A DNA stretch of 64,000 nt from Meridianimarinicoccus zhengii (GTDB lineage: Bacteria; Pseudomonadota; Alphaproteobacteria; Rhodobacterales; Rhodobacteraceae). The stretch is taken from NCBI RefSeq assembly GCF_003254465.1, contig NZ_QDFI01000009.1:1-64000 (forward strand). Direction: 5' to 3'. The notes below the pieces were generated by a model that was not told the origin of the DNA, made no database searches, and saw nothing but the letters and a program-made list of their open reading frames with translations. Position 1 is the first letter of the stretch. The number at the start of each line of letters is the position of its first letter. Position numbers and translations under genes: made by a program. Shown here piece by piece: positions 1 through 64,000 of the stretch.

Positions 1-927
1 ATACTCGGTGATCGCGTTGCCGCCATTCTCGGGTGCCGCCGGCCGCGGGAACCGGATCGCGCTGGCGCTCAGCACCTCCGGCACCGGGGCGGCCATCGCG
101 TCGGGCGCCTCGTAGGCCGGAACCGACGCGGTCACAGGGTCGGTCTCGATCTCGCCCGCCGTGTTCGTGACGGTCCACACCGCCGCCAGCGCCTGCGCCG
201 CCAGCGCTTTCGGGATGATCGCCTCGCCGTCGGTCACGGCCAGCACACCGCCGTCGATCGTCGCCGCGAGGACGTCGCCCGGCGCGGGCACGCCCGACAG
301 CTCGGGCACGACGAAGGTCGCCCGCACGGTCGTGCCCAGGTCCTCAATCTCGATGCGGCCGGGCGTCACCACTGCCGGCGCGCTTTCGCCAACAGTATAG
401 AGGAACGAGACGGTGACCTCGCCTTCACTGTTCGATCCGGTCACGATGATCGTTTCTGTCTTGACGTCGACAACGCCCTCGGCGGTGAGGGTCACGCGGC
501 CGACATCGTCGATGCTGGCCCCGGCGCCGGACACGCTCCAATCCGTTGCACCCGTGATCACCGCGGCGGCGTTCACGGTCACGTCGGGCGCGCCACCCGG
601 CAGCGTCACGTCGGCCAGCTCGCCGATGACCTGTGGCAGCTCAAACAGCATGTCGCCGGGACTGGTCGTGCGAAACCCAGGGTAGCGTCGGCGCGGGGTG
701 ACCACGGCGACCGCGTACTCGCCGTCAAAAAGCTGCAGCGGCTCTCCGGCGGCGACGTCTTTCCAGACCCGACCGCTTGCATCCGTGGCGGCGATTACGG
801 CACCCGGCGCAACCGTCGTCGAGCCGGAATATGCCCACCGATGTTTGACGGGCGTGAACGTGACCTGGGCATTGCCGATTGGCCTGCCGTCGGGATCCTT
901 GATGGTGGCGATCAGCGTGCGCAGCAT
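1..927 (-). CDS. Phage structural (probably tail) protein, C-terminus cut by window edge
   Basis: The frame is open for 309 codons from the ATG at 927 to the window edge without a stop, so the protein continues to the left. It begins MLRTLIATIKDPDGRPIGNA. The sequence is rich in Thr, Val and Gly with alternating beta-strand patterns, and its first 100 residues resemble an Ig-like or carboxypeptidase-regulatory-like beta domain. Its position directly downstream of the head-tail connector genes suggests a tail tube, tail fibre or virion decoration protein. No specific family is recognised. The product call rests on gene order and composition. Confidence 0.6.
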   Translation of the reverse strand, partial: MLRTLIATIKDPDGRPIGNAQVTFTPVKHRWAYSGSTTVAPGAVIAATDASGRVWKDVAAGEPLQLFDGEYAVAVVTPRRRYPGFRTTSPGDMLFELPQVIGELADVTLPGGAPDVTVNAAAVITGATDWSVSGAGASIDDVGRVTLTAEGVVDVKTETIIVTGSNSEGEVTVSFLYTVGESAPAVVTPGRIEIEDLGTTVRATFVVPELSGVPAPGDVLAATIDGGVLAVTDGEAIIPKALAAQALAAVWTVTNTAGEIETDPVTASVPAYEAPDAMAAPVPEVLSASAIRFPRPAAPENGGNAITEY

Positions 928-937
928 GTCTGGTTCC

Positions 938-1252
938 TTATTCGTGGCGCGGCGCGAGCTTCACCGTCGCCATGCCCGTGCCGTCGGCCTGAGCGCCCGT
1001 CATCACGTCGAAGATCCTGCTTCCAACCTGAACGATGTCGCCACGCTGGATGTCGAAGACATCGGATTCACGGCAGGTCAGGCGGGGCTGCGACGTGTCC
1101 AGCCGGTATTCGCCCAGCTCGGCCTCGAGAAACGGATCGTCGAAGATCGCGGACACGTCGCGGTGCGACCCGTCCCGCAATGTGATCCGCGCTTCGATGG
1201 CGAAGTCTCCCGTATCGAGAAACACGCTCAGATCGTCAAAGCGCGGATGCAT
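938..1252 (-). CDS. Head-tail joining protein (lambda FII position)
   Basis: This 104-residue protein starts MHPRFDDLSVFLDTGDF. The ATG at 1252 lies immediately after the TGA of the upstream gene (1256-1254), which decides the start over a longer frame opening at 1327. Its size, its beta-rich character (a motif near IFDDPFLEAE and a C-terminal GSRIFDVMTG segment) and its place after capsid and a small connector-region gene match lambda gpFII-type stoppers that attach the tail to the filled head. The role is inferred from gene order and fold-like pattern rather than from a diagnostic catalytic motif. Confidence 0.62.
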   Translation of the reverse strand: MHPRFDDLSVFLDTGDFAIEARITLRDGSHRDVSAIFDDPFLEAELGEYRLDTSQPRLTCRESDVFDIQRGDIVQVGSRIFDVMTGAQADGTGMATVKLAPRHE

Positions 1253-1253
1253 G

Positions 1254-1538
1254 TCACACGCCGTCGGCCTGTGCGCGCAGCGCGGCGATGATGTCAGGCT
1301 TGCGCGCCCCATTGGCAAGCTCGACACCCCGCTCGTCGGCGAGTACCCGCAGTTCGGCCACGGTCATGTCGCCAAGATCGCGCGCCTCACCAGGTTCGGC
1401 GATCTCGTCATGCGCCACGACGATGGCCTTGCGCCGTGCCAGCAGGCGGCGGGCGACACTCTGCGGCACCGGGATCACATCGCCCTTTCGGGCGATGCGA
1501 CCGTCGATCATGACGCCGGAAGTGATCTTGATGTGCAT
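1254..1538 (-). CDS. Small phage protein with HeH/LEM-like tail (lambda FI position)
   Basis: A 94-residue protein. The first half is a short beta-rich segment (ITSGVMIDGRIARKGDVIPV). The C-terminal 35 residues have the pattern DMTVAELRVLADERGVEL followed by KPDIIAALRA, typical of the HeH/LEM or SAP-like helical hairpin found at the ends of many small phage head proteins. It lies between the capsid and the FII-like gene, where lambda has the packaging accessory FI. The biochemical role is unknown. It ends one base before the next start, so the two genes are translationally coupled. Confidence 0.6.
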   Translation of the reverse strand: MHIKITSGVMIDGRIARKGDVIPVPQSVARRLLARRKAIVVAHDEIAEPGEARDLGDMTVAELRVLADERGVELANGARKPDIIAALRAQADGV

Positions 1539-1571
1539 CGGCAGTCTCCTTGGCCGTGGCGATCAGGCCGA

Positions 1572-3695
1572 TCAGGTTGCGGTTGCGTCGGTGCCGTACG
1601 CGAAGGCCTGTTCGTGCAGCAGCGCGATGTCCACGGACTGGAAGGCCGTGACCCTGATGCGCCCGCGACGGCTGTGCGTGTAGGGGTCGGCCAGAAGGTC
1701 CAGGCCGCCCCACATCCCGACGGCGGCCTGTGCGAACGCGCCGAAGAACAGATCGCCAGCGGCGACCTGGTTGGTGATCTCCGTCGCATAGCCGTTCACG
1801 GTGTTGCCCGGCTCCCAGATGGTCTGGCCGTTCGAGCCCGCAAACTTCTCGGTCGTCTTGAAATGACCTCGCATGGGCGCGCCCATCACATAGGCCATCG
1901 ACCCAATGTCCGCGTTGTCGGCCGCGATCGCGGTCTCCATTTCCACGACGTCCGCATAGGTCGGCATGTCCGTGGTGTCCGCGCCCGATCCATCGTCGAA
2001 ATCGACCGCATTGACGCCGGTGTAGTTCACGATGCCCTTGGGCTGTCCACCGGACCCGGTGCCGTAGAAGCCCGCGAGGTCGATGGTCTCGGCCATGGCG
2101 ATCGCGAGGTTCATCCGCGTGAACGCCTCGGCGTCGAGCGACGTCTGAAGAATGAACTGCCGCGTGAGCTCAGTGAATGCCGCGACGGTCTTGGGCGACA
2201 TCGCGATCTGGCGCAGGTCGAACGTGTCTTCCGTCGACTCGTCGTCTTCGTTCGCGATCCAGTACCCCGACGGCGCGAGGGACTGTCCGGGGATTTCAAC
2301 GTTCCCCTCGAGATTTTGCATCGGACGGGCCAGCCGCATGAACACGGTGCGGTTGCGCAGCATGTCGATGAACGAGCCGCCGAGATAGTCCGTCGCGATG
2401 GCGAACCCACCCGTGTCGCCGGGATTCGTGCCGGTCACTGTCGTGTTTACCGGGGCCCGCTGCTGAGCCATCGGCGCGCGCAGCACGTCGGTCGGCACGA
2501 CAAAGCCCTTACCGCCATTCGGCGCCTCGCGGGCGGCTGCCTCGCACGCCTCCATCTCGAAGCGCGCCGCTTCCTGCGCCGCGCGGCTGGTCGGTTCGGC
2601 CATTGCGCGGATCAGTCGGTTGAAGCTGAACCGCTGGGTCTCGCGCTGCGACATGCCGATATCGTGGCTGCGCGACAGCGTGGCATCGGTGCGCTGCGCC
2701 ATGCGCTCGAGCAGGGCCTCGCGCATGTCCTCTGCCGAACGGCTGTCCCCGATCATCTCGAGCGCAAGGTCCGGGGCATTGTACTGTTCGCCCAGGCGCC
2801 GCAGCTCGGACACACGCGCGCGCTCTTCCTGCTGGGCGGCGGTGCGCGCGGCCTGCGTTTCCGCACCCGCCTCTTCGAGGATCTCGATCGTCTCGACGAT
2901 GCTGCCGTCGTCGTCCACCTTGGCGCGAACCAGCTGGCCCGCCTCGTTCCGCATGATGCGCGTTTTCATGTGCTGCCCTTTCCTGCTTGCACGTCCCTCG
3001 GGCGGGCTGCCCGCCGGATTGCTCGTGGAGCCACCCTGCCCCGTGTCAGTTCTCGGTGCCTCTGGCGCGTCGCTGCCGTTCCTGGACCGCCCGACACCCA
3101 CAGTCGGGTCCGCCGCAACCGACACGAAGGACACCTCGTAGGGCTCCCAATCCGTGACGCGCACCAGGTCGTGCTCGCCATCGCGAACCTCGATCTCGAT
3201 CGTGTGCACGAGGTAACCGACGGAAATCTGCCTGCGGATGCCGTCAATCACGTCCTGGAAGATTTCGGACGCGCGCGCGCTCTGCGAAAAACGGACGCGG
3301 CACCGTCCGACTCCATCGCCATCGATCCGCGCCTCTTCCACGACGCCGACCTGATCGCGCATGTTGTGATCCATGAGCAGTGCCGCGCCGTCGTTCAACC
3401 GCTCCAGCCGCACCGCGTCGGCCGTGTGCACGAGCACCTCGTCGCCGAACCAGCGCTCCACCACGGTTTCCGACGAAAAGGCGACCTCGACCGTCCGGCC
3501 GGCCTGATCGATGCTGCGCACCGAGCCGGTCCGCCGCAGACCGCCCTCGGCGCGGCGATTGATCTGCTCGGGCGTGACCGATCGTGTCAGCGTCCGCCCG
3601 ACGATCCCGTGCGCGGGGTGCTGGCGATCAGTCGTCGCCGGTTCCGTTGGCTGCGCCGGCCGCTCCGGCGCTGCCTGCGTCTTGCGGTCGGTCAT
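1572..3695 (-). CDS. Prohead protease / HK97 major capsid protein fusion
   Basis: A 707-residue polyprotein. Residues about 45-200 are a U35-type prohead protease with candidate catalytic His110 (LLMDHNM) and Ser158 (RRQISVGY). Residues about 243-335 are a charged coiled-coil segment like the scaffolding delta domain. Residues about 345-707 are an HK97-fold capsid protein ending in HEQAFAYGTDATAT. Protease-capsid fusions of this layout, downstream of lambda-type portals, are an established family. The ATG at 3695 is preceded by a strong GGAGG ribosome site and overlaps the portal end by 68 bp. Met243 (position 2969) also has a purine-rich site upstream and could initiate a separate scaffold-capsid product. 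Confidence 0.93.
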   Translation of the reverse strand: MTDRKTQAAPERPAQPTEPATTDRQHPAHGIVGRTLTRSVTPEQINRRAEGGLRRTGSVRSIDQAGRTVEVAFSSETVVERWFGDEVLVHTADAVRLERLNDGAALLMDHNMRDQVGVVEEARIDGDGVGRCRVRFSQSARASEIFQDVIDGIRRQISVGYLVHTIEIEVRDGEHDLVRVTDWEPYEVSFVSVAADPTVGVGRSRNGSDAPEAPRTDTGQGGSTSNPAGSPPEGRASRKGQHMKTRIMRNEAGQLVRAKVDDDGSIVETIEILEEAGAETQAARTAAQQEERARVSELRRLGEQYNAPDLALEMIGDSRSAEDMREALLERMAQRTDATLSRSHDIGMSQRETQRFSFNRLIRAMAEPTSRAAQEAARFEMEACEAAAREAPNGGKGFVVPTDVLRAPMAQQRAPVNTTVTGTNPGDTGGFAIATDYLGGSFIDMLRNRTVFMRLARPMQNLEGNVEIPGQSLAPSGYWIANEDDESTEDTFDLRQIAMSPKTVAAFTELTRQFILQTSLDAEAFTRMNLAIAMAETIDLAGFYGTGSGGQPKGIVNYTGVNAVDFDDGSGADTTDMPTYADVVEMETAIAADNADIGSMAYVMGAPMRGHFKTTEKFAGSNGQTIWEPGNTVNGYATEITNQVAAGDLFFGAFAQAAVGMWGGLDLLADPYTHSRRGRIRVTAFQSVDIALLHEQAFAYGTDATAT

Positions 3696-5166
3696 TGCCG
3701 CCTCCTGTGCTGATGAGCGAATTGATGATTGCCTCGGGAATGCCGGCATCGCGCATGGCGTCGATGTCGGCCGCGATCTCGCGCCAGACGGTTTGCGGAT
3801 CGTGGCCGCGCTCGCGGATGATCTGCCCCGGAGACGTGAAAAGGTTGTTCTTGGCCTCGATCGCCGCGCGCACATCCTTTCCGGGGTCAATCCAGTCCCA
3901 GCGCCGGCCCTGCCAGGCCACCCGGGAAAAGCGATCGAACCTGTCAGGCCGCGCGGGCGTGTTTCCGACAACGATCCTTCCACGCAGCAGCGCCTGCCGA
4001 AGCCACGCCAGGTATATCGGATGCACGACGGACTCGATCAGCCACTCCTGCAGATCCTTCCAGTGTTCGCGCTCGTCGAGCGTCCCCTGCCGGATGGACG
4101 AGAAGTTCACACCCTCGAGGTCCGTGGCGAGGTTGTTGTAGGCCACGCCCATGCCCGAAGCGACGCCGCGGAGCATCGCCTTGTGGAACACCGCGAATTC
4201 ACCCGACGGGTACGTCGGATCATGCGCCTTGAACCGCAGGCCCGCCGGCAGCTCGTGGTAGGTACCGGCTTCGGATTCGATGAGGACCTCTTCGTCGTCA
4301 TCGGGATCGGGACCGTGACCCTCTTCCCATTCAAGGAAGCCCTGCTTGTTGGCGCTTTCGCGCGCGTTCACCAGCGACGCGTTCTCGAACTCCGTAAGCT
4401 GGCCCATGCGCCACAGCGACGTTGCCACCCAAGGCAGGCCGCGGCGCTGCCCTGGGAAATCCTCGACGAAGGCATGAATGATTTCCGTGGCGGGCACCCG
4501 CACGAAAGCCTTGGCGCCGTAGTGATAGTTCGCCTCGCTGGTATCGAGCGTGGTGAACAGGTATGCGACCGGGCGGCCCCAGCGGTTGTATTCGATGCCG
4601 CTGCGAATGTAGGCGCCGTCGCGCATGTTGTCCTGGTCGTGGTCGACGGGGCATCGCTGCGGGTCGAGCACCTGCACTGCGAAACCGTCCTCTGACGCAT
4701 CCGCGGCATAGACCAGCCGGATCATTATCTCGCCATCGCGCGCGGCCGTCGCGACAGCGCCGTGCAGCATCATCCGGAAGCTGTGCCGCCCAGTGACCTC
4801 GCATCGCCCTTTGCGTGTCCAGCGGTGCCAGGCGGCCTCGATGGCGTCGTTCTCGCGCTGCGACAACCGGCCATTCGCCATCCGCGCCTGCGCCTGCAGC
4901 GTCACCCCGCGCGAACCCACGACGTTTTGTCGTGCCATGCGGAGGAACGCTCGCATGTAGTCGTTGTTCATTGCCTGGTGACGCGCCCTGGCCACAAGCG
5001 GCTTCTGATGACGGCGAACGATGTCGTCGATCGGCACCGGGACGGTCGGCATCTTCTGGGAAAACCGATCCGGCAGGGCGGCCATGAACCCGCGAGCTGC
5101 GCGATGCATCGCCTTGCGCACGGCGCGGAAACTGCGGGGTGGCCCGACTGTCGTTTTCTCCGCCAT
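3628..5166 (-). CDS. Lambda-family phage portal protein
   Basis: A 512-residue portal (pfam phage_portal_2 type), the dodecameric ring through which DNA is packaged. Recognisable features are the N-terminal region with QAMNNDYMRAFLRMARQNVV, the central DPQRCPVDHDQDN and GIEYNRWGRPVAYLF segments, and the late SGMGVAYNNLATDLEGVNFS stretch typical of lambda gpB relatives. The start is taken as ATG 5166, which shares a base with the TGA of the upstream gene; GTG 5169 is an alternative. Its 3-prime end overlaps the protease-capsid gene. Confidence 0.93.
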   Translation of the reverse strand: MAEKTTVGPPRSFRAVRKAMHRAARGFMAALPDRFSQKMPTVPVPIDDIVRRHQKPLVARARHQAMNNDYMRAFLRMARQNVVGSRGVTLQAQARMANGRLSQRENDAIEAAWHRWTRKGRCEVTGRHSFRMMLHGAVATAARDGEIMIRLVYAADASEDGFAVQVLDPQRCPVDHDQDNMRDGAYIRSGIEYNRWGRPVAYLFTTLDTSEANYHYGAKAFVRVPATEIIHAFVEDFPGQRRGLPWVATSLWRMGQLTEFENASLVNARESANKQGFLEWEEGHGPDPDDDEEVLIESEAGTYHELPAGLRFKAHDPTYPSGEFAVFHKAMLRGVASGMGVAYNNLATDLEGVNFSSIRQGTLDEREHWKDLQEWLIESVVHPIYLAWLRQALLRGRIVVGNTPARPDRFDRFSRVAWQGRRWDWIDPGKDVRAAIEAKNNLFTSPGQIIRERGHDPQTVWREIAADIDAMRDAGIPEAIINSLISTGGGNDRPQDAGSAGAAGAANGTGDD

Positions 5167-5684
5167 CACATGACCACCTTGATCCGGCGGCCATAGCCCT
5201 TGCCGCGCTTCTGGCGCAGTTCCGCGCGATACCGATCGCGCAGCATGAGAAGATCCTTGATGGGCGTCAGCGCCAGCTGGCGATTATTGATCGTGTAGCT
5301 TTGCTGATCCTTCGTCGCACGTCCTTCGATGACGGCCTCGATCGCATCGAGCACGCGCTGCGCGTGATTGCGGCCGTCATACCCGGCGCCCTGAAGGGCC
5401 ATGTCGTGGCGCATGGTCAGCTCGCCACGCGCGACCGTCAGGGTGTCCGATCCATCCGTCGCGCGCAGCTCGTACCAGTATCGGCCCGGAAGCCACGTCG
5501 TGGTTTCAGACGCATCCGCTTCCAGCATGTGCGCCGCGCCGTCCGGTATCGAGAGGATATCAATCGATATGACACCTCGCAGGAATGCCGTGACCGTCCA
5601 CAAGGGCGCCGGACGCTCCGGCAGCAGCACACGCGCCGAAAAATCGGACCCGGCGGACACTTCGCTCGGAAAATAATCTGACAA
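5166..5684 (-). CDS. Phage protein in the gpW (head completion) position
   Basis: A 172-residue protein between TerL and the portal, exactly where lambda encodes the head-tail connector gpW. The first 100 residues are beta-rich (ELRATDGSDTLTVARGELTM). The C-terminal 70 residues (AIEAVIEGRATKDQQSY, then LTPIKDLLMLRDRYRAEL) resemble the helix-strand-helix of gpW. It could therefore be a gpW-like fold with an extra N-terminal beta domain. The call is inferred from synteny plus this partial resemblance. It starts 12 bp after the terminase stop and is overlapped by the portal start. Confidence 0.55.
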   Translation of the reverse strand: MSDYFPSEVSAGSDFSARVLLPERPAPLWTVTAFLRGVISIDILSIPDGAAHMLEADASETTTWLPGRYWYELRATDGSDTLTVARGELTMRHDMALQGAGYDGRNHAQRVLDAIEAVIEGRATKDQQSYTINNRQLALTPIKDLLMLRDRYRAELRQKRGKGYGRRIKVVM

Positions 5685-5696
5685 GACGGCCCTCGA

Positions 5697-7553
5697 TCAA
5701 CGGCGGCGCGCGCGCGGCTTCCACTTGCGCTTCTGGACAGTCTGCCCCTGCTCCACCGTCTTCGCCTCTGGCGCGTCCGTCTGCGCCTGTGCCGCCGTCA
5801 GCGATTTCAGCAGTCGCGGTATGTTCGGGTTTAGGATCTTCAGTGCAGCGTAGGCGTAGACCCGACAGTCCAGCGCTTCGTTGCGGTCGCGTGTCTTGTG
5901 CCATTCGCGCCGCGTGAATCCCTTGACGACCCGCCGCCTCAGGGCCTCGGCCGTGGCCTGCTCGGCCCATTCCGGCGACCGGTCGAGCGGCACGTGGCAA
6001 TACCCGGGGCCGTGTTCTTCGATGCGCCATCTCTGGCTGACGATCATCTTCGCTTCATCGACCCCGACCGGGAAGATGTCGACGGCGCGCACCCGGCGGC
6101 CGCGGCGGCGCGCCGGCGGCCCGACAACGGGACGGCCCCAGCCCCCCACACCCTTGATCGCGAAAAGACGGCGACGCCCCCCACCGCGGGCGTACTCATA
6201 GGCTGCCTGCGTCATGCCTTCGGTGCCGCCCGTGTCCAGGCAGGCCGCAGAGATGCCCAGCTTCGCGCCCGCCTCGTGCTCGAATGTTTCGTCGAGAAGA
6301 TCATCGAGCGCCGACCATACCTCGGGACGCATCGGATCGCCCCAAAGTACGCGGTAGTCGATCGACCAGGACTCTTCGCCAAGCCCCCAGCCGACGACCT
6401 CCACCTCGAGGCGATCGGCCTGCATGTCGACGCCCGCGGTAATGACCGCGACGCCGGTGGGCGCGGGCGCCGCGAACGCTTCGGCGCGTGCGATCAGGGT
6501 CGAGGATTCGACCTGGTCGCCTTCTTCCTCCCAGGTCTCGGCCAGCGACACGTTGATGAAAGTCTGCAAGTCTCCCGCCGCCTTCTTGTCCAGGAACGAT
6601 TGAGCGATGTCGCTCAGAGCGCGAAAGCAGCTATAGAGTTCGGAAAGATGGTAGGACGCGTGCCCGCGAAACGGCCGCTGCGCCACCCACGCGCCTTTCC
6701 GGATTGCGCCTATGCGCTCGTGATCGGACCAAAGCACGCCGCACCCGGTGCAGATGTAACCGGCCGTTTCAGGAAAATGCGTGCCGTCTTCATCCTTGCC
6801 CCACCACACCTGCGCCCAGTCGAGGGGCTGTTCGACGCCGCAATGCGGACATGGCACATGAAAGCGCCGCCCGTCGCCCTGGTCGTGCGCGGCCTCGATC
6901 CAACTGCCGCCCTTGATCGTCGGCGTGCTGATTTCCATCAGAAGGCGTTGATCACCGAACGTCGCGGCCCGCTGCCACAGCAGCCCCACCGGGTGCCCTT
7001 CGTGGGTCCGGTCATAGCCGTCGGTTTCGTCGCAAACGACGAAAGGCGCGGACCGTCCGCGCATGGTTTTCGGCGATCCCGACCACGAGAACATGATGAA
7101 GCCGCCGGGATAGGACTTCATTTTCTGGTTGTTCACGCCATCGCGCCCGCGCGGTTTCGCGATCAGTGCGCGCAACTTGTCGTTGGCCTCGACGAGCGGA
7201 TTGAACTTGGTCTCAAGCCATGTCTCGAGGTCGCCCTGCGAGGGCTGCATCATGATCTGCGAACTCGGCCGCTGCTCTATCCGATACGCCTGCGCGCATA
7301 GTGCGAGCATCGTCTTTCCCACCTGAGCGCCCCACATGAGCGTGATCCGGTGGCAGTCCGGGTTGATGGTCATATCGAGCGGCTCGCGCTGGTACGGTGC
7401 GTTGTCGAACCGGATCAGGCCCGGGATGGCGTTGCCCACGGGCACGTAAACGGACCTCTCGGCCCATTCCGACGGCAGAAGCCGGGGCGGCGGCGCCATG
7501 CGCGCCATCACCCGCGCGACCGCGGCACGGCACGGAGCGTCGAACCTGGTCAC
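5697..7553 (-). CDS. Terminase large subunit (GpA family)
   Basis: A 618-residue packaging motor and DNA-cutting enzyme. The ATPase domain has a Walker A-like WGAQVGKT at residues 74-81 and a Walker B FVVCDETDGY with D175/E176. A zinc-binding pair follows (C235/C238 in PCPHCG and C268/C271 in ICTGCG). The C-terminal nuclease domain begins near ITAGVDMQADRLEVEVVGWG, whose Asp is a candidate metal ligand. The C-terminus is basic (KRKWKPRARRR). Length and motif order match the lambda gpA/Terminase_GpA family. The ATG overlaps the TerS stop by four bases. Confidence 0.96.
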   Translation of the reverse strand: MTRFDAPCRAAVARVMARMAPPPRLLPSEWAERSVYVPVGNAIPGLIRFDNAPYQREPLDMTINPDCHRITLMWGAQVGKTMLALCAQAYRIEQRPSSQIMMQPSQGDLETWLETKFNPLVEANDKLRALIAKPRGRDGVNNQKMKSYPGGFIMFSWSGSPKTMRGRSAPFVVCDETDGYDRTHEGHPVGLLWQRAATFGDQRLLMEISTPTIKGGSWIEAAHDQGDGRRFHVPCPHCGVEQPLDWAQVWWGKDEDGTHFPETAGYICTGCGVLWSDHERIGAIRKGAWVAQRPFRGHASYHLSELYSCFRALSDIAQSFLDKKAAGDLQTFINVSLAETWEEEGDQVESSTLIARAEAFAAPAPTGVAVITAGVDMQADRLEVEVVGWGLGEESWSIDYRVLWGDPMRPEVWSALDDLLDETFEHEAGAKLGISAACLDTGGTEGMTQAAYEYARGGGRRRLFAIKGVGGWGRPVVGPPARRRGRRVRAVDIFPVGVDEAKMIVSQRWRIEEHGPGYCHVPLDRSPEWAEQATAEALRRRVVKGFTRREWHKTRDRNEALDCRVYAYAALKILNPNIPRLLKSLTAAQAQTDAPEAKTVEQGQTVQKRKWKPRARRR

Positions 7554-8080
7554 TCCGCAGGCTCCGCATCCGCCGCCAGGACCTCGTCGATATCCGCATC
7601 GGCCAGAACCTGAAGCGCCAGCTCGACCTCCTCGATGACGATCCGCTTGATGGCGGTTTCCCCGTCGACGCCGATGAGCCGGCGCGCCAGCCGTGGTGGA
7701 AATGCTCCCAGCAAGGTCGCCCGGACTTCACCGGATATCAGCATCCAGCCCCGTTCGACCTGGTCGGCCGGGATCACTTCGCCACGGCGTTCGGCGGCGT
7801 CGAGCTCGGCCAGCTCGGCCTCGGCCGCCAACTTGCGCTTCTTCAGCTCGTCGATCGAGTGGTCGTTGGCGGACAGCGCAGCGCGCTCTTCGCGGATGTC
7901 CTGTTCCCGCCACCGGATCACATCGGCGCTGTTGAACTTCCACTGCTTTCCGCGGCCGCCGCGCTCGCGGACCGGGCAGCCCCTTCGGACCCATTCGTCC
8001 AGCGTCGGCATCGCGATGCCCAGGTAGTCGGCCATGCTGGTGCGGTTCAGGATCTGGCCCCGGCCCTTCCGGGTAGACAT
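7550..8080 (-). CDS. Terminase small subunit (Nu1-like)
   Basis: A 176-residue DNA-recognition subunit. The first 60 residues form a winged helix of the MerR/Nu1 type (LNRTSMADYLGIAMPTLDEW, then GKQWKFNSADVIRWREQDI). A long helical segment follows (SIDELKKRKLAAEAELAELD) and then a C-terminal domain that would bind TerL. Position immediately upstream of TerL and overlap with its start agree. It should bind the phage cos or pac site, which was not located in this window. Confidence 0.88.
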   Translation of the reverse strand: MSTRKGRGQILNRTSMADYLGIAMPTLDEWVRRGCPVRERGGRGKQWKFNSADVIRWREQDIREERAALSANDHSIDELKKRKLAAEAELAELDAAERRGEVIPADQVERGWMLISGEVRATLLGAFPPRLARRLIGVDGETAIKRIVIEEVELALQVLADADIDEVLAADAEPAE

Positions 8081-8198
8081 GGCGCGCGCCTCTCAGGGTT
8101 CTAATGACCGATCAACCTGCGGCCTCGCACAAATAAAATTCTGCGGTGTTCCCTACCCGCATGCCCCCCGCCCCTCGGAAGGACCCATTCGCCGCGCC

Positions 8199-8453
8199 TC
8201 ACACGCCGCACAGCGCATCGAAGGTTCGAAGGAAGGCCGCGCCCTCTGTGCGGGACTGCGCGGTGTCCTGCGTCGACCATGTCGGCAGGTCTGCGCGAAG
8301 CTCTCCGCATATGGCCCCCTCAGTCGCGGAGCCGCCCGTATCCGCGCAGCTGCTCGTCATCATCGCCGCCGCCACCAGCCCGGGCCACGTCCGCCTTGCG
8401 CCGCATGTCCTCGGCTCGCTCGAGGTCCCCCACCCTTTGGTCGCGACGTTCAT
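8199..8453 (-). CDS. Outer-membrane spanin, Rz1-like lipoprotein
   Basis: An 84-residue frame that begins inside the i-spanin gene in another frame and ends 121 bp beyond it. A basic N-terminus (GARRTW) precedes a hydrophobic run and a lipobox ending at Cys36 (AAAMMTSSC), the hallmark of a lipoprotein. The mature part (ICGELRADLPTWSTQDTAQS, ending DALCGV) has the LRADLPTW pattern seen in small lipoproteins of many alphaproteobacterial prophages. In the lysis model it spans the periplasm with the i-spanin to fuse outer and inner membranes. The start is the least certain part. Confidence 0.72.
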   Translation of the reverse strand: MNVATKGWGTSSEPRTCGARRTWPGLVAAAMMTSSCADTGGSATEGAICGELRADLPTWSTQDTAQSRTEGAAFLRTFDALCGV

Positions 8454-8562
8454 CCTTGCGCCCCTTGCGATGGATACCCCTGTCGCGCAGCAACATCGCC
8501 GCAAACCCGACAATCGCCGCGAGCCAGCGCCAACGCCTCTTGCCCATCAGCCATTCGATCAT
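8320..8562 (-). CDS. Inner-membrane spanin, Rz-like
   Basis: An 80-residue protein starting MIEWLMGKRRWRWLAAIVGF. One transmembrane helix (residues about 11-27) is followed by a highly charged segment predicted to be helical or coiled coil (RDRGIHRKGRKDERRDQRVG). The ATG at 8562 overlaps the endolysin stop (ATGA). The 3-prime half overlaps the lipoprotein frame, the same out-of-frame arrangement as Rz/Rz1. The sequence itself is poorly conserved, so the call rests on architecture and position. Confidence 0.68.
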   Translation of the reverse strand: MIEWLMGKRRWRWLAAIVGFAAMLLRDRGIHRKGRKDERRDQRVGDLERAEDMRRKADVARAGGGGDDDEQLRGYGRLRD

Positions 8563-9314
8563 GCCTCCACGTCCCATGTGCGCCAGATCAGGTAAGCGAA
8601 ACCCGCCACGATCACGCCCGCCAGAGCCCACTGCACCGGCTGGGCGGCACTTCCAGAGGCGGCAAGAACGGAAGCCGCCATGCCGGCGCCGCCAGTGACG
8701 ATCTTGCGCAGCTCTGTGCGCAATTGGGATTTCACGCTGGGCCTGTCGTCTGCCTTCGGCGTCTCAATCGGCGCGATGTCATCGGCCCCGGTCTCGGCGC
8801 CCGATGCGAACAAAAGCGCCTGCCGCTCGACACCCTCGGTACGGCGGGTCCATCCGCGTCCGAATTTCGACCAGGTCTTCAAGGCGCGGTAATGCGCCAT
8901 GCGGCCCTGGCCGAACCGCACGATCACGTCCCTCGGATCAGCCGCGCGTGCGGCGGCAAGCGTCATCTCCCCGGCAATGCCGTCCGCGTCGACACCCAGC
9001 ACCCGCTGCAAAAGCTTCACGGACCGGGCCACGCCGGCATTGACGCCAAAATCGAACACGACGAGGTCGATGCCAACCGGCAGATCGTCGCCCTGCACGG
9101 TCTTCCAGTAGCTGCGATGATATATCGCCTTTGCTTCCGCGCGCGTCAGTTCGCGCACGTCCTGGACGCTCACTGCGCTGCCCCGATGGGCGGCCAGCGT
9201 CCCATGCGTGATCCCGAAGTTCGTGGCGCCACCCGGATCATCCGGATGGTCGACGAACCCGCCCTCATGCGCCAGCACGATCCCGACACAGGCCTCGAAA
9301 CGCTGAGATTTCAT
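8559..9314 (-). CDS. GH108 N-acetylmuramidase endolysin with C-terminal membrane anchor
   Basis: A 251-residue peptidoglycan hydrolase. The N-terminal 165 residues are a glycoside hydrolase 108 domain with the diagnostic HEGGFVDHPDDPGGATNFGI; Glu17 of HEGG is the expected catalytic acid. VFDFGVNAG and a peptidoglycan-binding-like LQRVLGVDADGIAG segment follow. The C-terminal 45 residues are hydrophobic (GMAASVLAASGSAAQ, then WALAGVIVAGFAYLIW) and should hold the protein in the inner membrane, so release may depend on the small membrane protein upstream. It overlaps neighbours on both sides by four bases. Confidence 0.93.
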   Translation of the reverse strand: MKSQRFEACVGIVLAHEGGFVDHPDDPGGATNFGITHGTLAAHRGSAVSVQDVRELTRAEAKAIYHRSYWKTVQGDDLPVGIDLVVFDFGVNAGVARSVKLLQRVLGVDADGIAGEMTLAAARAADPRDVIVRFGQGRMAHYRALKTWSKFGRGWTRRTEGVERQALLFASGAETGADDIAPIETPKADDRPSVKSQLRTELRKIVTGGAGMAASVLAASGSAAQPVQWALAGVIVAGFAYLIWRTWDVEA

Positions 9315-9661
9315 TGTGCCGCCCCCAGATAGCTCCGCAGGAACGACTCGACCGCCTCGAGCGACCGCGCTGCCTCTTCCTGCGTTTCCTGTATCGCGAT
9401 CATCCGCTGTTCCATGCGGACCGATCCCCGGCGAACCTCGGCCAACTCCTCGCGGTTCGAACGGATATCCTGGCGATCCTCGGCCTGCCGAGCGGCCAGC
9501 GCGTTGAGCGCCTTCGTCTGCGCCTCGATGGCGCTGCTCTGCGTCGCGTCCCGGGTGCCGAACCAGAAGGCGGCCGTGACGATCGTGACCAACATGCCCC
9601 AGCCAAGGCTCTTGTTGATCGTGAAGCCCCGATCGCTGCTTTCAATCATCGGTGGTGTCAT
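9311..9661 (-). CDS. Small membrane protein with coiled coil, holin candidate
   Basis: A 116-residue protein with one transmembrane segment (residues about 19-36, LGWGMLVTIVTAAFWFG) and a long coiled coil (about 47-105). Such proteins sit directly upstream of GH108 endolysins in many alphaproteobacterial prophages and are thought to act as holin or holin accessory. The ATG at 9661 has a GGAG site four bases away. An in-frame ATG at 9733 overlaps the previous stop and would add 24 residues. It could equally be an i-spanin-like protein; function is inferred. Confidence 0.65.
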   Translation of the reverse strand: MTPPMIESSDRGFTINKSLGWGMLVTIVTAAFWFGTRDATQSSAIEAQTKALNALAARQAEDRQDIRSNREELAEVRRGSVRMEQRMIAIQETQEEAARSLEAVESFLRSYLGAAQ

Positions 9662-9729
9662 GAGACTCCGCCATGTCCTCGATCTCCGCGCCGCGTTCTC
9701 GTGTCGTGCGTCCAGTGCTAAAGACCCGG

Positions 9730-10245
9730 TCATCGGCTCGCCTCTGGCGGGATCATCGCCGCCACGGCGCGCTCCGAACGGCACAACTCCACGGCGATCT
9801 CGGGCACCGTCCAGCCCTCCGCGTGCCAGCGCGCCGCCAGCCACGCCTCGTAGGCCTGCACGAGTTCGCGGCATTGCGGCAGCTCGACCACCATGTGCGC
9901 ATGCGTGACGGAGAGCGCCCGCGCCGCCTTGAGGCCGATCATGGCCGCGAGCGGATGGGCTTCGTGCACGCGCTTCGGGATGTAGACCTGGCGCCGCCTT
10001 GGGCGGGCCCCTGTCTGGCGCGCCGCCTCGACCATGCGGATCGCGGCATGACGGCCGATGACCGTGGCGATGTCCTCGACCACCTCGGGAAGCCGGACGT
10101 CGGCCCCATCGCGAACGGCGAAATCCGCAAGCGGGAAGGCCGTGCGCGCTGGCAGGCTGCGGGCATACTCCGCGTCCGGATGCGGTGCGTTGTTGGGCAG
10201 CCGCGCCAGTGCGGTGCCGGTGCGTCCGGTGCCGTTCCCCGCCAT
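9730..10245 (-). CDS. Mor/C-like transcriptional activator of phage late genes
   Basis: A 171-residue protein. The central part has the Mor (middle operon regulator) pattern: RLPEVVEDIATVIGRHAAIR, then QVYIPKRVHEAHPLAAMIGL, and a C-terminal helix-turn-helix (EGWTVPEIAVELCRSERAVA). Mu Mor and C proteins activate middle and late promoters with host RNA polymerase. Here the gene lies just upstream of lysis, packaging and head genes, all on the same strand, which fits a late activator. The ATG overlaps the O-like gene stop (ATGA). The longer upstream frame is antisense-type noise. Confidence 0.7.
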   Translation of the reverse strand: MAGNGTGRTGTALARLPNNAPHPDAEYARSLPARTAFPLADFAVRDGADVRLPEVVEDIATVIGRHAAIRMVEAARQTGARPRRRQVYIPKRVHEAHPLAAMIGLKAARALSVTHAHMVVELPQCRELVQAYEAWLAARWHAEGWTVPEIAVELCRSERAVAAMIPPEASR

Positions 10246-11150
10246 CACGCGTGCACTCCGATCTTGCGCAGGTCCGCACGATCGACATGCCCGCCCTCGA
10301 TCATGGCCCGCGCCAATTCGCCCCCGATCGCCGACGGCGCGACGAACACACCGGCCCGGATCTTGGCCGCCCAGAACGCCGCCCGCTCCTGCAGCGTCGC
10401 CGGGGGCGCCCCGCTCCGACCCGAGGCGCAAGTCGCGCCAGGCGCGCCGCCGTCCGCCCAGCCGCCATCCCGCAGCCAGTTGGCTGGCTTCTTGCGAAAC
10501 CGCTCCTCGACGTCCTCGTTCGCCAGGGCCTCGGCTGCCGCGACCAGCGCCGCCGGGTCGGCGCCCCGCTTGATCGCATCGCGCCACGCCCTTTCCGCAG
10601 CAGCCCGCTCCACCGGCCTCGGATAGACCTCCCAGAAATCGTCGAAGGAAAAATCACCCTCGCGCGCTGGCACGCGCGTTACGGGTTCTTTTAGAGGTTC
10701 CCTTACAGGGTTAGTGTCCAAATTCTGGACACGGGATGGCCCCGAATTTGGACACGGGGATGTCGAAATTTTGGACACGGACCCATGTCCAGTATCTGGA
10801 CACGGATCGCCCTCATGTTCCTCTTCCGTTCCGGTTTCGCCGTGTCCAACATCTGGACACGGGACTTGTGCGAACTCTTTCTCGAAGCCCAAGATGTAGC
10901 GGGTCGCAAGCTGCTTGCCGGTCCGATCATCGATCTGCCGAACCCGCCGGATCAGCCCCATGTCCTCCAGCTTCGCAAGCTGGTTGTTGATGCTCGACCG
11001 GCTCATTTCGCACTCGTGCGCCAGCGTCACCTGCATCGGGAAACAGCCGTAGGACGGGTTGTGATGATCCGCCAGGTACATGAGGACCAGCTTGGCGGAC
11101 GGGCCCAGACCGCGCTGCTTGAATGCCCAGTTGGTCGCCTCGTGGCTCAT
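10245..11150 (-). CDS. Replication initiator-like HTH protein carrying the origin iterons (lambda O analogue)
   Basis: A 301-residue protein. The first 90 residues are a winged helix of the HTH_36 type (AKLVLMYLADHHNPSYGCFP, then MSRSSINNQLAKLEDMGLIR) common in phage replication initiators. Residues about 95-150 are low-complexity (CPDVGHG, CPDTGHG, CPNSG) and are dictated by five palindromic DNA iterons inside the gene. The C-terminal region (DDFWEVYPRPVERAAAERAW and a KKPANWLRDGGW motif) is the part seen in O/DnaT-like loaders that recruit the host helicase. It overlaps RusA upstream and the Mor-like gene downstream. Confidence 0.78.
   Translation of the reverse strand: MSHEATNWAFKQRGLGPSAKLVLMYLADHHNPSYGCFPMQVTLAHECEMSRSSINNQLAKLEDMGLIRRVRQIDDRTGKQLATRYILGFEKEFAQVPCPDVGHGETGTEEEHEGDPCPDTGHGSVSKISTSPCPNSGPSRVQNLDTNPVREPLKEPVTRVPAREGDFSFDDFWEVYPRPVERAAAERAWRDAIKRGADPAALVAAAEALANEDVEERFRKKPANWLRDGGWADGGAPGATCASGRSGAPPATLQERAAFWAAKIRAGVFVAPSAIGGELARAMIEGGHVDRADLRKIGVHA
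10714..10860. repeat. Five 19-bp palindromic iterons: probable prophage replication origin
   Basis: Copies of GTGTCCA-N5-TGGACAC lie at 10714-10732, 10737-10755 (left arm degenerate), 10760-10778, 10785-10803 and 10842-10860. The first four are spaced 23, 23 and 25 bp, about two helical turns; the fifth is 57 bp from the fourth. They lie inside the O-like gene, as the four iterons of lambda ori lie inside gene O. A comparatively AT-rich stretch (about 10680-10713) follows on the downstream side. The binding protein is inferred to be the product of the same gene. Confidence 0.8.
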
Positions 11151-11560
11151 GAAGGCACCTCGGTTATCGTCACGTCCACCGCGCCGTTCTTCACCGGTGC
11201 GGCCATATCCATCGACAGGCGGAATTCGGCGTCATCGACGCCCAGCGCGTCGGCCAGACCATCAAGACCGGCCTTCATCGTCGCGATCAGGTTGTCCCAG
11301 TCGCGCCGCCGGCGGTCGGGCGGACGGAACAGCAGGTGCACGGACAAACGCCGCCCCGCGAGGTTCCGCGCCCCGAACTTCCGTGCCAGCCACCCACAGT
11401 CGTGCCTGTAGGACTTGCGCAGACCGGACACCGCGCGACGGTCCACGCGCGCATTCGGCGACAGCGCGCTGGGCGGCCATGGCAGCACCACGCGCACAAG
11501 CGGCGGCGCGCGCTGGGCGCAGACGGGACACGCGGGCGCTACTGCGGACGGATCAGCCAT
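11147..11560 (-). CDS. RusA-family Holliday junction resolvase
   Basis: A 137-residue endodeoxyribonuclease. It has the family layout PPSALSPNARVDRRAVSGLR near the start and the catalytic-region signature RRRDWDNLIATMKAGLDGLA followed by ALGVDDAEFRL. The acidic residues of D-W-D-N and G-V-D-D are the expected metal ligands. RusA proteins cut four-way junctions formed during phage replication and recombination. The ATG at 11560 overlaps the upstream stop by 8 bp; longer frames upstream have no support. An unusual extra N-terminal segment with C-P-V-C could bind zinc. Confidence 0.88.
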   Translation of the reverse strand: MADPSAVAPACPVCAQRAPPLVRVVLPWPPSALSPNARVDRRAVSGLRKSYRHDCGWLARKFGARNLAGRRLSVHLLFRPPDRRRRDWDNLIATMKAGLDGLADALGVDDAEFRLSMDMAAPVKNGAVDVTITEVPS

Positions 11561-11843
11561 GAATATCCTTCCTGCCCGCATCGACGGGATCGGGCCTCGC
11601 GGCACGCTCGACCGCGTCCAGCAGCTCCGTGCCCAGCGCGTGCAGGGCCAGCTCTCCTGTGCCGTCCACCTCGATCCGCGTGGCGAACGCGTCGATCGCA
11701 TGGCGTAGTGGCGTATCGTCCACCGTGCGCATACGGTCCTGCAGCGCCTCGAGCTCGCGCAGATCGAACGACCCGCAGCGCGCGGCCATCGCCAGCGACA
11801 GAGCCGACAGGCGCGCGGCATGCACCGGGCAGCGCGCGCTCAC
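11553..11843 (-). CDS. Hypothetical phage protein
   Basis: A 96-residue protein of unknown function, mostly helical (FDLRELEALQDRMRTVDD, then LRHAIDAFATRIEVDG). The start is GTG 11843, which overlaps the TGA of the upstream gene (GTGA), the coupling pattern used throughout this operon. No domain is recognised. It lies between a small hypothetical and RusA in the replication segment. Confidence 0.55.
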   Translation of the reverse strand: MSARCPVHAARLSALSLAMAARCGSFDLRELEALQDRMRTVDDTPLRHAIDAFATRIEVDGTGELALHALGTELLDAVERAARPDPVDAGRKDIHG

Positions 11844-12058
11844 GGCTCCAGCCCCTCGATCACGTCGCCCAGCGCGCTGAATTGCGCCCCCAGGCCCTGC
11901 GTCACCGGCATCGAGGCGAACAGCCGCCACGCGCCGCCGGCATCGTGCTGCCCGATCTGCAGCCAAGGGCCGCCCTCGTGCGCGGGCATGACCCGAACGA
12001 CCCACGGGTCCAGCGGCATCTCGGTCACCGGGCCGGTGCGGACGGGCTGGGCGGTCAT
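11840..12058 (-). CDS. Hypothetical phage protein
   Basis: A 72-residue protein (starts MTAQPVRTGPVTEMPLDPW) with no recognisable domain. The start overlaps the preceding stop (ATGA at 12058) and its own stop overlaps the next GTG, so it sits in a tightly coupled leftward operon. Several aromatic residues in a beta-like pattern are visible, but no function can be assigned. Confidence 0.55.
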   Translation of the reverse strand: MTAQPVRTGPVTEMPLDPWVVRVMPAHEGGPWLQIGQHDAGGAWRLFASMPVTQGLGAQFSALGDVIEGLEP

Positions 12059-12315
12059 CGCAGCGCACTCCCGTGGCTCGACCAGTGCCAGTCGCCGTTC
12101 AGCGTTCCGCCGCCGCGCGTGTAGGTGTCACCCACGATCTCGGCGCTCTCGACCGCGTCGGCCGTCCGGATGCGGTGCATGACGCCAAGCACAGAATTTC
12201 TGGTCATGCCCATGCGATTGCCGATCTCGAGCGCGGTAAGGTCTTCCACCACGTGCATCTCGAGGATGCGCAGATCGCGTTCGTCCCGCGCCTCCAGCGA
12301 TGGATGCCGGCTCAT
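12055..12315 (-). CDS. GcrA-like helix-turn-helix protein
   Basis: An 86-residue protein starting MSRHPSLEARDERDLRILEM, first gene of the leftward operon that runs into replication genes. The segment TALEIGNRMGMTRNSVLGVM followed by HRI closely follows the N-terminal helix-turn-helix of GcrA, an alphaproteobacterial cell-cycle regulator that binds RNA polymerase sigma70 and methylated GANTC promoters. Only the DNA-binding part is present; GcrA is normally about twice as long. A role as early phage regulator is inferred. The ATG at 12315 has an AAGGGCAGG site upstream. Confidence 0.55.
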   Translation of the reverse strand: MSRHPSLEARDERDLRILEMHVVEDLTALEIGNRMGMTRNSVLGVMHRIRTADAVESAEIVGDTYTRGGGTLNGDWHWSSHGSALR

Positions 12316-12603
12316 GTGCCCTGCCCTTTCAGATGGGATGCCCCTGCCGCCCGCGCGTCTGCGGCGCGGTTCACGACAGGGGCCCACGCGACCGCCACCG
12401 ACCGGGAGGAAGGAGCCATGCGGACGTGATCTCGATGTGTGGGATATGTGCGGGGGCCAGTGCGCAGCGACGGCGCCCCCGCGGTACCGCGTACCGGGCT
12501 ATGGCGAACCCCGCCGCGCCTGTCGCGTCGGACCTCAAGAGTGTTGCGCGCCCGAACGGGACTGCGCGACCCTGAAGGCATCGAATCACGAAAGGAATTG
12601 CCG

Positions 12604-13206
12604 ATGTCCGAATTCTCGAAATACAGCGCCGCCCGCCTGAACGATCGCCAGACCACCGAACTCGTCGGTATCGCACGCGGCCTCGTGGCCGACGGCATCC
12701 TGTCCGACGCCGAGATCGAATTCCTCCACCGGTGGCTGGTCGCGGCCACCGTGGCGACACCGAACCCGCTGCTTGAAAAGCTGTTGCTCCGGATCGAGGA
12801 CATCCTGTCCGACGGCATCGTGGATCCGGAGGAGCGCGCCGAGGTCCTCGAAGCGCTGCATGCCATCACTGGCCCGGACTTCGCCATAGGCGAAATGCTC
12901 AAGCCGACCACGCTTCCCTTGTGCAACCCCGCGCCGGACATCGCCTTCGACGGGCACCGGTTCACGTTCACGGGTGCTTTCGTCTTCGGGAAAAGGAAGG
13001 AATGCGAACAGGCTGTCATCGAACGTGGCGGCGACGCAGGCTCGCTGCGCAAGGACACGGCGTTTCTGGTGATCGGAGAATACGCCAGCGACGACTGGAT
13101 CCACTCGTCGTACGGTCGCAAGATCGAGAAGGCGATGCAGATGAAGCAGGGCGGTGTGCCGGTCCGGATCGTCTCTGAGGCGCATTGGCGCGGATTTCTG
13201 GGCTGA
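12604..13206 (+). CDS. BRCT-domain protein with helical N-terminal domain
   Basis: A 200-residue protein starting MSEFSKYSAARLNDRQTTEL after an AAAGGA site. Residues 1-95 are a helical domain with repeated acidic turns (GLVADGILSDAEIEFLHRW and ILSDGIVDPEERAEVLEAL). Residues about 112-198 are a BRCT domain like that of NAD-dependent DNA ligase: HRFTFTGAFVFGKRKECEQA, VIERGGDAGS, a DTAFLVIGE strand and the C-terminal SEAHWRGFLG. It probably binds DNA ends or partner proteins. It is the only rightward gene between leftward regulators, so it may be expressed separately, for example in the lysogen. Confidence 0.8.
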   Translation: MSEFSKYSAARLNDRQTTELVGIARGLVADGILSDAEIEFLHRWLVAATVATPNPLLEKLLLRIEDILSDGIVDPEERAEVLEALHAITGPDFAIGEMLKPTTLPLCNPAPDIAFDGHRFTFTGAFVFGKRKECEQAVIERGGDAGSLRKDTAFLVIGEYASDDWIHSSYGRKIEKAMQMKQGGVPVRIVSEAHWRGFLG

Positions 13207-13387
13207 CGCGCCCATCTTGCGGGCACGGTCGGGATTTCCACCGTCGCCTCAAACGCCCCTGCCGTGACAGGGTCAGGGCAACAGGCGGCAGACCCGGCCG
13301 AGGGGGATGTTGCACCAATCCATCGCGCACCGATACGTGTGCGACAAGCCGGATCGCGCCATGACGGCTTCACAGCATCGCCCTGCC

Positions 13388-13615
13388 TCATGCCGCGTCC
13401 CGATCCGCACTCGGCGCCGCGCGACGGGCGCGCTCATCGGCCATGAACCGCTCCACGCGGGCGCGCGTTTCCGGCCAGATGCGACGGCGCAGGCGCAGGC
13501 GCTCGACCAGGCGACCGTTCGACACCGCGCAGAACCCGAAGCGATACGCGGACATGCCGGTCTCGCGAAGGAACAGTTCCACCTGAGGCAGAAGATCATC
13601 GTCTTGCATCATCAT
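13388..13615 (-). CDS. Small Cro-like HTH regulator
   Basis: A 75-residue protein (MMMQDDDLLPQVELFLRETG) with a compact helix-turn-helix: ETGMSAYRFGFCAVSNGRLV, then RLRLRRRIWPETRARVERFM. The pattern (LxxTGMS..FG..AV.....V..LR.GR...) belongs to a family of small DNA-binding proteins common in Rhodobacterales. Three in-frame ATGs (13615, 13612, 13609) leave the exact start open. It is divergent from the repressor gene across an array of three operators, the place of Cro in lambdoid switches. No strong ribosome site is visible. Confidence 0.68.
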   Translation of the reverse strand: MMMQDDDLLPQVELFLRETGMSAYRFGFCAVSNGRLVERLRLRRRIWPETRARVERFMADERARRAAPSADRDAA

Positions 13616-13627
13616 GGGGCGAAACTT

Positions 13628-13690
13628 GCACGCTTTAGCGTGCAGGTCAACGCACGCTATAACGTTCGTTCGCCGCACGCTGTCACGTGC
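13628..13690. promoter_or_regulatory. Three-site operator array between cro-like and repressor genes
   Basis: Three copies of a 16-bp element lie at 13628-13643 (GCACGCTTTAGCGTGC, 7-bp perfect arms), 13652-13667 (GCACGCTATAACGTTC) and 13675-13690 (GCACGCTGTCACGTGC). They are spaced 24 and 23 bp apart, about two helical turns. The same element recurs twice at 14578-14624. The layout resembles a lambda operator region. The cognate protein is inferred to be the repressor at 13704 and/or the Cro-like protein. Confidence 0.82.
13657..13686 (-). promoter_or_regulatory. Leftward early promoter
   Basis: Read leftwards there is a GTGACA -35 (13686-13681) and a TTATAG -10 (13662-13657) separated by 18 bp. 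The second operator covers the -10 and the third covers the -35, so a bound repressor would block it. It would drive the Cro-like gene. No transcription data are available. Confidence 0.5.
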
Positions 13691-13703
13691 TAGGCGATTA
13701 AGC

Positions 13704-14120
13704 ATGACAAAGAACGCAACGGAAGAAATGCTGGCGCGGCTGCGCGAAGTTCTTCAGCGGGGCCTCGACGAGAATCGGTACTCGATGCGCGAGCTGAGCG
13801 CCCGCGCAAAGAGCGGTACCAACTATGTCCAGCAATTCATGAAGGGCAACAAACGCAACATGTCGCTCGAGAAATTCGGGCTAATCATGATGGCTCTCGA
13901 TCAGGAGGAGATGCTCTACGTAATGATCGGGCAGCGGCTCACCGAGACAGATCGTCATCTGATGGCGCTGATTTCGAGTCTGCCCGACTCCCTGCGTCCG
14001 AATGCTGTCGGGATTCTCGAAGAGATCGCTGCGATGGGTCAGGAAGGCCGTGATCAAAGGTCAAATCTCGAATCCGTGCAAGCGCCTCCGATTTCTGGTC
14101 GGGGGACAAGCTCGACATAA
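13704..14120 (+). CDS. CI-like phage repressor (HTH, no peptidase domain)
   Basis: A 138-residue protein starting MTKNATEEMLARLREVLQRG. The first 70 residues are an XRE-type helix-turn-helix (NRYSMRELSARAKSGTNYVQ, then KGNKRNMSLEKFGLIMMALD). The rest is helical (ETDRHLMALISSLPDSLRPN) and could dimerise. No LexA/CI Ser-Lys autopeptidase domain is present, so RecA-stimulated self-cleavage is unlikely and another induction route is needed. Its 3-prime third is overlapped antisense by a LexA-box-controlled ORF. The long upstream in-frame extension runs through the operators and is rejected. Confidence 0.8.
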   Translation: MTKNATEEMLARLREVLQRGLDENRYSMRELSARAKSGTNYVQQFMKGNKRNMSLEKFGLIMMALDQEEMLYVMIGQRLTETDRHLMALISSLPDSLRPNAVGILEEIAAMGQEGRDQRSNLESVQAPPISGRGTSST

Positions 14121-14145
14121 TTGCCAAGGCCCTGATAACATCCAT
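13939..14145 (-). CDS. Candidate SOS-induced small protein antisense to the repressor (antirepressor?)
   Basis: A 68-residue frame starting MDVIRALAIMSSLSPDQKSE. It is preceded by a strong ribosome site (GGGAGG, four bases before ATG 14145) and by a promoter containing a LexA box. The first 30 residues look like an amphipathic helical hairpin; the rest is polar and may be disordered. It overlaps the last 60 codons of the repressor on the opposite strand. Its promoter context suggests a product or antisense RNA that relieves repression after DNA damage, comparable in logic to Tum of coliphage 186. Its sequence matches no family I recognise. Confidence 0.5.
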   Translation of the reverse strand: MDVIRALAIMSSLSPDQKSEALARIRDLTFDHGLPDPSQRSLRESRQHSDAGSRADSKSAPSDDDLSR

Positions 14146-14158
14146 GAAGCCTCCCTGT

Positions 14159-14202
14159 GTTCTTAATATGTTCTTATACGCTCCGGCGTGCGCGCACGTC
14201 AA
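14159..14202 (-). promoter_or_regulatory. LexA (SOS) box within a leftward sigma70-type promoter
   Basis: On the + strand 14159-14173 reads GTTC-TTAATAT-GTTC, an exact match to the GTTC-N7-GTTC LexA box of alphaproteobacteria. Read leftwards there is a TTGACG -35 (14202-14197), an 18-bp spacer and a TATAAG -10 (14178-14173). The LexA box starts at the -10 and covers the expected start point, the classical position for repression. The only downstream leftward features are the 68-codon ORF and the antisense strand of the repressor gene. Confidence 0.7.
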
Positions 14203-14235
14203 TCAAACCGAAGGCGCAACCACCTGCCGGGGCCG

Positions 14236-14532
14236 ATGCTGCGCAGCCTGATAATGCGCCGTCGTGCACGCGTCGTGTGGCCAACCGCCTGGCCGGCCAG
14301 CGTCCGTCTTGCGGCGATCAAGGCTGGGATCGTGCTGGTGCCGTCGTACACGGCGGCATGGCTAACGGACAAGATGGTCTATGTCGTGCCGACCCTCGCC
14401 GCCGCGGGAATCGTGGCCGCGCAGATCAGCTTTCAAAGCGATACGCAGCGTCGCACCGATGAAGAAAGCGACCACGACGGCAACCCGAACAGCGACACAC
14501 AGGTCGACGTAACCGACGACACCGACGGCTGA
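14236..14532 (+). CDS. Putative small membrane protein
   Basis: A 98-residue frame (MLRSLIMRRRARVVWPTAWP) with a basic N-terminus and one or two hydrophobic stretches (IKAGIVLVPSYTAAWL and VYVVPTLAAAGIVAAQI), followed by an acidic, Asp-rich tail. This layout could be a small inner-membrane protein. No convincing ribosome site is visible, and ATG 14254 or 14188 are alternatives. It sits between the repressor and the early rightward promoter, so it may be co-transcribed with the repressor. Function unknown. Confidence 0.42.
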   Translation: MLRSLIMRRRARVVWPTAWPASVRLAAIKAGIVLVPSYTAAWLTDKMVYVVPTLAAAGIVAAQISFQSDTQRRTDEESDHDGNPNSDTQVDVTDDTDG

Positions 14533-14577
14533 AATAGGCTGCGATTCGAGCGCTGGGCGCAATCGACTGAGTGAACC

Positions 14578-14629
14578 GCACGCTATGGCGTGCAAAAGGG
14601 ATTGCACCGCACGCTTTGGCGTGCATACT
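14578..14629 (+). promoter_or_regulatory. Rightward early promoter with two repressor operators
   Basis: Two further copies of the switch operator lie at 14578-14593 (GCACGCTATGGCGTGC) and 14609-14624 (GCACGCTTTGGCGTGC). A TTGCAC -35 (14602-14607) and a CATACT -10 (14624-14629), 16 bp apart, flank the second operator, which fills the spacer. The promoter points into the operon beginning at 14658. Sharing the element with 13628-13690 indicates that one repressor controls both directions. Confidence 0.72.
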
Positions 14630-14657
14630 GCCCCCATCACACCGATGGGAGGCCCCG

Positions 14658-15035
14658 ATGCGCCGACAGACCGATTTCACCCCAGACCCGGCCGCGCAGG
14701 TGCGCACTGCGCTGGACATGCTGCGCACAGCACTTGCCGCAGGCCCTGACATCGACGAGCTGACCGCCGCCGCCGGCGACTGGGCCGAAGACGTGGCACA
14801 CAGCGATGCCACCGAGGTCGACAAGGCGCAGTGCCAGGCGCTCGCGTGGTCGGCCGACGCCATGTTCCGCCTTCTTGGGGCGCATGACAAAGGCCTGGGC
14901 ATGATCTCGGTCACGGCGCCGGGCTTCAACGGGTTGTTCTTCGAATACGACCGCAACGGCCCGAACCCGCCCGACATCGTGGCAGGCGTGGAGAACGCCG
15001 TCCGCACGGCACTGGGAAAGGCGGTGCATGCATGA
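14658..15035 (+). CDS. Hypothetical phage protein, first gene of rightward early operon
   Basis: A 125-residue protein starting MRRQTDFTPDPAAQVRTALD after a GGGAGG site, 28 bp downstream of the operator-controlled promoter. It is mostly helical with a C-terminal segment LGMISVTAPGFNGLFFEYDR. No domain is recognised. As first gene of the early operon it should be among the first products made on induction. Its stop overlaps the next start (ATGA). Confidence 0.65.
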   Translation: MRRQTDFTPDPAAQVRTALDMLRTALAAGPDIDELTAAAGDWAEDVAHSDATEVDKAQCQALAWSADAMFRLLGAHDKGLGMISVTAPGFNGLFFEYDRNGPNPPDIVAGVENAVRTALGKAVHA

Positions 15036-15298
15036 CCGCGCAGCTTATCCCGTTCCGCCAGACCCCGGCCATGCGCGCCCGCCTTGCGCTGATTTCCGGG
15101 TCACTGGTCCGCCGCCGCGATCTTGCACAGACGGCCGTCGACCCGACCGCCGATCCGGACGACCGCGCAGCAGCCGTGGCCGAACTGATCGAAACCGCCC
15201 TGCACCCCGACCAAGCCGCGACCTGGTCGCGCTTCGGCTGCGAGATGCTCGCCGCATGGGGCTGGACGCACGGCACCGCGCCGGGCGGTGCGGCATGA
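15032..15298 (+). CDS. Hypothetical phage protein
   Basis: An 88-residue helical protein (MTAQLIPFRQTPAMRARLAL) with start and stop overlapping its neighbours by four bases. The C-terminal half contains ALHPDQAATWSRFGCEMLAA. No function can be assigned. The tight coupling and consistent codon use support it as a real gene. Confidence 0.62.
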   Translation: MTAQLIPFRQTPAMRARLALISGSLVRRRDLAQTAVDPTADPDDRAAAVAELIETALHPDQAATWSRFGCEMLAAWGWTHGTAPGGAA

Positions 15299-15924
15299 CC
15301 CGGCACATCACGACATTCGGGCGCGACCTTATGCGCGCGATCAGCGGCACGCCGCTGGCCGGGCACCTGCGGCTGCGCGGCATCGTGGCCGACGCGGTGC
15401 ACGGGGCCAACGGATCGCTCGACCGCGCGCTGGACAAGGTGGAACGCGCCGTGCGCGACGAACCGCGGCTGCTGGTCGAACTGCTGGACGAGCGCAAGTT
15501 CCTGCGCGCCCTGTGCCGCAGCTTCACCGAGTCCGAAGCGCGCCGCCATGGCGTCACCCTGCGCAAGTCCGACGCGATGAAGCCGGGCACACAGGATCGG
15601 CCCGCCGCCACGACTGGCGCGGCCACCACGACTTCGACCGGCCGGGCCAAGCACAGCATGTCGCCCACTCACTCATTGCCCCGTCGGTCGGGGGCCATGA
15701 TGGCCGGTGCGGCGGGGGCCGCGCGCGTCGCGCTGCTGGACGTGATGCGCGTGAACGGCCAGCCCCTTCGCGCCGTCACGGCGGGCGAAGCGTTGAAATA
15801 CGCGGACAAGACGAAATCCGACGCCGTCACGATCGAACGCATCTGCGCCGGGCTGAAGGAACGCGTCCCCGTGGGCGACCAGATTGACGACGCCGAGGCC
15901 GCGCGCCGCGCCGCCCCGTCGTGA
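15295..15924 (+). CDS. Hypothetical phage protein
   Basis: A 209-residue protein starting MTRHITTFGRDLMRAISGTP. Residues 1-100 are helical (LDRALDKVERAVRDEPRLLV). A Thr/Ser/Ala-rich linker lies around 105-140. The last 60 residues include DVMRVNGQPLRAVTAGEALK and a helix-turn-helix-like stretch (DAVTIERICAGLKERVPVG). No family is recognised. It is coupled to the previous gene by ATGA, which fixes the start despite a longer open frame upstream. Confidence 0.6.
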   Translation: MTRHITTFGRDLMRAISGTPLAGHLRLRGIVADAVHGANGSLDRALDKVERAVRDEPRLLVELLDERKFLRALCRSFTESEARRHGVTLRKSDAMKPGTQDRPAATTGAATTTSTGRAKHSMSPTHSLPRRSGAMMAGAAGAARVALLDVMRVNGQPLRAVTAGEALKYADKTKSDAVTIERICAGLKERVPVGDQIDDAEAARRAAPS

Positions 15925-15929
15925 CCGAG

Positions 15930-16070
15930 ATGCGCGGGGCCAACCAAACTGTGACTCCCTTTTGCGGGCTGCCCCCGCGCAGCAACATCCCGGCGAGGGC
16001 CGCTCAACTATTGACGCCCAAGTTCTCGGTGCCCCCGCCGGGACACCCCACAACCGGAGACACCCGATGA
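15930..16070 (+). CDS. Possible small protein in operon gap
   Basis: A 46-codon frame (MRGANQTVTPFCGLPPRSNI) starts five bases after the previous stop and ends with a TGA that overlaps the next ATG (ATGA at 16067-16070), continuing the coupling pattern of the operon. It is Pro-rich and has no recognisable domain or strong ribosome site. It lies within the first copy of a 116-bp direct repeat, so it may be only a by-product of that duplication. Confidence 0.35.
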   Translation: MRGANQTVTPFCGLPPRSNIPARAAQLLTPKFSVPPPGHPTTGDTR

Positions 16071-16222
16071 CCCACATTCCCGAGACGGCCGACACAGGCC
16101 ACGACATGCGCGGGGGCCACGAAAATGTTGACACCCTGACAAGCAGCGCCCCCGCGCAACCCCATCCCGGCGAGGACCAAGACCCAGTTGACGCCCAATT
16201 GCGGTGTGCCCTTGCCGGGACA
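15930..16222 (+). repeat. Imperfect 116-bp direct repeat, 176-bp period
   Basis: Copy 1 is 15930-16045 and copy 2 is 16106-16222. Both begin ATGCGCGGGG and end GCCGGGACA, with shared blocks such as CATCCCGGCGAGG and TTGACGCCCAA. The second copy encodes part of the N-terminus of the following protein. The first copy, read in that same frame, gives a similar peptide (PAQQHPGEG against PAQPHPGED). This suggests a duplication within an ancestral coding region, followed by a start shift. Confidence 0.6.
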
Positions 16223-17080
16223 TGCGACGCGCTGATGGAGCTTCAGGTCCGCCGCCGCGCCTTCATCGCCGATATCGGCACGATCGAACGCCGCCTGGGG
16301 GCGCTGGCGCGCCGGATGCTCGGCTGGCACGCCGCTCTGCCCGAAGCCGAAAGAAAGCGCCTGAACACCCGCGCCGACAAGCTGGTGCGCGACCTGATGG
16401 CCGGAAAGGACCCGGGCGACGACGCCGCGCTGGCCCGCCAGACCGGGCTGGTCGATCACGTCGCCATCGCCGTGCAGGGGCTCGCGGCCTTTCGCGCAGG
16501 CCGCAAGGCGACAGAGAAAGATATGGAACGCCTTGCCGCCGACCTGCCCGCCATGGCGCTGGTCACCGCAACGCGCGGGTTTTCGGCTCGTGGGCTCGCG
16601 ATCATCGTGGGCGAGGCCGGGAACCTGTCGGACTACGCCAACCCCGCGAAGCTGTGGAAGCGGCTGGGGCTGGCCCCGATGAACGGCCGCGCCGGATCGA
16701 CCTGGCGCATGAAGGGCGGGCTGACCGCCGAGGAATGGATCACGCTGGGTTACAGTCCGGCGCGGCTGGGCCAGATTTACGGTGTCGTCACCGAACCGCT
16801 GATGAAGGCGAACGACGGCAAGTATCGCGCGCTCTATCTGCGCGAGAAGGCCCGATTTGCCGATGACGGCAAGGCCGCGCGCCCGATGCACGCGCACCGC
16901 CACGGCATGCGCGTGATGACCAAGGAACTGGTGCTGGACACATGGCGCGCATGGCACGGCCTGCCCCCGCGCGTCCGGAACGGGCTGCCCGCGTGCAGCC
17001 CCGGCGGGGGCCTGCCTCTTTGCGCCGCCCATACCGGGAGTGCCCCCGCCGACGACACGCTGCTGGAGGACGTCGCATGA
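16067..17080 (+). CDS. IS110-type Transposase_20 domain protein (domesticated?)
   Basis: A 337-residue protein starting MTHIPETADTGHDMRGGHEN after a GGAG site. Residues about 50-150 are helical. Residues about 155-290 resemble the C-terminal Transposase_20 domain of IS110/IS116/IS902 recombinases: MALVTATRGFSARGLAIIVG, then LSDYANPAKLWKRLGLAPMN, then the RAGSTWRMKGGLT segment and a late helical part. The N-terminal DEDD RuvC-like catalytic domain of IS110 is absent, and no IS ends or bridge-RNA-like flanks are seen. It is therefore more likely an adapted phage gene than a mobile transposase. The homology call should be tested by profile search. Confidence 0.5.
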   Translation: MTHIPETADTGHDMRGGHENVDTLTSSAPAQPHPGEDQDPVDAQLRCALAGTCDALMELQVRRRAFIADIGTIERRLGALARRMLGWHAALPEAERKRLNTRADKLVRDLMAGKDPGDDAALARQTGLVDHVAIAVQGLAAFRAGRKATEKDMERLAADLPAMALVTATRGFSARGLAIIVGEAGNLSDYANPAKLWKRLGLAPMNGRAGSTWRMKGGLTAEEWITLGYSPARLGQIYGVVTEPLMKANDGKYRALYLREKARFADDGKAARPMHAHRHGMRVMTKELVLDTWRAWHGLPPRVRNGLPACSPGGGLPLCAAHTGSAPADDTLLEDVA

Positions 17081-17382
17081 CCCACGCACACCCCACCGAC
17101 CGCGCCCTGCGCACCCGCCTGCGCCGCCTGACGGACAAGGGGCTGAAGGCCGAACTGGCGCAAGTCGCGCCGGACGGGCCCACGCCTTGCACGCGCCGCC
17201 ACAGGATCATCGAGGACGAGATCACGCGCCGCGCCTTCGATCTGGGATGCCAGGCGGCCCGCGCCGGGCACCGCCTGCGCGACAACCCCTACCCGGCCCG
17301 CCACGCTGCGCTGTTCTGCGCATGGCGGCAGGGCTTCGTGGCAGAGGCCGAACGGACCGGTCCGCAGCAGGTGGCGTCATGA
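17077..17382 (+). CDS. Rmf/CrpP-fold protein (ribosome modulation factor-like)
   Basis: A 101-residue basic protein. The C-terminal 45 residues, FDLGCQAARAGHRLRDNPYP followed by a W-R-Q-G-F-V-A-E-A segment, match the layout of ribosome modulation factor and CrpP (G-x-x-A-x-x-x-G, N-P-Y, W-x-x-G-x-x-E-A). RMF dimerises 70S ribosomes in stationary phase. A phage copy might slow host translation or act on other targets. The N-terminal half is an extra basic helical extension. The start overlaps the previous stop. Confidence 0.6.
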   Translation: MTHAHPTDRALRTRLRRLTDKGLKAELAQVAPDGPTPCTRRHRIIEDEITRRAFDLGCQAARAGHRLRDNPYPARHAALFCAWRQGFVAEAERTGPQQVAS

Positions 17383-18341
17383 GCGCGTATGCCGGCGTGG
17401 CCGCCGCCGCGGACCGGATGGTCGCGGACCTGCGCGCGGCGGGCCTGACGATCGAAAACGTCTCGATCGCCGTTCGGGGCGAAATGACCGCGACCACGTC
17501 CGTGGTTCGCCTCTCCGTCGAGCTGCGCGGCCGTGAGGACAGCGAACAAGATGACGACAGCACACGGATCGAGGTCACCGGGAAAATCGGTGATGTGGCG
17601 TGCGACAGTCATACGCTGACGCCGCCGGCCGCCGACATGGTGACGAGGATGGCCGATGCGAAGGCCCAGGCCGATATCGGCTTTCCGATATCGCAGGTTG
17701 CGCCGCCGCCCAGCGCACCGAACGGACCAACGTGTAAGCTTCCGGAAAAGCCCCGTTCGGAACCGGAGCCCCTGCACAAGGGCCCGCTTTCGAGTGACGA
17801 GCGAGCCCTTGTGCGCGACATGCTCGAAAAGGGCGCGACCGGGAAAGACATCGCCGCGCGCCTGAACCGCGATCCACGCCAGCTTGGCGGCGTCATCGGA
17901 GCAATGCGCAAGCAGCCCCGGAAGCGGGTCCTGACACCCCCTGCGCCGAAAGCGGCAGCATCGCCCGCGCCTAGGCCCGATCCGGAGCCTCCGCGATCGG
18001 CACCAGCAGCGGCGCCCGTCGCGGAACCGCCACGCGCTGCGGCGCCACGGTCCGACGCGGGACCGGACAACACGACTTCGGCGCGCCTGCGGGACCTGCG
18101 GCAGCGGCTCGACGCGCTGGACGGCGTCGACGGCTGGAACGCCCAGCGCGATGTTGCGCTGATCGGCTCGCTGTTCATGGGCGAAGGGCTGGACGCGGCG
18201 ACGGTCGCATCCGGCGCGGCGTCGCGGGCCGATGCACGCGCGCGTTTCGATGCGCTCTGCCCGGACAAGACGATCGCGGCGCAACAGGACCTGTTCAGGG
18301 AATTGAAGCGCCGCGCGGGCGACGCGGAGGAAGCGTCATGA
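17379..18341 (+). CDS. Hypothetical phage protein with central HTH-like segment
   Basis: A 320-residue protein in three parts. Residues 1-100 form an alpha/beta domain (AADRMVADLRAAGLTIENVS, then VVRLSVELRGRED). Residues about 130-180 resemble a helix-turn-helix (LSSDERALVRDMLEKGATGK, then DIAARLNRDPRQLGGVIGAM), of the kind that reads spacing between residues in GcrA or sigma-like proteins. A Pro/Ala linker leads to a helical C-terminus (RLRDLRQRLDALDGVDGW). Function is unknown; DNA binding is likely. It is coupled to both neighbours by ATGA. Confidence 0.6.
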   Translation: MSAYAGVAAAADRMVADLRAAGLTIENVSIAVRGEMTATTSVVRLSVELRGREDSEQDDDSTRIEVTGKIGDVACDSHTLTPPAADMVTRMADAKAQADIGFPISQVAPPPSAPNGPTCKLPEKPRSEPEPLHKGPLSSDERALVRDMLEKGATGKDIAARLNRDPRQLGGVIGAMRKQPRKRVLTPPAPKAAASPAPRPDPEPPRSAPAAAPVAEPPRAAAPRSDAGPDNTTSARLRDLRQRLDALDGVDGWNAQRDVALIGSLFMGEGLDAATVASGAASRADARARFDALCPDKTIAAQQDLFRELKRRAGDAEEAS

Positions 18342-18571
18342 TCCCCCGCACGGGCGATCGTCGTCGCCATCCCATCCGCACCGCCGAGAGCGCCGACCAG
18401 ATCGACCCGCCGCTGGCATCGGTCTGGTCCGACCGCAACCGCGCCGACGCGCGCTGCGCCCTGATCCGCCGCTGCCTGCTGTGGGCCTGCATCGCCGCCA
18501 TCGTCGCCCTGTGGGCATGGGCCGCGGTCTACGCGGCGGGCGCGGGCCTGACCGAAAGGATGCCGATATGA
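18338..18571 (+). CDS. Small single-pass membrane protein
   Basis: A 77-residue protein with a basic N-terminal 45 residues and one clear transmembrane helix near the C-terminus (CLLWACIAAIVALWAWAAVY). The start and stop overlap the flanking genes. The topology would place the charged part in the cytoplasm. No family is recognised. A role in superinfection exclusion or membrane anchoring is possible but unproven. Confidence 0.6.
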   Translation: MIPRTGDRRRHPIRTAESADQIDPPLASVWSDRNRADARCALIRRCLLWACIAAIVALWAWAAVYAAGAGLTERMPI

Positions 18572-18924
18572 CCGAGATCGACGCACACATCTTCCCCGGC
18601 GCGTCCGGGCTGTGGCACATGGCGCATCCCGATTTTCCCGAATTGTTCGTGTCGGGCGAAAGCCCGGATGAAATCCGGCAGGCCGTGCTGCCGGTCGCGG
18701 TCAAGATGCTTCAGGCCTACAAGCGCGATGCGCTGGAACTGCGCGCCGAACGCGACGCCCTGCGCCAGCAGCTCGAGGCCGCCGAATGCCACGCGGAGGC
18801 GCTGGAGGACGCGCTGAACGAACCGCTCTGGCGCTTCGACAACCCGATCGCACCCGTCGCCCTGGTCGGCGCCGCGCTGCTGCTGGGCTGGCTGCTGTGG
18901 AGGGTCGTGGAATGGACGATCTGA
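18568..18924 (+). CDS. Coiled-coil protein with C-terminal membrane anchor
   Basis: A 118-residue protein. Residues 1-45 form a compact start (HIFPGASGLWHMAHPDFPEL and SPDEIRQAVLPVAVKMLQA) that resembles HicB-like antitoxin beta-alpha patterns. Residues 48-90 are a coiled coil, and 95-118 a transmembrane helix (IAPVALVGAALLLGWLLW). The start overlaps the previous stop. Function unknown. Confidence 0.58.
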   Translation: MTEIDAHIFPGASGLWHMAHPDFPELFVSGESPDEIRQAVLPVAVKMLQAYKRDALELRAERDALRQQLEAAECHAEALEDALNEPLWRFDNPIAPVALVGAALLLGWLLWRVVEWTI

Positions 18925-19574
18925 CCGAGATCGACACGAGCACAGATGCCGTCATCGTTCTTGCCGCTGCGCTGCCGCACAATCCGTCGCTGGAAACCAA
19001 ATGGCTGGCCGGCAACACCCTTGCCGAACTTGCCCGGGAACGCGACCGCCTGCGCGAGCTGCTTGTAGCCGCCGAGAGCCATGCGGCGGAATTGAACGAG
19101 GCTATTTTCAGGATCCAAAGCTCTTTTTCTGCTGCAGCCGCATCTGCCGCGGCGACGACCGACCTGATCTATTCAGCGCGCAACGGCGACACCGCAACAA
19201 GAAACGTGACTGATGGCGAGACTGTCATGGGCCTTGCGGCCGCACTTCGCCAAACCATGGCGCTTGCGAAATCGCCGCTCGGTGCGGATTTGCGCGAGGC
19301 GCTAGATGAATACCTCGAAGACAGAAATTCCGTGAAAACGACCGGATTCGAGGAACGAAGAGCGCGCCTCAAGGCGGTGCCGTCGCCTAAAGACCCCCAT
19401 ATCAAGGCCGCCCGTGTGCGCGAAATTTGCGGCGGCATCTCGGACATGACGCTATGGCGCTGGCTGGAGAACGCCGAAATGGGCTTTCCGCGTCCGGTTT
19501 ACATCGGCCGTCGCCGGTACTGGCGCGAAGCCGATGTTGTGGCGTGGCTGGAACTTCAGAGGGAAAGCACATGA
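18912..19574 (+). CDS. AlpA/excisionase-like HTH protein with coiled-coil N-terminus
   Basis: A 220-residue protein. The N-terminal third is a coiled coil resembling the one in the gene before it (LAELARERDRLRELLVAAES), suggesting shared ancestry. The C-terminal 60 residues are a MerR/AlpA winged helix: VREICGGISDMTLWRWLENA, then FPRPVYIGRRRYWREADVVA. AlpA proteins activate or act as excisionases for prophages, and this is the only excisionase-like protein in the integrase operon. The middle (19080-19340) has visibly lower GC than its neighbours, suggesting assembly from parts of different origin. Confidence 0.7.
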   Translation: MDDLTEIDTSTDAVIVLAAALPHNPSLETKWLAGNTLAELARERDRLRELLVAAESHAAELNEAIFRIQSSFSAAAASAAATTDLIYSARNGDTATRNVTDGETVMGLAAALRQTMALAKSPLGADLREALDEYLEDRNSVKTTGFEERRARLKAVPSPKDPHIKAARVREICGGISDMTLWRWLENAEMGFPRPVYIGRRRYWREADVVAWLELQREST

Positions 19575-19810
19575 CCAACAGTCTCAAAGATCTGAACGAT
19601 CACCTGTTCGCGCAGCTCGGGCGACTGTCCGGCGACGACATGACCGCGGAACAGATCACCCAGGAAGCGCAACGCGCCGATGCGATGGTGTCTCTGGCCG
19701 ACCAGATCACGCGCAACGCGGACCTGCAGCTCAAGGCGGCGAAGCTGTTCGCCGAACATGGCAACGTCGTCCTGCCGATGCTGCCCCAGATCGCGGGGCC
19801 GAAGGAATGA
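19571..19810 (+). CDS. Conserved small phage protein
   Basis: A 79-residue helical protein (MTNSLKDLNDHLFAQLGRLS) of a type common in proteobacterial prophages next to HNH nucleases. The pattern is LNDxLFAQLxRL, an A-E-Q-I-T-Q-E segment, then ADQITRNADLQLKAAKLFAE. No biochemical function is known to me. The start overlaps the AlpA-like stop and the stop overlaps the HNH start, so the three are translated together. Confidence 0.7.
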   Translation: MTNSLKDLNDHLFAQLGRLSGDDMTAEQITQEAQRADAMVSLADQITRNADLQLKAAKLFAEHGNVVLPMLPQIAGPKE

Positions 19811-20445
19811 AGGGCCGCCACGTTCCCTACAGCGCGGCCGAGCTTGCCTGGATCGAACAGCGCAAGGAACAGCCGCGCCGCCAGCTGCACGCGGCGTTCT
19901 GCGAGGCTTTCGGGCGGAGCGACGTGTCGTTCGACAACTTCAAGGCGCTCTGCACGCGCCGGGGCTGGAAGACCGGTCGCACTGGGCGGATCGAGCCCGG
20001 AGCGACGCCGCACAACAAGGGGGTCAAGGGATGGCGCGCGCCCGGCTCGGAAAAGGGCTGGTTTCGCAAGGGCGAGCGGAGGGGCAAGGCTAACCGCCTT
20101 TACAAGCCGATCGGCACGGAACGTGTGAACAGGGACGGCTACCTCGAGCGCAAGGTGAACGACGACATGCCGCTCCAGGCCCGCTGGCGCGCCGTGCATC
20201 TGATCGAATGGGAGCGCGTGAACGGTCCAGTGCCCGATGGCCACTGCCTGAAATGCCTGGACGGCGACAAATCGAACACCGACCCGTCGAACTGGGCGCT
20301 GGTCCCGCGCGCCATGCTGCCGCGCCTGGCGGGGCGCTGGTCGCTTGGCTACGACGAGGCCCCGCCGGAACTGCGCCCGACCATCCTGGCCGCCGCTCGC
20401 CTGCAGCACGCCGCCCGCGAGCGGCGGAAGGGTGACAAGACATGA
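19807..20445 (+). CDS. HNH endonuclease
   Basis: A 212-residue protein. An N-terminal helix-turn-helix-like region (LHAAFCEAFGRSDVSFDNFK) recognises DNA. The C-terminal HNH_3-type nuclease shows YKPIGTERVNRDGYLERKVN, the histidine region RWRAVHLIEWERVNGPVPDG, and the asparagine region CLKCLDGDKSNTDPSNWALV. Such free-standing HNH genes are frequent in phage early operons, as homing enzymes or packaging or recombination factors. It lies in a four-base-overlap chain, which suggests a stable phage gene rather than a recent invader. Confidence 0.87.
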   Translation: MKGRHVPYSAAELAWIEQRKEQPRRQLHAAFCEAFGRSDVSFDNFKALCTRRGWKTGRTGRIEPGATPHNKGVKGWRAPGSEKGWFRKGERRGKANRLYKPIGTERVNRDGYLERKVNDDMPLQARWRAVHLIEWERVNGPVPDGHCLKCLDGDKSNTDPSNWALVPRAMLPRLAGRWSLGYDEAPPELRPTILAAARLQHAARERRKGDKT

Positions 20446-21233
20446 CGGTCCGCCTCAAGGCGGACGACATCCGCGCGGCCATGGCAAAGCGATGGTCCAA
20501 TCCGGAATGGGCGATCATGTGGGAAGTTGGCGAGGGCACGGGCGCGAAGTCCGGTCGCTATGCTGACGCTGTGATGATGAGCCTGTGGCCGTCGCGCGGT
20601 CTTGAACTGCATGGCGTCGAAATCAAGGTGACTCGCGCGGACTGGAAGCGCGAAGCGGCTGATCCGTCCAAGGCCGAGGCCATCGCGCGCTTCTGTGATC
20701 GCTGGTGGATACACACGCCGCCGGGTATCGTGGATGACCTGTCCGACCTGCCGCCCGCATGGGGCCTGCGGGAGTTCGACGGCAAGGCCTGGAAAACGAT
20801 CCGCGAGGCTGACAAGACCGAAGCCGCGCAGGTCTCGCGCCCGTTCCTTGCCGCCATGCTTCGCCGCGCGGACGGGCTGATGAAGGGCATGATCCGCGAA
20901 GCCATGCGGGAGGCGGATGAAGCCCGCTATGCCGAAATGGAGCGCGCTCGCGCTGGGATCGAAAGTCGCGTTTCGAAAATGGTGAGCGCCAGAACCAAGG
21001 ATCTTGAAAGGGCGGCCGAGAATGTCGCGGCCTTCGAGGCTGCCTTCGGGAAGGGCTCTTCGACTGGATGGAGTTGCCGCCCGGAGGCATGGGGCGCGGC
21101 GGCGAAGGCGCTGGCGAACGTCGGTGCCACTGGATACGGCCCGCTGGCCGAGCGGCTACGGAAGGCGGCAGATGAGATTGATGCGCTGGCCGCACTTTCC
21201 CGCGCCGCCGATGCGGAAGGGGGTGCGGTGTGA
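20442..21233 (+). CDS. MmcB-like PD-(D/E)XK nuclease-fold protein
   Basis: A 263-residue protein. Residues 20-125 resemble MmcB, an alphaproteobacterial DNA repair protein with a restriction-endonuclease-like fold: WEVGEGTGAKSGRYADAVMM provides the Asp, and GVEIKVTRADWKREAADPSK the E-x-K pair. ARFCDRWWIHTPPGIVDDLS continues the fold. Residues 150-260 are helical and not part of MmcB. It probably nicks or processes DNA during phage replication or recombination. The start overlaps the HNH stop. Confidence 0.78.
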   Translation: MTVRLKADDIRAAMAKRWSNPEWAIMWEVGEGTGAKSGRYADAVMMSLWPSRGLELHGVEIKVTRADWKREAADPSKAEAIARFCDRWWIHTPPGIVDDLSDLPPAWGLREFDGKAWKTIREADKTEAAQVSRPFLAAMLRRADGLMKGMIREAMREADEARYAEMERARAGIESRVSKMVSARTKDLERAAENVAAFEAAFGKGSSTGWSCRPEAWGAAAKALANVGATGYGPLAERLRKAADEIDALAALSRAADAEGGAV

Positions 21234-21823
21234 GCGATGCGATCATCAAGCCGTGCCCGTTTTGTGGCGACCCAATGTTTCGCGGTAAATTCGGTGACAG
21301 CATCCAGCACGTCGATCAGGGAAAATGTCTGATCGGCTCAATGGCGGTGCCTGTCGAGCGGATAGCTTTCTGGAACACCCGCGCCACCGACGACACCGGC
21401 TTGGCGATAGACGAATGGCGCGCGATGCTCTGCGCGCCGGACGGGACCCGCGCCACCGAGGCCGAAGCGGAGCTTGTCCGGTCGGCGAGCGAAAAGAACG
21501 AGCTCCGGTTGATGGTGGATGCGCTGGAGGCGGAGCGGGATAATCCACCGCGAGTCCGGCCCCTCATTTGGGAAAGCCCGAGCAACATCAACAACTGGAT
21601 ATATCAGGCTCATGCGCCTTGGGGAACGTATGGCATCCACATCTGCGGCGGAAAGCACCAAGCATGGCTTGAAGCGCACGAGAAACCGTACGAGCGCTGG
21701 CTAGGCGATGGATATGTTGGATCAGTGATGGAGGCGCAAAGCGTTGCCGACCTAGATCACCGGCGCCGCGTACTGGACCTGCTCTGCGACCGCGCCGCAC
21801 TGACCGGGGAGCCGCAGGGATGA
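21230..21823 (+). CDS. Lar-like zinc-ribbon protein with C-terminal domain
   Basis: A 197-residue protein. The first 50 residues follow the Lar (restriction alleviation) family: KPCPFCG, a later Cys, and an AFWNTRA motif equivalent to the AWNxR ending of Lar proteins. The second Cys pair is incomplete (only C at GKCLIG), so zinc binding may be altered. Residues 75-197 are a separate domain rich in aromatic residues (RPLIWESPSNINNWIYQAHA) of unknown role. Rac prophage Lar modulates type I restriction-modification, so an anti-restriction role is a guess. The start overlaps the MmcB-like stop. Confidence 0.6.
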   Translation: MSDAIIKPCPFCGDPMFRGKFGDSIQHVDQGKCLIGSMAVPVERIAFWNTRATDDTGLAIDEWRAMLCAPDGTRATEAEAELVRSASEKNELRLMVDALEAERDNPPRVRPLIWESPSNINNWIYQAHAPWGTYGIHICGGKHQAWLEAHEKPYERWLGDGYVGSVMEAQSVADLDHRRRVLDLLCDRAALTGEPQG

Positions 21824-22419
21824 GCGACAGCACTGGATTCGTCGCTGGGCTTGGCCGATGCGGCACCACGATGGTCATGGCGATGCTCGACGCTGGCGGC
21901 ATTCCCGTCGCCGGTGAGCCGCCAGACTACGAGGACATGAGACTGCGCCCCGGCATCACGGACACGCGCTGGCTGGCTGGTCAATCCGGAAGGGTGGTGA
22001 AATGGATCGACCCCACGACGACCTTCGTGCCTGACGGTCGGTATGGACCCATCGCATGGCTGGATCGCAACCCGGAAGAACAGGCGCGCAGCCAGCTTAA
22101 ACTGGTGGCGGCCGATCAACCAGGAATGTCCGTATCTCGCCGCCTGCGCCGCGCATGGGTCGCGTCTTTGCGCGGCGACCGAGTGAAAGCGCGGCGAGAG
22201 GTGCAGCGCCGGGGCACCGTGCTGACACTCAGCTTCGAGGCGATCCTGCGCGACCCGCACAAGTCGGCCGAGTCGCTTGCCGCGCACTTCGCCTTGCTTG
22301 GAGCGCTCGACGTGGCGCGCGCGGCTTCCGTGGTTGAGGCGCGGTCACCGGCCTGCACTCCGGACCTGCACATGGAGGCGCGGTCAATTCGCGCCCTGAC
22401 CGGGGCTGGCAAGGGATGA
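21820..22419 (+). CDS. Sulfotransferase-like P-loop protein
   Basis: A 199-residue protein that begins with FVAGLGRCGTTMVMAMLDAG, which fits the 5-prime-phosphosulfate-binding loop (G-x-x-R-x-G-T-T) of sulfotransferases. It is followed by GIPVAGEPPDYEDM, as in short bacterial sulfotransferase-fold proteins. Later, VLTLSFEAILRDPHKSAESL looks like the second PAPS-binding region and the helix after it. It is shorter than most enzymes of the family (250-300). No substrate can be named; kinase-like or regulatory use of the fold is possible. It is coupled to both neighbours. Confidence 0.6.
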   Translation: MSDSTGFVAGLGRCGTTMVMAMLDAGGIPVAGEPPDYEDMRLRPGITDTRWLAGQSGRVVKWIDPTTTFVPDGRYGPIAWLDRNPEEQARSQLKLVAADQPGMSVSRRLRRAWVASLRGDRVKARREVQRRGTVLTLSFEAILRDPHKSAESLAAHFALLGALDVARAASVVEARSPACTPDLHMEARSIRALTGAGKG

Positions 22420-22658
22420 ACCAGGACACCCAGAGATACTACGACGCCGCGGCCAAGGTGCTCGACGGCCGCGATCCCATCGCCGATCGCGGCGAGATCA
22501 TGGTCACGCTCGAGGGCGCCGTGACGGCCGTCCTGCTGATGGTGATGAACGGTGACCCGCGCAAGGCCGCGGGGATGCTCAACGAGGGACTGGTGCAGGG
22601 GGTCGAGGGCCGCCTGGCGCTGTGGGCAAGTCGGAAACAGGCAAAGGAAACGCCATGA
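22416..22658 (+). CDS. Hypothetical phage protein
   Basis: An 80-residue helical protein (MNQDTQRYYDAAAKVLDGRD, then TLEGAVTAVLLMVMNGDPRK). The central hydrophobic helix is short and more likely part of a globular fold than a membrane segment. No domain is recognised. Start and stop overlap adjacent genes by four bases. Confidence 0.58.
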   Translation: MNQDTQRYYDAAAKVLDGRDPIADRGEIMVTLEGAVTAVLLMVMNGDPRKAAGMLNEGLVQGVEGRLALWASRKQAKETP

Positions 22659-22933
22659 CGAAAATGCTGTCGACCGAACCCTGTGCGGGGGGGGGTGAGA
22701 TGCCTCGCATGAAATACACCGCAGCGGTCGAAGCGCTGAAGGCGGGCGACAGGCTTCGCGTGACGCTGCCGAACCCGGAACGCGCAAACGACCCCGGCGA
22801 ATTCTACCTGGAACGCGGGGGCCCCGTGACGGCCGCGACGTTCCGCCGGCTCGTGCCCAACCTTCACCCCCAGGCCGACGGCCTGTTCGCAGACGGCCCG
22901 TCTCAGACCTACACCTGGAAGGACGCCACATGA
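22655..22933 (+). CDS. Hypothetical phage protein
   Basis: A 92-residue protein starting MTKMLSTEPCAGGGEMPRMK; an internal ATG (22700) just after a GGGGGTGAG purine run is an alternative start. The body (AVEALKAGDRLRVTLPNPER, then TAATFRRLVPNLHPQADGLF) looks like a small beta domain. Function unknown. The stop overlaps the GapR-like start. Confidence 0.52.
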   Translation: MTKMLSTEPCAGGGEMPRMKYTAAVEALKAGDRLRVTLPNPERANDPGEFYLERGGPVTAATFRRLVPNLHPQADGLFADGPSQTYTWKDAT

Positions 22934-23184
22934 CCGAGAACACCGACGCAGCCTACAACGTGACGGCCGACGAGCTGCGCCAGTTGATCGAGCGCTGGGA
23001 AAGGCTCGATGCCGAGCGCGCCGAGATCGTCGATCAGCAAAAGGAGGTGATGGCCGAGGCGAAAGGGCGCGGCTACGACACCAAGGTCATGCGCAAGGTG
23101 ATCGCCCTGCGAAAGCGCGATCGCGACGACATAGCCGAAGAGGAAGCGATCCTCGAAATGTACAGGGAGGCGCTCGGGCTATGA
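22930..23184 (+). CDS. gapR: GapR-like DNA-binding protein (DUF2312)
   Basis: An 84-residue protein matching GapR across its length: NVTADELRQLIERWERLDAE, VDQQKEVMAEAKGRGYDTKV, MRKVIALRKRD and a C-terminal ILEMYREALGL. GapR is an alphaproteobacterial nucleoid-associated protein that clamps overtwisted DNA and assists topoisomerases ahead of replication and transcription. A phage-encoded copy in the early operon could aid phage DNA replication or compete with the host protein. The start overlaps the previous stop and the stop overlaps the next start. Confidence 0.9.
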   Translation: MTENTDAAYNVTADELRQLIERWERLDAERAEIVDQQKEVMAEAKGRGYDTKVMRKVIALRKRDRDDIAEEEAILEMYREALGL

Positions 23185-23378
23185 CGGATCGCGCCGTCGC
23201 GACCCCGGATCGAAGGCAGAGCCCCAGCACCGTCGCGCGAAAGGCCGCGGCGGCGATGGTCGACCGGTATCTGGCCCACGGCGTGATGATACGCACCTAC
23301 ATCAACCCGCGCGGCGAGGTCGTGGTAGAACCCCTGACCGATCGGCGCGAAGACGGGCTGGACGGAGTCACCTGGTGA
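23181..23378 (+). CDS. Hypothetical protein preceding integrase
   Basis: A 65-residue basic protein (starts MTDRAVATPDRRQSPSTVAR) with a small beta ending (VMIRTYINPRGEVVVEPLTD). Its place directly before int, with a GTGA overlap, is where some phages encode an excisionase. It shows no winged-helix pattern, so that role is not claimed. Confidence 0.58.
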   Translation: MTDRAVATPDRRQSPSTVARKAAAAMVDRYLAHGVMIRTYINPRGEVVVEPLTDRREDGLDGVTW

Positions 23379-24379
23379 GAGACTATCCCGGCACCTACCG
23401 CAAGGGTTCCACCTGGTACTTCCGGTACCGGGGGCACTATTGCGGCAAGCTGCCGGGCCGGAAGGGCTCTCCCGAATTCGTCGCGGCGATGCGGCAGCAC
23501 CAGGCGCGGATCGACGCCGGGCACACGCCGAAGCCGCAGAAGCGCACGATCCGGAAGCTGATCACGAGTTATCGAAAGGCTGAGCTGCCGAAGCGCGCGC
23601 CGCGCACCCAGAAGGACTATCTGCGCGTACTCGAATACCTCGAGGCAAAGGCGGGCGACCAGCCTGTCACCGCGGTCGAGCGGCGGCACGTCATCGCGAT
23701 GCGCGACGCGCAAAGCTCCGTGAAGTTCGCGCGGGACTGCATCGCCGTGATGTCGGTCCTCATGGAGCATGCGATCGACATCGGTTGGCGCGCGTCCGGA
23801 TCGAACCCCGCCAAGGGCGTGAAGAAGCCGAAAACCCCGGACGAGGACGCATTGAACCGCGAGCCGTGGCCGGCGGACATGCTGACCGCATACCGCGCGG
23901 AAGCGCCACTGGGCACCCGCGAACGGCTTGTCATGGAGCTCTGCATCGGAACCGGTCAACGGATCGGCGACGTCTTGAAGATGCGTTGGAGCGACATCGA
24001 GGACGGCGCGATCAGGGTAAAGCAGAACAAGACGAAGAAGCGGCTTCTCGTACCCCCGACTCGCCTGCTGACAGAAGCTCTGGCCGCGACGCGCCGCCGG
24101 TCGGTGTTCATGTTGACCAATCACAAGGCGACGGGTCCGTGGTCCTACCGCGGCGCATCGGCCGCGATCTTCAAGGTGCGCGAGAAGATCGGCGCGGCCC
24201 GGGGCGGCATGGACATCCACGCGTGGCGCCATAACGCCGCCAGCGAACTCTGGCTTCTGGGCTGCACCGTGGACGAGATTGGCGCGATCACCGGCATGAG
24301 CCCGCCTATGGTCCGGCACTACACCGCGACCGTGACCCAGATCGAGGCCGCCCGCCGCGCCCAGGAACGGCGCGAATGA
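23375..24379 (+). CDS. int: Tyrosine-family phage integrase
   Basis: A 334-residue site-specific recombinase with a GTG start overlapping the upstream stop. Residues 1-60 form an arm-binding-like domain (YRKGSTWYFRYRGHYCGKLP), residues 55-145 the SAM-like core-binding domain. The catalytic domain has Arg196 (GTGQRIGDVLKMRW), Lys219 (QNKTKKR), His282-x-x-Arg285 (DIHAWRHNAASE) and nucleophile Tyr316 (MVRHYT). The usual second His/Trp is replaced by Met308 (ITGMS), a tolerated variation. It is the last gene of the early operon and reads toward tRNA-Cys. Confidence 0.95.
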   Translation: MRDYPGTYRKGSTWYFRYRGHYCGKLPGRKGSPEFVAAMRQHQARIDAGHTPKPQKRTIRKLITSYRKAELPKRAPRTQKDYLRVLEYLEAKAGDQPVTAVERRHVIAMRDAQSSVKFARDCIAVMSVLMEHAIDIGWRASGSNPAKGVKKPKTPDEDALNREPWPADMLTAYRAEAPLGTRERLVMELCIGTGQRIGDVLKMRWSDIEDGAIRVKQNKTKKRLLVPPTRLLTEALAATRRRSVFMLTNHKATGPWSYRGASAAIFKVREKIGAARGGMDIHAWRHNAASELWLLGCTVDEIGAITGMSPPMVRHYTATVTQIEAARRAQERRE

Positions 24380-24400
24380 CCGCGGGAACAGAAAACGAAC

Positions 24401-24421
24401 GTGCGAAACGGGGTGCGAAAC
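24401..24421 (+). repeat. Two 9-bp direct repeats, possible integrase arm sites
   Basis: GTGCGAAAC occurs at 24401-24409 and 24413-24421, a 12-bp period, between the integrase stop and tRNA-Cys. Short direct repeats flanking a core site are typical of integrase arm-type binding sites. With only two copies and no known core, this is a suggestion. Confidence 0.35.
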
Positions 24422-24473
24422 CCTTTTCCGCCCCTTGTCGCGGCCCGAAAAAGGCCATATGAACACCGGGCTT

Positions 24474-24547
24474 GGCGAGTTGGCGGAGTGGTTACGCAGC
24501 GGATTGCAAATCCGTGTACACCGGTTCGATTCCGGTACTCGCCTCCA
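24474..24547 (+). tRNA. tRNA-Cys (GCA)
   Basis: A 74-nt cloverleaf with a 7-bp acceptor stem (GGCGAGT at 24474 pairing with ACTCGCC at 24537-24543), discriminator T and encoded CCA. The anticodon arm is GCGGA-TTGCAAA-TCCGT (anticodon GCA, one G-U pair at the stem base), and the T arm is CCGG-TTCGATT-CCGG. It is intact. The prophage lies on its 5-prime side, so if this is the attachment locus the crossover is at or upstream of the 5-prime half; most tRNA-targeting phages use the 3-prime half. Confidence 0.96.
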
Positions 24548-25083
24548 GTATTTTCGGTTATTTGCAGCGTCGCGCAGGCATGCGCGGGTGCTTTGGTCGG
24601 CTTCTTGGCGGCCGCGGGATAGCTTTTCCTCCCATTTGTCGATTCCACACGCACTGCCCCCGCATGGCCTCTGCCCGCCGGGCGGTGATCCTGCCCCGTG
24701 CCTGGTGCATCCCGGAGCCGGATTGACCGGTGAGGGCCTTCGCGGTCCAAGTGCAGTGCCATGCTCGATGGAGGTCGCCGCTGGCAAGGCTGCCCGCCCC
24801 ATACACGATGGGCATCTCGGCCCTCGACGCCCGATGCCGGGAGCGGGTGCCGCTGCGCTACTCGCCCCGGCAGTTGCCGACGCGGCTGTCCCTGTCCGCG
24901 CCCTGATCCGCAGACTGTCTACGTACCCCCCGACGGGCCAAGAAGATTGGCCGCCGGGGGAACACCGCCTGGTCAGCACGTGGCAACAGGCACGTCCCGC
25001 GAAGCGGTCTGGGCACGACGCGGATGCAGTCCGCGTCGTGCCCAACCGGGTCGGGAGGATCCCGGCCCGCCAGCGCGGCCCGG
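24548..25083. other. Intergenic region, no gene supported
   Basis: About 535 bp between tRNA-Cys and the convergent ABC permease gene. Several long open frames exist on both strands, but none has a ribosome site, a recognisable domain or a plausible start, as expected in GC-rich DNA. The region holds two strong inverted repeats near its right end and could include bacterial junction sequence from prophage integration. Confidence 0.5.
25011..25043 (-). terminator. Perfect 14-bp hairpin downstream of ABC transporter operon
   Basis: GGGCACGACGCGGA (25011-25024) pairs perfectly with TCCGCGTCGTGCCC (25030-25043) around a 5-base loop, 41 bp beyond the permease stop. No T-run follows on the minus strand, so it is either a non-canonical terminator or an RNA-stabilising stem. 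A second, weaker GC-rich inverted repeat lies at about 24930-24965. Confidence 0.5.
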
Positions 25084-26289
25084 TCAGCCCGGTCCCGCGA
25101 GGCGTTCGATGCCGCGGTCGATGGACACGGCGAAGACCAGCAGCAGCCCGGTCACGATCAGCCGCGCCTCGTTCGCCACGCCCATCAGGTTGAGCCCGTT
25201 CGACACGGTGGCGATGATGAGCGCGCCGAAGAGCGCCCCGATCACCCGCCCGCGTCCACCGAAGAGGCTCACCCCGCCGATCACCGCCGCGGCGATGGAT
25301 TCCAGCAACAGCGCCCCGCCGCCGACCCCGCCGCCCGACGACACGGACACCCCGAGGATGCGGGACGCCGCGAGGATGCCGCCGAAGGCCGCCAGACCGC
25401 CCGCGATGGCGAAGGCCGTGATCTTGATCCGGTCGACCTTGACCCCGGCGCGGCGGGCGGCCTCGGCGTTGGCGCCGATGGCATAGAGATAGAGCCCGAA
25501 GCGGGTCTGCCCGGCGACGTAGCTCATGACGCCCAGCAGCACCGCGAACAGGATCAGCGGCATCGGCAGGCCGCGCTGCTGGTCGAGAAACAGCGTGACC
25601 GCCGCAAGCCCGAGCGCCACACCGCCCACGGGCACGATCACCGTACCCATCAGCGGCGCGTCGAGGCCCTGCGCGCGCCGCTCCCGCAGGTCGGCCAGTT
25701 TCAGCACCAGCATCCCGGCGATTCCGAACATCACGAGCACCCAAGCGAGCGGCCCGCTGACGAAGGTGCCCGCCAGCGTTTCGACCCCCGTGTCGAGCAG
25801 GTTATAGCGCCCGGTATTGGGCAGCATGAGCAACTGCCCGCCGTTCAGCACCAGGCCCACGCCCAGCGTGACCACGAAGGACGGCACGCCGATCAGCGTG
25901 ACCCATCGCCCCGAAGCGGCCCCGATGAGCACGCCCAGCCCGATCCCCAAGGCGATGGCCAGCGGCACGGGGAGCCCGAAATCCACCACGCCCTTGGCCA
26001 TCAGCACCGCGCTGATCCCGCTGGTGGCGGCGACCGAAAGGTCAATTTCGCCCACCAGCAGCACGAACACCAGCCCCAGCGCGATGATCCCCGTCACCGT
26101 GGACTGGACCAGCAGGTTGTTGATGTTGCGGGATGTCAGGAACACGTCGCTTTGCGTGGCGAAGAACAGCCACAGCGCGAGAAGCCCCAGCGCCACGGGC
26201 AAGAGCCGCAACTCGTTGCCCAGCCGTTCCGACAGGCTGCGCCGCGGCGTGGCGGTCGGCGTCGGGGTGTCGACGGTTTGCGTCGTCAT
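25084..26289 (-). CDS. Sugar ABC transporter permease (CUT2, XylH/FrcC type)
   Basis: A 401-residue inner-membrane permease with about ten hydrophobic helices. The BPD_transp_2 family signature is visible in VLLVGEIDLSVAATSGISAV, GVPSFVVTLGVGLVLNGGQL and the EAA-like region AIGANAEAARRAGVKVDRIK. The unusually long loop (about 205-250) with extra helices is typical of XylH-like members. It forms the channel for the binding protein and ATPase encoded upstream. Substrate is uncertain: a pentose, hexose or cyclitol. Confidence 0.88.
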   Translation of the reverse strand: MTTQTVDTPTPTATPRRSLSERLGNELRLLPVALGLLALWLFFATQSDVFLTSRNINNLLVQSTVTGIIALGLVFVLLVGEIDLSVAATSGISAVLMAKGVVDFGLPVPLAIALGIGLGVLIGAASGRWVTLIGVPSFVVTLGVGLVLNGGQLLMLPNTGRYNLLDTGVETLAGTFVSGPLAWVLVMFGIAGMLVLKLADLRERRAQGLDAPLMGTVIVPVGGVALGLAAVTLFLDQQRGLPMPLILFAVLLGVMSYVAGQTRFGLYLYAIGANAEAARRAGVKVDRIKITAFAIAGGLAAFGGILAASRILGVSVSSGGGVGGGALLLESIAAAVIGGVSLFGGRGRVIGALFGALIIATVSNGLNLMGVANEARLIVTGLLLVFAVSIDRGIERLAGPG

Positions 26290-26320
26290 GTCATCGTCCT
26301 TGTCTGATGCATCGGCCCGG

Positions 26321-27097
26321 TCACCCGGCGGCGTTCACGGCGGCGTCGCCGCCGACCATGGCGTTGACGACCTGTTCGCCGGTCACGGCCTTGCTGTCGA
26401 AGCGGCCCGCGTTGCGCCCCAGCCGGAGCACTTCGATCACGTCGGTATTGTCGAGCACGAAATGATGGATGTCATGGCTGATGACGAGCACGGCCAGCCC
26501 GTGGGATGCGAGTTCGCGCACCAGATCGCCCACCTGGGCCGCCGCCGAATGGCTGAGCGCGGCCGTCGGTTCGTCCAACAGCACGACCTTGGGTTCCCAC
26601 AGAATCGAGCGGGCGATGGCGATGTTCTGGCGCTGCCCCCCCGACATCGCGCCCACGTTGCGGGTCAGCGAAATCCCGTCCAGCCGCAGGCGCCGAAGCA
26701 CGTCACGCGCGCGGCGCTCGGCCTCGGCGCGGCGGATGCGCCCGGCGGAATACCATGGGCCCGTCAGTTCACGGCCAAGGAACAGGTTCTGCACCGCGTC
26801 GAGATTGTTGCACAGCGCAAGGTCCTGATAGACCGTCTGCACGCCCATCTCGGCCACGGCGGCGGGGCCCGCGGGATGCACCTCCCGGCCTTCGAAGAAA
26901 TACTGCCCCCGGTCGGGGCGCAGCACGCCGGACATGGTCTTGACCAGCGTGGACTTGCCCGCGCCGTTGTCGCCCACCAGTGCGACGACCTTGCCCGGTG
27001 TCAGGTCGATGGACACGTCGCTCAGCGCGCGGACACCCCCGAAGGACTTGGAAATCCCGCGCAGGCTCAGGATCGGCTGCGTTTGTCGGTCTGTCAT
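26321..27097 (-). CDS. Sugar ABC transporter ATP-binding protein (single domain)
   Basis: A 258-residue ATPase. Walker A GDNGAGKST, Q-loop region TVYQDLALCNNLDAVQNLFL, signature MSGGQRQNIAIARS, Walker B VVLLDEPTAAL and switch His (VLVISHD) are all present. Most CUT2 importers use a double-length ATPase (about 500 residues); this half-size form is like FrcA and must act as a homodimer. ATG 27097 follows a GGGGGGAG site, which rules out the longer frame. Confidence 0.92.
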   Translation of the reverse strand: MTDRQTQPILSLRGISKSFGGVRALSDVSIDLTPGKVVALVGDNGAGKSTLVKTMSGVLRPDRGQYFFEGREVHPAGPAAVAEMGVQTVYQDLALCNNLDAVQNLFLGRELTGPWYSAGRIRRAEAERRARDVLRRLRLDGISLTRNVGAMSGGQRQNIAIARSILWEPKVVLLDEPTAALSHSAAAQVGDLVRELASHGLAVLVISHDIHHFVLDNTDVIEVLRLGRNAGRFDSKAVTGEQVVNAMVGGDAAVNAAG

Positions 27098-27161
27098 CTG
27101 GCTCCCCCCGGATGCGGCCTGTGGACCGGCCCGGCGGCGTCGCGCCGCCGGGCCGGGCGGG

Positions 27162-28253
27162 TTACATGTTCTGCTGGCAGACCGGCGTGTCCTCGGCCCC
27201 TTCGCAGACCTGCGCCCATGTATAGAGCCCGGCATCGACCACGACCCCGAGATTGTCGATGGTCACGTTCTCCACATCCAGAAACGCCGCCGGCACGTCC
27301 ATGTACCCGTTATTGACCTCGCCATTGATGAGATCGGCGGGGATGGGATCGCCGTTCAGGACGGCCACGGCCATGTCGGCGGCCACATTCGCCATGATGC
27401 GCAGGTCCTTGTAGATCGTGTTGTCCTGCCAGCCGCGCACGATGAACTGCATCGCCTCGATCGTGGCGTCCTGCCCGCCGGTCACGATCACCTCGCCGGG
27501 GCGGTAGCCCTGGCTGATGAGCGCCGAGACCGCGCCGCCCGCTGTGCCGTCGTTCATGCCGATGAACATGTCCACCGCGCCACCGGTGCGGGTCAGGCAG
27601 TTCTCGGCAAAGGCCTGCGCCTCGACCGGATCCCAGTTGCGGGTAAAATCCTCGCAAACGACCTCCACCTTGCCGCTGTCGATCAGGGGCTGAAGGTATT
27701 CGTTCTGACCGATCTCGAACTGGGTCGTGCCGTATTCGCCCTGGTTGCCCTTGACCCGGCCGATGCGCACCGACGTCTGGTCCATCGCTTCGATAAGCTC
27801 GGCGGCGCGTTTGCCCTGGGCCTGCCCGATCACGCGCGGGTTGAAGACGACATGCGCCTCGGCCTTGCCGCCCACCGCGTCGTGTTCGTACAGGATCACG
27901 GGCACCCCGGCCTCCTCGGCGGCAGCCAGCGCGCCGGCCGCAAGATTGGCATCCGACGATGTGAACATGATCAGATCAGCGCCTTGCGTCAGCGCGTCCT
28001 CGACCAACCGCTGCTGGCGCACGGGATCGCCTTCGCCATTCTGCACGGTGACCGTCGCCTCGGGCATCCGATCCTGCATTGCGGCCACGAACAGCGGTCC
28101 GTCGCGGCGTTCATAGCGGATCGTGGTCGTGTTCGGCAGCATGAAATAGACCTGCGGGCCGTCCTGCGCCGCAGCGGGAAAGGCCCCCGCCCCGGCGGAG
28201 AGTAGCGCCATTACACCGGCCGTCTGGAAAAGTCGCGTCGTGATCGTCGTCAT
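27162..28253 (-). CDS. Sugar ABC transporter periplasmic binding protein
   Basis: A 363-residue protein with a cleavable signal peptide (MTTITTRLFQTAGVMALLSA, cleavage near AFPAAAQD). The mature part is a Peripla_BP_4 fold: hinge and ligand regions QNGEGDPVRQQRLVEDALTQ, ADLIMFTSSDANLAAGALAA, RVKGNQGEYGTTQFEIGQNE and VIVTGGQDATIEAMQF. It is first in the transporter operon (binding protein, ATPase, permease). ATG 28253 has a GGGAGG site upstream. Neighbouring IolG suggests an inositol-like or other polyol ligand, but this is not proven. Confidence 0.9.
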   Translation of the reverse strand: MTTITTRLFQTAGVMALLSAGAGAFPAAAQDGPQVYFMLPNTTTIRYERRDGPLFVAAMQDRMPEATVTVQNGEGDPVRQQRLVEDALTQGADLIMFTSSDANLAAGALAAAEEAGVPVILYEHDAVGGKAEAHVVFNPRVIGQAQGKRAAELIEAMDQTSVRIGRVKGNQGEYGTTQFEIGQNEYLQPLIDSGKVEVVCEDFTRNWDPVEAQAFAENCLTRTGGAVDMFIGMNDGTAGGAVSALISQGYRPGEVIVTGGQDATIEAMQFIVRGWQDNTIYKDLRIMANVAADMAVAVLNGDPIPADLINGEVNNGYMDVPAAFLDVENVTIDNLGVVVDAGLYTWAQVCEGAEDTPVCQQNM

Positions 28254-28335
28254 CTGGTGTTCCTCCCTTGGGTTGATCGCGCCGCCCGGACCCCGTCCCC
28301 GCAAGGCCCCGGCGCTGTCTTGACGGTCTTGCCCT

Positions 28336-29211
28336 CTAGTCGTGCGGGGCTGGCAATGGCGTGGCTTCGTAGCAGCCAAGCACACCATGGTCGAAATCGA
28401 TGACGGCGCCCGTCATGATCCCGGATTCGGGGCTGGCGAGATGGACGATCCAGCGCGCCACCTCGTTCATGTTCAGCAGGCGCCCCGCGGGCAGCGCCCT
28501 GCCCGCCTCGGCCTGCCAGCCGTCTGGCATGTCGTGGAATGTCTTCTGCGTGGCGTCCTCGGCCGGGGTGTCCATCCAGCCGATGGCGAGCGCGTTCACC
28601 CGGATGCCGTCGCGCGCAAGGCTGAAGGCCGCGTTCTTGACCGTGGCCACGAGTGCAGCCTTGGACGCGGCATAGACGGTCAGGAACGGCACGCCGCCAT
28701 GGGCCGTGACGGTTGCCACGTTGACGATGCTGCCCGGCTTGTCCATGGCGCGGAAATGCTTCGCTGCGTGCTGGATCAGGAAGAACGGTGCTCGGGCGTT
28801 GATGGCGAAGGTGCGTTCCCACAGATCCGCATCGCCGTCGAGGATGCCGCCCCGATCCGTGATCCCGGCGGAGTTCACGAGGATGTCGAAACTGCCGAAT
28901 TCCGCGATGGCCCGGTCGATCAGCGCCTTGCAGTCGCCAAGATCGGACAGGTCGGTCTGCTGATAGACGACCCGTGCGCCATCGGTGGTCAGATCGGCGG
29001 CGGCAGCTTCGCCTGCGGCGGCGTTGCGTCCGCAGATCACGGCGCCCTTCAGGCCCCGGCGCAACATCAGTTTCACCGCTGCCAGCCCGAGCCCCTGGGT
29101 CGATCCGGTCACGACGGCGACCTTGCCCGCAAGCTGGTCGGTCAGGGGCAAGTCGGTTTCAGCGGCGGCATGGGTGGCGGCATCACCGAACGGATTGGTC
29201 CGTTGTGTCAT
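28336..29211 (-). CDS. SDR-family oxidoreductase
   Basis: A 291-residue short-chain dehydrogenase. The NAD(P)-binding motif is TGSTQGLG (residues 35-42), with LVNSAGITDRGG (NAG motif variant) and catalytic Tyr180 and Lys184 in TVYAASK. The residue 13 before Tyr180, normally the catalytic Ser, is Thr167 (NVATVTA), an unusual substitution. The C-terminus (GIMTGAVIDFDHGVLGCYEA) is typical of sugar and polyol dehydrogenases. It lies 11 bp downstream of the IolG-like gene and should act on the same substrate. Confidence 0.88.
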   Translation of the reverse strand: MTQRTNPFGDAATHAAAETDLPLTDQLAGKVAVVTGSTQGLGLAAVKLMLRRGLKGAVICGRNAAAGEAAAADLTTDGARVVYQQTDLSDLGDCKALIDRAIAEFGSFDILVNSAGITDRGGILDGDADLWERTFAINARAPFFLIQHAAKHFRAMDKPGSIVNVATVTAHGGVPFLTVYAASKAALVATVKNAAFSLARDGIRVNALAIGWMDTPAEDATQKTFHDMPDGWQAEAGRALPAGRLLNMNEVARWIVHLASPESGIMTGAVIDFDHGVLGCYEATPLPAPHD

Positions 29212-29222
29212 GGTCGGCTCCT

Positions 29223-30227
29223 TCAGATCTCGGCCACGGTCACGGGGCGGTTTTCGCGGTAGGATTGCAACGCCGCCTCGGACAGTAAAAGCGCGCGGTG
29301 CCCGTCGTCGAAGGTCACGCTGGGCCTGCCACCCGCGGCAAGCATGTCGATGAAGTCGCGGATCTCGGCCTCGTAGGCGGCGGCGTAGCGTTCGATGAAG
29401 AAATGCAAAAGCGGTGTGCGTGCGGCGGTCGCTTGGTCGCCGTGGCGCGATACCTCGGAGGGGCGGTGGTTGTTCGACCGGACCATGCCATCGGCGCCGA
29501 ACGCCTCTACCCGCTGATCGTAGCCATAATTTGTGCGGCGAGAGTTGTTCACATGCACCAGCGCCCCCGATGCGCTGCGCATCACGATCATCGCTGTGTC
29601 CACGTCGCCCAGTTCGGCGAAGACGGGATCGACCCGGTTCGCGGCCATGGCGTAGACCTCGGTCACTTCCTCGCCCAGCACGAAACGGGCCATGTCGAAA
29701 TCGTGGATGGACGTGTCGCGGAAGAGCCCGCCGCAGGCTTCGAGGATCGCGCGCGGCGGGGGCGGGCCGGGATCGCGGCTGGTGATGACCAGCAACTCCA
29801 GCGCGCCGATCTCGCCCGCGGCGACGGCATCGCGGACGGCGCGGTGGCTGGGGTCGAACCGCCGGTTGAAGCCCAGTTGCAACGGCACGTCGAAATCGGC
29901 CAGCGCCGCGCGGCAGGCTTCGACCTTGGCGAGATCCACGTCGATCGGCTTTTCGCACAGGATCGGTTTCCCGGCGGCGGCGGATTTCAGGATCAGGTCC
30001 ACATGGGTGTTCGTGGGCGACGCGATCAGCACCGCGTCCACGTCATCGGCGGCGAGGATCGCGTCCACATCTGTCGAGGCCCGCCCGCCGACCTGCGCCG
30101 CGCAGGCTGCTGCGCGGTCGTGATCCACGTCATAGCACCACGTCACCGCCGCATCCGGCTGCCGTGCCACGATGCCCGCATGCATCGCCCCGATCCGGCC
30201 CGTGCCGAGTATCGCGAAACGCACCAT
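29223..30227 (-). CDS. iolG: Inositol 2-dehydrogenase-like oxidoreductase (Gfo/Idh/MocA)
   Basis: A 334-residue NAD-dependent dehydrogenase. The Rossmann motif is ILGTGRIGAMHA, followed by ASPTNTH and catalytic Lys in CEKPIDV. GGLFRDTSIHDFDMARFVLG carries the Asp171/His175 pair that, with the Lys, defines the inositol dehydrogenase group. It probably oxidises myo-inositol or a related cyclitol or sugar imported by the transporter encoded downstream. It is the first gene of the leftward cluster and divergent from the HTH-SBP regulator. ATG 30227 starts at the Rossmann strand; the longer open frame upstream is unsupported. Confidence 0.82.
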   Translation of the reverse strand: MVRFAILGTGRIGAMHAGIVARQPDAAVTWCYDVDHDRAAACAAQVGGRASTDVDAILAADDVDAVLIASPTNTHVDLILKSAAAGKPILCEKPIDVDLAKVEACRAALADFDVPLQLGFNRRFDPSHRAVRDAVAAGEIGALELLVITSRDPGPPPPRAILEACGGLFRDTSIHDFDMARFVLGEEVTEVYAMAANRVDPVFAELGDVDTAMIVMRSASGALVHVNNSRRTNYGYDQRVEAFGADGMVRSNNHRPSEVSRHGDQATAARTPLLHFFIERYAAAYEAEIRDFIDMLAAGGRPSVTFDDGHRALLLSEAALQSYRENRPVTVAEI

Positions 30228-30413
30228 CCTGTCCTCCCTGTCGCCGCGGCGTCTGACCGGCCGCTTGTGTGATCTGCGCCAAGGTTGGCCCCGCCGCGCC
30301 GGGGGCGAAACGCGGGTTTTGTCCAGTCTGGAAATCTTCCGGGCATCGGTCGCCGCGTTTTTCGTGTTTCGATGCCGGGACAAGGTCTTGCACAGCATGA
30401 AGAGGACAGGATC

Positions 30414-32159
30414 GTGTCCAGAGTGGAAAATCGGCCCATCCCGGACAGTACCGGCGGGCACAGCTTTCACCGCATGTCGGGTCACGAGCTTGACCGCTTT
30501 CTCGATTTCGTCACCCGAATCCAGACGGAAACCGAAAGCTGTCTCGGCCTGCCCCCGCCGCGCGAGATGCCCGTGATGATCCAGCTTCTGCGCAGCCATT
30601 TCCGTGGGCGGCTGGAAACACCGTCCTCGCTCATCGACGCGGCGGGACTGCCGCGGGGCACGGGCCACCGGATGCTGGAAGACCTGATCGCACGCGGGCT
30701 GGTGCAGCGCCGCCCGCGCACAAGGTCGGGCAAGACGTTCTCGCTGCATCCGTCGCCTGACCTGATCCGCAACTGGTTCGACTACGCGCGCCGAATGAAA
30801 TCGCTTGTCGGGTCTGCCTTCGGGATGCCCGAAGGAACCGAGTATTTCTTCGGCGCGTCCTACCTGACCGGATCGATCATCCCGCCGCTGCCGGTGATGC
30901 GCGAGCAGCTGTCCCTGCGCCACGGGCTGCGGCTGCTGCTGCATGCGGACCCGGCGTTCTTGGCGATGCAGAAGGTCAAGCAGCAGTTCGAAATGCATTT
31001 CGGCACCACGATCGAGGTGCGCGCCCTGTCCATCGACCGCCTGCGGCGCGAGATCCTCGACAACAGCCGCCGTGCGCGGTCCAGCTTCGATATCGTGACT
31101 TGCGACCTTGCGTGGATGGCCGAGATGGTGGACGAGGGCGCGCTACATCCGCTATCGGATCTCGCGGGGGCGGAAACGGCGACGGACCTGCACGATTTCC
31201 ACCCCGAGGCACTGGCGACGGCGCGTTTCGGCGACCGGCTGTTCGGCCTGCCGGTGCAGACCACCCCGGAACTGCTGATCCATCGCACCGACCTGTTGGC
31301 CGAACGCGGCCTGGCCCCACCCACCACGCTGGAAGAGACATTGCAGGCCGCCCGCGCGCTGCATGACCCGGACCGAGGCGTGTCCGGCATCTGCTGGAAT
31401 GGCGCGCGGGGGACGCCGGTTGGCACGACCTTCATGCTGTTGATGGCGGATTTCGGCCAGCCGGTGCTGAACCTGCCGCGCACCGCCGAGGGGTTTTCCG
31501 ACCGCGACCTGTCTGCGGCCCATCTGCGTCCCGCGCTCGACAGCGACACGGCCCTGATGGCGGCGGAATTCCTGGTGGAGCTTCTATCCGTGTCGCCCGA
31601 CAACGTGTTGCAGATGTCGTGGTTCGAACGCGCCAAGTGCTATGCCGAGGGGCGCGCAGCCATGGCCTACTGCTACACGCAGATCATGCCGATGTTCGAA
31701 AACGACCCGGCCTCGCCCGCCCATGGCCGGACCGGATACCAGTTGCACCCGTCCGCGCCGGGCGTGCCGCGCATGGCGCCGCTGGGGGGCTGGCACCTGT
31801 GCATCCCCGCGAACCTGCCGCAGGGCCGTCTGCCCGATGTATGGCGCGCGGCAAGGACCCTGACCTCGCCCGCCGCCACCAAGCTCTATGTCGAGAACGG
31901 GTCGCTCGTGTCCTCGCGCTTTTCGGTATGCAACGATCCGGCGGTGGCCCATGCGCGGCCGGTCATCCCGTTCGTGGACCGGATCGCGCGGGCGGGGCAA
32001 CTGAAATCCTGGCCACGCCCGGCTGTGCCGCAACTGCACGATCTCGTGCGGGTCCTCGGCGAGGAAATCCACACGATGTTGCTGCGCAACAAGAAACCGG
32101 CCGCCGCCCTGCGCGATGCGCAGGCACGCTGCGACGGGCTCATGCATGGGATCGATTGA
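30414..32159 (+). CDS. Cytosolic regulator: HTH fused to solute-binding-protein domain
   Basis: About 581 residues from GTG 30414, which has GAGG eight bases upstream; ATGs at 30372 and 30474 are alternatives. Residues about 20-115 are a winged helix (TPSSLIDAAGLPRGTGHRML, then EDLIARGLVQRRPRTRSGKT). From about 155 on it is a family 1 extracellular solute-binding fold (LRLLLHADPAFLAMQKVKQQ, RYD-like FDIVTCDLAWMAEMV, LPVQTTPELLIHRTDLLAER, MAYCYTQIMPMF). There is no signal peptide, so the sugar-binding domain is inside the cell as a sensor. It is divergent from iolG and probably controls that cluster. Confidence 0.78.
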   Translation: MSRVENRPIPDSTGGHSFHRMSGHELDRFLDFVTRIQTETESCLGLPPPREMPVMIQLLRSHFRGRLETPSSLIDAAGLPRGTGHRMLEDLIARGLVQRRPRTRSGKTFSLHPSPDLIRNWFDYARRMKSLVGSAFGMPEGTEYFFGASYLTGSIIPPLPVMREQLSLRHGLRLLLHADPAFLAMQKVKQQFEMHFGTTIEVRALSIDRLRREILDNSRRARSSFDIVTCDLAWMAEMVDEGALHPLSDLAGAETATDLHDFHPEALATARFGDRLFGLPVQTTPELLIHRTDLLAERGLAPPTTLEETLQAARALHDPDRGVSGICWNGARGTPVGTTFMLLMADFGQPVLNLPRTAEGFSDRDLSAAHLRPALDSDTALMAAEFLVELLSVSPDNVLQMSWFERAKCYAEGRAAMAYCYTQIMPMFENDPASPAHGRTGYQLHPSAPGVPRMAPLGGWHLCIPANLPQGRLPDVWRAARTLTSPAATKLYVENGSLVSSRFSVCNDPAVAHARPVIPFVDRIARAGQLKSWPRPAVPQLHDLVRVLGEEIHTMLLRNKKPAAALRDAQARCDGLMHGID

Positions 32160-32185
32160 AGGCCGGGGCAATAACGCCCCACGGG

Positions 32186-33010
32186 TCAGTTGCGCCAGCG
32201 TCGCCAATCCGCGACCGAGCCCGCGAAGACGTTGATGTCGACGGGACCTTTCACGCCGGGGACGCGCCCGGTGCCGGTATATTGCCAGAAGGTCCAGCGC
32301 TGGCCGGGATAGACCGTGGATGGGTGGCCCGCAACCGAGCGCAGCCAGAACTCTGTGCCCGGCAGCATGCCGATGCCGGTCTCGCGGTAGAAATCGACCG
32401 TCGTGTAAATGACCGGGCGCTGGCCGTAATGGGCCGTCAGGATATCGAGAAAGCGCGCCGCCTCGGCGCGGACCGTGGCCGGATCGGGGCGGTACGGGCA
32501 ATTGCGCGAGCGGTGGTTCCATTCAAGATCGAGCACCGGGGGCAGCGCCGCCGGATCGCGCGGCACATGGCTTATGAACCAGCGGGCCTGCTCCACCGCA
32601 GGGCGACACCAGTAGTAGAAATGATAGGCCCCACGCGGAATCCCCGCACGCGCGGCGCCCTGCCAGTTGTCGGGGAAGGCGGGGTCGGTGTGGTCGCCGC
32701 CCTCCGTCGCCTTGATGAGGGCGAAGGCTATGCCCGACGCGCGCACCTGCGGCCAGTCGATCGCCCCCTGCCAGCGCGACACGTCGATCCCGTGCACGGC
32801 ATAATCCGAAGGTGCCCGCCCCTCCCATGGATGAGGCTTGAAGTCGTCGAACGCCGGAAAGGTCACCGCGACCGGACGGGCCGCCGCGATGGCCGCTTGC
32901 GACGATGTCGCCGCGGGGGGCGGCGGGTAGTCCCGGAGATCCGGCCCCGCGCAGGCCACGAGAAGCATGAACAGCAGAACGGCCCGAACCCGACGTGCTG
33001 CATGCTGCAT
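32186..33010 (-). CDS. GH25 lysozyme-family lipoprotein
   Basis: A 274-residue secreted enzyme. The signal (MQHAARRVRAVLLFMLLVAC) ends at lipobox Cys20. The GH25 barrel shows GIDVSRWQGAIDWPQVRASG, ALIKATEGGDHTDPAF, YHFYYWCRP and the catalytic-region VLDLEWN with acidic Asp and Glu. It ends in a typical WTFWQYTGTG strand. It would cut the glycan strands of peptidoglycan from the periplasmic side of a membrane. Single gene, convergent with the regulator upstream. Confidence 0.9.
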   Translation of the reverse strand: MQHAARRVRAVLLFMLLVACAGPDLRDYPPPPAATSSQAAIAAARPVAVTFPAFDDFKPHPWEGRAPSDYAVHGIDVSRWQGAIDWPQVRASGIAFALIKATEGGDHTDPAFPDNWQGAARAGIPRGAYHFYYWCRPAVEQARWFISHVPRDPAALPPVLDLEWNHRSRNCPYRPDPATVRAEAARFLDILTAHYGQRPVIYTTVDFYRETGIGMLPGTEFWLRSVAGHPSTVYPGQRWTFWQYTGTGRVPGVKGPVDINVFAGSVADWRRWRN

Positions 33011-33344
33011 CGCGCTTCCTTTCCGTTGATGCCGTCCCCCACAGCGCGGGCCGCGCGGCCGAAGGGCCGCCCGGCCATCACCGGCAAGACGCGCAAGAGA
33101 ACTTCCGGTACCGTGCGACAGCTACAACGCAAGTGCCCCGCAATGACAACCGCATCATGCAGGCGGGATTGATTTCGTGATGACGCGCCGGGCGGCGCCC
33201 GGGTCGGCGAGAGGCGGCCCTTCGCAGACGCGGCAGGACCGCGGCCGCACAGGAGCCCTTGGCGGGGTCCGGTCCTGCGGCGGACCCGCGCAGCCCGGCC
33301 CGGCCGGCACCCCGCATTCACGGGATGCCGGTCATTCCATCCGA
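33011..33344. other. Intergenic region, 334 bp
   Basis: No gene is supported. It carries the upstream region of the GH25 gene and the 3-prime flank of the SGNH gene. An inverted repeat at about 33303-33332 (CCGGCA...TGCCGG with paired CCCG/CGGG inside) could terminate the SGNH transcript. GC-rich short repeats occupy the middle. Confidence 0.45.
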
Positions 33345-34589
33345 TCAGGCCGTCGCCTGCCGGCGCCGCCGCGCGGCAAGGCGCAGGAGCACCAGTCCCG
33401 CCAGTGCCAGCGGCCCGGCCGCGGGCAGCGGCACCGGGGCGGTTATGGCCAGTTGCGCGCTCGCGGTGCGCTGCAGCAGGACCGCGCTGTCCGGATCGAT
33501 ACCAAGCGCCTTCGCCGCGCCCTCGTCGCGCCCGAAATCGATCGGGTCGAGGCCGGTCAGCGTGCCGTAAAGCACCAGCGCGCTGAGATAGGACCCGTGC
33601 TTGCTGGCATGGGTGCCGTCGTCGTACCAAAGATCGATCAGACCGTCGGTCAGCGCATCGTCCGCCCACATGCTGCGGGTCGCGATGCCGGACTGCACCG
33701 CGCGCATGAATGCCTCACCCACTGGCGCGACCCCGGCGAAACCCGGCCCCGCCGCTGCGTCGTAGCTGGCGGCCAGGTCGTCGGTCATCTCTTCCAGCGT
33801 GGCGAAGAACGTTCCGGTGGACAGCTCTGACCCGCGGGTCACGACCCCCGTATCCGGGTCTGTGTCGGTCACGAACGCCCCGTCGATCAGGTTCTGCCGC
33901 GCCCAGGTCTGGTAGAGATAGACCTCCGTATCCGGATCACCGCTGGGATTGGCAAAGGTGCCGCGGATCCGCGAACAGGTGCCCCTCGCGATCCCTGCCG
34001 CTTCGCAGGCGGCCTGCCGTTCATCATCGGTCGCGCCGGGAAAGGCATCGCGGTCGCGCACCGGCCCGACCGGATCCGTCGATTGCACGAATTCGCGCAT
34101 CTTGTCGGCGTAGAACCGGAAATACTCGGGATTCGAATCCAGTTCCTCCCCCGCCGCATTGGTCTGGCGGGTCAGCGGTTCGGCGCTTTGTTCCTGCAGC
34201 ACGACCTTGTCCCAGGTCTGCAGCGCCAGGTTGCCGCGCATGTCCCAGTCGGCGGGGTTTGTATTCAGGAAATGCCCGCGCAGACTCGCCGCGTTGCGCG
34301 TGGACAGGGCAACGTCGTAATCCAGCCCTGCCTGGTCCGTCAGGTGCTTGAAGATGCCCGCCACACCGCCCCACGGATGGGGCTGGTAGGGGCGCGCGCC
34401 GGTCGTGTTCTCGAAGGAGGTACCCGGCACCGGCGCGGTCAGGTCGCGCACGTTTTCCGTGTAGTAACTCAGCGCCGGGTCGTGGTGCCCGAAGGTGTAA
34501 CTGTTCCCGACGAACAGGACCGACACGGGTGCGGCGTGCACCGTGGTCGCCACAAGACACGCCACCGCCGTCAGGGTGAGCCGTTTCAT
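33345..34589 (-). CDS. SGNH/GDSL-like hydrolase with VPLPA C-terminal sorting signal
   Basis: A 414-residue exported protein. A signal peptide (MKRLTLTAVACLVATTVHAA) is followed by the block I motif SVLFVGNSYTFGHH with nucleophile Ser in G-N-S, and near the C-terminus by DDGTHASKHGSYL, which supplies the Asp-x-x-His of SGNH enzymes. The tail is PVPLPAAGPLALAGLVLLRL followed by AARRRR: the VPLPA motif, hydrophobic helix and basic end of the VPLPA-CTERM sorting system. It should be surface-anchored or processed by an exosortase. ATG 34589 has a GGAGG site; the frame opening at 34628 is unsupported. Confidence 0.82.
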   Translation of the reverse strand: MKRLTLTAVACLVATTVHAAPVSVLFVGNSYTFGHHDPALSYYTENVRDLTAPVPGTSFENTTGARPYQPHPWGGVAGIFKHLTDQAGLDYDVALSTRNAASLRGHFLNTNPADWDMRGNLALQTWDKVVLQEQSAEPLTRQTNAAGEELDSNPEYFRFYADKMREFVQSTDPVGPVRDRDAFPGATDDERQAACEAAGIARGTCSRIRGTFANPSGDPDTEVYLYQTWARQNLIDGAFVTDTDPDTGVVTRGSELSTGTFFATLEEMTDDLAASYDAAAGPGFAGVAPVGEAFMRAVQSGIATRSMWADDALTDGLIDLWYDDGTHASKHGSYLSALVLYGTLTGLDPIDFGRDEGAAKALGIDPDSAVLLQRTASAQLAITAPVPLPAAGPLALAGLVLLRLAARRRRQATA

Positions 34590-34757
34590 CACAGGTTTCC
34601 TCCCATTATTGATTATTGCGTCAAGCATTGACCGGACCGCCCGCCTGCGTCAATTGCGCAGGGCGTCGGCGGAACGCGGCGCCGGGCGAAAAGCCGCGAA
34701 GCCCCTTTCCATTCCCGCGCGCCTTCCGTTAGACCTGATCGAAAGAAAGGGTCGTCC

Positions 34758-35243
34758 ATGTCACGCAGTATCGATTACGGCAACCTGATGCACCGGGCGA
34801 TGCGGTCGCTGATCCAGAACGTGCTGGCCGGTGTCGCGCGGGATGGGCTTCCCGGCGACCATCATTTCTTCATCACTTTCGACACGCTGCACCCGGACGT
34901 GCAGATCGCCGACTGGCTTTCGGACCGCTATCCCGAGGACATGACCATCGTCATCCAGCACTGGTACGACAACCTGACTGTGACGGATGACGGGTTCGCG
35001 ATCACGCTGAATTTCGGCGACCGCCCGGAACCGATGTTCATCCCCTATGACGCGATCCGAACATTCGTCGATCCGTCGGTGGAATTCGGACTGCGTTTCG
35101 AAACCCACGCCCATGACGATGACGATGACGCGGACGACGACGCGGGCGTTGGCGCCCCTATGGCCGAGGACGTGCCCCCAGGCGACGACGATGGCCCGCG
35201 CAAGGACGCTGAGATCGTCAGCCTCGACAAGTTCCGCAAGTAG
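34758..35243 (+). CDS. sspB: ClpXP adaptor SspB (alpha type)
   Basis: A 161-residue protein matching SspB-alpha: IDYGNLMHRAMRSLIQNVLA, HHFFITFDTLHPDVQIADWL, YPEDMTIVIQHWYDNLTVTD, then LNFGDRPEPMFIPYDAIRTF. It delivers ssrA-tagged and other substrates to ClpXP. A very acidic linker (an Asp run near residues 118-128) leads to the C-terminal ClpX-tethering segment EIVSLDKFRK. It starts after a GAAAGAAAGGG purine run. It is monocistronic or co-transcribed with fumC 79 bp downstream. Confidence 0.93.
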   Translation: MSRSIDYGNLMHRAMRSLIQNVLAGVARDGLPGDHHFFITFDTLHPDVQIADWLSDRYPEDMTIVIQHWYDNLTVTDDGFAITLNFGDRPEPMFIPYDAIRTFVDPSVEFGLRFETHAHDDDDDADDDAGVGAPMAEDVPPGDDDGPRKDAEIVSLDKFRK

Positions 35244-35322
35244 CGTTGGCGCTCACGGCATTGCGCGCTGGCGCGGGCGCGCCTAAACAGCCGCCAGACA
35301 CTACGCCGAGAGGACAGCGCAG

Positions 35323-36717
35323 ATGACCGCGACCCGCACCGAATCCGACAGTTTCGGCCCCCTTGAAGTACCCGCCGACAAGTATTGGGGTGCGCAGACC
35401 CAGCGGAGCATCATGAACTTTCCCATCGGCTGGGAAAAGCAGCCCGTGGCCATCGTGCGAGCGCTCGGCGTCATCAAGCAGGCCTGCGCCGAGGCGAACA
35501 TGACGCTCGGCGCGCTGGACGACATGCGCGGCAAGGCCATCGTGCAGGCCGCGTCCGAGGTCGTGGCGGGCAAGTTCGACGACAATTTCCCGCTTGTCGT
35601 GTGGCAGACCGGGTCGGGCACGCAAAGCAACATGAATGCCAACGAGGTCATCGCGAACCGCGCCATCGAGATTCTCGGCGGCACGATCGGATCCAAGGAT
35701 CCGGTCCACCCGAACGATCATTGCAACATGGGCCAGTCGTCCAACGACACCTTTCCGACGGCCATGCACATCGCCACGGCGATGATGGCCCGCGACGTGC
35801 TGCTGCCGGGACTGGAAAAGCTGCACGCGGCGCTGGAAACCAAGGTCGCCGAGTTCGACGGCATCATCAAGATCGGCCGCACGCATACGCAGGATGCGAC
35901 GCCCCTGACGCTCGCACAGGAATTCTCCGGCTACGCGCATCAGGTGGCGATGGGAATTGCGCGCGTTAGGTCGTCGCTGTGCCATATCCACGAACTGGCG
36001 CAGGGCGGCACGGCGGTCGGCACGGGGCTGAACACCAAGAAGGGCTGGGGCGAGATGGTCGCGGCCAACATGGCGCGCATCACCGGCCTGCCCTTCGTGA
36101 CCGCGCCGAACAAGTTCGAAGCACTGGCCGCTCACGACGCGATGGTGGAATTGTCGGGGTCGCTCAAGACGGTGGCCGCGTCCCTGTTCAAGATCGCCAA
36201 TGACATTCGCCTGCTGGGGTCCGGCCCGCGCTGCGGTCTGGGCGAGCTGATCCTGCCGGAGAACGAACCAGGCAGCTCGATCATGCCGGGCAAGGTCAAC
36301 CCGACCCAGTGCGAGGCGCTGACGCAGGTCTGCGCCCATGTGATGGGCAACGACGCGGCGGTGGGCTTCGCAGGCTCGCAGGGGCATTTCGAACTGAACG
36401 TCTACAAGCCCATGATGGCCTATAACGTGCTGCAATCCATGCAGCTTCTGGGCGATGCGGCCTCGGCCTTCACCGACAACCTGATGGTGGGGCTGAAGGC
36501 CGACACGGTGCGGATCGAAAAGCTGATGCGCGAGTCGCTGATGCTTGTGACGGCGCTGGCCCCGACCATCGGCTATGACAACGCCACCAAGGTCGCCAAG
36601 ACCGCGCACAAGAACGGCACGACCCTGCGCGAAGAAGCCATCGCGCTTGGCTTCGTGGATGCAGCGACTTTCGATGCGGTGGTGCTGCCGGAACAGATGA
36701 TCGGGCCGAAGGACTGA
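35323..36717 (+). CDS. fumC: Class II fumarate hydratase
   Basis: A 464-residue TCA-cycle enzyme converting fumarate to L-malate, iron-independent. The family signature [16 protein letters not shown] is intact, with active-site segments [34 protein letters not shown] and [20 protein letters not shown]. Full normal length. Four small or medium genes follow it with gaps of 3 bp or overlaps, so it heads or joins an operon. Confidence 0.97.
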
Positions 36718-36720
36718 CCC

Positions 36721-36927
36721 TTGGCCGATGCGCCGATCAACCTGAACCGTGCGCGCAAGGCCCGCGCGCGGTTGAAGAAGGCCAGGCAGGCCGATGAAAA
36801 CGCTGTGAAGTTTGGCCGGACCAAGGCAGAGCGCGCGCAGGATGACGCGCAGCGCAGCCTGCTGCGGAACCGGCTGGATGCGCATCGCCGCAATGATCGC
36901 GGTGACGACGGGGCGACGGAGACGTGA
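36721..36927 (+). CDS. DUF4169 family protein
   Basis: A 68-residue very basic protein from a TTG start three bases after the fumC stop, with GAAGGA upstream. PINLNRARKARARLKKARQA followed by ENAVKFGRTKAERAQDDAQR is the DUF4169 pattern. It is helical and probably binds nucleic acid or ribosomes, but no function is known. It is regularly adjacent to fumC in Rhodobacterales. The stop overlaps the next GTG. Confidence 0.85.
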   Translation: MADAPINLNRARKARARLKKARQADENAVKFGRTKAERAQDDAQRSLLRNRLDAHRRNDRGDDGATET

Positions 36928-37166
36928 CCGGATCGCGCCCCCGCAAACGGTCGCTCACCCTGCGCGGGCACCAGACCAGCGTATCGCTGGAAGACGCGTT
37001 CTGGATTGCCTTTCGCGACATCGCCGCCGCGCAAGACAAGGCAGTGAACGCACTCGCCGCCGAGATCGACGCGAAACGGGGGCTCGACTGCGGGCTCGCC
37101 TCGGCGATCCGGGTCTTCGTGCTGAACCACTTCCGACAGGCCGCAGAGCGCGGACCGGAGCCGTGA
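36924..37166 (+). CDS. Ribbon-helix-helix protein
   Basis: An 80-residue protein from a GTG start (GTGA overlap). KRSLTLRGHQTSVSLEDAFW is the beta strand and first helix of a ribbon-helix-helix fold, followed by AAQDKAVNALAAEIDAK and a C-terminal helix (ASAIRVFVLNHFRQAA). This family is found beside fumC and DUF4169. DNA binding is likely; its targets are unknown. The stop overlaps the next GTG. Confidence 0.82.
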   Translation: MTGSRPRKRSLTLRGHQTSVSLEDAFWIAFRDIAAAQDKAVNALAAEIDAKRGLDCGLASAIRVFVLNHFRQAAERGPEP

Positions 37167-38290
37167 CGCCCTGCTCCACGCCCCGCGTGACGGTGGAACC
37201 GCTGGCCGGGATGGAATTGCCCGCGGACAGCCCGATCCTGCGGGATCACGTGGTGGACCCGCCCCATCGCACCCCGGACTATCTTGCCAAATACGACCGC
37301 AGGACACTGGTTTACGATGTGCAGCACGACGCCGCACGGGACAGGATCACGCTTGTGGCGCCGCGCCTGCTGAACCTCTGGCCGCTGCTGCGCGACGGTC
37401 TGCGGATCGGGGACAGGCCCGCGCGGGGCCTGCGCCGACGGGTCTTTCCGAAGTGCGAAATCCTTACCCTGCCTGCGCGCGGCGACCCGGTCAGCGTGGC
37501 TTTGCCGGATGGGCGCGTCCTGTCCGCAAGGCCACGCCGCATCGACCCGACGCCGTTTCGCGGCACGAACGCCATCGTCACCATGAGCCGGGACAACCCG
37601 CTCGACTGGATTGCCGACTGGCTTCGCTTCTACGTGCGCGCCCATAGCGCCGACGGCGTGCTGTTCATCGACAACGGATCGACGGCCTATGCCCCGGAAC
37701 GGCTGGCAGACACCATCGCCGCGGTCTCCGGGCTGCGCCGTGCCGCGATTCTGACGGCACCCCGCGCCTACGGTCCGCTCATCGCGGGCCAGCATGCTCG
37801 GATCAAGCCGAACTTCCTGAAGTCCGCGATGCTGAACATGGCACGCGTCGGCCCGCTGGCGCAGGCGCGCGCCGTGCTCAATGCCGATGTGGACGAGCTG
37901 GTGCAGGGACCGCCCGGCGCATCGCTGTTCGACGCGGCTCAACGCGCATGGCACGGGACGCTGAATATCGGAGGCACTTTCGCCTTTCCCGCCCCCGGCA
38001 CGGATGACCCGGCGCCGCAGCGCGCGCATGTCTGGCAGGCGGAACCGCCCCGCATATCGACCCGCAAATGGGCCGCGCGTCCGGGCGGGTTGCTCAGCCG
38101 CATGGGTTGGTTCGTCCACCAGGTCGGCGGCGAGCCCTTCCGGCTGGTGCCGGAAAGCCGCCACTTCCGGCTTGTGCATTGCGCCGCGGCCAATCTCAAC
38201 TGGTTCCGGGGCAAGGACAGCGCCGTCGCGGCCGCGCTCCGACACGACCGGGCGCTGCAGGACATGATGGACAGGGTTTTCGATGATTGA
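37163..38290 (+). CDS. Glycosyltransferase-like protein, first of a tandem pair
   Basis: A 375-residue protein from GTG 37163 (GTGA overlap). TMSRDNPLDWIADWLRFYVR, then GVLFIDNGSTAYAPERLADT, then the nucleotide-sugar/metal motif AVLNADVDELVQG follow the family 2/92-like glycosyltransferase fold found in Rhodobacterales envelope genes. No membrane helix or signal is seen, so it acts in the cytoplasm, probably on a capsule or lipid-linked glycan. The next gene is a diverged copy with the same motif order. Confidence 0.75.
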   Translation: MTPCSTPRVTVEPLAGMELPADSPILRDHVVDPPHRTPDYLAKYDRRTLVYDVQHDAARDRITLVAPRLLNLWPLLRDGLRIGDRPARGLRRRVFPKCEILTLPARGDPVSVALPDGRVLSARPRRIDPTPFRGTNAIVTMSRDNPLDWIADWLRFYVRAHSADGVLFIDNGSTAYAPERLADTIAAVSGLRRAAILTAPRAYGPLIAGQHARIKPNFLKSAMLNMARVGPLAQARAVLNADVDELVQGPPGASLFDAAQRAWHGTLNIGGTFAFPAPGTDDPAPQRAHVWQAEPPRISTRKWAARPGGLLSRMGWFVHQVGGEPFRLVPESRHFRLVHCAAANLNWFRGKDSAVAAALRHDRALQDMMDRVFDD

Positions 38291-39401
38291 CACCGACGTC
38301 CGCACCGTACCGCTACAGGGCTTCGTTCTGCCCGCGGGCAGCCCGGTGCTGCGCGACCACGTGCGCCCGGCCGACCGGCGCAGCGAACACTATCTCGCGC
38401 GATACGACCGCACGACCTTGTTCTACGATGCCGCCTGGCTGCCGGACCGGCGCGCGCACCTGATCACGGCGCCGCGCTTCCTGAACCTCTGGGCGCCGTT
38501 CCGGGCGGGGCTTCGGATTGGCGGGCGGCCGGTGCGACGGTTGCGCCGGCGGACATGGCTGCGCTGCGAGCAGGTGGAAATCCCCGGCCCCGAGACCGCG
38601 CTGTCGCTGCACTGGCAGGGCAACGACCACCCGATCCCGTCGCGGCGCAGCGAAACCGCGGGCTTCGCCGGAACCAATGCGCTGGTCGCCGTGAACCGCA
38701 ACAACGCGCTGGACTGGATCGCGGACTGGGCCGCGTTCTACGCCCGCCGGCACGGTGCCGACGCGGTGGCGCTCTTCGACAACGGTTCGGATGCCTATGG
38801 CCCGCAGGACATCGCGGACCGGCTCGGGCGCGTCGAGGGGCTTCGCAGGGTCCGCGTGTTCTCGGCCCCCTACCCTTACGGTCCCGCCGATCACAGCAAA
38901 CGGCTGGAGGTCAGCCCGCGTTTCTTCCAGACCGCCATGCTGAACATCGCGAAGCGCGATCCGCTTGCCCGGGCACGGGCAGTACTGAACGTGGATATCG
39001 ACGAGATCTGTATCTCGGCTAGCGGCGGCAGCGTCTTCGACGCCGCGGCGCGCCATCCGCTGGGCATGATCACGATCCCCGGAAGCTGGGTCTATCCCGC
39101 GCCCGGCACGACAGGCCCCGTGGGGCACGGCGCGCACCGGTTTCGCGACCAGCCCGACGACCGCTGCAATCAGAAATGGTGTCAGGCACCGCGTGGCGCG
39201 TTCGGGCGGATGTTCGGCTGGGCCGTGCACCGGGTGGACGAGGTGTTCCAGAACCTCGCGACCCGGCAATCCGACATCCGGCTCGTGCATTGCAAGGGCA
39301 CATCCACCGGGTGGAAGGCGAAGCGCTTCGACCTGCCCCCCGATCTGCGCGAGGACCCGGCCCTGTCCGCGGTGATGCAGGCCGAATTCCCCGACCGTTA
39401 G
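38283..39401 (+). CDS. Glycosyltransferase-like protein, second of a tandem pair
   Basis: A 372-residue paralogue of the preceding gene, overlapping it by 8 bp. Matching blocks are SPVLRDHVRPADRRSEHYLA, VNRNNALDWIADWAAFYARR, AVALFDNGSDAYGPQDIADR and the D-x-D-like VLNVDIDEIC. Both proteins end with a histidine-cysteine motif (RLVHCAA in the first, RLVHCKG here). The pair arose by tandem duplication and may add successive residues to the same glycan. The 3-prime end overlaps the convergent ccdA gene by four bases. Confidence 0.75.
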   Translation: MIDTDVRTVPLQGFVLPAGSPVLRDHVRPADRRSEHYLARYDRTTLFYDAAWLPDRRAHLITAPRFLNLWAPFRAGLRIGGRPVRRLRRRTWLRCEQVEIPGPETALSLHWQGNDHPIPSRRSETAGFAGTNALVAVNRNNALDWIADWAAFYARRHGADAVALFDNGSDAYGPQDIADRLGRVEGLRRVRVFSAPYPYGPADHSKRLEVSPRFFQTAMLNIAKRDPLARARAVLNVDIDEICISASGGSVFDAAARHPLGMITIPGSWVYPAPGTTGPVGHGAHRFRDQPDDRCNQKWCQAPRGAFGRMFGWAVHRVDEVFQNLATRQSDIRLVHCKGTSTGWKAKRFDLPPDLREDPALSAVMQAEFPDR

Positions 39402-40165
39402 CCGAGGGCCGCCAGAGCCGGGAACTGTTCCAGCAGCCACCATGACAGTCGGGTGAAGGCCCCGGTGACCAGCATGATGCCGACGACCAGCAGGAGCCCG
39501 CCCATGACGCGCTCGATGGTCTTCATGTGGCGCTTCAGCCGGTTCATCACGGCCATGGACCGGGTCATGAAGGCCGCGACCAGCAGGAAGGGCACGCCAA
39601 GTCCCAGAGCATAGACCCCCAGCAGCAGCGTGCCCCGCGCGATGGACGCCTCCGTGGCCGCGATGGACAGGATCGCGCCCAGTTGCGGGCCGATGCAGGG
39701 GGTCCAGCCGAAGGCGAAGGCGAGCCCCAGCACATAGGCCCCCAGCGCCGTGCCGCCCTTGTCGCCCGCATCCAGCCGCGCCTCGCGATCAAGGATCGGG
39801 ATGCGGAACACCCCGAGGAAGTGCAGGCCGAACACGATCACCACGGCCCCCGCGATGCGGGAGAACAGGACCTGGTTCTGCAGGAAGAACGCGCCGAAGG
39901 CCGACGCGGTGAAGCCGAGGAACAGGAACACCGTGCTCAGACCCAGCACGAAGAATGTGGCCGGCAGCATGGCCCGCGCGCGGTTCTGCCCGCTCTGCAT
40001 GTCGCCGACGCTGATCCCGCTCATATAGGCGAGATAGGGCGGCACGATGGGCAGCACGCAGGGCGACAGAAAGGACAACATGCCCGCGGCAAGCGCCACG
40101 ACCATGGCGGGCACAAGCGCCGCGTCGATGATTTCGATACCGAACATGGTGAGGGTGTAGCCCAT
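39398..40165 (-). CDS. ccdA: Cytochrome c biogenesis thiol transporter CcdA
   Basis: A 255-residue inner-membrane protein with about six transmembrane helices. The two redox cysteines lie in FLSPCVLPIVPPY and FGWTPCIGPQLGAI, the signature of the CcdA/DsbD membrane domain. It carries electrons from thioredoxin to periplasmic thiol proteins for cytochrome c maturation. MGYTLTMFG at 40165 is taken as start, with Met at 40147 as an alternative. Single leftward gene downstream of rne. Confidence 0.93.
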   Translation of the reverse strand: MGYTLTMFGIEIIDAALVPAMVVALAAGMLSFLSPCVLPIVPPYLAYMSGISVGDMQSGQNRARAMLPATFFVLGLSTVFLFLGFTASAFGAFFLQNQVLFSRIAGAVVIVFGLHFLGVFRIPILDREARLDAGDKGGTALGAYVLGLAFAFGWTPCIGPQLGAILSIAATEASIARGTLLLGVYALGLGVPFLLVAAFMTRSMAVMNRLKRHMKTIERVMGGLLLVVGIMLVTGAFTRLSWWLLEQFPALAALG

Positions 40166-40232
40166 GGCGACGGTGGCGTCACGGCACAGAGCGTCACATT
40201 ACCGTGGCAACCGTGACATCCCGGTAGGGCTT

Positions 40233-40258
40233 CCCGGCCTGCCTTGCGGCAGACCGGG
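40233..40258 (-). terminator. Hairpin downstream of rne
   Basis: Read on the minus strand, CCCGGTCTGCC and GGCAGGCCGGG form an 11-bp stem (one G-U pair) closed by a GCAA tetraloop, 14 bp after the rne stop. There is no uridine run, so it may act with Rho or protect the 3-prime end. Confidence 0.5.
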
Positions 40259-40272
40259 TTTCCAGCGTTGGA

Positions 40273-43200
40273 TCAGCGTCCGACCGACCACCAGCCGCGC
40301 TTGCGGGGCTTCTGGTCGGCGGCGGGGTCCGGCTCCGGCGCGTCAGGCTGCGCTACCGCGTCGGGCTCGGGCTCAGGCTGCTCTGCCGGGACCGTTTCCG
40401 CCATGGATGAACCTGCCTGCGCCTTTTCGGCCACAGATGCCGCGTCCGGTTCAGGCGCAGATTCAGGCGCCGGGTCGGGCGTGGTCTCCGCCACGGGTTC
40501 GGGGATTGCCTCCGCCATCGGCTCGGGCGTGGCCTCGGCCGCGGGCGACACCGCGCCGCTGTCGTCGGTCGCCTCCACCTGTTCGGCGGGCGCCGTTACT
40601 TCGACATGGTCGGGCGCTTCCGCCGTCACACCGGCGGCCGCGTCGTCGGCGACCGGCGCGGCGGCGTCCACAGGTTCCGCCACTTTGGCATCGACACTTG
40701 CGTCGTCCGCGACCGTTGCCGTGGCGCCGGGCGCTGCCACATCTTCGGTGTGTTCCGCCGCGGCTGCGGGTGCATCCGTCACCGCCGTTTCAGGAGCGTG
40801 CCCGTCCGACCCTGTGCTGTCACGCCCGTCGCGCACATCATCTGCGTCCGGATAGCCGTCGTCATCGTTCCTGTCCCGCCCGGAGTTCTCGGACGCCTCG
40901 CCTTCGCCATTCGCGCCACCGCGCCGCCGCCGCCGCCGCCGCCGCTTCTTGCGGGGCTTGCCGTCGTCATCGCTGCCGCTGTCGTCCTTGCCGGTGCTTT
41001 CGGCATCCCGGTCGCGCGCGGGTGCCTGCACCTCGGTCGCGGCCTCGGCCTCGGCCAGTTCCGCCGCTTCCGCCTCTTCGGCCTCGCGGTCCAGAAGATC
41101 GTCGTCAGGCATCTGGGACATGTCGATGGAAATCACCGGATGCGCCTGCCGCACCACCCGCGTCGCGGTCTTGAATTTCTCGACCGTGAAGTTCGGGCTG
41201 ATGAGCGTCGGATCGGCCTCCACCCGGACAGCCATGCCATACCGCATCTCGATCCGGGCGATATGTTCGCGCTTTTCGTTGATGAGGTAGTTGGCGATGG
41301 CGACGGGCGCCTTCACCAGCACCTCGCCCGAGCGGTTGCGCACGCCTTCTTCTTCCAGCTCACGCAGGATCGACAGCGCAAGGTTGTCGTCAGACCGCAC
41401 CAGCCCCGTGCCATGGCAATGGGGGCATGGCTTGGTCGTCGCCTCCACCATGCCGGGCCGCAGCCGCTGACGCGACATTTCCAGCAGGCCGAAGCCCGAG
41501 ATCCGGCCCATCTGGATGCGCGCCCGGTCGGTCTTGAGCTTGTCCTTCAGGCGCTTCTCGACCGCGGCGTTGTTGCGCCGCTCGTCCATGTCGATGAAGT
41601 CGATCACGATCAGACCGGCCAGATCCCGCAGGCGGCACTGGCGCGCGACTTCCTCCGCCGCCTCCAGGTTGGTCTTGAGCGCCGTCTCCTCGATGGAGCC
41701 TTCCTTGGTGGACTTGCCCGAGTTCACGTCGATGGCAACCAGCGCCTCGGTCACGCCGATCACGATGTAGCCGCCCGATTTCAGCCGCACGGTCGGATTG
41801 AACATCTCCGACAGGTAGCTTTCGACCTGGTAGCGCGCGAACAGCGGTTGCGCCTCGCTGTAGAGCTTCACGTTCTTGGCGTGGCTCGGCATGATCATGC
41901 GCATGAAGTCCTTGGCGGTGCGGTAACCCGCCTCGCCCTCCACCAGCACCTCGTCGATGTCGCGGTTGTAGAGGTCGCGGATCGTGCGCTTGATGAGGTC
42001 CCCTTCGGCATAGATCGCCGCCGGAGCCACGGATTTCAGCGTCAGGTCGCGGATCTGTTCCCACAGCCGTTGCAGATATTCGTAATCGCGCCGGATCTCG
42101 GCCTTGGTGCGGTTGGCACCGGCCGTGCGGATGATGAGACCGGCCCCGCGCGGCACGTCTATCTCGGCCGCGATCTCCTTGAGTTTCTTGCGATCCTGCA
42201 CGTTGGTGATCTTGCGGGAAATCCCGCCGCCGCGCGCCGTGTTGGGCATCAGCACGCAATAGCGGCCGGCCAGCGAGAGGTAGGTCGTGAGCGCCGCACC
42301 CTTGTTGCCGCGTTCTTCCTTGACCACCTGCACCAGCATGATCTGGCGGACCTTGATGACCTCCTGGATCTTGTAGCGGCGCGGGCGCGGCTTGCGCGGC
42401 GGGCGGATGTCCTCGGCGGTGTCGTCGTCGGCCACGGACTCGATGGCGCGGTCGGTGGCGGCGTCGTCCTCGACCTCCTGCACGGCATCGTCGCGCGACG
42501 GGCGTTCGTCGTCTTCCGCAGGGGCGGCGGTGTCGGCGGTCGCCGCATCCACGTCTTCATGCAGAACCGCGTCCGTCCCGTCATGGCGCGCGGCCATGGT
42601 GGAGGGCGGCGTGCGCGGCGTGTCGTCATCACCGTCCGTGTTCGTGTCTGCGGCGCTGCCGTCTTCGGTCGCGTCCGCGTCCGTGTCCGTGGCGGCTTCC
42701 CCAGCCGTCTCGGGGCTGTCGGCATCCGTGGCCGGGGCGGTGTCGGCGGGCGCATCAGCGTCCCGCGGCGCGGCTTCGTCGTCGCCGCCGGCGTCCGCCG
42801 TGTCGCCCGCCGGTGCCGACGGAACGACCTCGGGCGCCGCGGCGGCACCAGAGCCGTTCGGCACGCGCTGCAGGCCCGAACTGTTCATGTCCTCGACCTC
42901 TGCGGGCGCGTCGGCCTCGCCAAGATCGACGACATCCATGCCGGGGATCGACTGCGCGGGGATGTCCGACGCACCAGCCTCGGCAGGCCCGGCGGATGCA
43001 TCGTCCGGCGGCGTGCCCTCGCCCGCATCGTCTGCGCCGCGCTTTCCGCGCGACCGCCGCGTGCGCGTGCGCCGCGGCTTCGCGGGCGCATCGGCCGAGG
43101 TCTCTGGCGCAGCCGGTTCCGCAGGGTCGTCATCGTCCTGCTGGGACTGGTCATAGGCCAGTTCCTCGGCCAGCAGCGCCTCGCGGTCCGCGACCGGGAT

Positions 43201-43440
43201 CTGGTAGTAGTCCGGGTGAATTTCGCTGAAGGCGAGGAAGCCGTGGCGGTTCCCGCCGTAATCCACGAATGCCGCCTGGAGCGACGGCTCGACCCGCGTT
43301 ACCTTGGCAAGGTAGATGTTGCCCGCAAGCTGGCGCTTGTTCTCGGACTCGAAATCGAATTCCTCGACCTTGTTTCCATCGACGACGACCACCCGCGTTT
43401 CTTCCGCGTGGGTGGCATCGATAAGCATTTTCTTGGCCAT
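40273..43440 (-). CDS. rne: Ribonuclease E
   Basis: A 1055-residue endoribonuclease, core of the RNA degradosome. The S1 domain starts LAGNIYLAKVTRVEPSLQAA and is interrupted at about residues 95-360 by a long acidic, Ala/Asp-rich insert, as is usual in alphaproteobacterial RNase E. Sensor and catalytic parts carry AIDVNSGKSTKEGSIEETAL and GLIVIDFIDMDERRN (metal-binding Asps) and the Zn-link CPHCHGTG. The C-terminal 250 residues are disordered, with an Arg/Lys-rich RNA-binding patch (KPRKKRRRRRRRRGG) and acidic repeats. ATG 43440 (MAKKMLIDATHAEETRVVVV) is the conserved start. Confidence 0.96.
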   Translation of the reverse strand: MAKKMLIDATHAEETRVVVVDGNKVEEFDFESENKRQLAGNIYLAKVTRVEPSLQAAFVDYGGNRHGFLAFSEIHPDYYQIPVADREALLAEELAYDQSQQDDDDPAEPAAPETSADAPAKPRRTRTRRSRGKRGADDAGEGTPPDDASAGPAEAGASDIPAQSIPGMDVVDLGEADAPAEVEDMNSSGLQRVPNGSGAAAAPEVVPSAPAGDTADAGGDDEAAPRDADAPADTAPATDADSPETAGEAATDTDADATEDGSAADTNTDGDDDTPRTPPSTMAARHDGTDAVLHEDVDAATADTAAPAEDDERPSRDDAVQEVEDDAATDRAIESVADDDTAEDIRPPRKPRPRRYKIQEVIKVRQIMLVQVVKEERGNKGAALTTYLSLAGRYCVLMPNTARGGGISRKITNVQDRKKLKEIAAEIDVPRGAGLIIRTAGANRTKAEIRRDYEYLQRLWEQIRDLTLKSVAPAAIYAEGDLIKRTIRDLYNRDIDEVLVEGEAGYRTAKDFMRMIMPSHAKNVKLYSEAQPLFARYQVESYLSEMFNPTVRLKSGGYIVIGVTEALVAIDVNSGKSTKEGSIEETALKTNLEAAEEVARQCRLRDLAGLIVIDFIDMDERRNNAAVEKRLKDKLKTDRARIQMGRISGFGLLEMSRQRLRPGMVEATTKPCPHCHGTGLVRSDDNLALSILRELEEEGVRNRSGEVLVKAPVAIANYLINEKREHIARIEMRYGMAVRVEADPTLISPNFTVEKFKTATRVVRQAHPVISIDMSQMPDDDLLDREAEEAEAAELAEAEAATEVQAPARDRDAESTGKDDSGSDDDGKPRKKRRRRRRRRGGANGEGEASENSGRDRNDDDGYPDADDVRDGRDSTGSDGHAPETAVTDAPAAAAEHTEDVAAPGATATVADDASVDAKVAEPVDAAAPVADDAAAGVTAEAPDHVEVTAPAEQVEATDDSGAVSPAAEATPEPMAEAIPEPVAETTPDPAPESAPEPDAASVAEKAQAGSSMAETVPAEQPEPEPDAVAQPDAPEPDPAADQKPRKRGWWSVGR

Positions 43441-43798
43441 GAAGTCTCTTTGCACCGGGGCGGCCCCGCGGGCGGCTCTCTGCGCGCAGCGCAGGGCGGC
43501 CGGTGTCTCGTTGCGGCGTGGCCCGCTGGCACGCTGGTTCGCGCAGGGCAGAGCGGCCTTTGGGCCGATGCTGCTGCGGTGCCTTGGCGGTCAGGGTCCA
43601 TCGCGATCTGTCCTTGGCACGTTACCGTGCCGATAAATGTCCCGCGCTTTGGGCGCGGGCGGTTCATGCCCCGTAACGGGGCGTCTTTCGGCTGCCGTTC
43701 GGTGGGTGCAGCTGGCACCGGTCACGGACGCGGCAGGGAAATCCTGGGACAGCAAGGCTGCCACACCCCCATTAAACCCGCAAAGGACGAAATGACAA
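43441..43798 (-). promoter_or_regulatory. rne promoter and long structured 5-prime leader
   Basis: A promoter-like TTGTCA (43798-43793), 16-bp spacer and TTTAAT (43776-43771) precede rne by about 330 bp. The leader contains at least three compact hairpins: CGCCCCGTTACGGGGC, CCGCGC-CCAAA-GCGCGG and GGCACGGTAACGTGCC (between about 43617 and 43685). No ORF of merit lies in it. RNase E is known to autoregulate through its own leader in enterobacteria, and this leader is a candidate for the same logic, by inference only. Confidence 0.45.
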
Positions 43799-43847
43799 TG
43801 CAAAACGCGCATAATCCGGACCGGATCGTTCAGATGGACCCGCAACC

Positions 43848-45173
43848 TCAGGTATAGTGGCTGCGCACGAGCCCGTATTTCGCCATCTTCTCGTTCAGGG
43901 TCCGCCGCGGCAGGCAAAGTTCCTCCATCACGCGGGCGATGGACCCCTGGTGGCGGCGCATCGTGTTGTCGATCAGCATGCGTTCGAACGCCTCGACATA
44001 CTCCTTGAGCGGCTTTCCTTCCTGCGTGACATGGGTCATCGGCAGGCTCACCGCTTCGTTGTCGGAAATCAGCAGCGATGTCAGCGACCCCGCCCCGCGA
44101 CGGCTTTGCATCACGGCACGCTCGGCCACGTTCATCAACTGGCGCACGTTGCCCGGCCATGGCGCCTGCAGAAGCTGCGCGGCCTCGTGCGGGCTGAGCT
44201 GCGGCGCCGCGGCCCCGTACTCGCCTGCGAAGTTGCGGGTGAAGTCGTTGAACAGCAACAGGATGTCGTCACCGCGCTGGCGCAGGGGCGGCAGCGACAG
44301 GTGCAGCGCGGAGAGCCGGTGATACAGATCCGGCCGCAGGTCCGCGCAGGAGCTTTCGCCATCCGAACCGCAGATCGACACGATCCGCGGGCCATCCACG
44401 CCCTGCGGCGCATCGAGCCATGCCACAAGCCGCGCCTGCACCGCGGGCATCAGCGCCTGCACGTCTTCCAGCAGCAGAACGCCGTTGCGGGCCGCGACCA
44501 GCGCCGGCACGGTACCCGTGTCGCCATCATCCGCACCGAACAGTTCGGCGATCTGTCCCGCCTCGTCCAGCTGACCGCAGAACACCTGCACGAGCGGGCG
44601 CGACGCGCGGGCCCCCACCGCATGCAGCGCGCGCGCCACCAGCGTCTTTCCGGTGCCCGTCTCGCCGTCGATCAGCACCGGCGCGTCGGCCTGTGCGAGA
44701 TCGAGGATGTCCTCGCGCAGCCGCACCATCGCGGGGCTTTCCCCGATCAGCCGCGTCGCCGCCGCGTCCCCCGACGCAAGTTCGTTGCGCAGCGCCCGGT
44801 TTTCCAGCGCAATCTTGCGCGCGGCGCAGGCGCGCTGGACGATGTCGGTCATCTGCTCTGGATCGAACGGCTTTTCAAGGAAGTCATAGGCGCCGATCCG
44901 CATCGCCTCCACCGCCATGGGCACGTCGCCATGGCCGGTGATCAGCACCACGGGCAACGCGCTGTCATGGTGCATCAGCCGCTTGAGAAAGGTCATGCCG
45001 TCGATATCCGGCATCCGGATGTCGGACAGGACCACGCCGGGATAGCCCGGCCCCACGACCTTCAGCGCATCGCGGGCGTTTGAAAAGGTCTCGGTGTCAT
45101 AGCCCGACAGGACCAGCCACTGGCTGATCGATTGCCGCATGTCCAGTTCGTCATCGACGATCGCTACCTTCAT
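43848..45173 (-). CDS. dctD: DctD-like response regulator lacking GAFTGA
   Basis: A 441-residue regulator. The receiver has Asp51 (VVLSDIRMP), Thr79 (LITGHGD) and Lys101 (FLEKPFD). The AAA+ domain has Walker A GETGTGKT (170-177), but the loop that should read GAFTGA is ADDGDTGTV, and Walker B is LLLEDV instead of the usual LDE. The C-terminal Fis-type helix-turn-helix (GSIARVMEELCLPRRTLNEK) is intact. It pairs with the kinase gene 48 bp upstream and probably controls C4-dicarboxylate uptake. Contact with sigma54 through GAFTGA cannot occur as in classical DctD. Confidence 0.85.
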   Translation of the reverse strand: MKVAIVDDELDMRQSISQWLVLSGYDTETFSNARDALKVVGPGYPGVVLSDIRMPDIDGMTFLKRLMHHDSALPVVLITGHGDVPMAVEAMRIGAYDFLEKPFDPEQMTDIVQRACAARKIALENRALRNELASGDAAATRLIGESPAMVRLREDILDLAQADAPVLIDGETGTGKTLVARALHAVGARASRPLVQVFCGQLDEAGQIAELFGADDGDTGTVPALVAARNGVLLLEDVQALMPAVQARLVAWLDAPQGVDGPRIVSICGSDGESSCADLRPDLYHRLSALHLSLPPLRQRGDDILLLFNDFTRNFAGEYGAAAPQLSPHEAAQLLQAPWPGNVRQLMNVAERAVMQSRRGAGSLTSLLISDNEAVSLPMTHVTQEGKPLKEYVEAFERMLIDNTMRRHQGSIARVMEELCLPRRTLNEKMAKYGLVRSHYT

Positions 45174-45221
45174 GGCCTCATCCTCTCCGCGCGCCTGTCG
45201 CGCCGCGTTGTGCCTGCGCGG

Positions 45222-46967
45222 CTATTGCGCCGCGATGCTGTCCTCGCCGAAGCGGGGCAGATGCATTTCGAACACCGCGCCACCCTCGGGACGGTTGCGC
45301 GCGATCAGCCGGCCGCCCAGATCGGCCACGATGCTGCTCGAGATCGCCAGCCCCAGCCCCAGCCCGTCGCCCGCATCTTTCGTCGTGTAGAACGGCTCGA
45401 ACAGCGCGTCGAGATCGGCGATCCCGGTCCCGTTGTCCAGCACGCTCAGCGTTACCTGATCCCCGGCCACGAGGATGATGTCGATCTGCGGGTCGGGCTG
45501 GCCCCGCGTCGCATCGACCGCGTTGCGCAGCAGGTTCACGATCACCTGTTCCAGCCGGAACCGTTCGGCCAGCACATCGACGGGGGTATCGGGGCGGCTT
45601 ACGGTCAGGCCGATGGATCGCTGGCGGAACTGCGGCTCCATCATGGCGAGCGATGCATCCACGGCGGCGCGCAGGTCAACCCGGCCCATGGCGTCGGTGC
45701 TCTTGGAGGCATAGGATTTCAACTGCCGCGTGATCGCCGCCATCCGGTCGATCAGGTCGTTGATGCGCTGGAAACTGACAACCGCCTCGTCCGTGCGCTG
45801 GCGACTGACAAGCAGCCGCGCCCCCGCAAGATAGGTCTTCATCGCCGCGAGCGGCTGGTTGAGTTCATGGCTGACCGCCGCGGACATCTCGCCCAACGCG
45901 GCGAGCTTGGACGATTGCGCGATGGTCTGCTCGGCCACTTCGAGATTGCGCTCCACCTTCTGCCGCTCGGCGATTTCGCGCTGCAGGAGCAGGTTCAGCT
46001 TGCGCAGTTCCGCCGATTCCCGTTGCAGCCGCAGCGACCGCCGCTCTGCCTGCCTTGAGGTCAGGTAGAACAGCCCCGCGGCGAGGATGGCGAAGACCAT
46101 GATCTGCACCGCCACGACCGATGCCACCCGTTCGCGCACCGGCGTGAATGTCGAGAAGCTGACGATCCGCCATCCCTGGAACGGGATGCGGGTTTCGCTG
46201 CGCATGACCTGCTGGCCGTCGAGCACGCTGTTGTTGGCGTCAAAGGTGTCGCTGCGCGCGCGCAAGGCCCGGACGAGCGCGTTCTTCGGCGGCTCCTGGG
46301 CCAGCGCCTCCGCCTCGGTCTTGCCGCGCCAGCGCGGTTCGGTGCTCAGGATCACGACATCATTGCTGTCCTTGACGATGACCGCCTCGCTGATCCCGTC
46401 CCAACTGCGTTCGTACTTGAACAGATCGACTTCGGCGGTGATGACGCCCAGCAGCGATCCGTTCCGGGTCAGCTTGCGCGAATAGACGAATTGTGGCCGC
46501 CCACTGCCGTCGAAGGCGACGGTAAACACCGTCGAGTCGGACCGGAGCGCCTCCACCACGTAGGGCGCGTTGCGGTGTTCCGTTCCGATATCGCCCCGCT
46601 CGGACGACGCGACGGCGCGCCCGTCCCGATCCAGCAACATCAGCCGGGTCACGCCGATCTCATCCCGCGCCTCGATCAGACGCGCCGAGGTCTGGCTGAA
46701 ATCCCGCGTTTCCAGTGCATTGGCCAGTACCGGGTCGCGCGACAGAAGCTGCGGCACGATGGAGGACCGGCGCAGTTCGCTCATCACGTTGCCCGCGAAA
46801 AGCGTCAGGCGCAATTCGGCCTGGTTGCGCAGGGTGGCTTCCCGGCGCTGGCCAAGCACCACCACCGTGATCGTGATGACGATCAGCGCCACCACCACGA
46901 GCGCGACCAGCGCAAGGCGCTGTCGCGTGCGGACCGGCAGGGTATCGGATGACGGAGTTGCGCCCAT
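45222..46967 (-). CDS. dctB: DctB-like C4-dicarboxylate sensor histidine kinase
   Basis: A 581-residue membrane kinase. Helix 1 (about residues 18-38), a periplasmic double-PAS-like sensor (about 40-305, with YVVEALRSDSTVFTVAFDGS and PQFVYSRKL), helix 2 (VVAVQIMVFAILAAGLFYLT), a coiled coil, the H-box AAVSHELNQPLAAMKTY, N-box IVNLLRNAVDA and G boxes LDNGTGI and GDGLGLGLAIS are present. The layout matches DctB. Start ATG 46967 lacks a good ribosome site, but in-frame alternatives are worse. It is upstream of dctD in one operon. Confidence 0.88.
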   Translation of the reverse strand: MGATPSSDTLPVRTRQRLALVALVVVALIVITITVVVLGQRREATLRNQAELRLTLFAGNVMSELRRSSIVPQLLSRDPVLANALETRDFSQTSARLIEARDEIGVTRLMLLDRDGRAVASSERGDIGTEHRNAPYVVEALRSDSTVFTVAFDGSGRPQFVYSRKLTRNGSLLGVITAEVDLFKYERSWDGISEAVIVKDSNDVVILSTEPRWRGKTEAEALAQEPPKNALVRALRARSDTFDANNSVLDGQQVMRSETRIPFQGWRIVSFSTFTPVRERVASVVAVQIMVFAILAAGLFYLTSRQAERRSLRLQRESAELRKLNLLLQREIAERQKVERNLEVAEQTIAQSSKLAALGEMSAAVSHELNQPLAAMKTYLAGARLLVSRQRTDEAVVSFQRINDLIDRMAAITRQLKSYASKSTDAMGRVDLRAAVDASLAMMEPQFRQRSIGLTVSRPDTPVDVLAERFRLEQVIVNLLRNAVDATRGQPDPQIDIILVAGDQVTLSVLDNGTGIADLDALFEPFYTTKDAGDGLGLGLAISSSIVADLGGRLIARNRPEGGAVFEMHLPRFGEDSIAAQ

Positions 46968-47109
46968 GGGAGCAGAATGGACCCGGATGCCCGGTGAATT
47001 CCAGAGATTTCCGATCACGTCACGCGGCGCGGCGGCGCGGGCGGTGCCCATCGGCAGGTGCCTGCCGATGGTGGCGAAAGCCCGCTCATCCGGTGCGGCG
47101 GCGACGCGA

Positions 47110-47778
47110 TCAGGCGTCGGCCAGCGCGCCGGCCAGCGCCGCGAACAAAACCGCCCCGTCCGTTCCGCCCTGCGCAGGGTCGATGGCACGCTCGGGATGA
47201 GGCATCAGGCCCAGAACCCGCCGGTTCTCGGACAGGATGCCCGCGATGTCCCCGGCCGACCCGTTGGGATTGTCCATGTACCGGAACGCCACACGATCCT
47301 CGCCGTCGAGCCGTGCCAGCGTGTCGGCATCCGCGGTGTAGTTGCCGTCGTGATGGGCGATGGGGAAGGTGACCGCCTGCCCCACGGTGTAGCCGGAGGT
47401 GAACGGGCTGTCGGCGGTGGCCACGGTCATGGGCGCGGGCTTGCAGATGAATTTCAGCCCGGCATTGCGCATCAGCGCCCCGGGCAGCAGCCCCGCCTCC
47501 ACCAGAACCTGGAAGCCGTTGCAGATGCCGATGACGGCCCCACCCCGGCGCGCGTGATCGGCGACCGCCACACAGATCGGCGACCGCGCGGCGATGGCGC
47601 CGCAGCGCAGGTAATCGCCATAGGAAAAGCCGCCGGGCAGGCCGACCACGTCCACGCCCGCGGGCAGCGACGTGTCCTTGTGCCAGACCATGACGGGGTC
47701 TATCCCCGCCGCGCGAAACGCCACGGCAAGATCGCGGTCGCAGTTGGACCCGGGAAAGACGATGACGGCGCCGCGCAT
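47110..47778 (-). CDS. purQ: Phosphoribosylformylglycinamidine synthase subunit PurQ
   Basis: A 222-residue glutamine amidotransferase subunit of FGAM synthase in purine synthesis. [39 protein letters not shown], nucleophile Cys86 in [20 protein letters not shown], and the His/Glu pair in [12 protein letters not shown] are intact. The ATG shares one base with the purS stop. Confidence 0.97.
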
Positions 47779-48017
47779 CAGGCGATCTCGATCCGGTAGC
47801 TTTCGATCACGGTATTGGCGAGCAGCTTCTCGCACATCCGCCGCACTTCGGCCTCCGCCGCCGCGGCATCGGTCCCCGCCAGGTCCAGTTCGATCACCTT
47901 GCCCTGCCGCACACCGTTCACGCCGTCGAAGCCGAGCGCGCCAAGCGCATGGCGCACCGCCTCGCCCTGCGGGTCGAGCACGCCGGGTTTCAGCATCACG
48001 TGCACCACTGCCTTCAT
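47778..48017 (-). CDS. purS: Phosphoribosylformylglycinamidine synthase subunit PurS
   Basis: A 79-residue small subunit that couples PurQ ammonia to Pur[21 protein letters not shown] is the canonical N-terminus, so ATG 48017 is preferred to ATG 48023 two codons earlier. The C-terminus [15 protein letters not shown] is typical. It lies 15 bp downstream of purC and overlaps purQ. Confidence 0.96.
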
Positions 48018-48032
48018 GGTCATCGGTCCCTT

Positions 48033-48794
48033 TCAGTTGATCAGCGTCGGCCGGGTGATCGGCTGCGCGTTCTTCGGCAGCACACCCAGCCGCCGCGCCA
48101 GCTCCGTGTAGGCATCGGCGAGGTTGCCGAGGTCCTGCCGGAACACGTCCTTGTCCAGCTTCTGGCCGGTCTTCACGTCCCACAACCGGCAACTGTCCGG
48201 GCTGATCTCGTCCGCGACGATCAGCCGGTGAAAATCGTTGTCCCAGATGCGCCCGATCTCGATCTTGAAGTCGATCAGCCGGATGCCGACGCCCATGAAC
48301 ACGCCCGACAGGAAATCGTTCACCCGCAGCGCAAGCGACACCATGTCGTCCATGTCCTGCTGGCTCGCCCAACCGAAGGCGGCGATATGTTCTTCCGTCA
48401 CCAGCGGGTCGCCCAGCTTGTCGTCCTTGTAATAGAATTCCACGATCGGCCGCGGCAGCGCCTGCCCCTCGGGCAGCCCGAGCCGCTTGCACATGGACCC
48501 CGCGGCGCGGTTGCGAACCACCACCTCGAGCGGGATGATCTCCACCTGCCGGATCAGTTGCTCGCGCATGTTGATGCGGCGGATGAAATGGGTGGGCACG
48601 CCGATATCGTTCAGCCCGGTCATGAAGAATTCCGACAGGCGGTTGTTCAGCACGCCCTTGCCTTCGATCACGTCGTGCTTCTGCGCGTTGAACGCGGTGG
48701 CGTCGTCCTTGAAATACTGCACCAGCGTACCGGGTTCCGGCCCTTCATAGAGTATCTTGGCCTTGCCTTCGTAAAGCTTCTTGCGGCGTGCCAT
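48033..48794 (-). CDS. purC: SAICAR synthase PurC
   Basis: A 253-residue enzyme joining aspartate to CAIR in purine synthesis. [50 protein letters not shown] and the signature [20 protein letters not shown] followed by [13 protein letters not shown] are present. ATG 48794 has GGAG five bases upstream. First gene of a purC-purS-purQ operon, divergent from the zeta-subunit gene. Confidence 0.97.
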
Positions 48795-48961
48795 GCTGTC
48801 TCCGATCTGGGGTTGCGCGCGGGCAGCGCACTTGGATTGGGCGCGTATACGGCAACGGAACAAGTGTCGCAAGAACGCGCAGCGCTTGCCCCTTGCCCGC
48901 CCTGCGCACAACGCCCATAACGCTTGCGACCCATCGGGCCGAGAACGACAGGAGGACGGCA

Positions 48962-49273
48962 ATGAACAGCTTCAAGGACCGCGAGAATGCGTTCGAAAAC
49001 AAGTTCGCCCATGACGAGGACATGCAGTTCCGGGCCATCGCGCGGCGCAACAAGCTGACCGGGCTCTGGGCGGCGGAACTTCTGGGCAAGACGGGCGACG
49101 ACGCCCAGGCCTATGCCATGGAAGTGGTGAAAGCCGATTTCGAGGAAGCGGGCCATGACGACGTGGTGCGCAAGCTGATGGCGGATCTGGGCGACAAGAC
49201 CGACGAGATCACGGTGCGCGCCAAGATGGACGAGATGCTGACGGTGGCCAAGGCGCAACTGGCCGAGGAATGA
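48962..49273 (+). CDS. ATPase inhibitor subunit zeta (DUF1476)
   Basis: A 103-residue protein that inhibits the F1Fo-ATPase of alphaproteobacteria. [20 protein letters not shown], then [18 protein letters not shown] and [16 protein letters not shown] match the DUF1476/zeta family end to end. The inhibitory N-terminal helix is complete. A GGAGGAC site precedes the ATG. Monocistronic. Confidence 0.95.
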
Positions 49274-49379
49274 CCCGACCGGCGGGCCGCGGCGCCCGCC
49301 GCGGACCGCGCCCCGGCCTGGCCCATTGCGGGCTTGCACACCTGCGGGGCGACCACGCGTTGCGCGAGGAATGATTGCC

Positions 49380-50399
49380 ATGACCGATCACCTGTCCCGC
49401 CGTCTGGCCGAGACGCCTGTCATCATGGCCGATGGCGCGACCGGCACGACCCTGTTCAACATGGGTCTGTCGTCGGGCGATGCGCCGGAACTGTGGAATG
49501 TCGATCACCCTGACCGCATCCGCGCACTCTATCGCGGTGCGGTTGACGCTGGCAGCGATCTGTTCCTGACCAACAGCTTCGGCTCGAACGCCGCGCGCCT
49601 GCGCCTCCACGATGCCGCCGATCGCGCGTTCGAACTGTCGCGGGTCGCTGCCGAACTGGGGCGCGAGATCGCGGATACGGCAGGACGGGACGTGATCGTG
49701 GCCGGGTCCATGGGCCCGACGGGTGACATCATGGAACCGATGGGAACCCTTTCGCACGCGCGCGCCGTCGAGATCTTCCACGAACAGGCGGAAGGCCTGA
49801 AGGCCGGCGGCGCCGACGTGCTTTGGGTCGAGACGATTTCGGCCGCCGAGGAATACCGCGCCGCCGCCGAAGCCGCGCGGTTGGCGGGCATGCCCTGGTG
49901 CGGCACAATGAGCTTCGACACCGCCGGGCGCACGATGATGGGGCTGACCGCCGCGGACATGGTCGCCATGGTTGACCGGCTGCCGCACCCCCCGCTCGCT
50001 TTCGGGGCGAATTGCGGCGTCGGCGCGTCGGACCTGCTGCGCACCGTTCTGGGTTTTGCCGCGCAGGGACCGGACCGGCCCGTGATCGCCAAGGGCAATG
50101 CCGGGATCCCCAAATACGTCGACGGCCATATCCATTATGACGGCACGCCCGACCTGATGGCCCGCTACGCGACGCTGGCCGCCGATTGCGGCGCACGGAT
50201 CATCGGCGGCTGCTGCGGCACGACGCCCGAACATCTGGCCGCCATGCGCGCGGCACTCGACGCGCACACGCCGGGGCCGCGGCCCAGTCTCGACGATATC
50301 ACGGCGGCGCTCGGGGGCTTTTCGTCGGCCTCCGACGGGCTGGACGGTGCGGACGCCCCTGCCCGCACCCGCCGCCGTGGCCGCTCGCCGCGCGGCTGA
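49380..50399 (+). CDS. Betaine-homocysteine methyltransferase-like protein (BmtB)
   Basis: A 339-residue homocysteine S-methyltransferase-domain protein. MADGATGTTLFNMGLSSGDA, LFLTNSFGSNAARLRLHDAA, the zinc ligand Cys in GANCGVGASD and the Cys pair in IIGGCCGTTPEH are complete. It should move a methyl group from betaine, or from the neighbouring corrinoid protein, to homocysteine. ATG 49380 has GAGGA at good spacing; ATG 49371 is too close to it. The C-terminal 45 residues are a charged extension. Confidence 0.85.
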   Translation: MTDHLSRRLAETPVIMADGATGTTLFNMGLSSGDAPELWNVDHPDRIRALYRGAVDAGSDLFLTNSFGSNAARLRLHDAADRAFELSRVAAELGREIADTAGRDVIVAGSMGPTGDIMEPMGTLSHARAVEIFHEQAEGLKAGGADVLWVETISAAEEYRAAAEAARLAGMPWCGTMSFDTAGRTMMGLTAADMVAMVDRLPHPPLAFGANCGVGASDLLRTVLGFAAQGPDRPVIAKGNAGIPKYVDGHIHYDGTPDLMARYATLAADCGARIIGGCCGTTPEHLAAMRAALDAHTPGPRPSLDDITAALGGFSSASDGLDGADAPARTRRRGRSPRG

Positions 50400-50500
50400 G
50401 GTCGCTTGCGCAGGCTCACGGGTCGCAATCCGCATACTCCGGCGCGGGTCCTGTTCCATAAAGGCGGGAACAGGCAAACCCGGCGTGGCAGGAGTATCCC

Positions 50501-51208
50501 ATGAGTGACGAGTCCGAAGACGATCTGATCCTCGCCGACCTGCCGGATGACGAACTGGTCCAGCAGATGTTCGATGATCTCTACGACGGGCTGAAGCCCG
50601 AGATCGAGGAAGCGGTGCATATCCTGCTCGACCGCGGCTGGGCGCCCTACGACATCCTGACCAAGGCGCTGGTGGGCGGCATGACCATCGTGGGCCGCGA
50701 TTTCCGCGATGGCATCCTGTTCGTCCCCGAGGTTTTACTGGCCGCAGGCGCGATGAAGGGCGGCATGGCCATCCTCAAGCCGCTTCTCGCCGAAACCGGC
50801 GCGCCGCGCGTGGGCAAGATGGTGATCGGCACCGTGAAGGGCGACATCCACGACATCGGCAAGAACCTCGTGTCGATGATGATGGAGGGCGCGGGCTTCG
50901 AGGTCGTCGATATCGGCATCAACAACGCGGTCGAGAAATACCTTGCGGCGCTGGAGACCGAAAAGCCCGACATCCTCGGAATGTCCGCGCTGCTGACGAC
51001 CACGATGCCCTACATGAAGGTGGTGATCGACACGATGGCCGCGCAGGGTATCCGGGACGAGTATATCGTGCTGGTGGGCGGCGCGCCGCTGAACGAGGAA
51101 TTCGGCCGCGCCATCGGGGCCGACGCCTATTGCCGCGATGCCGCCGTCGCGGTGGAAACCGCGAAATCCTTCATGGCGCGCAAGCACAACCAGATGGCCA
51201 CGGCCTGA
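50501..51208 (+). CDS. Corrinoid-binding methyl carrier protein (MtbC/MtgC type)
   Basis: A 235-residue B12-binding protein. A helical cap (PEIEEAVHILLDRGWAPYDI, FVPEVLLAAGAMKGGMAILK) precedes the Rossmann domain with the cobalamin ligand His in VKGDIHDIGKNLVSMMM and the binding motifs GMSALLTTTM and VLVGGAPLNE. It shuttles a methyl group between methyltransferases. An 8-bp inverted repeat (50450-50474) lies upstream. It belongs with the BmtB-like, DUF1638 and MttB-family genes nearby. Confidence 0.93.
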   Translation: MSDESEDDLILADLPDDELVQQMFDDLYDGLKPEIEEAVHILLDRGWAPYDILTKALVGGMTIVGRDFRDGILFVPEVLLAAGAMKGGMAILKPLLAETGAPRVGKMVIGTVKGDIHDIGKNLVSMMMEGAGFEVVDIGINNAVEKYLAALETEKPDILGMSALLTTTMPYMKVVIDTMAAQGIRDEYIVLVGGAPLNEEFGRAIGADAYCRDAAVAVETAKSFMARKHNQMATA

Positions 51209-51260
51209 CCGCTTGCGCGCCGCGCGCGCCCGCACCATGTGGAATGCAGGAGGTGCGACC

Positions 51261-51407
51261 ATGCCTTTCTCTGTTTATCTCGGGCTGATCGGCGGCGCGA
51301 TCGCCGCTGCAGCCCTGACCATCGCGCTGGCGCAGGCTGCGGGAATCCTTGCCGCGCTCGCCCCCGTGGCGCTGGTGCTTGCGTGGCTGGTGCGGCAGGG
51401 CGCCTGA
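51261..51407 (+). CDS. Small hydrophobic membrane protein
   Basis: A 48-residue protein (MPFSVYLGLIGGAIAAAALT) after a clear GGAGG site. Almost the whole chain is hydrophobic, enough for one long or two short membrane helices. It lies between the corrinoid protein and DUF1638 genes and overlaps the latter by four bases. No family is recognised; a membrane partner for the demethylation module is possible. Confidence 0.68.
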   Translation: MPFSVYLGLIGGAIAAAALTIALAQAAGILAALAPVALVLAWLVRQGA

Positions 51408-52000
51408 CGGACTCGGCCCCGCCGGCGCGGGTGCTCGTGGTGGCCTGCGGCGCGCTGGCACGCGAGATCACGGCGCTGCAACGCGCCTACGGGTGGGACC
51501 ACCTGACGCTCGTCTGCCTGCCCGCCATCCTGCACAACCGTCCTGAACGCATCCCGTCCGCCGTGGCCGACACCATCGCGGCGCGCCGCGCGGGTCACGA
51601 CCGGGTGTTCGTCGCCTACGCCGATTGCGGCACAGGCGGGCGGCTGGCCGCTCTCTGCGACGACCTCGGTGCGACGATGATCGACGCGCCCCATTGCTAT
51701 GCCTTCTACGAAGGCGCCGCGGCGTTCCGCGACCATGCCGACGAGATCGACGCCTTCTACCTGACCGACTTCCTCGCGCGGCAGTTCGACGCCTTCGTCT
51801 GGGAACCGCTCGGGCTCGACCGCCATCCGCGACTGCGGGACATGTATTTCGGCCATTACACGAAGCTGGTCTACCTCGCCCAGACGGACGACCCGGCCCT
51901 GACCGCGCGTGCCGCCGATGCGGCCGACCGGCTCGGCCTCGGGTTCGAGCGGCGCTTCACCGGCTTCGGCGAACTCGGCGACTGGATCGCGCGCGCCTAG
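51404..52000 (+). CDS. DUF1638 domain protein of the corrinoid module
   Basis: A 198-residue protein. ARVLVVACGALAREITALQR, then VFVAYADCGTGGRLAALCDD and DAPHCYAFYEGAAAF carry the conserved Cys and His residues of DUF1638, a family that travels with corrinoid methyltransferases; its function is not established. The homology begins at CTG 51404, which overlaps the previous stop (CTGA) and has AGGG upstream. GTG 51431 is the next possible start but would remove nine residues. The stop overlaps the convergent sufE stop. Confidence 0.82.
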   Translation: MTDSAPPARVLVVACGALAREITALQRAYGWDHLTLVCLPAILHNRPERIPSAVADTIAARRAGHDRVFVAYADCGTGGRLAALCDDLGATMIDAPHCYAFYEGAAAFRDHADEIDAFYLTDFLARQFDAFVWEPLGLDRHPRLRDMYFGHYTKLVYLAQTDDPALTARAADAADRLGLGFERRFTGFGELGDWIARA

Positions 52001-52425
52001 GCTTCCGCCGCCGCCTTCGCGTGGTCCTGTATCCGCGCGATCATCGCGCGAACCCCGTTGGACCGCTGCGCCGACAGGTGGTCGTGCAGGCCCAGGCGCC
52101 GCAACTCGGCCTGTGCATCCACGCCCAGCACCTCGCGCACCGGCAACCCGGCATAAAGCGCATGCAGCACCGCGATCAGCCCGCGGACGATCATCGCGTC
52201 GCTCTCGCCCTCGAAATCGAACCGCGCGTCCGGCCCCGCGCCATCGATCGCGGGGCGGATCCAGACCTGGCTCGCGCAGCCGTCAACCTTGGTTGCGGGC
52301 ACGCGCAGCGCGTCGTCCATGGGCGGCATGGCCTTGCCCATGTCGATCACATGGCGGTAGCGGTCTTCCCAGTCGTCCAGGAATTCGAAGGTCTCGGCGA
52401 TCTCTTCGAAGGCTTCGGTGGCCAT
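51997..52425 (-). CDS. sufE: Cysteine desulfuration protein SufE
   Basis: A 142-residue sulfur acceptor for SufS in Fe-S cluster assembly. EEIAETFEFLDDWEDRYRHV, acceptor Cys50 in VPATKVDGCASQVWI, then FEGESDAMIVRGLIAVLHAL and LGLHDHLSAQRSNGVRAMI are diagnostic. ATG 52425 follows a GAGGAG site. Single gene, not in a suf cluster here. Confidence 0.95.
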   Translation of the reverse strand: MATEAFEEIAETFEFLDDWEDRYRHVIDMGKAMPPMDDALRVPATKVDGCASQVWIRPAIDGAGPDARFDFEGESDAMIVRGLIAVLHALYAGLPVREVLGVDAQAELRRLGLHDHLSAQRSNGVRAMIARIQDHAKAAAEA

Positions 52426-52522
52426 GATGGCGGTCTCCTCGTGCTCGCCGCACAGGTAAGCCCGCGGCCGCACGCCGTCCAGCCCCTTCCCAAGGCCAAT
52501 GGTTTGGGCTACGCGACTGTCC

Positions 52523-52987
52523 ATGCGGATCCGATTTGCCCCTGCCCTTCGTCTTCTGTCGCTGGCCCTTGTGCTTGCCGTAACAAGCGCATGTTCGCGG
52601 CAGGATGACACCACGCTGGAGCCCGAGGGCGGCTATCCGGTCCCCTTCGCCGACAGTCGCCCGCTCGTGTCCGATGTGACCCGCGTGACGATGGAACCGA
52701 CACCGGGCGGGGCGATCCTGCGCGTGACCGGCGTCACGGCGACCCAGGGCTGGTGGGACATCGCGCTCCGCCGCGAAACCGGAAGCGACACGGCATCGAC
52801 CGAACGGCGCTACGTGCTGCGCGGCTGGCCCCCGGTCGACGCCGAAGGCAACCCGGTCCCCGCACCGACAGGCCCCGTCACCCTGCGCGAAGTGGACGCC
52901 GCGATCTTCCTGTCGGACAGCGACCTCGACGGCGTGCGCCGCATCACCGTGACGGGTGCGAACACCAGCCGTTCGGTGACGCGCTGA
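52523..52987 (+). CDS. Predicted lipoprotein
   Basis: A 154-residue protein with a lipoprotein signal (MRIRFAPALRLLSLALVLAV, lipobox VTSAC, Cys24). The mature part is beta-rich (TVTGANTSRSVTR at the end) and contains GGYPVPFADSRPLVSDVTRV. No enzyme motif is visible. It is divergent from sufE. Confidence 0.75.
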   Translation: MRIRFAPALRLLSLALVLAVTSACSRQDDTTLEPEGGYPVPFADSRPLVSDVTRVTMEPTPGGAILRVTGVTATQGWWDIALRRETGSDTASTERRYVLRGWPPVDAEGNPVPAPTGPVTLREVDAAIFLSDSDLDGVRRITVTGANTSRSVTR

Positions 52988-53002
52988 TCGCCCGGCAATT
53001 GC

Positions 53003-54142
53003 TCAGCCGATCATCGACAGGCCGGAACCGCCCGTTTCGTCGTAGTGCCGCCTGAGCCGCTGAAGGGCGATGCGCAGCACGATCTTGCCCGACCGCGCCG
53101 ACCATCCCATCGTCTTCTCGGTGGTCTCGATCCCCTCGAGAAAGCAGCAGCAGCGCAGCGCCACGTCGCCCAGCCCCGGCCCAAGGTCCGCCAGCGCCGC
53201 ATGCACGCGGTCCGATGCCGCCTGCGCCCCGCCCGACCGGCCGCCGCCATGGCGATAGCCGCCTTTCTGCGGCCCGGTCATGAAGCTGTCCCAGTTCTGC
53301 GCCACGCGCGGCCCCATCTGCGCCAGTTCGAAATCCTCGCGCAGGCGCTCCCCCGCGGCCACAAGGTCATCCGACAGGAACAGCTTGCCATCCTTGTCGC
53401 GCCGGCGGGCCAGCGCGCTCAGCGGCGATTCCGCAAGATTGTACTTCACCTTGCGCACGCCATCGGCATCCCGCGACCGGCCCGTGTCCCAATCCCGGTG
53501 CTGCGCGGCGAAGGGCTGGGCGTCTTCCGCCATTCCGTCAGGGGCTTCGTCCGCGCCATTCTGCTCCAGCATCCGCTTCAGGGCCGACCGGCCCAACGCC
53601 GTGATGGCATAGCGTGAAATCCGGCCCGCGGACGGCATCGCCGCGATCCATTCGTTCAGCGCCATCACCTCGGCCACAGCCCGTGCGACCACGGTCGTCT
53701 GCGCGCTCTTGCCGCCGGGCAGGTCGCGCACCACCACCGCCTTGTCGAGGTCTTGCGCCACGGCCAGCACCGCGCCGGTTTCGGCCAGCCGCCGCAGCAC
53801 CCGGAACGCCGCATCGGAAATGTCGTTGGCGGGATCGGCTGTGAACTGGGCCTGGATTGTCGCGGTCATCGAAAGGCACTCCTTGTTGGCATTGCTGATC
53901 GGGGCACGCGCGGCCCCCATAACGCTGAGACGATCGAAGGCACCGTCCACAAGCGGATCGTCGCGACGGTTCTCGCAACGGCGCACCCGTCGCAGTACGG
54001 TCGAGGCGTGGTAGCCGGTCTCGCGGGCGATCTCACGGATCGACCGACCAAGCTCCGTGTGGTACAGGTAGTGGACCGCGGCCTCTGGCACCCATTCCTC
54101 CGATCGCACCGATCCTGGTGACATCATCGCCAGTTTCGTCAC
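53003..54142 (-). CDS. DUF6456 HTH protein
   Basis: A 379-residue regulator-like protein. An N-terminal helix-turn-helix (HTELGRSIREIARETGYHAS, then TVLRRVRRCEN) is followed by a winged-helix-like middle (DISDAAFRVLRRLAETGAVL) and the DUF6456 domain (ESPLSALARRRDKDGKLFLS, LAQMGPRVAQNWDSF, CCCFLEGIETTEKTMGWSAR). The family is confined to Rhodobacterales and relatives and its target is unknown. Its upstream region contains two inverted repeats in AT-rich DNA, suggesting autoregulation. Confidence 0.85.
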   Translation of the reverse strand: MTKLAMMSPGSVRSEEWVPEAAVHYLYHTELGRSIREIARETGYHASTVLRRVRRCENRRDDPLVDGAFDRLSVMGAARAPISNANKECLSMTATIQAQFTADPANDISDAAFRVLRRLAETGAVLAVAQDLDKAVVVRDLPGGKSAQTTVVARAVAEVMALNEWIAAMPSAGRISRYAITALGRSALKRMLEQNGADEAPDGMAEDAQPFAAQHRDWDTGRSRDADGVRKVKYNLAESPLSALARRRDKDGKLFLSDDLVAAGERLREDFELAQMGPRVAQNWDSFMTGPQKGGYRHGGGRSGGAQAASDRVHAALADLGPGLGDVALRCCCFLEGIETTEKTMGWSARSGKIVLRIALQRLRRHYDETGGSGLSMIG

Positions 54143-54202
54143 GCGTTTACTCCTCGTTTCCTGCCGCCAGGCCTTCGGCGATCCCGCCCGGCTGCATGCC
54201 CG

Positions 54203-54289
54203 AAACCTGAAGCAACGATCATTTCAGGTTTATTAAAATTGGTCGCAGTCTTAAGCATTGTTTATAATGCCTAAATGTTGCTAAGCATT
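54203..54289 (-). promoter_or_regulatory. AT-rich control region with inverted repeats upstream of DUF6456
   Basis: A perfect 9-bp inverted repeat AAACCTGAA (54203-54211) and TTCAGGTTT (54223-54231) is followed by TTAAGCATT (54251-54259), AATGCCTAA (54266-54274, near-perfect inverse) and CTAAGCATT (54281-54289). The stretch is far more AT-rich than its surroundings. It lies between the divergent DUF6456 and DUF6477 genes and may serve both. Confidence 0.55.
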
Positions 54290-54368
54290 CCGTCCGCTCG
54301 ACCGGCAAGGATGCAACACCCTGTGGTTGCAACGCAGTCTTCGTTCATGACCCGCAAAGGAGCGCACC

Positions 54369-54704
54369 ATGAACGACCCGCAAAGCCTTCTGAACACCCT
54401 CAACCGCCCCCGTCTGCTGGTGACCGCCGCGCAGATCGCAAGCGCGCATTACCGCCGCGAAACCATGTTGCGGCCGTTGCTCGGCGACCCGGTACCGACC
54501 GGCCCGGCCGAAACGGTCATGGCGCTTTTCGTTCTGGAACAAGGGCTTGAAGCGGCACGGCGCGAACGGCATGCCGGTTATGGCGTCGAACGCCACGTGC
54601 GCGTGCTGGCCGCGCTGATCGCCGAGGGACAGGCGCTCGCCGCGCGCCCCGCGCGCCGTCAGGAAAAGGCGTCGGCGACCTCGGTCTTGCGCGTGGTGAT
54701 GTAG
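54369..54704 (+). CDS. DUF6477 family protein
   Basis: A 111-residue helical protein (MNDPQSLLNTLNRPRLLVTA, then ASAHYRRETMLRPLLG and EQGLEAARRERHAGYGVERH), the pattern of the Rhodobacterales DUF6477 family. An AAAGGAG site precedes it. It is divergent from DUF6456, its usual neighbour, and its last 46 bp overlap the convergent MttB-family gene. Function unknown. Confidence 0.85.
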   Translation: MNDPQSLLNTLNRPRLLVTAAQIASAHYRRETMLRPLLGDPVPTGPAETVMALFVLEQGLEAARRERHAGYGVERHVRVLAALIAEGQALAARPARRQEKASATSVLRVVM

Positions 54705-56203
54705 GCCTGCAACGCCTCGCGGATGGCGGGATCGAGCGTCGGCTCGACATAGTCCTGCAACATTTGTCGCGCCTTCGCATTGGCCAGCATCCGGGTATCC
54801 GGGCGCCCCGCGTCTTCCCATGTCTCGAACGGGCGATAATCCAATACGCCGCTGCGCCAGAAGGCCGTCTTGAAATTGGCCTGTGTGTGCGCGCAGCCTA
54901 GGTAATGCCCGCCCGGCCCGACCTCGCGCAGTGCATCGAGCGCCATGGTCGCATCGTCAACCGCGGGGGTCTGCGCCAGCCGGTGCAGCGCCCCAAGCTG
55001 GTCGGCATCCATCACGAATTTCTCCAGCGATACGACAAGCCCGCCTTCCAGCCAGCCACAGGCATGGAGCATGAAGTTCACCCCGGCCAGCAGCCCTGTG
55101 TTCAGCGAATTGGCGGTCTCGAACCCCGCCTGCGCGTCGGGCAGCTTCGATCCGGTGAAACTGCCCGCGGACCGGAACGGCACGCCCAGCCGCCGCGCCA
55201 ATTGCCCCGCCCCATAGATGATCTGCGACGCCTCGGGCGTGCCGAATGTGGGCGCACCGGAATTCATGTCGATCGACGTCACGAACGCGCCGAAGATCAC
55301 CGGCGCACCGGGGCGGATCAACTGGCTGTAGCCGATGGCGACCATCACCTCGGCCAGCACCTGCACCAGTGTGCCCGCCACCGTCACCGGCGACATGGCC
55401 CCGCCCACGATGAAGGGCGACAGGATGCAGGCCTGACCGGCGGCGGCATAGACCTCCAGCGCGCCCATCATCGTGCTGTCGAAGGTCAGCGGCGAATTCA
55501 CGTTGATGAGCGAGGTCAGCACCGTGTTGTTGGCCACCACGTCGGCACCGAACAGGATCTCGCACATCTCCACGCTGTGGCGCGCACGTTCGGGTTCGGT
55601 CACCGACCCCATGAAGGGCTTGTCCGACAGGGTCATGTGCGCCAGCAGCATGTCGAGATGGCGCTTGTTGGCGGGAATGTCCGTAGGCTCGCAGACCGTG
55701 CCGCCGGAATGGTGCAGCCACGGGGTCATCTGACCGATCTTCACGAAATCATGGAAATCAGACAGGGTCGCATAGCGCCGCGTGCCATCGAGGTCGAGCA
55801 CGAAAGGCGGGCCGTAGACCGGCGCCAGCACCAGCCGGTCGCCGCCGATCACCACCGACTTGTCACGGTTGCGCGCCAGTTGCGTGAATTCGCGCGGTGC
55901 CGTGGCACATAGCGCCTTCAACAGCCCTCGCGGGAAATGCACCCGTTCGCCCTGCACGTCCGCACCCGCGTCGCGCCAGCGGTCAAGTGCCGCAGGGTTC
56001 TCGACGAAATTCACGCCGATCTCTTCCAGAACCTGTTCAGCGGCATCCTCGATCCGCTCCAGCGCCTCGCTGCTGAACAGATCCAGTGTCGGGATCAGCC
56101 GGTCGATGACCTGCGCGGTCTCCACCGAGACAGCCGACCGTTCCGCGCGCCGGGCGGCCCCGCCGCCGCCTGCGCGCCCGCGCCGCCGTGCCAGTTCCGC
56201 CAT
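54659..56203 (-). CDS. Trimethylamine methyltransferase family protein (MttB/MtgB, non-pyrrolysine)
   Basis: A 514-residue TIM-barrel methyltransferase. Family segments include EQVLEEIGVNFVENPAALDR, KIGQMTPWLHHSGGTVCEPT, ADVVANNTVLTSLINVNSPL, GSFTGSKLPDAQAGFETANS and LREVGPGGHYLGCAHTQANF. The frame has no in-frame amber codon, so it is the non-pyrrolysine type, whose known members demethylate glycine betaine or related quaternary amines onto a corrinoid protein. The corrinoid carrier lies about 3.5 kb away. ATG 56203 is used; the longer open frame upstream is antisense to guaA. Confidence 0.88.
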   Translation of the reverse strand: MAELARRRGRAGGGGAARRAERSAVSVETAQVIDRLIPTLDLFSSEALERIEDAAEQVLEEIGVNFVENPAALDRWRDAGADVQGERVHFPRGLLKALCATAPREFTQLARNRDKSVVIGGDRLVLAPVYGPPFVLDLDGTRRYATLSDFHDFVKIGQMTPWLHHSGGTVCEPTDIPANKRHLDMLLAHMTLSDKPFMGSVTEPERARHSVEMCEILFGADVVANNTVLTSLINVNSPLTFDSTMMGALEVYAAAGQACILSPFIVGGAMSPVTVAGTLVQVLAEVMVAIGYSQLIRPGAPVIFGAFVTSIDMNSGAPTFGTPEASQIIYGAGQLARRLGVPFRSAGSFTGSKLPDAQAGFETANSLNTGLLAGVNFMLHACGWLEGGLVVSLEKFVMDADQLGALHRLAQTPAVDDATMALDALREVGPGGHYLGCAHTQANFKTAFWRSGVLDYRPFETWEDAGRPDTRMLANAKARQMLQDYVEPTLDPAIREALQAYITTRKTEVADAFS

Positions 56204-56359
56204 GATCGCACCCCGTTCATCTGTCGTATTGTTCCGCCCCGACCTATCCCCCGCGTGCCGCGGCACTCCGTGCCGGTTTGCGCCGCTTCCCACCACCAAT
56301 GCGACATCCGGCACGCAAAGCCGCTTGATCCGCCGGGGGCTTGGCCCTAAGCGGCGCAC

Positions 56360-57952
<1,593 letters not shown>

Positions 57953-58027
57953 TCCCGGCGCCGCGCAGCTGACACCGGAAACGTCCAAGCCCTTGACACC
58001 GCACGCCCATGGCGTCACCCGCGCCCC

Positions 58028-58945
58028 ATGACCGTATCCCGCCCCACCCCGCCCCGCGCGGACCAGATCAAGGCCGTGCTCTGGGCGCTCGCGGCGGTGT
58101 GCAGTTTCGCGGCCATGGCCGTCGCGGGGCGCGAGGCCGGGCGCAGTCTCGACACGTTCGAGATCATGACCTACCGCTCGATCATCGGCATCGTGCTCGT
58201 GTGCGGCGTCATCACCCTGCGCCGGCGCTGGGGCGACATCCGGCGCGACCGGCTGGGCCTACACGGCGCGCGTAACCTGTGCCATTTCGCGGGCCAGAAC
58301 CTGTGGCTCTACGCGCTGACCGTGATCCCGCTGGCGCAGGTCGCGGTGCTCGAATTCTCCTACCCGATCTGGGTGGCGCTCGCCGCCCCCTTCCTGCTGG
58401 GCGAACGCATGACCCTGCAACGGGCCGTCGCGGTCGCCCTTGGCTTCGCGGGCATCCTTCTGGTGGTGCGGCCGGGCCTGATGCCGGTGAACGCGGGCAC
58501 GCTCGCCGCCCTCGGGGCCGCGTTCTGCTTCGCGGGCGTCGCGCTGGCGACCCGCAAGCTGACCGCGGACCAGACCACGCTCTGCATCATGTTCTGGCTC
58601 ACCGCGATGCAGCTTGTGATGGGGTTGGTGATGGCGCTCCATGATGGGGCGATGGCCCTGCCCGATGCGCGTGCCCTGCCCTTCGTGATCGTCGTGGGGT
58701 TGGCCGGGCTTCTGGCGCATGTCTTCCTGACCACCGCGCTGTCGCTCGCGCCCGCGACGCTGGTCATGCCCGTGGAATTCCTGCGCCTGCCGATCACGGC
58801 GACGCTGGGCGCAGTGCTCTATCTCGAAGGGCTCGATCCCTTCGTTCTGCTGGGCAGCGCGGTGATTCTCGGCGGGAACCTCGTGAACCTCTGGCCGCGC
58901 CGTGCGCCGCACGTGGCAGGAACGTCACGTCGCAAGTTGCCGTGA
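58028..58945 (+). CDS. EamA/DMT-family transporter
   Basis: A 305-residue membrane protein with ten hydrophobic helices in two EamA repeats (AVLWALAAVCSFAAMAVAGR and TLAALGAAFCFAGVALATRK open the halves). LPLAQVAVLEFSYPIW-like packing and the late APATLVMPVEFLRLPITATL are typical of drug/metabolite exporters. Substrate unknown. Located between guaA and a FadL-like porin; an inverted repeat (58922-58948) follows its end. Confidence 0.87.
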   Translation: MTVSRPTPPRADQIKAVLWALAAVCSFAAMAVAGREAGRSLDTFEIMTYRSIIGIVLVCGVITLRRRWGDIRRDRLGLHGARNLCHFAGQNLWLYALTVIPLAQVAVLEFSYPIWVALAAPFLLGERMTLQRAVAVALGFAGILLVVRPGLMPVNAGTLAALGAAFCFAGVALATRKLTADQTTLCIMFWLTAMQLVMGLVMALHDGAMALPDARALPFVIVVGLAGLLAHVFLTTALSLAPATLVMPVEFLRLPITATLGAVLYLEGLDPFVLLGSAVILGGNLVNLWPRRAPHVAGTSRRKLP

Positions 58946-59031
58946 CGTGACGTTGCACGTTGACCGGTAAATACGCGTGATCCTAAGCCAGCTGACAGCG
59001 TAAAGCATCCATATCGGGGGGAGACACGGGC

Positions 59032-60255
59032 ATGCGCATCACCACCACGGCACTGGTCCTGACGGCCATCGGCGCGCAGGGCGCGGCGGCGGGCGGAATC
59101 GACCGCGCCGCCAACGCCAACGACATCATCTTCCGGGATGGCAACTACGCCGAGATCGGTGTGTCGCGCACGGTCCCCGACGTGACGGGCACCGACCGGC
59201 CAAGCGCCCTGCCCGGCCGCTACGACTACACCGGCGTGGCCGACAGCTTCACGCTGTTCAATTTCGGCATCAAGTACGACGTGAACGACCGCTTCAGCCT
59301 CGCCTTCACCGGGCAGCAGGATTACGGGTCCGACATCAACTACGACGGTAATCCCGGCACCAGCCTTCTGGGCGGCACCTCGGCGGTGGCCGACACCTAT
59401 GCCCTGTCGCTTCTGGCCCGTTACAAGCTGACCGAGAATTTCTCGGTCCATGGCGGCGTTCGCGCCGACCGCGCGGATGGCAGCATCCGGCTCGATGGGC
59501 TCGCCTATGGCGGATCGACGGCATTCGGGCCGACCGGCGCACCGCTGACCGCGGCCCAGATCAGCGGCCTGACCGGCGGCGCCCGGACGACCAACGCCGT
59601 CTCGGGCTACGAGGTCGAACTGGATCAGGACTGGGGCTATGGTTTCCAGCTTGGCGCCGCCTATGAGATCCCCGACATCGCCCTGCGGCTCGCCGTGACC
59701 TACACGTCGAAGATCACCCACGACTTCGACACGACCGAAACCTTCCGGGGCGCGGGCGGACGCACCGCCAGCTTCTCCGGCAGCACGACCAGCGTGGACA
59801 CGCCGCAATCGGTCAACGTGAACCTCCAGTCCGGCGTCGCGAAAGACACGCTCGTCTTCGCCAACTACCGCTGGGCGGACTGGTCCGAGTTCAAGATCAA
59901 CCCCGACCAGTTCGCGGCCGTGACCGGATCGCAGCTCGTGTCCATCGACGACGCGCATACCTATGAAATCGGGATCGCGCGCCGCTTCACCCCCGCCTTC
60001 GCCGCGCGCGCCTCGGTTGTCCGCGACATCGTGGAAGGCGACAACCTCGTGTCGCCGCTGTCCCCGACCAAGGGCTACACCGCCGTGGCCCTGGGTGGCA
60101 CCTACACCGTGGGCGCGGTCGAGTATTCGGCAGGCGTGCGCTATTTCTGGCTCGGCGACGCGAAGCCCGAAACCGGCACACCGGACGTGGCCCGCGCCGA
60201 TTTCACCGACAACGACGCGATCGCGTTCGGCTTCCGGGTCGGGTACTCCTTCTGA
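59032..60255 (+). CDS. FadL-like outer membrane transport protein
   Basis: A 407-residue outer-membrane barrel. Signal peptide MRITTTALVLTAIGAQGAAA, then a short N-terminal hatch-like region (GIDRAANANDIIFRDGNYAE), many amphipathic strands (FTLFNFGIKYDVNDRFSLAF, YALSLLARYKLTENFSVHGG) and a final strand ending in aromatic F (GFRVGYSF), which is the outer-membrane insertion signal. It belongs to the OMPP1/FadL/TodX group for hydrophobic substrates. A GGGGGGAG site precedes it and a strong terminator follows. Confidence 0.87.
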   Translation: MRITTTALVLTAIGAQGAAAGGIDRAANANDIIFRDGNYAEIGVSRTVPDVTGTDRPSALPGRYDYTGVADSFTLFNFGIKYDVNDRFSLAFTGQQDYGSDINYDGNPGTSLLGGTSAVADTYALSLLARYKLTENFSVHGGVRADRADGSIRLDGLAYGGSTAFGPTGAPLTAAQISGLTGGARTTNAVSGYEVELDQDWGYGFQLGAAYEIPDIALRLAVTYTSKITHDFDTTETFRGAGGRTASFSGSTTSVDTPQSVNVNLQSGVAKDTLVFANYRWADWSEFKINPDQFAAVTGSQLVSIDDAHTYEIGIARRFTPAFAARASVVRDIVEGDNLVSPLSPTKGYTAVALGGTYTVGAVEYSAGVRYFWLGDAKPETGTPDVARADFTDNDAIAFGFRVGYSF

Positions 60256-60303
60256 TCCTGCGCGCGCGGACCGTGGAAAGGGCCGCGCGACCCGCCGACG
60301 CGC

Positions 60304-60332
60304 GTCATACGGAAATCATACGAGAGTCATAC
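60304..60332 (+). repeat. Three direct repeats with 11-bp period (Pho-box-like)
   Basis: TCATAC occurs at 60305, 60316 and 60327, giving units GTCATACGGAA, ATCATACGAGA and GTCATACAAGA. An 11-bp period with a TCAT core is the layout of PhoB/OmpR-type response regulator sites. It lies between the porin stop and its terminator, an odd place for a promoter element. Confidence 0.45.
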
Positions 60333-60355
60333 AAGAGTCCGACACCTCAAAAACC

Positions 60356-60384
60356 GGGGGCCGCAGCCAATGCGGCCCCCTTTT
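60356..60384 (+). terminator. Rho-independent terminator after the FadL-like gene
   Basis: GGGGGCCGCA (60356-60365), a 5-base loop GCCAA, TGCGGCCCCC (60371-60380) and TTTT: a perfect 10-bp GC-rich stem followed by a T-run, 100 bp after the porin stop. Confidence 0.92.
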
Positions 60385-60463
60385 CGCGTCGCCAACGCGC
60401 TTTGGCTTGAGCCCGCCATCCCCGCCCTGCTAGGGCTTCCGCGAAACATCGCGGGGATGACCG

Positions 60464-61324
60464 ATGGCACGACCCACCGCCGACGAATGGCGCAACATGA
60501 CCGGACGCAAGCTGCTGATGTTCGGCATGTCCGGACTTGGGAAAACCCATATTTCCAACATGTTGCGCGCGTCCGGCGGCTGGTTCCACTACTCCGTGGA
60601 CTACCGCATCGGCACCCGCTACATGGGCGAGCACATCGTCGACAACTTCAAGCGCGAAGCGATGCGCAACCCGTTCCTGCGCGAATTGCTGCTGTCGGAT
60701 TCGATCTACATCTCGTCCAACATCACCTTCGACAATCTCGCGCCGCTGTCCACCTATCTCGGCAAACCCGGCAACCCCGACAAGGGCGGCCTGCCCTTTG
60801 CCGAATACATGATCCGCCAGGAGCAGCACCGCGCCGCCGAGATCGCGGCGCTCATGGACACGTCCCATTTCATCCGCCGGGCCGAGGATATCTATGGCTA
60901 TACAAATTTCGTCTGCGACAGCAGCGGATCGATCTGCGAGGTCGTTGACCCGGACGATCCCGATGACCCGGTGCTGAGCGCCCTGACCGACGAGACGCTG
61001 CTGATCTGGCTGCGCGGGTCGGATGCCCACACGGCGGAACTGGTGCGCCGCTTCGACCGCGCGCCCAAGCCCATGTATTACCAGCCGGATTTCCTGACCG
61101 CGAAATGGCAGCAATACCTGGACGAGAACCGCCTGACAGAACGCGAGGTCGATCCCGACGCCTTCGTGCGCTGGACCTATGCGCAGGCGCTCGCGCACCG
61201 CCAACCGCGCTATGCCGCGATGGCCCGCAACTGGGGCGTGACCATCGATGCGGACCAGCTGGCGCAGGTGCGGGATGCCAACGGGTTCGTCGAGCTTGTC
61301 GCCACAAGCCTTGAGCAGGACTGA
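60464..61324 (+). CDS. P-loop ATPase-like protein of unknown function
   Basis: A 286-residue cytoplasmic protein. [18 protein letters not shown] is a Walker A P-loop of kinase/ATPase type. Further conserved-looking segments are [40 protein letters not shown] and [14 protein letters not shown]. The size and the G-L-G-K-T-H motif suggest a small-molecule kinase or nucleotide-dependent regulator found in Rhodobacterales, but no reaction is known to me. It starts after the terminator and precedes metA by 47 bp, so the two may share a promoter. Confidence 0.7.
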
Positions 61325-61371
61325 CCGGCAGTCTATCTGAGGACTTCCCAGTACCGGACCCTGCCCGAGCC

Positions 61372-62289
61372 ATGCCCATCAAGATCCCATCCGACCTGCC
61401 CGCCCACGACGTGCTCGCACGCGAGGGCGTCATGGTCATGAGCGATCTGGCCGCAGCGCAGCAGGACATCCGCCCCCTGCGCATCGGGCTTCTCAACCTG
61501 ATGCCCAAGAAGATCCAGACCGAGACGCAATTCGCCCGGCTGATCGGCGCGACGCCGCTGCAGATCGACCTGACGCTGGTGCGCATGACCGAACACGAGT
61601 CGAAGAACACCTCCGCCGAGCACATGGAGGCGTTCTATCGCCCCTTCCAGGACATCAAGCACCAGAAATTCGACGGGTTCATCATCACAGGCGCGCCGAT
61701 CGAACACCTGCCCTTCGAGGCGGTGACCTATTGGGACGAGTTGCAGGAGGTCATGGACTGGACCCAAACCAACGTGCTGTCGACCTTCGGCGTGTGCTGG
61801 GGCGGGATGGCGATGATCCACCATTTCCACGGCGTTCAGAAACACATGCTCGACCGCAAGGCGTTCGGCTGTTTCCGGCATGAAAACTATGCCCCCGCGT
61901 CGCCCTATCTGCGCGGGTTCTCGGACGAGTTCGTGATCCCGGTGTCGCGCTGGACGGAAATGCGCCAGTCGGAAATCGATGCGGTGCCGGGGCTGGTGAC
62001 GCTTCTGGGCAGCGACGAGGTCGGCCCCTGCCTCGTGCAGGACGACGCGCATCGCGCGCTCTATATCTTCAACCACTTCGAATACGACAATCACACGTTG
62101 AAGGAAGAATACGACCGCGACATAGAAGCGGGAAAGGTCATCAACGTGCCCGGCAACTATTACCCGAACGACGACCCGTCCCGCACGCCGCGGAACCGCT
62201 GGCGTAGCCATGCGCATCTGCTCTACGGCAACTGGATCAACCAGATTTACCAGACGACACCCTATGATATCGATGAAATCGGTCGCTAG
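61372..62289 (+). CDS. metAA: Homoserine O-acetyltransferase, MetA family
   Basis: A 305-residue enzyme of methionine synthesis. Catalytic Cys142 ([10 protein letters not shown]), His235 and Glu237 (IFNHFEYD) are present. Residue 111 is Glu ([12 protein letters not shown]). In the MetA family Glu at 111 gives acetyl-CoA specificity, while Gly, as in E. coli, gives succinyl-CoA, so the product here is predicted to be O-acetylhomoserine. No SAM riboswitch fits in the 47-bp gap upstream. Full normal length. Confidence 0.94.
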
Positions 62290-63232
62290 CTTCGCCGCGG
62301 CGCTTGCCGTGGCGGCGGGCATGGCGACCCATTTCCGGGCCGGCGCGCGCGAAGCGGCGGCCGAAGCCGCGTGGCCGCCTGCGGGACAGTTGCTCGACGT
62401 GGGCGGGGTGAAGGTCCATGCCCATGTGTCGGGCAGCGGGCCGGACGTCGTGCTGATCCACGGTGCGGGCGGCAGCCTGCGGGATTTCACCTTTGATCTC
62501 GTCGGGCGGCTGGAGGATCGCTATCGCGTCATCGCCTTCGACCGGCCCGGCCACGGCTGGACCGACATGCGGGACACGCAGGGCCAGCCCTTCGACAGCC
62601 CGCAGGCGCAGGCGACCCTGTTACAGGCGGCGGCTCGGCAACTCGATGTCCACACACCCATCGTGCTCGGTCACAGTTTCGGTGGGTCGGTCGCCATGGC
62701 CTGGGCCGTCACGCAGCCCGACACGCTGGCCGGTGTCGTGCTGCTGGCCGGGGCGTCCATGCCCTGGCCCGGCACGCTGAACGCCAGCTACCGGGTCAAT
62801 GCGAACCCGCTGGGCGCCGCGGTCGTCGTGCCGCTCATCACCGCCTGGGCGCCGCTGTCCTATGCCGAGACCGTGCTGGCGGGCATCTTCGCACCGCAGC
62901 CCATGCCCGACGGCTATGCGGACCATTTCGGTCTGCCCATGGCCATGCGCCGCGATATCCTGCGCGCCAATGCGCGGCAGGTGAACGGGTTGCGGCCCCA
63001 TGTCGTGGCCCTGTCGGAACGCTACCCGCTGCTGTCGCTGCCGGTCGAGCTGGTGCACGGCACCGCAGACACGATCGTGCCGCTCGCCGTCCATTCCGGG
63101 CCGCTCGCGGCGCTGGTGCCGGGCGCGAACCTGACTGCGCTCGAAGGGGTCGGTCACATGCCCCATCACAGCGACCCCGCGGCCGCCGTGGCCGCCATCG
63201 ACCGGGCCGCGGCGCGGGCAGGATTGCGCTGA
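62273..63232 (+). CDS. Alpha/beta hydrolase, exported or membrane-anchored
   Basis: A 319-residue hydrolase. An N-terminal signal or anchor ([20 protein letters not shown]) precedes the fold. The oxyanion region is [12 protein letters not shown], the nucleophile Ser lies in [12 protein letters not shown], and Asp and His are in [11 protein letters not shown] and [10 protein letters not shown]. Substrate unknown; the core resembles haloperoxidase- and lipase-like esterases. It overlaps metA by 17 bp, so it is co-transcribed with it; ATG 62264 is an alternative start. Confidence 0.87.
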
Positions 63233-63258
63233 TCCGGTCGCCCCTGTAGCCATACCGG

Positions 63259-64000
63259 ATGACAGACCAGCCTGCCCCGCCGCCGCATAGCCTGCCCTTC
63301 GAAGGTGCGATCACGCGTTTTTTCGAAACCGAGGCCCCCCCCGAAGTGCGCGCGGCGATCACCCCGGATCGCAAGACGATCCTCGGCCCGCACTACCCCT
63401 ATGACGCGCGGATGGACGCGGACGATTACGCCGCCACGCTCTACGCCCTCCAGATCGAACTGGCGCGGTTTCAGCACTGGGTGCAGGACAGCGGCGCACG
63501 GGTGGTCGTGCTGTTCGAAGGCCGCGACGCCGCCGGCAAGGGCGGCACGATCAAGCGGTTCCGCGAGAATCTCAATCCACGCGTCGCCCGCGTCATCGCC
63601 CTGCCGCGGCCCAGCCCGACCGAAGCGGGGCAATGGTATTTCCAGCGCTACATCGCGCAACTGCCCACGGCGGGCCAGATCGCGCTGTTCGACCGGTCGT
63701 GGTACAATCGCTCGGTGGTGGAACGGGTGTTCGATTTCTGCACCACCGCCGAACGCGACCTGTTCTTTCAGCAGGTGCCGGGCTTCGAACGCGCGCTCGT
63801 GCAGGATGGCATCCACCTTGTGAAACTCTGGCTCAACGTGGGGCAGGCCGAACAGCTGCGCCGGTTTCTCGACCGCGAATCCGATCCGCTGAAACAGTGG
63901 AAGCTCAGCCAGATCGACGTGGACGGGCTGCGCCGCTGGAACGCCTATTCGGCGGCGATCCGCGAAACCTTCGCGGCCACTCATTTCGACCACGCCCCGT
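63259..64000 (+). CDS. ppk2: Polyphosphate kinase 2 (C-terminus cut by window edge)
   Basis: The first 247 residues of a PPK2 enzyme, which phosphorylates nucleotides with polyphosphate. Walker A is [19 protein letters not shown], Walker B and lid regions are [15 protein letters not shown] and [21 protein letters not shown] 60-residue N-terminal extension (including [20 protein letters not shown]) precedes the domain. It starts 26 bp after the hydrolase stop and runs off the right edge. Confidence 0.94.

Follow-up and report, generated by a model that had tools for sequence, protein, structure and literature searches.

How does a temperate phage sense DNA damage when its repressor lacks a domain for cleaving itself? 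This question is raised by a locus in Meridianimarinicoccus zhengii, which we analysed within a window of 64,000 nucleotides, the whole stretch of DNA considered here. To the left of a CI-like XRE repressor gene lie phage head, portal, terminase, endolysin and replication genes. We found no Peptidase_S24 match in the repressor, in agreement with a preliminary description of this DNA, and none anywhere on the window's contig; the three S24 matches of the genome, one of which is lexA, are all on other contigs. The preliminary description had also proposed that a LexA-controlled gene reading back into the repressor acts as a switch, as Tum does in phage 186. Our analysis makes it probable that what lies here is a small antirepressor gene under LexA control, whose product inactivates the adjacent non-cleavable repressor after DNA damage. 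The features are collected in Table 1.

Table 1. Features of the repressor region, in window coordinates, with the basis of each assignment
Feature	Position	Strand	Basis
Leftward small gene in cro position (start taken at inner ATG); by eye similar to L009 7689-7907	13388-13615	-	ORF; by eye
Three operator-like sites (13628, 0 mismatches; 13652, 2; 13675, 2) between repressor and leftward cro-position gene	13628-13690		palindrome search
CI-like XRE repressor, 138 aa; HTH and predicted C-terminal helices 81-91 and 98-123 (lower confidence); no S24	13704-14120	+	ORF; domain search; AlphaFold2
Gene of 68-aa small protein, candidate antirepressor; the core shared by the family spans about residues 1-31, the tail varies	13939-14145	-	ORF; profiles; AlphaFold2
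Shine-Dalgarno-like GGGAGG, 4 nt from ATG 14145	14150-14155	-	sequence
LexA box GAAC-N7-GAAC / GTTC-N7-GTTC, exact	14159-14173		motif search; host lexA/recA; comparative count
Leftward promoter TTGACG (14202-14197), 18 nt, TATAAG (14178-14173)	14173-14202	-	sequence; shuffle test
Repressor-operator-like palindrome (2 mismatches) in spacer and -10 of LexA promoter	14176-14191		palindrome search
Small membrane-type protein (start uncertain), MVYVVPTLAAAGI motif	14254-14532	+	ORF; by eye
Two operator-like sites (0 mismatches) ahead of rightward operon	14578-14624		palindrome search

The exact LexA box, GTTCTTAATATGTTC, overlaps the -10 element of the leftward promoter, where it had been placed before. 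This promoter had been called a good one, and it bears that out: TTGACG-18-TATAAG matches the consensus at 10 of 12 positions, a score that none of 200 shuffles reached. It is missing from the list of a stricter promoter scan because that scan accepts no -10 element without a T at its end, and TATAAG ends in G. The host lexA and recA regions have one exact GTTC-N7-GTTC box each; therefore the motif is the right one for this host, and the small gene's promoter contains the host's own LexA box. The box alone is not rare, with three exact copies in the window against 1.56 expected, and it is significant through its position and conservation rather than through rarity alone. A further exact LexA-type box at 24386-24400, within a long leftward frame, is likely due to chance.

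Behind this promoter, the ribosome site and 68-codon ORF of the preliminary description were recovered, as was the antisense course of the predicted transcript: the ORF is convergent with the repressor gene and overlaps the last 182 nt of its coding sequence. The span first given for the feature, 13939-14202, holds an alternative longer frame of 87 codons that starts from a TTG inside the promoter, but the version that aligns with relatives is the one beginning at ATG 14145.

The trail to these relatives opened through one distant plasmid match, a prophage on pRA01 of Roseicitreum antarcticum (L009). Its repressor is 30% identical to that of the window, and its repressor, promoter, exact box (54 nt behind the repressor) and convergent ORF (beginning MDKIIEIFDVWRRLTPEQR) are in the same places. 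The L009 promoter, TTGACC-18-TACAAT, also has 10 of 12 matches, a score reached by 2 of 200 shuffles; at most other loci with a box the sigma-70 score is no better than that of shuffles, so the quality of the promoter does not serve as evidence in general. Further relatives were collected by profile and tblastn searches, which gave six records of the phages Yong-M2-251, Ssp-JY39, Atu_ph08 and POI1126, 16 of 394 genomes of the host family (its own included, several of the matches weak), 17, 4 and 1 loci from viral contigs, and 11 loci from named genomes. Across the class, the repressor profile matched 4 of 385 genomes at E<=1e-6, again including the host's own. The window repressor had no relative in viral contigs, genome contigs, phages or the other 6 genomes of the genus, and the window small protein none in viral contigs.

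After dereplication, 36 loci with related repressors were kept for counting the box and the ORF family. All were gathered via the repressor, and it is the family in repressor settings that they sample. Dropped before the counts were three loci with S24 (L011, L051, L057), one with a longer repressor (L056), four weak matches in long frames (L020, L021, L023, L024) and one whose record ends inside the gene (L027). We also dropped own or duplicate entries (L001, L002, L008, L010, L030, L031, L037, L040, L054, L055, L058-L060, L062), long unrelated proteins (L066-L068) and entries that are not repressor loci (L003-L007, L052, L053, L069-L071); L072 and L073 came after the counts. An exact box lies within 365 nt 3' of the repressor stop in 19 of the 36 loci, compared with 0.38 loci expected by dinucleotide shuffles and 6 of 480 control tiles of 365 nt from the same loci. 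A binomial p for this count overstates independence, because the related pairs L028/L032, L033/L034 and L035/L036 remain among the 36.

The small ORF recurs as well. A profile built without the window and L009, from 11 small proteins of other phages, puts the window ORF 1st among the 1019 frames of the window (E 0.0036; next 3.8). Leave-one-out profiles, with seed peptides picked by eye from the same loci and with each locus and its cluster removed (L009 stays in for the window, and the window for L009), detect a leftward ORF of one family in 20 of the 36 loci at E<1e-4, with the window ORF at 1.4e-8. The weakest members are L045 (4.5e-5), L009 (1.3e-5), L063 (1.1e-5) and L038 (2.1e-6), and the second-best frame in the 20 loci, control frames included, never falls below 4e-4; in the other 16 loci no family member was found at E<1e-4. 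The window ORF thus fits the core profile, runs leftward and stands 3' of an XRE repressor. Exact LexA boxes are present at 15 of the 20 loci with a family ORF.

No Pfam or PHROG family is matched by more than one of the 17 members of alignment A7 at E<=0.1, and the small protein is not annotated in Atu_ph08 or in plasmid pRA01. Searched against the 394 genomes of the host family, the window protein gave five weak matches (E 0.004-0.008), which we took as chance, and there was no convincing homologue in the 393 other genomes. Outside Alphaproteobacteria, a locus of Vibrio hannami (L065) has a leftward convergent ORF at 2852, MTVSEYIDLVAKLSEVQRRGSGKG, that resembles the family core; it matches the family profile weakly (E 0.015), and no LexA box of either type lies nearby.

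Is it the protein or an antisense RNA that is conserved? Selection is testable in the nine Atu_ph08-like prophages only, because the window core lacks close relatives and lies for the most part opposite the repressor tail. In these prophages, whose hosts, where named, are Rhizobiales, the 24-codon core sits just outside the repressor gene. Over core codons 2-24, pS is 0.66 and pN 0.29, a ratio of 0.44; read in its two other frames, the same core gives pN/pS of 0.99 and 1.69, and the antisense tail gives 1.54. The tail varies most at the second codon position of the ORF, which we assume, taking the phase from the window, to be the wobble position of the repressor. The family core is under protein-level purifying selection and the antisense tail is not. 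The small ORF is therefore a real, selected protein gene, as judged by profiles for the window and by selection measured in its Atu_ph08-like relatives. Moreover, the ORF of L039 and of L015/L062 reaches only about 25-28 nt into the repressor gene, and in L014, L041, L043 and L061 a membrane-type gene stands directly behind the repressor and the cassette, complete with an exact box and a family ORF, comes after it. Given the selected core, the unselected tail and the cassette behind an intervening gene, the conserved unit looks like a protein rather than an antisense RNA. The product of window 14254-14532 is, by eye, homologous to the intervening gene of these four loci (L061 2799-3044).

These findings weaken the antisense option of the preliminary description, in which the SOS transcript rather than the protein would cut repressor synthesis through collision or pairing. 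This explanation can point to the reach of the ORF into the repressor gene on the opposite strand and to a scan that shows no terminator-like site between the ORF and the repressor start. Against it stand the core kept as protein beside a tail that is not, the short overlaps and the cassettes behind a membrane gene, and less synthesis would in any case leave existing repressor in place. We consider it quite improbable as the main mechanism; a longer transcript may contribute beside the protein. The same conserved core and displaced cassettes are left unexplained by read-through, in which transcription from the SOS promoter would pass the repressor gene, enter the leftward cro-position gene and thereby bypass the left operators. 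That gene does have the same direction as the SOS promoter, and a terminator-like site is found not ahead of it but inside it (1.3 are expected by chance in the stretch), yet we hold this explanation to be very improbable.

Might the small protein have another target, as an SOS-made effector of RecA, cell division or host transcription that merely sits beside the repressor? Its members share no family annotation, 5 of 20 lack the box, and the repressor is a target that we infer. Against this are the linkage to one repressor family and the constant position, in loci that were found via the repressor, and a repressor without S24 would need such a partner. We therefore judge another target unlikely. 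That box and ORF are a functionless coincidence, as the three exact boxes in the window and the lack of a convincing homologue in the other family genomes might suggest, is scarcely credible, since the profiles, the selection on the core and the box count already contradict it. A candidate antirepressor gene in a real, conserved SOS cassette is the most likely reading of these sequences.

The cognate repressor of the window is without a self-cleaving domain, and none of the 25 repressors of alignment A8 has an S24 match. Among the repressors encountered, S24 was carried by L011 and L051, which are nearly the same protein, and by the distant L057; at these three loci neither an exact box (within 420 nt) nor a family ORF follows the repressor. 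Against the proposal, the longer repressor of L056, which has no S24 match, also has neither box nor family ORF behind it. The pattern in which S24 repressors go without box and family ORF is suggestive, from few cases.

How could so small a protein act on a repressor? AlphaFold2 predicts two helices in the window protein, at residues 3-12 and 15-31, with block pLDDT of 86-95 over residues 1-30 and a low-confidence tail. The prediction is of a helical hairpin, as a SinI-like protein would have. In Bacillus subtilis, SinI is a very small helical partner that acts on SinR, and here too a short XRE repressor with predicted C-terminal helices is paired with a very small helical protein. The HTH part of the repressor matches many XRE structures; Foldseek lists the SinR/SinI entry 1b0n second for this repressor, at an E of 0.12 that is not significant. 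The likeness has limits: VIA-align covers only the HTH part of 1b0n, the SinI family is not among the Pfam-A matches of the 17 members at E<=0.1, and the trigger is a different one. Fold searches with the small protein gave nothing significant (best E 2.1 in a viral library and 6.3 in the PDB). A likeness between the small protein and the repressor C-terminus, seen by eye, reached E 0.002 in one pairwise BLAST comparison, and hhalign places the small-protein profile on the C-terminal helices (P 0.042). However, the score was attained by 20 of 300 column shuffles and surpassed by the reversed profile; we therefore dropped sequence mimicry as evidence and keep it as a structural idea only.

Operator-like palindromes flank the repressor gene on both sides. 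With a pattern derived from the perfect sites, nine sites with at most two mismatches occur in the 64 kb, six of them within 13628-14624. The palindrome in the LexA promoter may be a second lock that places it under double control by LexA and the repressor, which would then help to silence its own antagonist. The L009 promoter has no operator-like site, even with up to three mismatches allowed, so the second lock is a local idea. Elsewhere in the neighbourhood, window 12592-13203 (+) is a rightward gene beside leftward genes; it matches phrog_3989, and its product weakly matches the C-terminal part of the NAD-dependent DNA ligase family. Window 15884-17080 (+) weakly resembles IS110-type transposases, at a level below the family cut-off.

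We propose that host LexA would keep the leftward promoter shut in the lysogen. Upon DNA damage, LexA would be cleaved and the promoter would fire. The small protein, with a two-helix hairpin of about 30 residues as its presumed working part, would then inactivate the adjacent repressor, probably by binding and perhaps at the C-terminal helices, so that the operators on both sides would be freed and the lytic operons could start. Of the Tum-like switch first proposed, the small-protein gene stands, with recurring box, ORF and position and a core selected in relatives; we infer its transcription after damage, the production of the protein, the repressor as its target (and thus the antirepressor activity) and the hairpin contact.

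The loci vary in how box and ORF are combined. Five of the 20 family members (L012, L015, L039, L044, L045) have no exact box, so SOS control is not universal. Four loci (L022, L026, L029, L049) have a box and an ORF unmatched by the family profile; the convergent ORF of L026 is, by eye, a different protein of 77 residues. L029 is phage POI1126, which has a short repressor with an exact box behind it and was recovered through mitomycin C induction, according to the available part of PMC5492332. L026 is phage Yong-M2-251, and at 4001-4393 its deposited annotation has an antisense CDS, UPT53391.1 (4157-4321), and no repressor CDS. L072 and L073, on plasmids of 39-41 kb, have neither exact box nor family member behind the repressor; 3' of it they have mutually similar convergent small ORFs, PVDVFANLLEIGVIGRLIEVA and PADVFAAVVESGIAGRVLSLL, a third type by eye. 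This variety leads to a wider hypothesis, held tentatively and at somewhat less than an even chance: short non-cleavable XRE repressors of alphaproteobacterial phages may have behind them a plug-in induction slot, in which an exchangeable cassette with its own promoter and a hairpin antirepressor of about 30 residues supplies the signal, and the trigger is swapped with the cassette. LexA control would then be one common version, with the family without the box, another protein in the LexA slot and a different small convergent ORF as alternatives.

LexA-controlled antirepressors are established for phages 186 (Tum), N15 (AntC) and Gifsy (GfoA/GftA), as stated in the available text of PMC3121763, and LexA sites ahead of phage antirepressor genes are also named in that of PMC9437464. 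The cassette resembles these systems in having a small phage gene under LexA; the product inactivates the repressor there and is proposed to do so here. The Gifsy repressor, too, is short and held to be non-cleavable, but its antirepressor unit lies apart from the immunity region (PMC3121763, same text), whereas ours is convergent with the repressor gene and overlaps it. Tum has 146 residues and a DinI-like second half (PMC3121763, same text), in contrast to a predicted core of about 30 residues here. For sequence kinship with the Tum and GfoA families, the comparison covered Pfam and PHROG, where no family is matched by more than one of the 17 A7 members. SOS-independent small antirepressors occur in Vibrio phages. 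In the TF-smORF modules of Vibrio and Aeromonas phages, the cI of the phage itself is inactivated by a small phage protein that has no homologues, and inactivation of the phage's repressor is what we propose for the cassette (Silpe et al. 2023; available part of PMC10432266). Unlike the cassette, whose promoter has a LexA box and whose gene faces the repressor, those modules are SOS-independent and divergent from an activator gene (same part of PMC10432266). Titles and abstract openings, mostly of papers outside subscription, contained no description of this cassette or family.

The best reading of the small proteins is that they form an undescribed family of LexA-controlled antirepressors, a family unnamed in the Pfam and PHROG libraries searched. 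With a proposed active part of only about 30 residues, it is a mechanism that is easily tested. The cassette offers a possible account of DNA-damage sensing by those temperate phages in Rhizobiales and Rhodobacterales whose repressors are short and non-cleavable, and cassettes that lack a LexA box hint at phages with other triggers.
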